A stretch of 34,360 nucleotides of DNA, from contig JACQQI010000024.1 of the NCBI GenBank assembly GCA_016207115.1, positions 1-34,360 of the forward strand. Reading direction: 5' to 3'. Below are positions 1 through 34,360 of this stretch, in pieces (position 1 is the first letter of the stretch; the number at the start of each line of letters is the position of its first letter). Made by a program: the position numbers and the translations under genes. The stretch is from Candidatus Nealsoniibacteriota bacterium. GTDB lineage: Bacteria > Patescibacteriota > Minisyncoccia > Minisyncoccales > GWA2-46-15. The notes beneath the pieces were generated by a model. The model was not told where the DNA came from. It made no database searches and was given only the letters and a program-made list of their open reading frames with translations.

Positions 1-37
1 AATTAGTAGTAACTTTTTCATTTTATCGTTTAGATTC

Positions 38-313
38 TTAGATTTTATTCAACAACCGGGTAATCCGGAGGATTTCCTGCACCATTTCTTGCTTCTTCTT
101 TTCATTCCTGGCCGCGATCGCGCTTTTAAAACAGGTGTTCAGGTGCCCTTCCATCAATTGCTGATGAGCCGATTTCAAAAGGCCGAGAACGGCCAAGTTT
201 TGCTGCATGACATCAATGCAATATTTGCCCTCTTCGGTCATTCTGATGATTTTACCCAGAAGAGATTGGGCCTTTTTGAAATTAATTAGAACGGCTTTCT
301 TTGATTTTTGCAT
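38..313 (-). CDS. CsoR/FrmR-family (DUF156) metal-sensing transcriptional repressor
   Basis: Protein MQKSKKAVLINFKKAQSLLGKIIRMTEEGKYCIDVMQQNLAVLGLLKSAHQQLMEGHLNTCFKSAI...; Cys...His-x3-Cys arrangement typical of CsoR. The ORF-track start at 406 would overlap the upstream smORF; ATG at 313 gives a 91-aa family-typical length. Confidence 0.85.
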   Translation of the reverse strand: MQKSKKAVLINFKKAQSLLGKIIRMTEEGKYCIDVMQQNLAVLGLLKSAHQQLMEGHLNTCFKSAIAARNEKKKQEMVQEILRITRLLNKI

Positions 314-386
314 ATATTTGCCCGTACCCAGGGTATGGGTATTCATTAAATATACCCGATGGAAAAACTTTGTCAAACCGCCCGAT
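314..386 (-). promoter_or_regulatory. Putative sigma70-type promoter and CsoR operator upstream of the CsoR-like gene
   Basis: Minus strand TTGACA (371-376), 16-bp spacer, TATATT (349-354); inverted repeat GGGTAT-N9-ATACCC (337-357) overlapping the -10, plus palindrome TACCC-A-GGGTA (325-335). Confidence 0.6.
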
Positions 387-566
387 TTAATGGCAACAAC
401 CGCCACTCGAATGATCTGGCTGTTCTTTAACCATTTTTTTTCGGTACTCTTCCCGGCAATCTTCCGAACAAAACTTTTTACCTCCGGCCACTGGATAATC
501 TTTTCCCTTTTCTAATTCCATTTTACAAACTGGACACTTTTCTTTGGAAGCGAAAAATTGAAACAT
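387..566 (-). CDS. Small (59 aa) TRASH/YHS-like cysteine-rich putative metal-binding protein
   Basis: My translation: MFQFFASKEKCPVCKMELEKGKDYPVAGGKKFCSEDCREEYRKKMVKEQPDHSSGGCCH*. CPVCKM...FCSEDCREEY matches TRASH/YHS style; below the ORF-track length cutoff. Confidence 0.75.
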   Translation of the reverse strand: MFQFFASKEKCPVCKMELEKGKDYPVAGGKKFCSEDCREEYRKKMVKEQPDHSSGGCCH

Positions 567-576
567 GATTGTTAAT

Positions 577-1476
577 TTACTTAATTTTCTCTACGACCTT
601 TGAATCCGGCTTCCGGCGGCGGGCGACGCCGACGAACAGGAGAAGAAAAACGAAAGCTACGGTGATCCAAATTACGGCCGGCATCTGAATTAAATATTGA
701 TTAACGAGGTTAATAAATTGAGCCGAGTAAACGTTCACCTTCATCTGATATGATGAGTGAACGGCCAGCTGGCCGGTCGAAGCCAGGTAGAGTATGAGAG
801 TTCCCATTGACAAAAAAGTCATCCCCGACATCAAATCGGCTACGGTAAGATTTATCGCTCTCCCCAAAAACGAGTAGGAAACCGGTTTCCTGAAAATGGC
901 GAATTTTTTGGTGAAGTCAACCCGATCGAGAAGGTAGGCAAGAAAAAAGAGGGGCGAAACCATGCCCAGGGCATAAGTCAGGGCATAGAGGCCTCCCCAG
1001 AGAAGAGAGCCCGGCAAAACAGAAAGAGCCAAAACGCCAGCGAGAACCGGAGCACAACAAAGAGTGGCAAAACCGGAAAAAACTCCCAGACTGAAGACTG
1101 AGCCGGGGCTATTGATCTTCGAAGCCGCCGCCGGGCGACTCGTTTTCATCGAAGGAACAGAGAAGGGCAAAGAAAAATGTTGGCCGAGTAAAATCAGAGC
1201 GGACAAAAATAGAAGAAGCAACCCGCCGAGAATAAATAAGGGGTCGTGGTATCGGCTGAAGAATCCTCCCAGGGCCGCCACGCCTAAACCCAAAGGCAGG
1301 AAAACCGTCAGCAGCCCGAGAAAAAAAACAAAGGTCATCAGAAAAACCGTCCGTTTTTGGGCAAAGACGGAACCGAGGTAGGCGGGCAATAGAACAGTGA
1401 TGCAGCAGGGGGCAAAAAGAGCGGCGACGCCGGCGACAAAGGCGGCGATGAGAGACGCTCCAACGAGTATTTCCAT
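577..1476 (-). CDS. CcdA/DsbD-like transmembrane thiol-disulfide exchange protein
   Basis: Multi-TM protein with APCCITVLLPAYLGS and GFATLCCAPVLAGVLALS motifs typical of the CcdA/DsbD membrane domain. Confidence 0.8.
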   Translation of the reverse strand: MEILVGASLIAAFVAGVAALFAPCCITVLLPAYLGSVFAQKRTVFLMTFVFFLGLLTVFLPLGLGVAALGGFFSRYHDPLFILGGLLLLFLSALILLGQHFSLPFSVPSMKTSRPAAASKINSPGSVFSLGVFSGFATLCCAPVLAGVLALSVLPGSLLWGGLYALTYALGMVSPLFFLAYLLDRVDFTKKFAIFRKPVSYSFLGRAINLTVADLMSGMTFLSMGTLILYLASTGQLAVHSSYQMKVNVYSAQFINLVNQYLIQMPAVIWITVAFVFLLLFVGVARRRKPDSKVVEKIK

Positions 1477-1477
1477 G

Positions 1478-1550
1478 TTACCTTTTTGCGGAGCAAAAAA
1501 GCTAAGCTTTGTTTACCTTTTCGCGAAGCGAAAAGGCTAAGCTTTGCTTA
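1478..1550 (-). repeat. Two tandem hairpin repeats (AAGCTTAGCCTTTT..loop..AAAAGGTAA family)
   Basis: Minus strand: AAGCAAAGCTTAGCCTTTTCGCTTCGCGAAAAGGTAAACAAAGCTTAGCTTTTTTGCTCCGCAAAAAGGTAA directly before the CcdA-like ATG. Confidence 0.8.
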
Positions 1551-1554
1551 TTTT

Positions 1555-2157
1555 TTACAGCTTTGAGATTTCGGAAAGAAGGACATCGTTTCTCAGGCCC
1601 ATTTTAGGGTCATCGAGAGTGTAACGGATAATGCCGTTTTTATCGACGATGAAATAAGTATGTCCGGGGTAGCCACCGGGGTGCATCGGGGAGGGCGGGT
1701 GCATAGATGAAGACAGGGCCAAAATGTCGTAAGCCGTGGAAACTTTTCGATCAGAATCAAAAAGAATCTCGGCTTTTGAAAATTCTGGTAATTGGCTGAC
1801 GATCTTATCCCATTCGCTTTTTTGATCGATGACAATGGAAAACGCCCTTACCTTATCGGCGTTGAATCTTTCGTCGCCGGCAAGAGACTTGATCTGGTCC
1901 CAGCAGGCCGGGTAACACATTGCTCCTTCATTAAAAAAGAGGATGACCGTTTTCCCTCGATAATCGCTGAGCCGAACGGTTTTATTATTGATGTCTTGAA
2001 GAACAAAATCTGGAGCCTGTTTTCCGACGGCTTGGCTAAAGTTCAACTTCTCGTTCTCTGTCTTTGTCTCTGACAATCTCTGGGGTTGATTGAAATAAAT
2101 AAATAATGAGCCGACCACCAACAATAAAGAAAAAAGGGCGAGAATCTTAACAAACAT
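1555..2157 (-). CDS. Membrane-anchored redoxin (AhpC/TSA-TlpA-like thioredoxin fold)
   Basis: N-terminal TM, then GKQAPDFVLQDINNKTVRLSDYRGKTVILFFNEGAMCYPACWDQI...HTYFIVDKNGIIRYTLDD. Confidence 0.8.
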   Translation of the reverse strand: MFVKILALFSLLLVVGSLFIYFNQPQRLSETKTENEKLNFSQAVGKQAPDFVLQDINNKTVRLSDYRGKTVILFFNEGAMCYPACWDQIKSLAGDERFNADKVRAFSIVIDQKSEWDKIVSQLPEFSKAEILFDSDRKVSTAYDILALSSSMHPPSPMHPGGYPGHTYFIVDKNGIIRYTLDDPKMGLRNDVLLSEISKL

Positions 2158-2307
2158 GTTGTTTTAACGATTAACGGCGTGGTTGATTATTTCGACTCTT
2201 TACCCAGACCTGGGGTGGGGGTACTGATGTCACCATAGCAGATGAGGAGTTTCTGTCAACTCGTGTTGGCGATGGGGTCAATCTGTGGTAGATTAAAGGA
2301 GAAATCG

Positions 2308-2379
2308 GCGGGTGTAGCACAACGGTCAGTGCGCTTGTTTTCCAAACAAGATAAGAGGGTTCGACTCCCTTCACCCGCT
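2308..2379 (+). tRNA. tRNA-Gly (anticodon TCC)
   Basis: Acceptor GCGGGTG/CACCCGC, anticodon stem CTTGT-TTTCCAA-ACAAG, T-arm GAGGGTTCGACTCCCTT; CCA not encoded. Confidence 0.93.
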
Positions 2380-2390
2380 CAAACAAAAGA

Positions 2391-2406
2391 CAGCCCCAAA
2401 GGGCTG
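2391..2406 (-). terminator. Possible weak intrinsic terminator
   Basis: Minus strand CAGCCC-TTTG-GGGCTG followed by TCTTTTGTTTG. Confidence 0.45.
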
Positions 2407-2433
2407 CCCGTGGCATTTCATGAGAAGAGGGTC

Positions 2434-2538
2434 CTAACGGCCAAACAGATACCAAAGTAAAACGACGACGAGGACGGCGCAAGTCAGACCGGCGCCGTAG
2501 ACCAGTTTTTTATTGGCTAAAAAGTCTTGCGGTAGCAT
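2434..2538 (-). CDS. Putative 34-aa single-TM peptide (smORF)
   Basis: My translation: MLPQDFLANKKLVYGAGLTCAVLVVVLLWYLFGR*; hydrophobic segment with charged flanks, between rny and a terminator-like hairpin. No clear RBS. Confidence 0.35.
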   Translation of the reverse strand: MLPQDFLANKKLVYGAGLTCAVLVVVLLWYLFGR

Positions 2539-2618
2539 AGTCACAAAAAGTTGTTTAAGAACCTCTCTGCGCGAGAACCTTGATTCTCGCCGAGGCTCGA
2601 ATTAAGAAAAACGACCTT

Positions 2619-4151
2619 TTACCGAGCGTGCTCGGTGATCCTCAATTCGCGGATCAGATTGACCTTGATTTCGCCCGGATAGCGCAGCTCTTCCTGGATT
2701 TTGGCGGCAATCTCCTTGGCCATCTTTTTGGCGCCAAAGTCATCGATTTCGTCGGGGCGAACAAAAATCCGGATCTCTCTCCCGGCCTGCAAAGCCCAGG
2801 CTTTTTCGACTCCCGGAAAATTTAAAGCGATCGTTTCCAAGTCTCCCAGTCGTTTGAGATAATTCTCCACGGTGTCTTTCCGAGCGCCCGGCCGAGCTCC
2901 AGAAATCTGATCGGCTGTCTGAACCAAAACCGCCTCCAGGCTTTCGTAGGGATATTCTTCATGATGAGACTTCATGGCTGCGATCACGGCTTTTTCCACG
3001 CCGAACTTTTCTAAGATCTTAATGCCGATCTCGACGTGAGAGCCTTCGATTTGCTGGTCAACTGCTTTACCGACGTCGTGCAGAAGACCGGCTTTCTTCG
3101 CCACCTGAACGTTGCCGCCGATCTCGGCGGCCAGGCCGGCCGAAAGGTGAGCCACCTCGATCGAGTGCAAAAGAACATTCTGACCGTAGCTCGTCCGGAA
3201 CTTTAAGCGCCCCAGAAGCTGAACCAACTTCGGATCAAACCCGATGATGCCGGTCTCATAGATGGCCGTGTCGCCGGCTTCCCGGATTTGCTTGGCGATT
3301 TCCGATTCGGCTTTGGCCACTTCGTCTTCAATCCGCGCCGGTTGAATCCGGCCGTCTTGGATCAGTTTTTCCAAAGCCACTTTGGCGATCTGTCGTCGGA
3401 TCGGGTCAAAACCCGAAATGACGAGGGCTTGAGGCGTTTCGTCGATGATGACCTCCACGCCGGTTAATTTTTCCAGGGTCCGGATATTCCGGCCCTCCTT
3501 GCCGATGATGCGTCCCTTAATTTCGTCGTTGGGCAAAGCGATGGTGGTCGTGGTAATCTCTTGAGCCTGGGACAGGGCCTGTTTTTGGATGACCAAAGAC
3601 AATATCTCTTTGGCCTTTTTATCGAACTGTTCTCGACCATTCTCTTCCAGCTTTCTCATTCTTTCCATGATCTCCAACTGAGAACTATTTTCGACCTTGG
3701 CCAGCAACTCCTCTTTGGCCTCTCTCGCCGTCAGTCCCGAGACTCTTTCGAGCTCGGCGCGGGTCTTGAGATTGAGCTCTTCGATATTCTTTTTTACTTC
3801 TTTGAGTTTCTCCACCTTCTCGGAGAAATCCTGTTCGCGCCCTTCGAATTGGTCGATTCGTTGTTCTAACAAGCTTTCTCTTTTCAAAAGCAAACCCTCC
3901 GCGCGAAAGATTTCCTGGCGGCGATCCTCGGTTTCTTTTTGAGCGGTTTCGAGGAATTTTTGCGCCTTGGTCTTGGCCTCAGAGAGAATGGCCTCAGCCT
4001 CCACTCTGGCCTGAGAAGCCATCTTCTGCAGCCTGGCTTCAATACTGCCGAGAGTCCTCTTGGCAATTGATTGGCGCGTCAGATAGCCCAAGACGGATCC
4101 GACGGCCAAAGATAAAAACGCTAAGATAACAAGAAAGAGTGGTTGTTCCAT
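2619..4151 (-). CDS. rny: Ribonuclease Y (N-terminal TM, KH, HD domains)
   Basis: GRIIGKEGRNIRTLEKLTGVEVIIDETPQALVISGFDPIRR (KH) and HSIEVAHLSAGLAAEIGGNVQVAKKAGLLHDVGKAVD (HD). Confidence 0.95.
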   Translation of the reverse strand: MEQPLFLVILAFLSLAVGSVLGYLTRQSIAKRTLGSIEARLQKMASQARVEAEAILSEAKTKAQKFLETAQKETEDRRQEIFRAEGLLLKRESLLEQRIDQFEGREQDFSEKVEKLKEVKKNIEELNLKTRAELERVSGLTAREAKEELLAKVENSSQLEIMERMRKLEENGREQFDKKAKEILSLVIQKQALSQAQEITTTTIALPNDEIKGRIIGKEGRNIRTLEKLTGVEVIIDETPQALVISGFDPIRRQIAKVALEKLIQDGRIQPARIEDEVAKAESEIAKQIREAGDTAIYETGIIGFDPKLVQLLGRLKFRTSYGQNVLLHSIEVAHLSAGLAAEIGGNVQVAKKAGLLHDVGKAVDQQIEGSHVEIGIKILEKFGVEKAVIAAMKSHHEEYPYESLEAVLVQTADQISGARPGARKDTVENYLKRLGDLETIALNFPGVEKAWALQAGREIRIFVRPDEIDDFGAKKMAKEIAAKIQEELRYPGEIKVNLIRELRITEHAR

Positions 4152-4195
4152 ATTGGATAAAACCTTGAGTCGGCTGCATCAAACTCTAGTTTAAG

Positions 4196-4780
4196 TTAAT
4201 TTTTAGTCTTGATGACCGCATCGATCAATCCGTAAGCCTTGGCCTCATCGGCCCCGAGGTAAAAATCACGATCGGTATCTTTTTCGATCTTTGCCAAAGA
4301 CTGGCCCGTGTGCTTGGCCAGAATCTGGTTCAGTTTTTCCCTGATTTTCAGAATCTGTTTGGCCGTAATCTCAATCTCCACGGCTTCGCCCGTTACCCCG
4401 CCAGCGACCTGATGCAGCAGGATTTCTGAATTGGGTAGGGCAAATCTTTTGCTTTTTTGACCCGCACACAGCAAAACCGCTCCCATGGAGGCGGCTAAGC
4501 CCACGCAAACCGTGGAAATGTCCGGTTTGACGTGTTGCATCGTATCATAGATGGCCAAGCCGGCCGTGACCGAACCGCCGGGAGTATTAATGTAGAGCTG
4601 GATGTCCTTGGCCGGGTCTTTCGAGGCCAAAAACAAAAGCTGGGCAATGATAGAATTGGCCACCTGGTCCGTGATCGGCCCGGCGAGAAAAACGATCCTC
4701 TCCTTGAGGAGACGGGAATAGATATCGTAAGCTCTCTCGCCAAACTGGGATTTTTCAATTACGGTTGGGATCAGATTCAT
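4196..4780 (-). CDS. clpP: ATP-dependent Clp protease proteolytic subunit
   Basis: Catalytic contexts [14 protein letters not shown] (Ser) and ILLHQVAGG (His); canonical start [32 protein letters not shown]. Confidence 0.96.
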
Positions 4781-4815
4781 GTAAGTAATCTTACGTAAAT
4801 CATCTTAACAAAAAT

Positions 4816-4840
4816 CTCCCCGTCCGTAAAGGACGGGGAG
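4816..4840 (-). terminator. Intrinsic terminator of hppA
   Basis: Minus strand CTCCCCGTCC-TTTAC-GGACGGGGAG followed by ATTTTTG, 20 bp past the hppA stop. Confidence 0.85.
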
Positions 4841-4860
4841 CGGGCCTTTTCGAATCAAAA

Positions 4861-6843
4861 TTAAACCAGAAAAGCCACGATCAGAAGGGCGACGATGTTG
4901 ATAACCTTGATCATGGGATTTATGGCGGGCCCAGCCGTGTCTTTGTAGGGGTCGCCGACCGTGTCGCCGGTCACGGCCGCCTGATGGGCAAAAGAACCCT
5001 TGCCGCCGTAGTTGCCTTCTTCGATGTACTTTTTGGCGTTATCCCAGGCCGCTCCCCCGGAAGTCATGGAAATGGCCAGAAAGAGGCCGGTCAGAATGCT
5101 GCCCATCAAGACTCCGGCCAGGGCCAGCGGCCCCAGAAGAAAACCAATCAGGATCGGCGCCAAGACCGGCAAGAGAGTTGGGACGACCATTTCTTTCAGC
5201 GCGGCCTTGGTCACGATATCAACACACTTTCCGTACTCCGGCTTTTGCGTTCCCTCCATCAAGCCCGGAATTTCTTTGAATTGCCGACGAACTTCGTTAA
5301 CGACCTGACCCGCGGCCTTGCCCACGGCGAGCATGGCCAGAGAAGCAAAAAAGTAGGGGATGAGGCCGCCCAGGAAAAGCCCGACGATTACTTTCGGGTC
5401 GTCCAAAGAAAACTGGAAACGGCCGCCGGCCGCCAGCAGTTCCTGGGTGAAGCTGGCAAAAAGCACCAGGGCCGCCAATCCCGCCGAGGCAATGGCGTAG
5501 CCCTTGGTGACGGCTTTGGTCGTATTGCCCACCGCGTCTAAGGCATCGGTAACTTTCCGGACGTCTTCACCGGCACCCGACATCTCGGCCAAGCCGCCGG
5601 CATTGTCCACAATCGGCCCGAAAGCGTCAATGGCGATGATTAGACCCGTCAAAGAAAGCATGGCGACCGTGGCCAGGGCCACGCCGAAAATCCCGGCCAG
5701 CCAGAAACTGACCAGGATGCCCGAGGAAATTAAAATGGTCGGCAGGACGGTCGACTGCATGCCCACGGCTAAGCCGATGATGACGTTCGTCCCGTGACCG
5801 GTTTGAGACGAGGCGGCGATAGACCTAACCGGCGAGTGTTTTTTGGAAGTGAAGTACTCGGTGATGGCAAAGATTCCCGCGGTCACGACCAGGCCTACCA
5901 AAGAAGCCAAATAGAGCTTATTCGCCGAAAAGGGACTCAGCCGGCTGAACTTTTGGATAATCGGATAGAAGCCCAGGGCAGCGACTAAAGCGGAAACGAT
6001 CAGTCCTTGATAGAGAGCGGGCATGATTTCTTGGTTTCGACCCAGACGGACGAAAAAACTGCCGACGATCGAGGCGAGGATAGCTACCATCCCGAGGAAA
6101 AGAGGTAAAAGTACCAGGGGCGAGTCGGCCGAGACCAAGAGAGATCCGAGAATCATTGTCGAGATCAGAGCGATGACATAGGTTTCAAAAAGATCGGCGG
6201 CCATGCCGGCGCAATCACCCACGTTGTCGCCGACCTGATCGGCGATCACGGCCGGATTCCGAGGATCGTCTTCGGGAATGCCTTTTTCTACTTTACCGAC
6301 GATGTCGGCGCCGACGTCCGCGGCCTTGGTATAGATGCCGCCGCCCAGTCGGGCAAAAACAGAAATCAAGGAGCTGCCCAAGCCCAAGGCCACCAAGGCC
6401 TTCAAATCATTGGTCAAAAGATAGAACCCGGAAACGACCAGCAAGCCCAGCCCGACCACCAGAAAGCCGGTCACTGATCCGCCCTTGAAAGCCAGATCGA
6501 GAGCCGAGCTCAATCCTTTTTGAGCCGCCGCGGTTACCTTGTGATTGGCCTGAGTCGAAACGATCATACCCAAAAACCCGCAGAGGCCAGAGACAAAAGC
6601 CCCGAGCAGAAAAGCGAGTCCGGCCCGGAAACCCAAGACCAGAGACAAAAGAATGAAAAGAAAAGCGGCCACGGCCGCGATGGTTTTGCCCTGCCTCTGG
6701 AGATAGGAAAGAGCGCCCTGACGGATTCCAAGACTGATCTCGAGAGCCCGAGGCGAACCAGCGGGGGCCTCTCCGATCTTTTTGACCAAGAAGAAGACAA
6801 AGAGCAGGGCTAAAAGAGAAACGAGAATGGGAAAAAACAACAT
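4861..6843 (-). CDS. hppA: Membrane-bound proton-translocating pyrophosphatase
   Basis: [50 protein letters not shown] and [24 protein letters not shown]. Confidence 0.96.
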
Positions 6844-6860
6844 ATCGCTTCGCGTTATTA

Positions 6861-8204
6861 TTAAGCTTCTTTTTTGTCTTTTTTGACTTTGGGCTGGCTT
6901 TTTTTGGGTGTCGCCTTTTGATTTCGAGCAGGGTGAGAAACAAGGTTCTCACCAAGAGCGAGGTTCTTAGTTTTTTTCTCGGCCGGCTGACCTGAACCCT
7001 CTTTGATCTCTGCCGGCGGCTCGACCGGCGTCTCCTCTGGCGTTGATTCCTCTGCGGATTTCGAAGAAGATTCTGCCTCGCTCCGCACGTCAATTTTCCA
7101 GCCCGTGAGTTTGGCCGCCAATCTCACGTTCTGGCCGTCTTTGCCGATGGCTAGAGATAGCTGGTCTTCTGGAACAATGGCGAGGGCCAGGTTCTTCTCT
7201 TCGGTTTTGACCTCGAGTACCTTGGCTGGACTCAGGGCATTGGCAATCAAGTCGGCGGGATCGTCAGACCAATTGATGATGTCTATCTTCTCGCCGCCCA
7301 GTTCGTTGATGACGGTCATGACCCGAGTGCCCCTCTGGCCCACGGCGGCGCCGATCGGATCGATTCTCTCGTCATTGGAGAAAACGGCGACTTTGGATCG
7401 AGAACCCGCTTCTCGGGCGATCGATTTTATCTGGACTTGGCCCGAAGCAATTTCCGGCACTTCCAGCTCGAAAAGCCGAGAAATCAATTTCGGATGCGAT
7501 CGGGAAAGGAAGATGACCGGTCCCCGGGGTGTGTTCTCGGTTTTCAAGAGATAGACTTTTAGGCGCTGACCGGGGCGGTAAAACTCTCCCGGGACCTGTT
7601 CCTCTCGCGTCAGGATGCCGAGAGTCTTGCCAATGTTGAGGAAAACGTTGCGCCCTTCGATCCGCTGGACAGTTCCCGAGACCGCTTCTCCCTCTTTGGC
7701 CTGAAATTCGGAAAAAACGGTTTCCTTCTCGATCTCTTTGATCTTTTGTAAAACCACCTGCTTGGCGGTCTGGGCGGCGATGCGACCGAAAGAAGAAGCC
7801 GATTGAGACTCGAGGGGGAACTCCAATTCTTCCCCGGCCTTGACTCCTTTTTTAACTTTCTTGGCCTCCGCCAGTACCAAATGCCTTTCGGGATTAAAGC
7901 GGATCTTTTTTTCTTGTCCCTCTCCGGCCATCTCCGGAGTTTCCGGCCGGCCGGTTGTTTTCAGCTCTTCCAGCTCTGCCTCGGAGTAGATCATCTTGTC
8001 GTCCACTATCAGCTTCACCTGCCAAAACTCAACTTCGCCGGTGTCCAAATCCAGCTTGGCTTTGATCAACTGGCCCTTTTTGCCGTAATCTTTTTTATAG
8101 GCCGAGGACAAAGCCTGTTCGATCGTCTCGATGACTTTTTCCTTGGGGATGCCGCGCTCTTCAGAAATCTGATTGATGGCGGCAGCGAATGATTTTAAAT
8201 CCAT
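6861..8204 (-). CDS. nusA: Transcription termination/antitermination protein NusA
   Basis: [42 protein letters not shown]1 and KH segments ([46 protein letters not shown]). Start placed at the inner Met. Confidence 0.94.
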
Positions 8205-8261
8205 ATTTAGATTTAACCTCAAAAACGAAGAAACGTCAATTTTAGAAAGATGGGACGAACC

Positions 8262-8582
8262 TTATCCGCGCGATGACAATAATAGGATGATCGTCACCGC
8301 GACAACGAAAAAAATGAGCCAAGCTAGAGTGGCGAAGAGCAGGCCAAAGGCTTCTTTTTTGAGGCCGCTCAAATAGAGGTGGATGGGTTGGCCCAAGACC
8401 AACAGGCTCGTTACGGACGCCGATATAATAAACAGAAGTAATAAGAAAAGCGGCACAAGGAAACTGGGCGCCTGACCAAAAATAACTTGTCCGTTAAAAA
8501 GCAGCCACGCGACGGCAGACGTATATAAAAAGACGCCGAGCGCATTTAATAAACTTTTCCAAAAGTATTCCAGTTTTTTCAT
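8262..8582 (-). CDS. Small multi-TM hypothetical membrane protein
   Basis: ORF with about three hydrophobic segments; start could be 8609 or 8582 (MKKLEYFWKS). Confidence 0.6.
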   Translation of the reverse strand: MKKLEYFWKSLLNALGVFLYTSAVAWLLFNGQVIFGQAPSFLVPLFLLLLFIISASVTSLLVLGQPIHLYLSGLKKEAFGLLFATLAWLIFFVVAVTIILLLSSRG

Positions 8583-8619
8583 TGATTTACGGAAAGCCGG
8601 TACGAGCAATTTAGGACAG

Positions 8620-8690
8620 TGGACCTGGCGAGAATCGAACTCGCGCCTCTACAATGCGAATGTAGCGTAATGCCACTTTACTACAGGCCC
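8620..8690 (-). tRNA. tRNA-Ala (anticodon CGC)
   Basis: GGGCCTG/CAGGTCC acceptor with G3:U70, A73; anticodon stem CTACA-TTCGCAT-TGTAG; T-arm GCGAGTTCGATTCTCGC. Confidence 0.93.
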
Positions 8691-9136
8691 GTTTTACTTT
8701 TCCAAACAGTCTCCAGTAGTTTTAAGAAACGAGTAAAAAGAAAAATCCCTAAGATCTCGACGGTGAGCACGGAAATATCTCTCAATGTTCCGATGGGATA
8801 GCCTTCTCGAGAGTAGCTGAAATAATCTCGGCTCCAGAAATTGACAACATACAGGGCCGTCGTCAGGAGCACCCAGGCGTAGACAAAGAACTCACCGTTC
8901 CTCTTGTTCTTTTTCTCGCCCAGCCAGCGCACCAGTTCTTTGTGTAAAGAATAGATTAACAAGACGGATAGGTAGAATAGATTCATTCTGGCCGGGAGAA
9001 AACTACCCCGGCTGAAAAAATCAGCGGTCATCATCCCCATCGTCGCCAGGGTGACAATGGCACAGATGAAAAAAAGGTTTTGACTGATGCCAGACTCGAT
9101 TTTCTTCAAATCGTCCGGCCGCTCATTGTTTTGCAT
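8681..9136 (-). CDS. Multi-TM hypothetical membrane protein
   Basis: 151-aa ORF with four or so hydrophobic segments; its 3' end overlaps the 5' end of tRNA-Ala. Confidence 0.6.
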   Translation of the reverse strand: MQNNERPDDLKKIESGISQNLFFICAIVTLATMGMMTADFFSRGSFLPARMNLFYLSVLLIYSLHKELVRWLGEKKNKRNGEFFVYAWVLLTTALYVVNFWSRDYFSYSREGYPIGTLRDISVLTVEILGIFLFTRFLKLLETVWKSKTGL

Positions 9137-9141
9137 ATCTT

Positions 9142-9212
9142 TCGGGGCGTCCAGATTTGAACTGGAACAGCTGACTCCCGAAGCCAGTATACTACCATTA
9201 TATTACGCCCCG
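9142..9212 (-). tRNA. tRNA-Pro (anticodon CGG)
   Basis: CGGGGCG/CGCCCCG acceptor, A73; anticodon stem CTGGC-TTCGGGA-GTCAG; T-arm CCAGTTCAAATCTGG. Confidence 0.93.
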
Positions 9213-9220
9213 TAACTAAT

Positions 9221-10690
9221 CTACGTGACCCAGTATTTTTCTTTGGTCATCTCGTCTCTCTTCTGCTCGATTTGTTCTTTGCCCTTCTCGGCTTCCCGGG
9301 CCAGAGCGTCCAACTCTTTATCGGAAAGGCGGCCGAGCCGGACGACTTCTTTCCGCAAGGCCTCTTTTTTGTTCTTCTTTGGATCCTCCAGAATCTGTCC
9401 TAAAAGAATGTCGAGGATCTGTCCCACCTTCGGGCTCGGTGAGATTTTCAGGATTTCCATAACGTCGTGGCCGTTGACTTTGAGCATTTTGGCAGAAATG
9501 GGATCGGTTGAAACTCTCGCCATCAGATAGCGCAGATGGCGCAACTTATAGGGCTCGGCTTTGGGCACGCCCGATCCGATCCGGTCGGCATAACGCACCT
9601 GCAAAAGTTCCTCGATGTTTTCCGGACCGGCGTTGCGCAAAAGCCTTCGGACCGAACTCTCGCCAACTTCGCCGACATTATAATAGAAAAGGTGGTAGCG
9701 GACAAGCCGGACGACTTTGACGCTCAGGTCGCGCGGCAGCCGCAAACGTTCCAAAATCTTGGCCGTCAGGCGGGCGCCGACGATTTCGTGCCCGTAGAAA
9801 GTCGCTTCGGGTCCCTCGCCCTTTTTGACTCGGGGCTTGGCGATGTCGTGAAAAAGCGCGGCCAGCCTCACGGCTAAGTTAAAATTCTTGGTGGCGGCGT
9901 ATTTTAGAGAGAAAAGATTGTGTTCGTAACAGTCATAGATGTGGTGTTTGTTTTGGCCGCAACCAACGCCCTCTTCGAGTTCGGGCACCACATATTTCAA
10001 AAGTCCCAGGCGGCGCAAAAGTTCGACGCCGTCGGCCGCTTTTTCTGATTCGATGATTTTGACAAACTCGTCGCGGATTCGCTCGATAGAGATCAACTTG
10101 AGAAGGGGGGCGTTTCGGACGATCGCCGCGCGGGTTTTTTCTTCCAGGCTGAATTTCAGAACCGTGGCCAATCTCACTGCCCGCATCAATCGCAAGGCGT
10201 CTTCAGAAAATCGGTCGTTCGGATTGCCCGCCGCCCGAACGATCTTCTTCTTCAAGTCCGCCTGACCAGAGAAAGGATCAATGATTTCCGGGCTCTTGGC
10301 GCCCACCCCTTTTCTCAGTTTTAGGGCGATGGCATTAATGGTAAAGTCTCTCCGGGCCAGATCCTCCTCCAGCGTTTGGGCAAAGTTGATTTCGTCGGGA
10401 TGTCTTTTGTCGCTGTACTTGGCCTCCGAGCGAAAAGTGGTGATTTCAATCTCTTTGAGCTTGGGGTCTTTGCTCTGGGTTTGAACCGTCACCGTCAAAA
10501 ACCGATTTTCGTAAAAGTTGTCGGGAAAAATCTTTTGGATCTGCTCTGGGACCGCCGAGGTGGTCACGTCCCAGTCATTGGGTTCCCGGTCCTGCAGAAA
10601 ATCACGGGCGCAACCACCGACGACATAGGCCTCAAAACCCGCTTTCTCCAGCTTATTGATGATTGATTTGACCTCTTTGGGGATTAACAT
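9221..10690 (-). CDS. cca: CCA tRNA nucleotidyltransferase / poly(A) polymerase family with HD domain
   Basis: YVVGGCARDFLQDREPNDWDVTTSAVPEQI, RRDFTINAIAL, and HD segment ALFHDIAKP. Confidence 0.93.
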   Translation of the reverse strand: MLIPKEVKSIINKLEKAGFEAYVVGGCARDFLQDREPNDWDVTTSAVPEQIQKIFPDNFYENRFLTVTVQTQSKDPKLKEIEITTFRSEAKYSDKRHPDEINFAQTLEEDLARRDFTINAIALKLRKGVGAKSPEIIDPFSGQADLKKKIVRAAGNPNDRFSEDALRLMRAVRLATVLKFSLEEKTRAAIVRNAPLLKLISIERIRDEFVKIIESEKAADGVELLRRLGLLKYVVPELEEGVGCGQNKHHIYDCYEHNLFSLKYAATKNFNLAVRLAALFHDIAKPRVKKGEGPEATFYGHEIVGARLTAKILERLRLPRDLSVKVVRLVRYHLFYYNVGEVGESSVRRLLRNAGPENIEELLQVRYADRIGSGVPKAEPYKLRHLRYLMARVSTDPISAKMLKVNGHDVMEILKISPSPKVGQILDILLGQILEDPKKNKKEALRKEVVRLGRLSDKELDALAREAEKGKEQIEQKRDEMTKEKYWVT

Positions 10691-10750
10691 CGGTTTAATC
10701 TTAGCTTAAAACCCGGTTAACTTCAATTGATAAAATGACCGATTTGTTTT

Positions 10751-10786
10751 ATAACGAATACGATATATCGAGCTATCGCCCGCTAT
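10751..10786 (-). repeat. GATATATCG palindromic repeat, copy A
   Basis: Minus strand ATAGCGGGCGATAGCTCGATATATCGTATTCGTTAT; 14 bp upstream of tRNA-Arg. Confidence 0.85.
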
Positions 10787-10800
10787 GGTTAAGGCAGTTC

Positions 10801-10872
10801 GCCCCCGTGGTGAAATGGATATCACGCGACGCTTCGGACGTCGAAGTCCGGGTTCGAGTCCTGGCGGGGGCA
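10801..10872 (+). tRNA. tRNA-Arg (anticodon TCG)
   Basis: GCCCCCG/CGGGGGC acceptor; anticodon stem CGACG-CTTCGGA-CGTCG; CCA not encoded. Confidence 0.94.
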
Positions 10873-10938
10873 CAATTAAGTTTCAGATAAAAACTGCTAT
10901 ACTTAAGATAGGGTGATAAAATTTTAACGTCTTAGCCC

Positions 10939-11364
10939 ATGAAGAAAATATTAATCCTCGCTTCCCTGGCCCTCGTCATCGCCCCGCCGGTGCTGGCGGC
11001 TGGCCTAGTACCTTGCGGCTACGATATAGACGGCAATGGTATCTATGACCCAATTAATGAAAGTTGCAAGCTCTGTCATTTCTTCGTCATGGTCGACGGA
11101 ATCATTGATTTCGTTCTCTTTACCCTCGTGCCGCCCTTGGCGGTCTTGATGTTCGTCGTTGGCGGCGGCATGTTCATTCTAGGATCTGGCTATGACCCCA
11201 GTTTGATCACTAAGGGTAAATCGGTCATGGTTTCAACCGCCATTGGTCTCCTGATCACTTACGGTTCCTGGGTTTTCGTCAACACTTTTTTTGTCTTGAT
11301 CGGTTTAGCCAACACCAACCTCGGCGCCAGAATCAGTCAATGGTTTGTCTTTCCTTGTCCCTAA
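10939..11364 (+). CDS. VirB2/TrbC-like small membrane (pilin-like) protein with signal peptide
   Basis: MKKILILASLALVIAPPVLAA signal, then two TM helices with VVGGGMFILGSGYDPSLITKGKSVMVSTAIGLLITYGSW. Confidence 0.6.
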   Translation: MKKILILASLALVIAPPVLAAGLVPCGYDIDGNGIYDPINESCKLCHFFVMVDGIIDFVLFTLVPPLAVLMFVVGGGMFILGSGYDPSLITKGKSVMVSTAIGLLITYGSWVFVNTFFVLIGLANTNLGARISQWFVFPCP

Positions 11365-11369
11365 ACGGA

Positions 11370-11876
11370 ATGAAAATAGCGATTGTTTCTGATAGTCACG
11401 ACAACTGGACCACAACAGAAAAGGCTTTGCGATGGCTCAAGAAAAAAAGGGTCGGCTCCCTGATCCATTGCGGCGACGTCTGTTCTCCCTCGATGCTCAA
11501 AGAGATGAGCCGCCTTTTCCGAGGCGAAATTCATTTGGTTTTCGGCAATGTTGACGGCGACCCGTATTCAATGCTTAAAGCTAAGGAGAAGGGAGAGCTG
11601 CCGAATGTTGTTTTTCACGGCGATGCCGGAGAACTGAACGCCGGAGGTAAAAAAATGGCCTTCTGTCACAAGCCCCTGCCGGCTCAAGGGCTTTCGCTTT
11701 CGGGAAAGTATGACTTGGTTTTTTACGGCCATACCCACCAACCCTGGGAAGAAAAAGTGGGGAACTGCCGGGTGGTGAACCCGGGGACTCTCGCCGGCCT
11801 GTTTAGTAAAGCCACTTTTGCCGTCTACGACACCAAAACTGATAAGTTAGAGTTGAAGCTCGTCGAAAAACTGTAA
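11370..11876 (+). CDS. YfcE/MJ0936-type metallophosphoesterase
   Basis: MKIAIVSDSHDNW...HCGDVCSP...VFGNVDGD...YGHTHQPW...VVNPGTL; start placed at MKIAIVSDSHD. Confidence 0.9.
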   Translation: MKIAIVSDSHDNWTTTEKALRWLKKKRVGSLIHCGDVCSPSMLKEMSRLFRGEIHLVFGNVDGDPYSMLKAKEKGELPNVVFHGDAGELNAGGKKMAFCHKPLPAQGLSLSGKYDLVFYGHTHQPWEEKVGNCRVVNPGTLAGLFSKATFAVYDTKTDKLELKLVEKL

Positions 11877-11877
11877 C

Positions 11878-11950
11878 GCCCCCATAGCTTAATTGGCAAA
11901 GCAACTTCCTCTTAAGAAGATGAGTCCTGGTTCGAGTCCAGGTGGGGGCA
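11878..11950 (+). tRNA. tRNA-Lys (anticodon CTT)
   Basis: GCCCCCA/TGGGGGC acceptor; loop CTCTTAA; T-arm CCTGGTTCGAGTCCAGG; CCA encoded at 11951-11953. Confidence 0.9.
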
Positions 11951-11956
11951 CCAAAA

Positions 11957-13252
11957 CTAAACTAATTTCCCCTCGAGTTCGAATTCTCGGGCTTTGAGGA
12001 TTTTTACGTTGACGAACCCACCGACAAGGCTTTTTTGAGATCTGAACCGGACGGTCTTATAGTTTCGGGTTTTGCCCAAACACTCTTTCTTTCTCGCTGA
12101 CCAGGCATCGACCAAAACTTCCAGGGTCCGGCCAACTTCTTTGAGTAAATTCTCTCTGGCTGTTTTTCTTAGAAGTCGAGTGAGTTTTTCGAATCGGGCT
12201 TTTTTGACTTTGGCCGGCACGTCATCCTTCATCAGTTTTTGGGCCAGCGTCCCGGGCCGGGGCGAATACTGAGCGATAAAAGCCATGGTGGGTCTTATCC
12301 GGGCAAAAATCCGATAAGTGTTCTGGAATTGTTTTTCCGTTTCACCGCAGAAGCCGATGATAATGTCGGTGGAAAAGCTGAAGTCGGGGATCTCTTTTTC
12401 GGCTCGATTCAGGACCGCGAGGTATTCGGTTACCGAATAGCGACGGTTCATCCGTTTCAAAATGGCGTCGTCGCCGGACTGCAGCGGTAAGTTGAGGTAG
12501 CGACTGACTTTTCGGGCGCGGGCCAAAAAAATGATTAGCTTTTCGTCGAAGTCTAAAACGTAAGGCGAGGCAAACCTCAGCCAGAATTGGCCGGGCATCT
12601 TTTCTATCTCTCGCAAGAGATTCAAGAATCGATAGCTTGGTTTTTGGGGATCTCGCCAGCTGGAAACGGTCTGGCCCAAAAGGGTGATCTCTCGATAGCC
12701 TCGCTCGACCAGTTTTTTGACCTCTTTTAAGATGTCTTTGGCTGCCCGATCGATTTCCAGGCCGCGAGTATAAGGAACGGCGCAGTAGGTGCAAAAGCGA
12801 TCGCAGCCGAAAGAAATCGGCACCAGGGCAGAAAATTTACTTTGCGGCCGAGGTTCGATTTTAAAATAATCGATGCCTTCCTGACGCGGAACGGAAACCT
12901 TACTCCTCTCTAAGTTCTGTAAGCGCCGGGGCAAACCACGCAAGTCGCGGATATCCAAAAGTAAATCAAAAATGGCGGCAAATCCCCGGCGATCTTTCGG
13001 CAAAACGCAGCCGGTGACGACAACTTTTAGTTTAGGGTTTTTATTTTTTAGTTCTCTGATATTTCCCGCCTGGCCATAGATTCGATCGATGGCTGACTGC
13101 CGAACCGAACAGGCGTTGAAAACCAAGAGGTCGGGGACTTGGTTTTTTACCGCCGGTCGAAAATTCAGATTTTCCAAGGTCGCCGCCAGCCTTTCCGAAT
13201 CGGAACGGTTCATGGCGCAGCCATAAGTGACGATCTTGTAGTATTTTTTCAC
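11957..13252 (-). CDS. miaB: MiaB-family radical SAM tRNA methylthiotransferase
   Basis: YGCAMNRSDSERLAATLENLNF (UPF0004), SFGCDRFCTYCAVPYTRGLE (CxxxCxxC radical SAM), STDIIIGFCGETEKQF. MiaB versus MtaB/RimO not proven. Confidence 0.85.
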   Translation of the reverse strand: MKKYYKIVTYGCAMNRSDSERLAATLENLNFRPAVKNQVPDLLVFNACSVRQSAIDRIYGQAGNIRELKNKNPKLKVVVTGCVLPKDRRGFAAIFDLLLDIRDLRGLPRRLQNLERSKVSVPRQEGIDYFKIEPRPQSKFSALVPISFGCDRFCTYCAVPYTRGLEIDRAAKDILKEVKKLVERGYREITLLGQTVSSWRDPQKPSYRFLNLLREIEKMPGQFWLRFASPYVLDFDEKLIIFLARARKVSRYLNLPLQSGDDAILKRMNRRYSVTEYLAVLNRAEKEIPDFSFSTDIIIGFCGETEKQFQNTYRIFARIRPTMAFIAQYSPRPGTLAQKLMKDDVPAKVKKARFEKLTRLLRKTARENLLKEVGRTLEVLVDAWSARKKECLGKTRNYKTVRFRSQKSLVGGFVNVKILKAREFELEGKLV

Positions 13253-13331
13253 GCTCTTTCAAAAAAAGTCTATTAATGCTAAGATAAATGATACCCGAAT
13301 TTAGATAAAATGTAACGTCGCCATTTAACCC

Positions 13332-13598
13332 ATGTTAACCCCCGAAGAAAAACAGAAGGTTATCGCCAAAGCCAAGCTTCACGACAAAGACACGGGCTCG
13401 CCCGAGGCTCAGATTGCCCTTTTATCGGAAGAAATCGACCGGCTGACTCTTCATCTCAAAAAACACCCGAAAGATTTTGCCTCGAAAAGAGGGCTTTTGA
13501 AAATGGTCTCGAAAAGAAAAAGCCTCCTGGCTTATCTCAAAAACGAAGATGAAAAAAGATATAATGAAACCGTCAAGAGAATCGGGCTGGGAGACTAA
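13332..13598 (+). CDS. rpsO: 30S ribosomal protein S15
   Basis: HDKDTGSPEAQIALLSEEIDRLTLHLKKHPKDFASKRGLLKMVSKRKSLLAYLKNEDEKRY. Confidence 0.97.
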   Translation: MLTPEEKQKVIAKAKLHDKDTGSPEAQIALLSEEIDRLTLHLKKHPKDFASKRGLLKMVSKRKSLLAYLKNEDEKRYNETVKRIGLGD

Positions 13599-14109
13599 AA
13601 CCCCCAGCGCGATTAAACATGCCGAACAACGGATTTTGGTTTTATTTGACGTCCAAAATCTCTACCATTCGGCCAAAAATCTCTACGGCGCCCGCGTCAA
13701 TTTCGCCAGCATCTTAAAAACGGCGGTGGCCCAAAGGAGATTGATTCGTGCCTTCGGCTATGTGGTTCGGACAAAAACGGGCGAAGAAAAGCCCTTTTTC
13801 GAAGCTCTGACCAAGCTGGGCATTGAGACCCGGGTCCGGGATTTACAAGAATTCTACGGCGGACTCAAAAAAGCGGATTGGGACGTGGGCATCGTCATTG
13901 ATGCCATCCGCAGCGTTCATAACTACGACGTCATTTGTCTTTGCTCCGGCGACGGCGACTTCATCCCTTTGCTCGAATATCTGGAGAACCAGGGTAAAAG
14001 GACTGAAGTCATTGCCTTCGGCCGCTCGGCTTCGGCCAAATTGAAAGAAATTGCCGATGAGTTTATCGACCTGGGCACTTCTCCAGAAACCTACTTGTTA
14101 AGAAAATAA
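13549..14109 (+). CDS. NYN domain (LabA/DUF88-like, PIN-like fold) putative ribonuclease
   Basis: RILVLFDVQNLYHSAKNLYG...ADWDVGIVIDAIRS...DVICLCSGDGDFIPLLEYLENQGKRTEVIAF. Start overlaps rpsO; could be 13564. Confidence 0.85.
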   Translation: MKKDIMKPSRESGWETKTPSAIKHAEQRILVLFDVQNLYHSAKNLYGARVNFASILKTAVAQRRLIRAFGYVVRTKTGEEKPFFEALTKLGIETRVRDLQEFYGGLKKADWDVGIVIDAIRSVHNYDVICLCSGDGDFIPLLEYLENQGKRTEVIAFGRSASAKLKEIADEFIDLGTSPETYLLRK

Positions 14110-14152
14110 GCAGGGCTTAGCTTTCTCGCTTCGCTCGAAAGTAAATTTAACA
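14110..14152 (+). repeat. Degenerate copy of the CTTAGC-hairpin repeat
   Basis: AAGCAGGGCTTAGCTTTCTCGCTTCGCTCGAAAGTAAATTTA upstream of pnp; resembles the 1478-1550 copies but diverged. Confidence 0.5.
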
Positions 14153-14173
14153 ATTAAGTTGATTAATTAGGCT

Positions 14174-16330
14174 ATGAATTCAGAGAAATTCACATTAGAA
14201 CTGGGGGGTCGAGAGCTGAGTCTGGAAATTAAGGATCTCGCCGAGCAGGCTTCGGGCAGCATTTTTGTCCGCTACGGCGATACGGTGGTTCTGGCCACGG
14301 CCTGCCTGTCGCCTAATTCGTCCTCGTCTCAGGGGTTTTTCCCTTTAACCGTCGATTACGAAGAGAGGTATTATGCGGCGGGCAAAATCAAAGGACCCCG
14401 CTATATCAAGAGAGAAGGTCGGCCTTCAGACAAGGCCATTTTAAATGCCAGATTGATCGATCGGACCATTCGGCCGCGCTTTCCGAAAAATCTTTTTCGT
14501 GAAGTCCAGGTCGTGAACACGGTCCTTTCTTGGGACGGACAGAACGACCCCGATACCATCGGCATCATCGCCGCCTCGACGGCTCTTTGTCTTTCCAATA
14601 TCCCCTGGCAAGGACCTCTGGCCGCCGTTAAGGTTGGCCGAACTGGTGGCGAATTCGTTCTCAATCCCACGGCCGAACTGGAAGAGAAAAGCGAATTTCA
14701 GCTGATCATTGCCGGTGACTTTGACGATAACGACCAGTTGATCGTCAACATGTTGGAAGGCGAAGCTTCCGAGGTTAGCGAAGATCATATCGTCGGCGCC
14801 GTCGAATTCGCTCGGCCCTATCTAAAAAAGATTGTGGACTTCCAAAAAGACGTTATCCGAAGCCACGGCCGGCCCAAAACCGAGCTCAAAGAAAGCCAGG
14901 TCGATCTCGAATTGGCCGGGAAAGTCAGAGAGTTTCTCAAGGATAAGATCGAAATCATCCTTTTCCAACCCGACAAAGCTCAGCGCCAGGAACAGGAAGC
15001 GATTCTCAAGCAAGAGTTAAACGAGTTTATCAAAGAAAAGTACCCGGGCCAGGAAAACAGTCGCCATCTTCCTCTTCTCTTTGACGAAGAGGTTGACCGG
15101 GTCATGACGGAAAATATCCTGAAAAACGGGAAAAGGCCGGACGGCCGGAAACCCGATGAGTTGAGGTCGATCTCCGGCGAGGTCGGCGTCTTGCCTCGAA
15201 CGCACGGCACCGGACTCTTTCGCCGCGGCCAAACCAAGGCTCTTTCCATCTTGACTCTGGGCGCTCCCGGGGACCAGCAAATCCTGGAGGGCATGGAGAT
15301 CACCGGCAAAAAACATTTCATGCTCCACTACAATTTTCCGCCCTATTCGGTGGGAGAGATAAAACCCATGAGGGGACCGGGCCGCCGGGAAATCGGTCAC
15401 GGCATGCTGGGCGAAAGAGCTCTTTTGCCCGTGGTGCCGACGACGGACAAATTTCCCTACACGATCCGAGTGGTTTCGGAGATTCTTTCTTCCAACGGCT
15501 CGACTTCGATGGCCTCAATTTCCGGCGCCTCCCTGGCTCTGATGGACGCGGGAGTGCCCATCAAGGCTCAGGTGGCTGGCATCTCTGTCGGCCTCGCCCT
15601 GGACGAAAAAACCGGGGAGTATGTTCTCCTGACCGACATCCAGGGGCCCGAGGATCATCACGGCGACATGGACTTCAAGGCCGCCGGAACGAGACAGGGC
15701 CTCACCGCCCTGCAAATGGACGTTAAGGTCGGGGGCATCACTCAAGAAATTCTCGCCCGGGCTTTGGTTCAAGCCAAAAAGGCCCGTTTCGAAATCTTGG
15801 ACGTCACCGAGAAAGTCATCTCCGAACCCCGAAAAGAACTTTCTCCCTACGCGCCGCGCATCCTCACTCTGCAAATCAATCCCGAGAAGATTCGGGAAGT
15901 GGTTGGACCGGGCGGCAAGGTCATCAACGAAATCGTCGCCCAGACCGGAGCGGTCATCGACATCGAACAAAGCGGCCTGATTTTCATTACTTCTGAAAAC
16001 GAAGCTTCGGCTCAAAAAGCCCTGGAATGGATTAAAAATATCACCCACGAGGTGAGCGTCGGGGAAACCTTTAAAGGCAAGGTCTCTCGGATCTTTAATT
16101 TTGGCGCCATGGTCGAATTTCTGCCCGGCCAAGAAGGCTTGGTCCACATTTCTGAACTAGCCAATTACCGCGTGAATAAGGTTGAGGACATCGTAAAAAT
16201 CGGCGACGTCATTCCGGTTAAAGTCATCTCGATCGACCAACAGGGGAGAATCAACCTTTCTCTAAAGCAGATGTTAAGTAAAAACGACAATGGAGGAGAA
16301 ACTCGCTTTCCTAAAACGGGCCGAGATTAG
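14174..16330 (+). CDS. pnp: Polyribonucleotide nucleotidyltransferase (PNPase)
   Basis: RNase PH domains (TVDYEERYYAAGKIKG, KRPDGRKPDELRSISGEVGVLPRTHGTGLFRRGQTKAL), KH (EVVGPGGKVINEIVAQTGAVIDIE) and S1 domains. Confidence 0.97.
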   Translation: MNSEKFTLELGGRELSLEIKDLAEQASGSIFVRYGDTVVLATACLSPNSSSSQGFFPLTVDYEERYYAAGKIKGPRYIKREGRPSDKAILNARLIDRTIRPRFPKNLFREVQVVNTVLSWDGQNDPDTIGIIAASTALCLSNIPWQGPLAAVKVGRTGGEFVLNPTAELEEKSEFQLIIAGDFDDNDQLIVNMLEGEASEVSEDHIVGAVEFARPYLKKIVDFQKDVIRSHGRPKTELKESQVDLELAGKVREFLKDKIEIILFQPDKAQRQEQEAILKQELNEFIKEKYPGQENSRHLPLLFDEEVDRVMTENILKNGKRPDGRKPDELRSISGEVGVLPRTHGTGLFRRGQTKALSILTLGAPGDQQILEGMEITGKKHFMLHYNFPPYSVGEIKPMRGPGRREIGHGMLGERALLPVVPTTDKFPYTIRVVSEILSSNGSTSMASISGASLALMDAGVPIKAQVAGISVGLALDEKTGEYVLLTDIQGPEDHHGDMDFKAAGTRQGLTALQMDVKVGGITQEILARALVQAKKARFEILDVTEKVISEPRKELSPYAPRILTLQINPEKIREVVGPGGKVINEIVAQTGAVIDIEQSGLIFITSENEASAQKALEWIKNITHEVSVGETFKGKVSRIFNFGAMVEFLPGQEGLVHISELANYRVNKVEDIVKIGDVIPVKVISIDQQGRINLSLKQMLSKNDNGGETRFPKTGRD

Positions 16331-17327
16331 GACGATGGCCAAAGACCTGGCCCGCCTACAAGAAACGCAGGCTTTGCAAGAGAAAGAAAGGATCAGTCAG
16401 CTGCGAATTGACGAAAGACTCAAAAAAGAAGCGACGGCCAGGGAAAAAATCGCCAGCACCATGATTCCCAAGGCGCCGGCGACCGAGGAGATAATTCCAC
16501 GACCGCCGTCGCCAAAAAGAGAGCCGGGGGAATCGTTGTTGCCGCAGGCCCGGAAACCATCGGCCCTGGAAAAAGTCCTCGTCCGCCTCCTTCTCGTCCT
16601 TCTCTCTCTCGGCTTTTTTCTTGTCGCCACTTTCGGCTATTGGTTTTTCTTTATCAAGAAGAAAGGCGTCCAACCCTCCGTCTCGCCCAGCCCATCTTCT
16701 TCGCCCGTGGCGTCGGTGACGCCTCCTTCGGAACCTCCTCCAATAGAAAATGGCGTTCCGCCCACGCCCATTTTAGAGGTCAAAGAGATAAAAATCCTGC
16801 GGCTGACTCCCGAAAAGAGCCTGAAGCTTCTCCTGTCCGAGTCGTTGATCAATGTTTTGCCTTCGGGCGCTAATCCAGAATTCTTCGAGCTCGCTCCCCT
16901 AAAAGACGGGCATTTTCTTAATTTCTCCGAGACCCTGGCCGAGCTCGACGTCAAGGTGCCGGTTGGTTTTTCGGAGATGGTTTCCGAAAAAGACGCGGAC
17001 TTTGATCTTTTTCTCTACGCCAAAGGAGCCGGCGAGCAGAGACTGGGCTTCGTCGTCAAATCAAAGGACCCGAGCGGAGCGGCCGCAATGCTCCGGGGTT
17101 GGGAAAAAACCATGGAAGGTGACTGGGCCGAACCCCTGAGGATCGTCGGCAAAGAAAAAGAGTCGCTGACCACGGCTTTCAGGCAGTCCAATTATGGCGG
17201 CATCTTCTTCCGTTATCTCTCTTCCCAGGAAAAGAATCTCGGCATCTCCTGGTCGATCCTCGGAGATAATCTCATCATTACCTTCTCAGGAGAAAGCATT
17301 ATGAAAACCATCGATCTTTTACGTTAA
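16290..17327 (+). CDS. Single-TM hypothetical protein, cytoplasmic coiled-coil N-terminus and extracellular C-terminus
   Basis: Charged coiled-coil-like N-terminus, one TM (VLVRLLLVLLSLGFFLVATFGYWFFF), Pro/Ser linker, folded C-terminal part; starts inside the pnp 3' end. Confidence 0.65.
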   Translation: MEEKLAFLKRAEIRTMAKDLARLQETQALQEKERISQLRIDERLKKEATAREKIASTMIPKAPATEEIIPRPPSPKREPGESLLPQARKPSALEKVLVRLLLVLLSLGFFLVATFGYWFFFIKKKGVQPSVSPSPSSSPVASVTPPSEPPPIENGVPPTPILEVKEIKILRLTPEKSLKLLLSESLINVLPSGANPEFFELAPLKDGHFLNFSETLAELDVKVPVGFSEMVSEKDADFDLFLYAKGAGEQRLGFVVKSKDPSGAAAMLRGWEKTMEGDWAEPLRIVGKEKESLTTAFRQSNYGGIFFRYLSSQEKNLGISWSILGDNLIITFSGESIMKTIDLLR

Positions 17328-17344
17328 AAAATAAATCGTATCGT

Positions 17345-17701
17345 ATGGAGAAAAATTTTGTCGAAAAAATGAAGGAGCAGCTGGAAAAAGAAAAGAAGGT
17401 TTTAGAAAAGGAGTTGCAGGGTTTTGCCGAAAAGAACAAACAAGCTAAGAGTGATTGGGATACTCATTTCCCCAACTTTCACGGCAGCAGCCTCGAGGAA
17501 GAAGCCGATGAGGTAGAAGAATACGTCAACCTACTACCGGTGGAAAGGGCGCTGGAAGCCCGATTGAGCGAAATTAATCTGGCTCTCGAAAGAGTCCAAC
17601 AGGGGAAATATGGTCTTTGCGAAAAATGCGGTCAGGCGATTGCCGCGCCCAGACTCGAAACCATACCCGAGGCCCGGACTTGCGACAAGTGTCCGAATTA
17701 A
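17345..17701 (+). CDS. TraR/DksA-family zinc-finger protein
   Basis: LERVQQGKYGLCEKCGQAIAAPRLETIPEARTCDKC; C-terminal CxxC...CxxC finger. Confidence 0.85.
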   Translation: MEKNFVEKMKEQLEKEKKVLEKELQGFAEKNKQAKSDWDTHFPNFHGSSLEEEADEVEEYVNLLPVERALEARLSEINLALERVQQGKYGLCEKCGQAIAAPRLETIPEARTCDKCPN

Positions 17702-17724
17702 AAAACGGCGCTCGGCGGCACCGT

Positions 17725-17761
17725 ATAGCGGGCGGAACGCCCGATATATCGTACTCGCTAT
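17725..17761 (+). repeat. GATATATCG palindromic repeat, copy B
   Basis: ATAGCGGGCGGAACGCCCGATATATCGTACTCGCTAT, between convergent 3' ends of the TraR/DksA-like and M23 genes. Confidence 0.87.
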
Positions 17762-17781
17762 AAATTCTGGATCGGAGTCTT

Positions 17782-18858
17782 TTAGCGGGTAAAAGGATTC
17801 TTGGCGCCCACGACCTGGAAGTGAACATGGCAACCCGTCGACAAACCGGCGCCAGCCATACCCCTCCCGCCGCCCATGTAAGCGATGATTTGTCCTTGAG
17901 AAACCTCGTCGCCCGGATCGACAATCGCGCTCAAAAGATGACCGTAGAAAGTCACCACGCCGTTGGGGTGCAGAATGGTGATGTGGTTGCCGGCGCCGCC
18001 AAAAGCCCAGCGAGACGTGGAGGTCGTCAGTTTCACTTTTTGAACCCGGCCCGCGGCCGCCGCATAGATAGGCTCGCCGCACTGACCGCGACTAAAATCA
18101 ATGGCGTTGTACCAGTGCAAGCCTTGGGTGACCCGGCAAGGGGCGCCGATGGGACAAATGAAATAGCCGGCGGTCAAGGGTGCCCAGGTTGAGGTCGGTT
18201 TCTTGATGGCTGGAGATGGCAGAAGGCCATGCGGAACGATGACGATGTCGCCGGCAAAAACCTCATTCTCGTTGGTCAGTTCGTTAAAAGCGATGGTTTC
18301 GTTAAGATTCCCCTTGTATTTTTTGACGATGTCGCTCAGGGTGTCGCCCGGGCCAACGACGTACATGACACCCGAAACGGGCAGGATGACCAGTTTTTTA
18401 CCCGCCGAAATTACCGAGTTCTTGTTTAAGTTATTGGCCCAGAGAACCGTTTCTAGAGAAATATTGAACTGTTGGGCAATAGATGAAAGAGTGTCGTTTT
18501 CGGCCACCGTATATTCGATCACGCCACCTCTGCGGCCCTCTAGCTCTTCTTCGGTGCCCGAAAGAGTGGCCAAAACCTGAGGCTTGACGATGCCCGTCGG
18601 CAAAACGGCCTTTAAGCTGTTTTTCTGAATCAGGTAGAAATCCGGCAGCTGGAGAATGCCGGCGGAAGGACCCAGAGCTAAGTAATGGCTGGAATTGTTT
18701 TGAGAAGAAGGTTGGGTCAGGCCGGCCGAAAAGACCGCTTGGCCTACCGGTTCGGGTAAAAACAGTGTTAAAACGAGCAAAAACGCGGCCAGACCCCCTA
18801 AATAAAGCAAGGGGTCCTGACCGGATCCCTGAAATCGATGGATCATTTTTTTCCCCAA
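17782..18858 (-). CDS. Membrane-anchored M23 (LytM-like) peptidase with two LysM domains
   Basis: Two LysM motifs (YTVAENDTLSSIAQQFNISLETVLWANNL; YVVGPGDTLSDIVKKYKGNLNETIAFN) and M23 core (AIDFSRGQCGEPIYAAAAGRV...FYGHL...GCHVHFQV). Confidence 0.9.
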   Translation of the reverse strand: MGKKMIHRFQGSGQDPLLYLGGLAAFLLVLTLFLPEPVGQAVFSAGLTQPSSQNNSSHYLALGPSAGILQLPDFYLIQKNSLKAVLPTGIVKPQVLATLSGTEEELEGRRGGVIEYTVAENDTLSSIAQQFNISLETVLWANNLNKNSVISAGKKLVILPVSGVMYVVGPGDTLSDIVKKYKGNLNETIAFNELTNENEVFAGDIVIVPHGLLPSPAIKKPTSTWAPLTAGYFICPIGAPCRVTQGLHWYNAIDFSRGQCGEPIYAAAAGRVQKVKLTTSTSRWAFGGAGNHITILHPNGVVTFYGHLLSAIVDPGDEVSQGQIIAYMGGGRGMAGAGLSTGCHVHFQVVGAKNPFTR

Positions 18859-18930
18859 TCTTCTAAAATTAGGGATTTTACGGAAAAAAGAAGGGATAAT
18901 ACCGTCTCCTTTACGTAACTAAAGGATACC

Positions 18931-19755
18931 ATGAGAAAATCACCCGGTCAAGGGCAGTCGAGCTTCAGGCCCCAGAAAGGGCTGGGACAGAACTTTCTTC
19001 GGCAGAAAGGCGTTTTAAACCAGATGGTGGTGGTGGCGGAGATCAATAGCCAGGATCTGGTTTTAGAAATCGGGCCAGGCCTGGGCAGCCTGACCCAGGC
19101 GCTGGCCCAAAAGGCGAGGCGGGTGGTCGCCATAGAAAAGGATGGGCGACTCATCCCAATCCTTTCGGAGACCCTGCAAGGTCTGGGCAACGTCGAGATT
19201 ATTCTCGGCGATGCCCTCAAGCTAAACTGGTCGCCTTCAATGTCTAGGGGTCAAAGATACAAGCTCGTCGCCAACCTGCCCTATTATATTACTCAACCAA
19301 TCATCCGGCGGTTCCTCGAAGCCGAAAATCCGCCCGAACTGATGGTCTTGCTGCTGCAGAAGGAGGTGGCTCAGAGAATCTGCGCCCGACCCGGGGAAAT
19401 GAGTCTTCTGGCGGCCTCGGTCCAGTTTTATGCCGAGGCCAAAATCGTCGACTACGTTTCCAAGCGGGTTTTCTGGCCTAAACCAAAAGTTGACGGCGCC
19501 ATCATCAAAATTATAGCCCGCTGCCCCAAGCCGAAAGCCGACGGGGAAATCTTTTTTAAAATCGTTCGGGCCGGCTTCTCCCAACCGCGGAAGCAATTAT
19601 TGAGCAATCTGAGCCGAAAACTCGATCTGCCCCGCGGGACGGTCGAGGCCTGGCTAGCCGAGAATCGGATCTCGGCCCGACAGAGGCCGGCGGACCTCTC
19701 TCTTTCCGATTGGCTGGCCCTGGCCAAGACCTTACCCCAGCCTTTGTTTTCTTGA
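18931..19755 (+). CDS. rsmA: 16S rRNA (adenine1518/1519-N6)-dimethyltransferase
   Basis: QKGLGQNFLRQKGVLNQM...DLVLEIGPGLGSLTQALAQKARRVVAIEKD...LVANLPYYITQPIIRRFLE. Confidence 0.95.
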   Translation: MRKSPGQGQSSFRPQKGLGQNFLRQKGVLNQMVVVAEINSQDLVLEIGPGLGSLTQALAQKARRVVAIEKDGRLIPILSETLQGLGNVEIILGDALKLNWSPSMSRGQRYKLVANLPYYITQPIIRRFLEAENPPELMVLLLQKEVAQRICARPGEMSLLAASVQFYAEAKIVDYVSKRVFWPKPKVDGAIIKIIARCPKPKADGEIFFKIVRAGFSQPRKQLLSNLSRKLDLPRGTVEAWLAENRISARQRPADLSLSDWLALAKTLPQPLFS

Positions 19756-19773
19756 CTCAAGACTTGTGGTAGA

Positions 19774-19815
19774 ATAAGCGAAGCTTAGCCTTTTTACTTT
19801 GTAAAAAGGTAAAAT
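19774..19815 (+). repeat. CTTAGCC-hairpin repeat upstream of the VirB6-like gene
   Basis: ATAAGCGAAGCTTAGCCTTTTTACTTTGTAAAAAGGTAAAAT; arms CCTTTTTAC/GTAAAAAGG. Confidence 0.8.
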
Positions 19816-19824
19816 AACAAAAAT

Positions 19825-22086
19825 ATGGTTGGAGCTAATCTCAAAAACTTCCCTCGGTGGGTCAAAATTTCTCTGCTCGTTTTGGTTTTCGTCGGCCTGA
19901 GCCTGCCCCTCTATCAGGCCCGGGCTTTCTTGGGTCCGCTGGCCGGATTGATCGCCGCCAACATTTTCGCCTTTGCCCTTCAACTCGTCGTCATCATCAC
20001 CTGGCTGATTTTGCTCGTCTGCTACGCCATTCTCATCTGGGTTTTGAGTCCGGCTTTCATCACTCTGCCCTACACTTCGGGCGGCATCGTCGACATTGGC
20101 TGGCCGATCACCCGCGACCTGGCCAACATGGGTTTTGTCTTCGCCCTCTTGGTCATCGGCGTGGCCACGGCTCTGCGCTATCCGCGGGACGAAGGCTACA
20201 AAGTGAAAAAGGCTCTGCCGAGCCTGATCGGCATCATCCTCCTGGTCAATTTTACCCCGGTCATCACCGGCGTCATCATGGACGCGGCCAACATCGTCAT
20301 GGTCTTTTTCATCCAGGAGGTTTCTGGCTTCCAGTCTTTGATCACCATTCTGGGAAATCAATTCAGCGCCGTGGTTTCTTCTTTCACCAACCTTCAAGGA
20401 ATTCTCACCGGCCAGATCGCCCTGATTGCCCGCAGCCTGGTCCTGATTGGCTTCAATCTGATGACGGCTATGTTCTTACTGCTTTTCGCCGTCATTTTCA
20501 TCATGCGCTACGTGGCCATTTGGATGCTCGTCATCCTCTCGCCCCTGGCCTTCTTTGCCTACGTTCTGCCCGGGACGAGGAAATATTTTACGGCTTGGTG
20601 GAGTCAGTTTCTCCAGTGGGCTTTTGTCGGCGTCACGGCCGCCTTTTTCTTGTACTTGGCCGAGCAGTTGCTCGTGACCATGTCGACGACACCCTTCATC
20701 GCCGCTCCCACCCCGCCGATCGGCATTCTCCAGCCATTGACCGACATTTTTAATACCGTCATGGTCTACGCCGTCATCGAAGCTTTCCTCGCCTTTGGTT
20801 TTTTTGCTTCCTTGTCGAGCGGAGCCGTGGGCGCCGGCGCCGTCATTTCCACGGGCAAGCAATGGTCCACGGCCGCGGCCAAATCTGTGGGCAGCTGGGC
20901 CGGTAAGACCGGTAAGGGCTATGCCCGCAAGGCGCTGGAAGAAAGCGGCATCGCCAAAGGCGCCATGGACATTGCTCAAAGGATGGCGACCATGAAAACG
21001 CCGGGCACGGGCGTGCCGGGCGTCAAGGGCACCTTGCAGCGAGCGGCCGGCGGCGTTTTCGCCGAAGGCATCCGCGTGGTTGGCCGGGGCGGAATGACCT
21101 TCCTCGAATCGGGGCGCAAAGAGGTTGGCGAGGCCGAAGGCGAAGTCGAAAAGGCTTCGGTGGACATGGTCATTTCTAAATTCAGATCGGCCGCCGAATG
21201 GTCAAAGAAAGTCGGTTATCTCAATCGCTTGATCAAAAAGGGAGACCTGGGCGACGCCCTGAAGAAGGGCCTGACCGAAGGGGAGATTAATCAGGCCTTG
21301 GTCCACGCTCAGCGATATGACTCTCACCAGGAGATTCTCAACGCCATGCCTCATCTGCCCGAAGCTCAACAGATTATTAGAAGAGACGCGGCCGTACCTC
21401 GCGTCGCGGCGGCGGCCGCGGCTCTGGCTATTTCTCCTTCGGCCGTCACTCCCGCCCAAATGGCCGCCGTCACTCCCGCCCAAATAGCGGCCGTAACTCC
21501 GGTCCAGGCGGCAACGGCGAGAAGGTCTCTCACCACAACTCAAATTGGAGGAGTTACTCCGGCTCAACTGGGTGACGCTTATAGAGATAATGTTTTCAGA
21601 AAAATGAAGCCGGAGCGAGCCGGCCAGGTCAGTTCTAATATTTTTACTGATCCGATGCTTTCCGAAGCGGCGATCCGCGGGTGGGACGGAAGACACGTTG
21701 GGAAATTTGTCGAAACACAGGGACAAGCAGCCATGCAATCAATTGAAGATACAATTGACAGATTAACTCCGCCGACACCGGTGAATGTCGGACACGTAAG
21801 GGCGGCGGCGGCGGCGTTAGCAACTGGAGCAAGAACCCCGATTGAAATTGTCGCAGTAACGCCAGCAGACATCAGTAAAATAACGCCAGATCAAATCACA
21901 GCCATGATCCCTTCTTTAACCCCCGCTCAAATAGCGGCTGTAAACCTAAATCAGGTGGCAGCCTTAACTCCCGATCAATTATCAAGATCCATAGACAGAA
22001 AATTGTGGTTAGAAACCAACAATCCGCGATTGCGACAATATCTTCAGTCTTCAGTCGCAAGAACCCTAGGATTTACTACCGTCTAA
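19825..22086 (+). CDS. VirB6/TrbL-like T4SS polytopic membrane protein with long repeat-containing C-terminal tail
   Basis: Multiple TM segments including FAVIFIMRYVAIWMLVILSPLAFFAYVLPGTRKYFTAWWSQFLQWAFVGVTAAFFLYL; then soluble tail with VTPAQIAA octads. Confidence 0.8.
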   Translation: MVGANLKNFPRWVKISLLVLVFVGLSLPLYQARAFLGPLAGLIAANIFAFALQLVVIITWLILLVCYAILIWVLSPAFITLPYTSGGIVDIGWPITRDLANMGFVFALLVIGVATALRYPRDEGYKVKKALPSLIGIILLVNFTPVITGVIMDAANIVMVFFIQEVSGFQSLITILGNQFSAVVSSFTNLQGILTGQIALIARSLVLIGFNLMTAMFLLLFAVIFIMRYVAIWMLVILSPLAFFAYVLPGTRKYFTAWWSQFLQWAFVGVTAAFFLYLAEQLLVTMSTTPFIAAPTPPIGILQPLTDIFNTVMVYAVIEAFLAFGFFASLSSGAVGAGAVISTGKQWSTAAAKSVGSWAGKTGKGYARKALEESGIAKGAMDIAQRMATMKTPGTGVPGVKGTLQRAAGGVFAEGIRVVGRGGMTFLESGRKEVGEAEGEVEKASVDMVISKFRSAAEWSKKVGYLNRLIKKGDLGDALKKGLTEGEINQALVHAQRYDSHQEILNAMPHLPEAQQIIRRDAAVPRVAAAAAALAISPSAVTPAQMAAVTPAQIAAVTPVQAATARRSLTTTQIGGVTPAQLGDAYRDNVFRKMKPERAGQVSSNIFTDPMLSEAAIRGWDGRHVGKFVETQGQAAMQSIEDTIDRLTPPTPVNVGHVRAAAAALATGARTPIEIVAVTPADISKITPDQITAMIPSLTPAQIAAVNLNQVAALTPDQLSRSIDRKLWLETNNPRLRQYLQSSVARTLGFTTV

Positions 22087-22125
22087 AAGATTTTTCCTCC
22101 TTAGTTTCTAATTTATCTTTTGTGC

Positions 22126-22155
22126 AAAAACCGGCTGGGCTTCCAGTCGGTTTTT
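22126..22155. terminator. Bidirectional intrinsic terminator
   Basis: AAAAACCGGCTGG-GCTT-CCAGTCGGTTTTT, 13-bp stem (one G:T), A/T tracts both sides; between the convergent VirB6-like gene and the 84-aa ORF. Confidence 0.85.
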
Positions 22156-22193
22156 GGTTTGGTTCAATGGCGACGGTAGTCGCGCCAAGCACA

Positions 22194-22448
22194 TCAACGC
22201 TTAGGCCGATAGTCGTTGAGGTTGACGAGATCACTGACGCGCGCTTCCTCGAGAAGCCACTCTAGTGCTGCACTAGCGGCCACTAGCGTCGGGTATTCGC
22301 CTAGTATGACCCAGTCCGTGGCTGTTATCTGAGCGGTGATACCGCAGCGACCACCAGGCTCATTAACTTCGAACGTCTGGATCGTCAGAGCGCTTCCGAG
22401 ATTGAGGAGAACGCCTCGCTGTGTGCGGACAAACGTAGTCATGGTCAT
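22194..22448 (-). CDS. 84-aa hypothetical protein (cassette gene 2)
   Basis: ORF with strong SD (GAAAGGAGGAATGACCATG); GEYPTLVAASAALEWLLEEA segment. Confidence 0.7.
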   Translation of the reverse strand: MTMTTFVRTQRGVLLNLGSALTIQTFEVNEPGGRCGITAQITATDWVILGEYPTLVAASAALEWLLEEARVSDLVNLNDYRPKR

Positions 22449-22457
22449 TCCTCCTTT

Positions 22458-23315
22458 CTACGGGGTGGTTTTTCCGCCCGGGCTGATGCCCAAGAGGCCC
22501 AGAGCCGAAATGAACTGGTCAAACCCAGTAGCGCCGTAGACGAGGCGCTTGGACTCGACCGCCTGGAGGAACTTCCAGAGATCCACCGCCAGATTCTTGG
22601 CCTCATCTGGCGTGTACTGGCCAGTCGCTTCCAGTTGTTTTCTCAGCTCATCCACCGTGCCGAAAATGGTAATCGCGCGCTTGGCCGCATCGATCACCGC
22701 GGCATCCTTGGCTTTCTGGGCTTGCAGGGGCAGTTGACGCGCCGCGATGACGTCGGGCGGCAGGTCAACGTCTTCGAGGGGAGCGCGTTTCAGCTCCAAG
22801 CCCTTTTCGGCGAGGAGCGCCACGAGGTCAGCGAGGGCCTGCGGCGAAATCTGGACGGGGAGCTGGGTCAGGAGATCTCCGCGCATCGCCAGGGCCTGGT
22901 CGATTGTCTTGCCATGGAACAAGGGACGGAGAGCGTTTTCGATCATGCTCTCGGCCCACGGCTCCAGATTGGCAACCGTGTAGACCGATCGCCAGACGTC
23001 GGCAGGATTGTCTCTGACGACAATATAAGCTGTCGCCTCGACACTCGAGGTGCCATCTTGAAAATCAATCTTTTCTCCCTTGAAGAGGGGGAGAGATCGT
23101 TCCAGGATCGACACCTTCTTGCCATCGCTGACTCTTTCCAGCCAGTGCAAGACGAACGTCGGCCCTGGTCCCCGGACGCCGACATAGCGACCCAGGCGCT
23201 CGACCACCCAGCGCTCCTGTTGGGGGATCTGCTGGAAGCTATTCCAGAGGTACCAAAGCCCGAAGATGAAAAGCCCGACCGCTACCACCAAGACGAACAG
23301 TAAAGCTGCGAACAT
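22458..23315 (-). CDS. SPFH/band-7 domain membrane protein
   Basis: N-terminal TM then FQQIPQQERWVVERLGRYVGVRGPGPTFVLHWLERV...SVEATAYIVVRDNPADVWRSVYTVANLEPWAESMIENALR; strong SD AAGGAGG before ATG. Confidence 0.85.
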   Translation of the reverse strand: MFAALLFVLVVAVGLFIFGLWYLWNSFQQIPQQERWVVERLGRYVGVRGPGPTFVLHWLERVSDGKKVSILERSLPLFKGEKIDFQDGTSSVEATAYIVVRDNPADVWRSVYTVANLEPWAESMIENALRPLFHGKTIDQALAMRGDLLTQLPVQISPQALADLVALLAEKGLELKRAPLEDVDLPPDVIAARQLPLQAQKAKDAAVIDAAKRAITIFGTVDELRKQLEATGQYTPDEAKNLAVDLWKFLQAVESKRLVYGATGFDQFISALGLLGISPGGKTTP

Positions 23316-23390
23316 GTGTGCCTCCTTATCCTTATTGAGTTGACAAGTTGCTTGATTCCGATTGAAGAGAACGCCTCCTCATTGTCCCAA

Positions 23391-23419
23391 ATAATAACAG
23401 GTTTTCTCGTATTTGTCAA
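23391..23419 (-). promoter_or_regulatory. Sigma70-type promoter for the SPFH cassette
   Basis: Minus strand TTGACA - 17 bp - TATTAT, about 75 bp upstream of the SPFH start codon. Confidence 0.75.
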
Positions 23420-23453
23420 GATCAATGTTTTGGCTTGTGATTGAGTTTCGTGA

Positions 23454-23459
23454 TATAAT
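23454..23459 (+). promoter_or_regulatory. Candidate -10 element for the downstream T4SS-like operon
   Basis: Perfect TATAAT 31 bp before ATG at 23491; -35 is weak. Confidence 0.45.
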
Positions 23460-23490
23460 TAACGAAGTTAACTACTCCAACAACAAAACC

Positions 23491-23937
23491 ATGGCTGACT
23501 ATACCAAAGAGCAATTGTGGAAACTATACGAAAAACTGCCTTCCGATCTGAAGGAAGCGATTTTCTCCGCCGACAACGCCGATCATATCGCGGACATCTG
23601 CCGCCGCAACTCTTTGCCGACAGAATTGAACTCATCCCTGGCTAAAATTGCCGGCGATGTCCTGATGGGTCTTTTGCTGCCGGGAGATTTCCAAGGGACA
23701 ATCGAGAAAGAATTAAAGTTAGAAAAATCCCTGGCCAAGAAAGTCGGCCAAGAAGTCAACCGTCTGATCTTTTTCCCGGTCAAAGACAGTCTGAATCTGC
23801 TCAACAAGATTGAGGCTGGAGCAGAAGAAACGACGACAACCAAGGCGGCTCCGGCGAGGGCAGTAGAAGAGCCGGTGCCCGCGCCCAAAAAAGAAAGAAT
23901 ATCAAAAGCCGATACCTATCGCGAACCAATTGAATAA
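23491..23937 (+). CDS. Hypothetical protein in T4SS-like locus (149 aa)
   Basis: MADYTKEQLWKLYEKLPSDLKEAIFSADNADHIADIC...; ORF-track start at 23413 reads through the promoter region, so MADYTKEQ is preferred. Confidence 0.7.
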   Translation: MADYTKEQLWKLYEKLPSDLKEAIFSADNADHIADICRRNSLPTELNSSLAKIAGDVLMGLLLPGDFQGTIEKELKLEKSLAKKVGQEVNRLIFFPVKDSLNLLNKIEAGAEETTTTKAAPARAVEEPVPAPKKERISKADTYREPIE

Positions 23938-23943
23938 AGCTTT

Positions 23944-24372
23944 ATGCGTTTTCAGGTGCCCCAATTCATCGAAAGAGAGACGCGGGTGGCCGGCCCGATC
24001 ACCTTCCGGCAGTTTATCATGCTGGGGATAATGGGCGCCCTGATCGTCCTGCTCTATTTCGCCCTGGTCAAAATCAGTTTCATGGCCTTTATCTTTGTCA
24101 GTACTATCATTTTTGTCGCCACTTTTGCTCTGGCCTTTCTCCGAGTCGGAGGCCGACCGCTGCCCACCGTTCTGGGTAACTTTGTCGGGTTCTTCGTCTC
24201 GCCCAAGGTCTATCTTTGGAAAAAGAAGGAGCTTTCCCCCCGGATCATCTGGAAGAAGGTTGAAGAAAGCGGCCCGGGTCCGGTCCGGCCCAAACAGATC
24301 GTGCCGGAGCTAAAAATGATGGAGAAAAGTCATTTGAGACAGATGTCCACTAACATCGAGACGAAGAGGTAA
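23944..24372 (+). CDS. PrgI-family (VirB3-like) T4SS membrane protein
   Basis: MRFQVPQFIERETRVAGPITFRQFIMLGIMGALIVLLYF...LPTVLGNFVGFFVSPKVYLWKK; immediately upstream of VirB4-like genes. Confidence 0.8.
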   Translation: MRFQVPQFIERETRVAGPITFRQFIMLGIMGALIVLLYFALVKISFMAFIFVSTIIFVATFALAFLRVGGRPLPTVLGNFVGFFVSPKVYLWKKKELSPRIIWKKVEESGPGPVRPKQIVPELKMMEKSHLRQMSTNIETKR

Positions 24373-24373
24373 T

Positions 24374-25021
24374 ATGCCCAAATCTTCGGCACAAGATTTT
24401 CTCGAGATCGAACAGATCCGTGAGGGGATGATCGTTTTGAAAAGCAAGGGATTGAGAGGCATCATGATGACCTCTTCTTTGAATTTCGCCTTGAAATCAG
24501 AGGAGGAGCAGCAGGCCATCATCTATCAGTTTCAGAGTTTTTTGAATTCTCTGGATTTTTCGATTCAGATCATCGTTCAGTCAAGAAAATTAAACATCAC
24601 CAGCTATCTAGAGAAAATTGAGCAACTGGAGAACGCTCAGACCGTTGAGCTGCTCAAGATGCAAACGGCCAGCTATCACGACTTCATCAAAACCCTGATC
24701 GAGGGCGGCACGATCATGACCAAAACTTTCTTCATCGTCGTACCCTATACCATTCTGGAATCCGAGGGAGCCATGGGATCGGAAAGCGTTCTCAAAATGC
24801 CCAAGATTCCCAATCTGACCGAAGAGCAATTCCAGCGCTGTAAGTCTCAGCTCTGGCAGAGGATGGAATTCCTGGCCCTGGGCTTAAAAAGAATGGGGTT
24901 GCAGGCGATGCCCCTTTCCACCCCGGAATTGATTGAATTCTTTTGGGCCCTGCATCATCCCAAGGAGGCCGAAATCGGTTACTATCCCGAGATTCCGCCC
25001 GAGTTAACCCAAGACCGCTAG
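24374..25021 (+). CDS. TraC/VirB4 N-terminal-domain-like protein
   Basis: FLEIEQIREGMIVLKSKGLRGIMMTSSLNFALKSEEEQQAIIYQFQSFLNSLDFSIQIIVQSRKLNI; typical VirB4/TraC N-terminal domain as its own ORF. Confidence 0.75.
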   Translation: MPKSSAQDFLEIEQIREGMIVLKSKGLRGIMMTSSLNFALKSEEEQQAIIYQFQSFLNSLDFSIQIIVQSRKLNITSYLEKIEQLENAQTVELLKMQTASYHDFIKTLIEGGTIMTKTFFIVVPYTILESEGAMGSESVLKMPKIPNLTEEQFQRCKSQLWQRMEFLALGLKRMGLQAMPLSTPELIEFFWALHHPKEAEIGYYPEIPPELTQDR

Positions 25022-25022
25022 A

Positions 25023-26813
25023 ATGAAAATCCCATTTTTCGGAAAAAGAGAGAGAGAACTGCCGGAAAAAATCTTTGAGGCCGAAACTCTCGACGTCCGA
25101 GATTTTATCGCTCCTTCGTCGATTGAGATCCAGCAGAACTTTTTGAAGGTCGGGGAGAAGCTGGCCAAGTCGTTTTTCGTTTTTTCCTACCCCCGCTATC
25201 TGATGACCGGCTGGTTCTCGCCGGTCATCAATCTGGAAACGCCGATGGACATTTCCTTCTTCATCCACCCGATCGACACCGGCCTGATCTTGAAACAGTT
25301 GAGAAAGCGGGTGACCGAGATCCAGGCAGAATTGATGGAACGCGAAGAAAAAGGTTTGATTAGAGATCCGGTTCTGGAAACCGGCTTCCGCGACTTAGAA
25401 TCCCTCCGCGACGGGTTGCAAACCGCCCAGGAAAAGATCTTTCGCTTTGGACTCTACATCACCATCTACGCCGACTCGGACAAGCAACTGAGAGACACGG
25501 AACTGACTCTCCGCTCCATCATGGAAGGGCGGCTGATCTACGTCAAACCCGCCTTTTTCCAGCAAAAACAGGGCTTCGTTTCTTCTTCTCCCTACGGCCT
25601 GGACCTGATCGAGGTGCACACGCCGATGAACACCAGCCCCTTGTCGAGTGTTTTCCCTTTCATCTCCTTTGATCTGAGTTCCAACGAGGGCGTGCTCTAC
25701 GGCATCAACCGGCACAATAATTCTTTAATTCTCTTCGACCGATTCTCTCTGGAAAATGCCAATCTCTTGGTCTTCGCCAAATCCGGCGCCGGTAAATCGT
25801 ATTTCTGCAAACTGGAAATCTTGCGCTCTCTCATGGCCGGAGTCGACGTCATCGTCATCGATCCGGAAAATGAATACAAGTTCCTGGCCGATTCGGTCGG
25901 CGGATCATTCTTCAACATCTCTCTCGGATCAGAAAACCACATCAATCCTTTTGAGCTGCCTCTGCCTCGGGAAGACGAAAAGCCCGAAGACGTCCTGAGG
26001 TCCAATGTCATCAACTTGGTGGGCCTACTCAGAATCATGCTCGGCGGGCTGACGCCGGAAGAAGACGCCATCATGGATCGCGCCCTGACCGAGACCTACG
26101 CCGCCAAAGACATTCGGCCGCAAACCGATCCGGAGAAATGGCTGGGGAACATCCCCCTGATGTCTGACTTGGAAGAGATTCTACAGACCATGGAAGGAGC
26201 CGATTCCTTGGTCCGCCGCTTACGCAAATTCACCCAAGGTACCTTCGCCAATTTCTTCAACCAACCCAGCAATATTTCTCTGGACAAAAACATGGTCGTT
26301 TTCGGCATCCGGGACATGGAAGACGAGCTGCGACCTATGGCCATGTACGTTGTTATGAGATACATCTGGAATAAAATTCGGTCCGAGCTCAAAAAGAGAA
26401 TGCTCTTGGTGGACGAAGCCTGGTGGATGATGCAGTCCAGCGACGGCGCCTCCTTTCTTTTCGGCGTGGCTAAAAGAGCCCGAAAATACTGGCTGGGCGT
26501 CACGACCATCACCCAAGACGTCGGCGACTTCCTGAAATCAGATTATGGCCTGCCCATCGTCGCCAACTCTTCCCTGCAGCTTTTGCTCAAACAGAGTCCG
26601 GCCGTGCTCGATCAAATCAAGAAGACTTTCAATCTGACCGAGGAAGAAAAAATGCTGTTGCTCGAGGCGGGGATCGGCGAAGGCGTTTTTATCGCCGGCC
26701 AAAAACACGTGGCCATCCGCGTCGTCGCTTCCTACGCCGAAGACCAGATCATCACCACCTCTCCCGAAGAGGTTCTCAAAATTAAAAAAGCGCGCCAGGA
26801 GGCCGCTGAGTAA
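25023..26813 (+). CDS. VirB4-like T4SS ATPase
   Basis: Walker A NLLVFAKSGAGKSYFCKLEILRS, Walker B-like MLLVDEAWWMMQ, IDPENEYKFLAD. Confidence 0.92.
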   Translation: MKIPFFGKRERELPEKIFEAETLDVRDFIAPSSIEIQQNFLKVGEKLAKSFFVFSYPRYLMTGWFSPVINLETPMDISFFIHPIDTGLILKQLRKRVTEIQAELMEREEKGLIRDPVLETGFRDLESLRDGLQTAQEKIFRFGLYITIYADSDKQLRDTELTLRSIMEGRLIYVKPAFFQQKQGFVSSSPYGLDLIEVHTPMNTSPLSSVFPFISFDLSSNEGVLYGINRHNNSLILFDRFSLENANLLVFAKSGAGKSYFCKLEILRSLMAGVDVIVIDPENEYKFLADSVGGSFFNISLGSENHINPFELPLPREDEKPEDVLRSNVINLVGLLRIMLGGLTPEEDAIMDRALTETYAAKDIRPQTDPEKWLGNIPLMSDLEEILQTMEGADSLVRRLRKFTQGTFANFFNQPSNISLDKNMVVFGIRDMEDELRPMAMYVVMRYIWNKIRSELKKRMLLVDEAWWMMQSSDGASFLFGVAKRARKYWLGVTTITQDVGDFLKSDYGLPIVANSSLQLLLKQSPAVLDQIKKTFNLTEEEKMLLLEAGIGEGVFIAGQKHVAIRVVASYAEDQIITTSPEEVLKIKKARQEAAE

Positions 26814-26814
26814 T

Positions 26815-27357
26815 ATGCCCGAAGAGCTTGTACCGCAAACAGAAATTGAAGAAGCCGAGGCCGCCGAAGCTGTTTCGGAAACGATCGAGACCTCCGGCGA
26901 GGAGGAAATCAGCGTTGTTGGCGGCGGCCTGTTTAATCTCCTCACTCCGGAGGGCGTAATCATGATGCCGATCGCGATGATTCTCGACTTGGTCGGGATC
27001 ATTTTGATTTTCTTTGCCCTCGACGATTTCGGGATAACCGACATCATCGGCACAATCATCATCGGCGGCTGGCTCTTTTTCCGATCGGGCACGGTGCCGT
27101 CGCTGCCCGAAAGAGCCAAGCAGGAAACGGGTAAAGCCGAAGCCAAAGTTGGTTCGGCCATCTCCACGGCAGAAAAGGCGGCTGGGGGAACCGCAGAAAA
27201 GGCGGCCGAAAAAACAGTTCAGAAAGCGGGCACCCAGGCCGTCAAATCCGGCCGCTGGCTGAAGCCCCTTCTTTGCGGCCTCGGCGAATGGATTCCTTAC
27301 CTCGGCGTCATACCTTTCTGGACCTATCTCGTCTATTCCACACTGACCAGTTCGTAA
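26815..27357 (+). CDS. Hypothetical membrane protein in T4SS-like locus
   Basis: 180 aa, acidic N-terminus, hydrophobic segments, Ala/Lys/Glu-rich middle region; coupled to virB4-like stop (TAATATG). Confidence 0.65.
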   Translation: MPEELVPQTEIEEAEAAEAVSETIETSGEEEISVVGGGLFNLLTPEGVIMMPIAMILDLVGIILIFFALDDFGITDIIGTIIIGGWLFFRSGTVPSLPERAKQETGKAEAKVGSAISTAEKAAGGTAEKAAEKTVQKAGTQAVKSGRWLKPLLCGLGEWIPYLGVIPFWTYLVYSTLTSS

Positions 27358-27364
27358 ACAAGTT

Positions 27365-28981
27365 ATGCACAAAGGCTTGGGTAAGAAAGTTTCAATCGTT
27401 CTCTTTGTCTTGTTGCTTTTGGGAATAGCCCAGGCGGTTTTAGCTATCGAAATCAGCTACCCCCAGATTCCCGGCGTGGAAGCGCCGCAGGATTTCTTAC
27501 CCAAGATTCAATCCGGCCAATATCCGGGCGAACAGGCTCTGCCGCTTTTCGTTAAATACCTCTACGCCCTCGGGCTGGTCGCCAGCACCGTGCTGACCGT
27601 CATCTCTCTCATCTACGGCGGCGTCCTCTACATTCTCTCCGGCTCAAATCCCGGGAAAATGATCGGCGCCAAAGATCAGATCACGACGGCTTTCTTAGGA
27701 CTGGGACTGCTCCTCCTGTCTTACCTCTTCTTGAATATTCTCAATCCCGACTTATTGGTAATGAAGCTGCCGTCGGTCAGTCGGCCCGTTTTTTCGCCGC
27801 CTCCCGATACCCCGCCGCCCGGAGAGGCCGTCTTGGTTTTCTGGGAATTGCCCCTGGGGACGATCTTCAACGACATTTCTAATATTTTCCCTCAGGTCAA
27901 ACCAGCCAGCCAGGACGTCAAAGACAAAGCGGACATCGCCAAACAAGCGTCTCAAGAGTTGGTCGATCTGCTCAACTCCTGTCAATGCCAAAACCTTTCC
28001 CCTCAGTGTTCGAGTCTGACCTGCTCGGCGCTCGCCTGTCTCGGCACGAGAAATAATCTCTGTCCGAACTTGAGCGTAATCGAAGCCAAAAAACAGGACC
28101 TGATGAATAAATTGGGAATTCTTAAAGTTTCCAGGAAAAACTTGGCCATCATCAAATTCAACCTGCAAAAAGAAACGAGCCGTCTCCAGGTGGCCGAGAC
28201 CCTGATGAAAAGCTGCACCTACGTGCCAATTGATTTAAATACGATGCTCGGCCTCAAACAAACGAGCCGGGTCGAAATCAAAAAGCCCTGGTCGGAAACC
28301 GACGCCAAAAACAATCCTTTGTCTTTCTATTGTCAAATGGATGAAGCGTTCGTGACGCAAACGATCTTTGATTGGCGGGAGATGATCGCCCAGCTGGAAT
28401 CGATACTGAACACCGATCCTGACGACATTCCTTTACCGCCGCCTTCTCCCGGCCCGCTGCCCACCGGTACGCCCGGACCCGGTCCGTCGCCGGTTCCCGG
28501 CTTCTCTTTTAACCTGCCTCTGTCCTGGACCTGCCTCACTGATATTTGCAATGTGCGGCGGAGCGTCTATTACTGTCACGAGGGATTAGATTTGTATGCC
28601 GCCGAAAATTCGCCCATCTATGCCGTGGCCGACGGAGAGATAGCGGGCTCGGGCGACTTCACCGCCGACTGTCCGCCCGGAGGCGCTTACGGTCGATGGG
28701 TCGCCGTTAAGCACCAAGTCGGCACTCAGGAAATGACCAGTTTCTATGGTCACCTAAATTCGGTGCTGGTGACTTCCGGCCGCGTCGCTCAGGGCCAAAT
28801 CATCGCCTACAGTGGCAACACCGGTAGTAGCACCGGGCCGCATCTGCATTTCAGCCTGACCGTTAATTTCGCCCCGGGTTGTTTGAATCGAGGTACTCCC
28901 TTAGATCCGCAAAAATGGCTACCGGCCATCGGTTGGTGTTCCGGCTTCAGCGGCACGCCCGATTGTTCTATTTGTCAGTAA
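27365..28981 (+). CDS. VirB2-like two-TM module fused to C-terminal M23 (LytM) peptidase
   Basis: Signal/TM start, KYLYALGLVASTVLTVISLIYGGVLYILSGSNPGKMIGAKDQITTAFLGLGLLLLSYLFLNILNPDLLVMKLP; C-terminal HEGLDLYAAENSPIYAVADGEI...FYGHL...GPHLHFSL. Confidence 0.85.
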   Translation: MHKGLGKKVSIVLFVLLLLGIAQAVLAIEISYPQIPGVEAPQDFLPKIQSGQYPGEQALPLFVKYLYALGLVASTVLTVISLIYGGVLYILSGSNPGKMIGAKDQITTAFLGLGLLLLSYLFLNILNPDLLVMKLPSVSRPVFSPPPDTPPPGEAVLVFWELPLGTIFNDISNIFPQVKPASQDVKDKADIAKQASQELVDLLNSCQCQNLSPQCSSLTCSALACLGTRNNLCPNLSVIEAKKQDLMNKLGILKVSRKNLAIIKFNLQKETSRLQVAETLMKSCTYVPIDLNTMLGLKQTSRVEIKKPWSETDAKNNPLSFYCQMDEAFVTQTIFDWREMIAQLESILNTDPDDIPLPPPSPGPLPTGTPGPGPSPVPGFSFNLPLSWTCLTDICNVRRSVYYCHEGLDLYAAENSPIYAVADGEIAGSGDFTADCPPGGAYGRWVAVKHQVGTQEMTSFYGHLNSVLVTSGRVAQGQIIAYSGNTGSSTGPHLHFSLTVNFAPGCLNRGTPLDPQKWLPAIGWCSGFSGTPDCSICQ

Positions 28982-29014
28982 GCGAAGCTTAGCCTTTTCG
29001 TAAACGAAAAGGTA
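28980..29014 (+). repeat. CTTAGCC-hairpin repeat upstream of the Cys-rich secreted protein
   Basis: AAGCGAAGCTTAGCCTTTTCGTAAACGAAAAGGTA; arms CCTTTTCGT/ACGAAAAGG. Confidence 0.85.
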
Positions 29015-29019
29015 AAAAC

Positions 29020-30243
29020 ATGAGTACAAGAATATTATTCATTTCTCTCCTCTCTCTTGCCCTGATCGCCATCTCGGGTAGCGTGGCCTTGGCTCAGCAG
29101 AGTCCGGGTGAAAACATCACCTGCCCCCTAGACAAGGAGGTGCCCGTCGGCCAAATCATCAACCAATTGGAATACACCAACGATCAGATATTGAGACAAT
29201 TACAGAGTATCGACGACGCGGCCGTTCGCATTTTGCAAAACGGGAAAAGCTTGACCGAGTTGACCGCCGGCTGTCAAACAAGCAATTGCAATTCTGACTG
29301 CCGATCAGAAGACGTCCCAACTCCCTGCAACGGCACCCCGAGCACCAGCTGTACGCCCGGGTACACCTGCACCTACCAGAGCACGGTCCCGGGCAGCTCC
29401 GCCCCCAATACTAGCTGTACAACCTTGCCGACCACCGGATCTATGACCATCAATCCCTCGGGTTATTACGGTCTTTTTGGCTGGCGCGAAAATAGCGGCT
29501 ACCCTTGTAATCCTTACGACTGTCCCGATTCGAGCTTTAATCCCAACGCTTACTATTGCACGACCGGCGACAATTGTGTCTATCAGAATTACACCCACAC
29601 CGGTCAAGAGATTATCAGCGGAGGCTATTCTCGTCAGAGCTGTGTCAATCTGCCCAATAATTTGAGTATTAATGCGAGCTCGACCTATGCCATCTATCAA
29701 TGGTCCGGCGTCCACGGCGCCGGCTGGTGCAACGTTCTCTGGCCAACTACCACTTGCTACGATACTTGCTATAATGAAGGCGGCTGTAGCGTGGATTGGA
29801 CCTGTACTACTCAGGTCTGCCGACAAGACGCCTGTTCGGGCCAGGCCTGCAATTTCACCGAGATCAGCGCCAAGATGAATACCATTTCCCAATCGACCCA
29901 GACGATCAGGGATTCGAACCAAGCGATCATCGATATTTTCGACAAGAAGGTAGCCGAGTTGCCACTCCTGGGCAATATCTGCCAGATTCCCGGAATCGGA
30001 GTCGTCTGCGACTTCTGTGACATCTTTAGTCTGATCTTTACCGGCTGCAAAACAGAGATTGAAACCATCCTCTCTCTGCTCCAAAAGAGCCTGACCAACG
30101 TCAAAGACTGTTGGAATGACCCGGCCGATTACGAAAAGATCATTTCGGGAGAAAAATCAGGCAAATTCTTGATGAGTTGCGAAGAGCTGAGGCCGGGCGT
30201 CTTAAAAGAATGCTATCCCAATAATTTCTTTTGTTGTAAGTAA
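29020..30243 (+). CDS. Secreted cysteine-rich protein (about 30 Cys in 407 aa)
   Basis: Signal peptide MSTRILFISLLSLALIAISGSVALAQ; regular Cys-rich central segment, ends FFCCK. Confidence 0.7.
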   Translation: MSTRILFISLLSLALIAISGSVALAQQSPGENITCPLDKEVPVGQIINQLEYTNDQILRQLQSIDDAAVRILQNGKSLTELTAGCQTSNCNSDCRSEDVPTPCNGTPSTSCTPGYTCTYQSTVPGSSAPNTSCTTLPTTGSMTINPSGYYGLFGWRENSGYPCNPYDCPDSSFNPNAYYCTTGDNCVYQNYTHTGQEIISGGYSRQSCVNLPNNLSINASSTYAIYQWSGVHGAGWCNVLWPTTTCYDTCYNEGGCSVDWTCTTQVCRQDACSGQACNFTEISAKMNTISQSTQTIRDSNQAIIDIFDKKVAELPLLGNICQIPGIGVVCDFCDIFSLIFTGCKTEIETILSLLQKSLTNVKDCWNDPADYEKIISGEKSGKFLMSCEELRPGVLKECYPNNFFCCK

Positions 30244-30269
30244 CCTTTTTCACCCCGTAAAAAGGTAAT
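30241..30269 (+). repeat. Diverged hairpin (ACCTTTTT..AAAAAGGT) upstream of the next start codon
   Basis: TAACCTTTTTCACCCCGTAAAAAGGTAAT directly before ATG at 30273; lacks the AAGCTTAG part. Confidence 0.65.
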
Positions 30270-30272
30270 TCC

Positions 30273-31583
30273 ATGCTCAAAAAGAATAAACGAGTTTGTT
30301 TCCAGAAAAATAAACTACTACTCTTCTTCCTTTTGACTGGGACTCTCCTGGCCAGTTTCGTGCTGGCCCAGAAACCGCTGGAGATAACCTATCCCACAAT
30401 CCCCTTGGCCGACACGCCTTCGACAATCAAGACCTCTCTGCCGGCTTACCTCAAATACGTTTTCAACTTTTCCTTGATCGCGGCTGGCATCCTCATCTTC
30501 TTGGCTCTACTCCGGGCGGGATTCAGCCGGCTGACCTCGGTGGCTAATCCCGAAGGCTTAAAGGATAGCAACGACCAATTGATCTCGGCGGTCATCGGCA
30601 CCGTCCTGCTTCTTTCTTCTTATATCATTCTCAATACCCTCAATCCGACGCTGACGGTTCTTAAAATGCCCGGTGCTCGGATCGCTAAAGAGATTCACGT
30701 CTGGAGCAATCCGGGCCGGAGCGGGAACGACATGGGACTCAAGGTGAGCAATCCCGATCTGCCCTCGACCCTCGGATCGAGCGGAGTCCAATATCTGGAG
30801 TTCGTCTCGACTAATGCGGATGAGGTTGACGTCAGCGCCTATCCCGACGTTAACTACGGGGGCACGCCGACGAAGGTGACTACGCCGGGCAACGTCGCCC
30901 TCGCTAGATCTATTTCTCTGGCCTGGAAAATTCCCGGAGTCTATCTCCATTCCGGTACCAGTCTCGGGGGCGAACCAAGGCTCTATCTCTTCAGCCAGGC
31001 CGCCGTGGCCGATTTCAACGACCGAGCTCAGTCGATCCGCCTACTCAATCAGGGCAGCAACCAGTTTGCGGCCGTCCTACACAAAGACCAAAACTTCCAG
31101 GGCGAGTGCGCCGTCGTCTTCAATGATCAGAATAGCCTGAATAATGAGGACGCGACGGGCGGGGGAGTCGTCGGCAATAATCAAACTTCTTCGGTGACCA
31201 TCTTCAAGCCCGACCTCGGACGCCCGGCTTCGGGCAGCGAAGGCGTCACTCTTTTCGGCAAAGATTCCTCGCGGAACAAAGTTGGCGTACGGGCTACCAA
31301 TAATAAAATCACCAGCTTCCCGGTCATGGGAGTCGAAAACGATTCGGTCGATGAAGTCCAAATTCTCGGCAACTATATCGCCGTTCTTTTTGAAAACAAC
31401 AACTTCCGCGGCAAGTGCGCCGTTTTCACCAAGAGCGACGACAATCTGTCTGACGACCCGATCGGCAAATGCCAGGGTTCTCCCTACGGCAACTGTTTCT
31501 GTATCCCCGTCATCAATTGGTGCGTCCCTTGCGAGGGCCCCTGCACCTCTTCTTTCATGGTTTTCCCGATCAAGCCGTTCTAG
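30273..31583 (+). CDS. VirB2-like two-TM module fused to beta/gamma-crystallin-like repeats
   Basis: LEITYPTIPL...LPAYLKYVFNFSLIAAGILIFLALLRAGF...NDQLISAVIGTVLLLSSYIILNTLNPTLTVLKMP; C-terminus GVYLHSGTSLGGEPRLYLFSQAAVADFNDRAQSIRLL, AAVLHKDQNFQGECAVVF, NNQTSSVTIF, IAVLFENNNFRGKCAVF. Confidence 0.65.
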   Translation: MLKKNKRVCFQKNKLLLFFLLTGTLLASFVLAQKPLEITYPTIPLADTPSTIKTSLPAYLKYVFNFSLIAAGILIFLALLRAGFSRLTSVANPEGLKDSNDQLISAVIGTVLLLSSYIILNTLNPTLTVLKMPGARIAKEIHVWSNPGRSGNDMGLKVSNPDLPSTLGSSGVQYLEFVSTNADEVDVSAYPDVNYGGTPTKVTTPGNVALARSISLAWKIPGVYLHSGTSLGGEPRLYLFSQAAVADFNDRAQSIRLLNQGSNQFAAVLHKDQNFQGECAVVFNDQNSLNNEDATGGGVVGNNQTSSVTIFKPDLGRPASGSEGVTLFGKDSSRNKVGVRATNNKITSFPVMGVENDSVDEVQILGNYIAVLFENNNFRGKCAVFTKSDDNLSDDPIGKCQGSPYGNCFCIPVINWCVPCEGPCTSSFMVFPIKPF

Positions 31584-32047
31584 CCGAGCGGCTTGGGCTT
31601 GATGACCACTCTTCTCTCGGCGCCCTCACCCCGGCTTTCCGTGACCACGTCGGATCGGTCCACCAGGGTCAGGTGGACGATCCGCCTCTCTTGGGCGGAC
31701 ATCGGTGAAAGTTCTTTTTCTATCCTCAGAAGCGAAACTTCGTTGGCCGTCGTGTGAGCTAGCTCTTCGAGGTAGATGTTCTTCTTTCTCTTGTAGCCGT
31801 TGACGTCGAGATCTAAAAAGAACGGCTCAACAATTTTGCGTCGCAAAATCAGGCGAAGGAGGTATTGGATTTCCGTCAAGGTTTGACCTTGTTCCCCAAT
31901 CAACAATTGGGGTATTTCTGTCTCTAAATCAATCTTGAAAGTTTCTCCTTCGAGATCGCTCTCTTTAATTTCGACCTCGAGGGTTGCTTTCTGGAAAAAC
32001 TCCTGGACGGTATTTTTAATTGTGTCTTGTTGTTCTCGGGAAAGCAT
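31580..32047 (-). CDS. jag: Jag/KhpB-like RNA-binding protein (KH and R3H)
   Basis: PQLLIGEQGQTLTEIQYLLRLILRRK (KH) and LSPMSAQERRIVHLTLVDRSDVVTESRGEGAERRVVIKP (R3H); next to yidC. Confidence 0.92.
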   Translation of the reverse strand: MLSREQQDTIKNTVQEFFQKATLEVEIKESDLEGETFKIDLETEIPQLLIGEQGQTLTEIQYLLRLILRRKIVEPFFLDLDVNGYKRKKNIYLEELAHTTANEVSLLRIEKELSPMSAQERRIVHLTLVDRSDVVTESRGEGAERRVVIKPKPLG

Positions 32048-32087
32048 TTTATCTCGGGTTAGACTAAGAAGTGGTGTTTAGTAAATT

Positions 32088-32828
32088 TTATTTACTGCTG
32101 GGTTCGACTAGAGGATATCTCTTGTTCAAAAAATACTGCTGACCAGCGGTCAAAAAAGAAGTGGCCAACCAATAGAGGCCTAGGGCCGAGGGCAGCTTGA
32201 GGAGAATGAAAACGGTCAGGAAGGGCAAAAAAAATATCATCTGCTTTTGGATCATCTTGTTTATCTGGTAGCGCGGATCATCCTTGTCTGTCTGGCCCGG
32301 ATTGAGCGGCGTAACCAGAGACTGCGCCAACTGACCTAGTCCAGCGAGGATCGCCAACCAGAGATTGGGCTGAGAAAGATCGACCAATCCCAGAAACTGA
32401 GGGCTGATTACTTCTGGCCGAACGATAAAACTATAGAGATGATTCTGCTGACCCCAGAGACCGCTCAAAAAAAGCTGGTACAGCGCGATCAGGATGGGGA
32501 ATTGGATCAACAGAGGAACAAAACTACTCCAGGGATTAACTTTTTCTTTCTTAAAGATCTCCGACATGACTCGAGCCTGCTCGGCCGGGCGATCTTTGTA
32601 TTGCTTTTGAGCTTCCTTGAGCTGGGGTTGGATCCGAGCCATGGCCTGCTGCAGCTTAAAAGCCCTGACATTTAAGGGCAGGGTCGAGAGCTTGATGATG
32701 AACGTCAGGGCAATGACAGCCAGGCCCAGGTCGTGTCCGGGCAGAAGGTTATAAATGAGAACCAGGGCGTTGAAGAGTGGCTGGTAAAGAAAAATCTGGA
32801 AGAATTCGCCGATAAAACTGAGGTTCAT
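32088..32828 (-). CDS. yidC: Membrane protein insertase YidC/Oxa1
   Basis: HDLGLAVIALTFIIKLSTLPLNVRAFKLQQAMARIQPQLKEAQKQYKDRPAEQARVMSEIFKKEKVNPWSSFVPLLIQFPILIALYQLF. Confidence 0.95.
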   Translation of the reverse strand: MNLSFIGEFFQIFLYQPLFNALVLIYNLLPGHDLGLAVIALTFIIKLSTLPLNVRAFKLQQAMARIQPQLKEAQKQYKDRPAEQARVMSEIFKKEKVNPWSSFVPLLIQFPILIALYQLFLSGLWGQQNHLYSFIVRPEVISPQFLGLVDLSQPNLWLAILAGLGQLAQSLVTPLNPGQTDKDDPRYQINKMIQKQMIFFLPFLTVFILLKLPSALGLYWLATSFLTAGQQYFLNKRYPLVEPSSK

Positions 32829-32837
32829 CTGAATAAT

Positions 32838-33218
32838 CTATTTTTTAATAGCGGGCAAACAGCCCGATATATCGTTGGGCGTTATCAAATCGGCTTTTTT
32901 TAAGAAGAAAAGGATCATTTCGGCCGCCTCTCTCAGATCCTTTTTCTCCAGGTCTTTCCGAGCCGACAGGACCAGATCCCAACCGGGCTTGACGAGAAAC
33001 AGATTCGACCTCATCGCCTCTCTGAGTTTTCTTTTTATTCGATTGCGTTGACTGGCCCGGTTAAATGTTTTCTTGCTAGCCAGAAAGCCGAAACGACTGA
33101 AAGAATGATCATTGCCGACAAACTTTATGGAGAGAAACTGATTATTTTGACTTCGGCCATTTTTCAAGACGTGCGCGAAGTCGCGTTTTTGTCTTAAGCG
33201 ATGACGACTCGGCAGCAT
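32838..33218 (-). CDS. rnpA: Ribonuclease P protein component
   Basis: MLPSRHRLRQKRDFAHVLKNGR...FGFLASKKTFNRASQRNRIKRKLREAMR; between rpmH and yidC. Confidence 0.93.
   Translation of the reverse strand: MLPSRHRLRQKRDFAHVLKNGRSQNNQFLSIKFVGNDHSFSRFGFLASKKTFNRASQRNRIKRKLREAMRSNLFLVKPGWDLVLSARKDLEKKDLREAAEMILFFLKKADLITPNDISGCLPAIKK
32848..32885 (+). repeat. GATATATCG palindromic repeat, copy C (inside rnpA 3' end)
   Basis: ATAGCGGGCAAACAGCCCGATATATCGTTGGGCGTTAT. Confidence 0.87.
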
Positions 33219-33238
33219 GGCCTTTAAATCTCGTAAGA

Positions 33239-33373
33239 TTAGACCGTTAATCTTTTCCTTTCCTTTCGCCGCCGACGAGCGATGACTCTTCGACCGACCG
33301 AAGTCCGGCTTCTCTTTAGAAAACCGTGTACCCTACTTCTCTTCCTTTTTTTGGGTTGATAGGTAATAGACAT
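33239..33373 (-). CDS. rpmH: 50S ribosomal protein L34
   Basis: My translation: [44 protein letters not shown]; canonical rpmH position; below ORF-track cutoff. Confidence 0.95.
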
Positions 33374-33418
33374 ATCAATTAAATTAGATTCATCAAATAG
33401 TCTAGCAAATTCTTATCG

Positions 33419-33454
33419 ATAACGCAAAGAGATATATCGTGCTCTTCGTGACAT
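33419..33454 (+). repeat. GATATATCG palindromic repeat, copy E (diverged)
   Basis: ATAACGCAAAGAGATATATCGTGCTCTTCGTGACAT, 46 bp from rpmH start. Confidence 0.65.
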
Positions 33455-33659
33455 AAAGAGGCGCATCGAATCTCGTCCTTTGCAATAATTACTGCGCCTC
33501 GCCCCAACAAGATTAAAAATTGCTATTATTTCGGATCAGTTTTTCTGTTAATTTGACCTCGGCGCCATTGTCAACGATTATTCCACTCTTTGTCCACAAC
33601 TTGTTAAGACGGGGGGTGGGTTTGATCTCTTTTTGCCCTTTCTCGAGCCGAAAGATATA

Positions 33660-33703
33660 ATAACGAGCAGGAGCTCGATATATCGGGCAATCTTGCCCGC
33701 TAT
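33660..33703 (-). repeat. GATATATCG palindromic repeat, copy D1
   Basis: Minus strand ATAGCGGGCAAGATTGCCCGATATATCGAGCTCCTGCTCGTTAT. Confidence 0.87.
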
Positions 33704-33732
33704 GACGAATACGATATATCGCTTTGCGCTAT
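33702..33732 (-). repeat. GATATATCG palindromic repeat, copy D2
   Basis: Minus strand ATAGCGCAAAGCGATATATCGTATTCGTCAT, abutting D1, 21 bp before the dnaA start. Confidence 0.8.
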
Positions 33733-33753
33733 AAATAATCTCGCGTCTTCTCG

Positions 33754-34360
33754 GTGACAAACGAAGAACTCTGGCAAACCGTCCTGGCTCAAGTCCAACT
33801 GGTCATTTCCCCAGCGAATTTTGCTACTTGGTTCAGGCAAACGGCCATCATTTCGCACAAAGACGGTGAAATTATCGTTTCCGTTCCTAATTCTTTCTCT
33901 CGGGAATGGCTCAAGAACAAATATCATAAACTAATCACTAAAATCATCAGCGAACAAGAAAGTGGCGTTAAAGAGATTAAATACGCCATTGGTTCGGGAA
34001 TCCATCCTGCCCCAGAGAAAAAAGTGGCTCCGGCGACGTCAACGGGAGAGCAAATGGACTTTCAAGAGCTTAAAATTGATAGAGAAACCAGCCTGAATCC
34101 GCGCTACCTCTTCGATAATTTCATCGTCGGCTCTTTTAACGAGTTGGCTCATGCGGCTGCGACCGCCGTCGCCAAAACGCCGGGCGAAGTCTATAATCCC
34201 TTGTTCATCTACGGCGGGGTAGGACTGGGGAAAACTCATCTCCTGCAGGCGGTGGGAAACGAGGTGACCAAAAACTTTGGCAAGAAAAGCATCAAGTACC
34301 TGCCCGCCGAAAGGTTCGTTTCTGAAATCGTTGGCGCCATCCGAAACCATCAGATTGAAT
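33754..34360 (+). CDS. dnaA: Chromosomal replication initiator DnaA (5' part; continues beyond window)
   Basis: GTG start: (M)TNEELWQTVLAQVQLVISPANFATWFRQTAII...LNPRYLFDNFIVGSFNELAHAAATAVAKTPGEVYNPLFIYGGVGLGKTHLLQAVGNEV; Walker A GGVGLGKTH. Absent from ORF track because no stop in window. Confidence 0.95.
   Translation, partial: MTNEELWQTVLAQVQLVISPANFATWFRQTAIISHKDGEIIVSVPNSFSREWLKNKYHKLITKIISEQESGVKEIKYAIGSGIHPAPEKKVAPATSTGEQMDFQELKIDRETSLNPRYLFDNFIVGSFNELAHAAATAVAKTPGEVYNPLFIYGGVGLGKTHLLQAVGNEVTKNFGKKSIKYLPAERFVSEIVGAIRNHQIE

What the first reader, a model, noticed from the sequence alone, without database searches (positions are those of the whole stretch)
33419..33732. Origin-proximal family of compound palindromes centred on GATATATCG
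Six related 31-44 bp elements: A 10751-10786, B 17725-17761, C 32848-32885, E 33419-33454, D1 33660-33703, D2 33702-33732. Rough consensus ATAGCGGGC-n-GCCCGATATATCGT-n-CG(C/T)TAT: a central palindrome with small stem-loop arms and inverted ATAGC/GTTAT ends. Arm stems are conserved while loop lengths and arm sequences vary (GGGC/GCCC, GAGC/GCTC), suggesting selection on structure. Three copies lie in the 380-bp rpmH-dnaA intergenic region, D1 and D2 head to tail. A REP/MITE-like element or the binding site of an unknown origin-associated factor are both possible.
Basis: partly seen in the sequence, partly recalled or inferred. Interest (0 to 1): 0.85.

Follow-up and report, generated by a model that had tools for sequence, protein, structure and literature searches.

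The report
Genome-wide mobile double-hairpin DNA repeats
The six palindromes near dnaA belong to a family of about 55 tiny (31-44 bp) jumping double-hairpin repeats spread over the whole genome of a Patescibacterium; they insert at the dinucleotide AT, duplicate it, and can land inside essential genes without breaking the reading frame, stop codon or start codon.

Summary
The repeat family is real, but it is not an origin feature. The host genome (a 476-kb Patescibacterium, same genus as Ca. Wildermuthbacteria GWA2_46_15) holds 55 GATATATCG cores; the reversed control pattern has none. Congeners carry 18, 17, 18, 2 and 0 exact cores, and a covariance model finds relatives in a few other families of the order. 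Each element is two hairpins facing each other around a fixed core: AT-A[G/A]C(stem-loop)GATATATC(stem-loop)G[C/T]T-AT. Long-arm stems show many compensatory changes, loops are strand-polarised, and one long plus one short arm is the rule. Empty sites in congeners (Mur ligase, MnmA, penicillin-binding protein, Fmt, and the mnmA stop/start overlap) show insertion at YHAT|DR with an AT duplication. Insertions inside genes add a multiple of three bases (11 of 12); copy C forms the in-frame end of rnpA. Fourteen copies end exactly in a start codon (CTAT+G) of ordinary genes. In dnaA leaders, D2 is shared with one congener and decayed in another; three lack it. Best filed as a new short MITE/REP-like mobile palindrome behaving like Rickettsia palindromic elements and yeast mitochondrial GC clusters. 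No mobilising enzyme was found.

The parts
10751..10786 (-). Copy A: short arm left (CGAATACG), long arm right; intergenic between divergent genes, upstream of a tRNA gene
   Evidence: covariance model E 1.4e-16
17725..17761 (+). Copy B: best match to the family consensus; between two convergent genes
   Evidence: covariance model E 6e-21; context
32848..32885 (+). Copy C: lies in frame at the 3' end of rnpA and encodes the RnpA tail ITPNDISGCLPAI
   Evidence: covariance model E 3e-15; translation; RNase P domain ends at residue 109 of 126
33419..33445 (-). Copy E: decayed partial copy in the rpmH-dnaA gap
   Evidence: core present; covariance model only E 0.55
33660..33703 (.). Copy D1: two long arms; lies directly after the GATATAAT motif upstream of dnaA
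   Evidence: covariance model E 5e-14 / 1e-13 on the two strands; leader comparison
33702..33732 (.). Copy D2: two short arms, left end ATGAC; shares AT with D1; ends 21 nt before the dnaA GTG (33754); apparent ortholog in G002 and a decayed one in G005
   Evidence: covariance model E 7e-5
6842..6858 (-). Solo single-hairpin unit AT-AACGCGAAGCGAT-AT; its inner AT plus the next G forms the predicted start codon of the gene at 4861-6843 (-)
   Evidence: listing; gene

Best explanation
These are short, non-autonomous mobile elements built as two hairpins in inverted orientation: AT-A[G/A]C-hairpin-GATATATC-hairpin-G[C/T]T-AT. Shown: they are dispersed genome-wide, vary between species, and occupy sites that are empty in congeners. 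Insertion adds the element plus one extra AT at a symmetric target of consensus YHAT|DR. Arm stems and strand-polarised loops are kept by compensatory change, which suggests that a folded single-stranded form (DNA or RNA) matters in their life cycle. Copies survive where they do no harm: inside genes they add a multiple of 3 bases and are read through as 11-13 residues; at overlapping stop/start codons the left end supplies TAA or TAG and the right end supplies ATG; in leaders they sit at start codons of genes that rarely show a Shine-Dalgarno motif. Inferred: an enzyme supplied in trans (an unidentified or since-lost transposase or recombinase) recognises the ends and hairpins and moves them. 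Inferred: the dnaA-leader copies are ordinary insertions, one of them old enough to be shared by descent among three species.
For: 55 cores against 0 in the reversed control; copy numbers 50, 2, 18, 17, 0, 18 within one genus. Covariation far above shuffles, polarised loops, long+short rule 76 of 97. Empty versus filled sites in Mur ligase, penicillin-binding protein, MnmA, Fmt, MFS gene and RecJ-like gene, and the near-identical mnmA stop/start junction. Net genic length a multiple of 3 in 11 of 12 against 24 of 85 elsewhere. Symmetric target: Y at -2 in 63 of 70 and R at +2 in 63 of 70, without flank covariation. Sporadic relatives in other families of the order.
Against: No transposase, recombinase or reverse transcriptase that tracks copy number was found. 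Arms are so diverse that 94 of 97 full elements are distinct, so recent bursts are not evident. Because AT is invariant at both ends, a true target duplication cannot be told from an element that carries its own terminal AT.
Confidence: 0.85

Rival explanations
1. True REP/BIME elements moved by a RAYT-type Y1 (HUH) transposase acting on single-stranded hairpins: each arm is a REP-like unit (ATAR foot, mismatch, stem-loop) and the element is a compact REP-iREP pair.
For: Inverted pair of oriented hairpins with polarised loops; predicted stem with an R.A mismatch near its foot; tandem arrays; Y1 genes exist in all five congeners.
Against: No GTAG tag; no Y1 gene found in this genome, which has the most copies; none of the eight Y1 loci read carries the element, and several are flanked by other palindromes; the symmetric target with an AT duplication is not expected for IS200/IS605-type insertion.
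Confidence: 0.3
2. MITE of a DDE transposon or a serine-recombinase element with a 2-bp AT crossover, moved as double-stranded DNA.
For: Terminal inverted repeats ARCG...CGYT, dyad-symmetric target YHATDR and 2-bp AT duplication.
Against: DDE_Tnp_1 found only in G003 and resolvase only in G001, G002 and G004, not in this genome; it does not explain the fast-changing but structurally conserved, strand-polarised arms. Other DDE families were not searched.
Confidence: 0.35
3. Copy-and-paste through an RNA intermediate, as proposed for some mitochondrial hairpin elements.
For: Structure is conserved rather than sequence; many copies lie in transcribed regions.
Against: No RVT_1 reverse transcriptase in any of the six genomes.
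Confidence: 0.07
4. Functional regulatory element or protein-binding site (promoter, RNA leader, chromosome organisation, or origin factor) spread and kept by selection rather than by mobility.
For: 14 exact abutments with start codons; short arm faces gene starts (32 against 14) and co-directional copies run long arm first 25 of 34; D2 shared by descent in the dnaA leader with G002 and, decayed, G005.
Against: Many copies lie inside coding genes or between convergent genes; three congeners have no copy at dnaA; genic copies do not share the orientation bias (8 short-first, 4 long-first).
Confidence: 0.15

Closest known systems
Rickettsia palindromic elements (RPE; reviewed in PMC10969869)
   Same: Dispersed palindromes that also insert in frame inside protein-coding genes, adding a short peptide.
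   Different: RPEs are about 150 bp; this family is 31-46 bp, with two separate hairpins, a fixed GATATATC core and an AT duplication, and lies in Patescibacteria. No sequence comparison with RPEs was made.
GC clusters (GC42) of yeast mitochondrial DNA (PMC4478555) and double-hairpin elements of fungal mitochondria (PMC2800124)
   Same: About 40 nt, palindromic, 2-bp flanking repeat (AG there, AT here), stems conserved while loops vary, merger and shuffling of units, no known enzyme.
   Different: Organelle genomes; different sequence and target dinucleotide; no evidence of common descent.
REP/BIME elements with RAYT transposases (PMC8266576, PMC3733652)
   Same: 20-50 nt hairpins, inverted pairs, tandem arrays, dispersed copies; some REPs are reported inside genes.
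   Different: No GTAG or CGTC tag was seen; no RAYT found in the genome; symmetric target with AT duplication.
Prokaryotic MITEs
   Same: Non-autonomous, terminal inverted repeats, short target duplication.
   Different: Much shorter, with fast-changing arms under structural constraint and no parent transposon known.

Membership tests
REP/BIME with RAYT | GTAG tetranucleotide at the foot of the hairpin | tested here: not met
   foot is ATAG/ATAA in nearly all arms
REP/BIME with RAYT | hairpins in inverted pairs and tandem arrays | tested here: met
   97 two-armed copies and head-to-tail arrays
REP/BIME with RAYT | a Y1 transposase gene flanked by the same repeat | tested here: not met
   no Y1 in this genome; eight congener Y1 loci carry no GATATATC
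MITE | terminal inverted repeats | tested here: met
   A[G/A]CG...CG[C/T]T in 97 copies
MITE | target-site duplication | tested here: met
   net insertion = element minus one AT at empty sites; AT is invariant, so a carried terminal AT is an equivalent reading
MITE | related autonomous transposon with the same ends | tested here: inconclusive
   only Y1, resolvase, DDE_Tnp_1 and RVT_1 were searched; none fits
Rickettsia palindromic element | in-frame insertion into protein-coding genes | tested here: met
   ten or more genes, net length multiple of 3 in 11 of 12
Rickettsia palindromic element | length about 100-150 bp | tested here: not met
   31-46 bp
Rickettsia palindromic element | sequence relationship to a Rickettsia family | not tested
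   no Rickettsia sequences were aligned
Replication-origin element | concentration at dnaA and conservation there across relatives | tested here: not met
   genome-wide copies; absent upstream of dnaA in 3 of 6 species

The most novel reading that the evidence does not exclude
The element may be a mobile cassette that is gene-neutral by construction and partly recruited as a start signal: one palindrome carries a stop codon at one end, an ATG-forming AT at the other, open frames in between and a -10-like core, so that insertion at ATGA junctions and start codons re-creates both signals and may give leaderless transcripts for essential genes such as frr, cysS and lysS.
Probability: 0.15. Interest if true: 0.8.

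Novelty: new variant of a known kind. Interest (0 to 1): 0.6.

Why it matters
Patescibacteria have very small genomes, yet this lineage carries dozens of mobile palindromes, some inside essential enzymes. I found no earlier description of such a family for this group in the papers searched. It would be a case, independent of Rickettsia, of mobile palindromes that spread into protein-coding genes. Empty and filled sites in sister species make target choice, tolerance and protein effects directly testable. It also gives a clear rule (AT duplication at YHAT|DR, stop and start rebuilt) for how a repeat can enter compact operons. It warns annotators that tails such as ITPNDISGCLPAI on RnpA are repeat-derived.

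Tried and rejected
Origin-specific role: rejected on genome-wide counts and absence in three congeners. TA duplication (IS630/mariner type): rejected because the net insertion is element minus 2 (a multiple of 3), which fits AT and not TA. Longer target duplications: none above chance. Flanks as part of the stem: rejected, no covariation. RAYT partner: none at the element. Reverse transcriptase: none. Rfam: only tRNAs in the window. Broad phylum sample: 1 weak hit in 388 other genomes, but that run scored only 17 candidates per genome, so its sensitivity is low. The viral contig scan gave no answer twice. Gene starts come from a simple coding-score caller of my own. My solo/double sorting was faulty, and only its listed sequences were used. 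One case first counted as genic (L080:3977) is probably two adjacent genes read as one; it is the exception to the multiple-of-3 rule.

Full report
What was checked. The window is contig 17 of a 476-kb, 87% complete genome. A covariance model built from 52 elements recovers A, B, C and D1 strongly, D2 moderately and E only marginally. E is a decayed half. A further single-hairpin unit lies at 6842-6858.

Copy number. GATATATCG occurs 55 times forward and 53 reverse in the genome, 0 times for the reversed control, and about 0.6 times would be expected per strand. Exact CGATATATCG counts are 50 here, 2, 18, 17, 0 and 18 in five congeners, and 0-3 in 94 other members of the order. With the covariance model, degenerate copies also appear: 111 matches in this genome (both strands counted), 15, 50, 58, 1 and 41 in congeners, and 15, 11, 4, 2 and 1 in five genomes of other families. 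I read loci of three of those outgroup genomes: the ends and two-hairpin plan are the same (the core too in G029 and G009; GGTATATC in G018), and one locus holds four head-to-tail copies with a 39-bp period.

Anatomy. I extracted 104 copies, 97 with both ends. Nearly every element is AT-A[G/A]C-arm-GATATATC-arm-G[C/T]T-AT. Each arm is a hairpin. Short arms are CG-AGTA-CG, CG-ATTA-CG or CGC-GNA-GCG; long arms have stems of about 4-8 bp. Among 79 distinct long arms, pairs 3, 4 and 5 are Watson-Crick in 74, 71 and 74 cases against shuffled maxima of 56, 57 and 62. Loops read from the outside inward are mostly AGTA, GAA, AAA, ATTA, GGA or GTA, so the two arms are oriented units facing each other. 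One long plus one short arm is found in 76 of 97 against a shuffled mean of 48.7 and maximum of 66. The same arm sequences recur in up to four species in different combinations. DNA folding supports hairpins in copies C and D1 and in the other example copies tested; copy A folds no better than its shuffles.

Insertion sites. Several copies lie in frame inside conserved genes: GlmS (two in tandem), MnmA, a DHH-family exonuclease, a penicillin-binding protein and PheT in G005; Fmt in G001; a beta-lactamase-fold hydrolase in G003; a Mur ligase and an MFS/NUDIX gene here. Copy C forms the last residues of RnpA (ITPNDISGCLPAI). Net inserted length is a multiple of 3 in 11 of 12 genic copies versus 24 of 85 others (binomial about 8e-6). 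Congeners show the empty sites. For example, the Mur ligase reads GTC TAT AAA (empty, G002) versus GTC TAT AGC...TGC TAT AAG (filled), and the penicillin-binding protein reads ATC ATT GAC versus ATT ATA ACG...GCT ATC GAC. At the mnmA start, G005 has TTACAGCAAATGATGACG and this genome has TTACAGCAAAT[AACGAGTACGATATATCGCTTCGCGTT]ATGATAACG. There the upstream frame's TGA stop is replaced by TAA from the element, and ATG is re-formed at its right end. The target is symmetric: Y at -2 and R at +2 in 63 of 70 untandemed copies each, with no covariation between the flanks.

Gene starts. Fourteen element ends coincide exactly with the ATG of ordinary genes, among them ribosome recycling factor, LysS, GreA, PilM, TatD, CysS, Tgt and MnmA. 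In 12 of the 13 cases counted with one long and one short arm, the short arm is next to the ATG. Co-directional copies run long arm first in 25 of 34 (p 0.009). With my crude start calls, only 7 of 58 ATG genes have a Shine-Dalgarno-like 4-mer, against 4 after shuffling. This would explain why insertion at AT|G is tolerated. Whether the elements also act as start signals is open.

dnaA leader. Copies D1 and D2 lie just after GATATAAT, a motif also present upstream of dnaA in the three congeners without the element. G002 has one copy 19 nt before dnaA whose left end (ATGGC) resembles D2's ATGAC. G005 has a decayed copy beginning ATGG at the same place. G001, G003 and G004 have none. D2 is therefore probably an old shared insertion and D1 a later one. 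This does not support an origin function, although a leader role for D2 is not excluded.

Mobiliser. Y1_Tnp genes occur in all five congeners but not in this genome, and the eight loci I read carry no GATATATC element; several are flanked by other palindromes. Resolvase is found in G001, G002 and G004 only, DDE_Tnp_1 in G003 only, and RVT_1 in none. No searched enzyme tracks copy number. The mobiliser may be in the missing 13% of this genome, belong to a family I did not search, or be lost.

Comparison with the literature. Rickettsia palindromic elements insert in frame in genes but are about 150 bp (PMC10969869). GC42 of yeast mitochondria is 42 nt, palindromic, flanked by a 2-bp AG repeat, conserved in stems and variable in loops (PMC4478555). 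Double-hairpin elements are known from fungal mitochondria (PMC2800124). REPs carry GTAG and are linked to RAYTs, and can lie inside genes (PMC8266576, PMC3733652). The present family works like these but fails the GTAG and RAYT tests, so I file it as a new short mobile palindrome, MITE/REP-like, with an unknown mobiliser. Searches of the paper library for this host group with palindrome or MITE terms found no description; that library is incomplete.

Noticed in passing
window 1478-1547, 14103-14145, 19773-19815, 28979-29000: A second dispersed hairpin repeat (AAGC-NNA-GCTTAG-CC...GG) also occurs in several other loci and in congeners; G002 appears to have such a repeat at the rnpA end where this genome has copy C.
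   Followed up: partly
L035:724-756, L038:about 1725-1776, L120:2343-2376: In three loci of two species a single unit of the first family (ATARCG...CGATAT) is fused directly to the second family (ATAAGCARAGCTT...), suggesting merger or shuffling of repeat units.
   Followed up: no
L057:about 2246-2267 (G005 glmS): Next to the tandem pair in GlmS there is a further insertion, AATCCTGAGCGCAAGTCGAAGG (peptide NPERKSK), absent in the 96% identical G002 protein; it looks like another repeat.
   Followed up: no
L165, dnaA N-terminus of G003: The dnaA leader or N-terminus of G003 holds a 24-bp in-frame tandem repeat (ATGACACCTAAACTAACAGGTGAA) just before the usual start.
   Followed up: no
L088, L089, L090: Congener Y1 transposase genes are flanked by their own palindromes (for example ACGTGGGAGGTCCGACCTCCCACG), so other REP-like systems exist in this genus.
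   Followed up: no
window 33590-33598 and congener loci L162, L164-L166: DnaA-box-like TTGTCCACA / TTATCCACA / TTATTCACA lie upstream of dnaA in five of six species, so the rpmH-dnaA gap may hold the origin independently of the repeats.
   Followed up: partly
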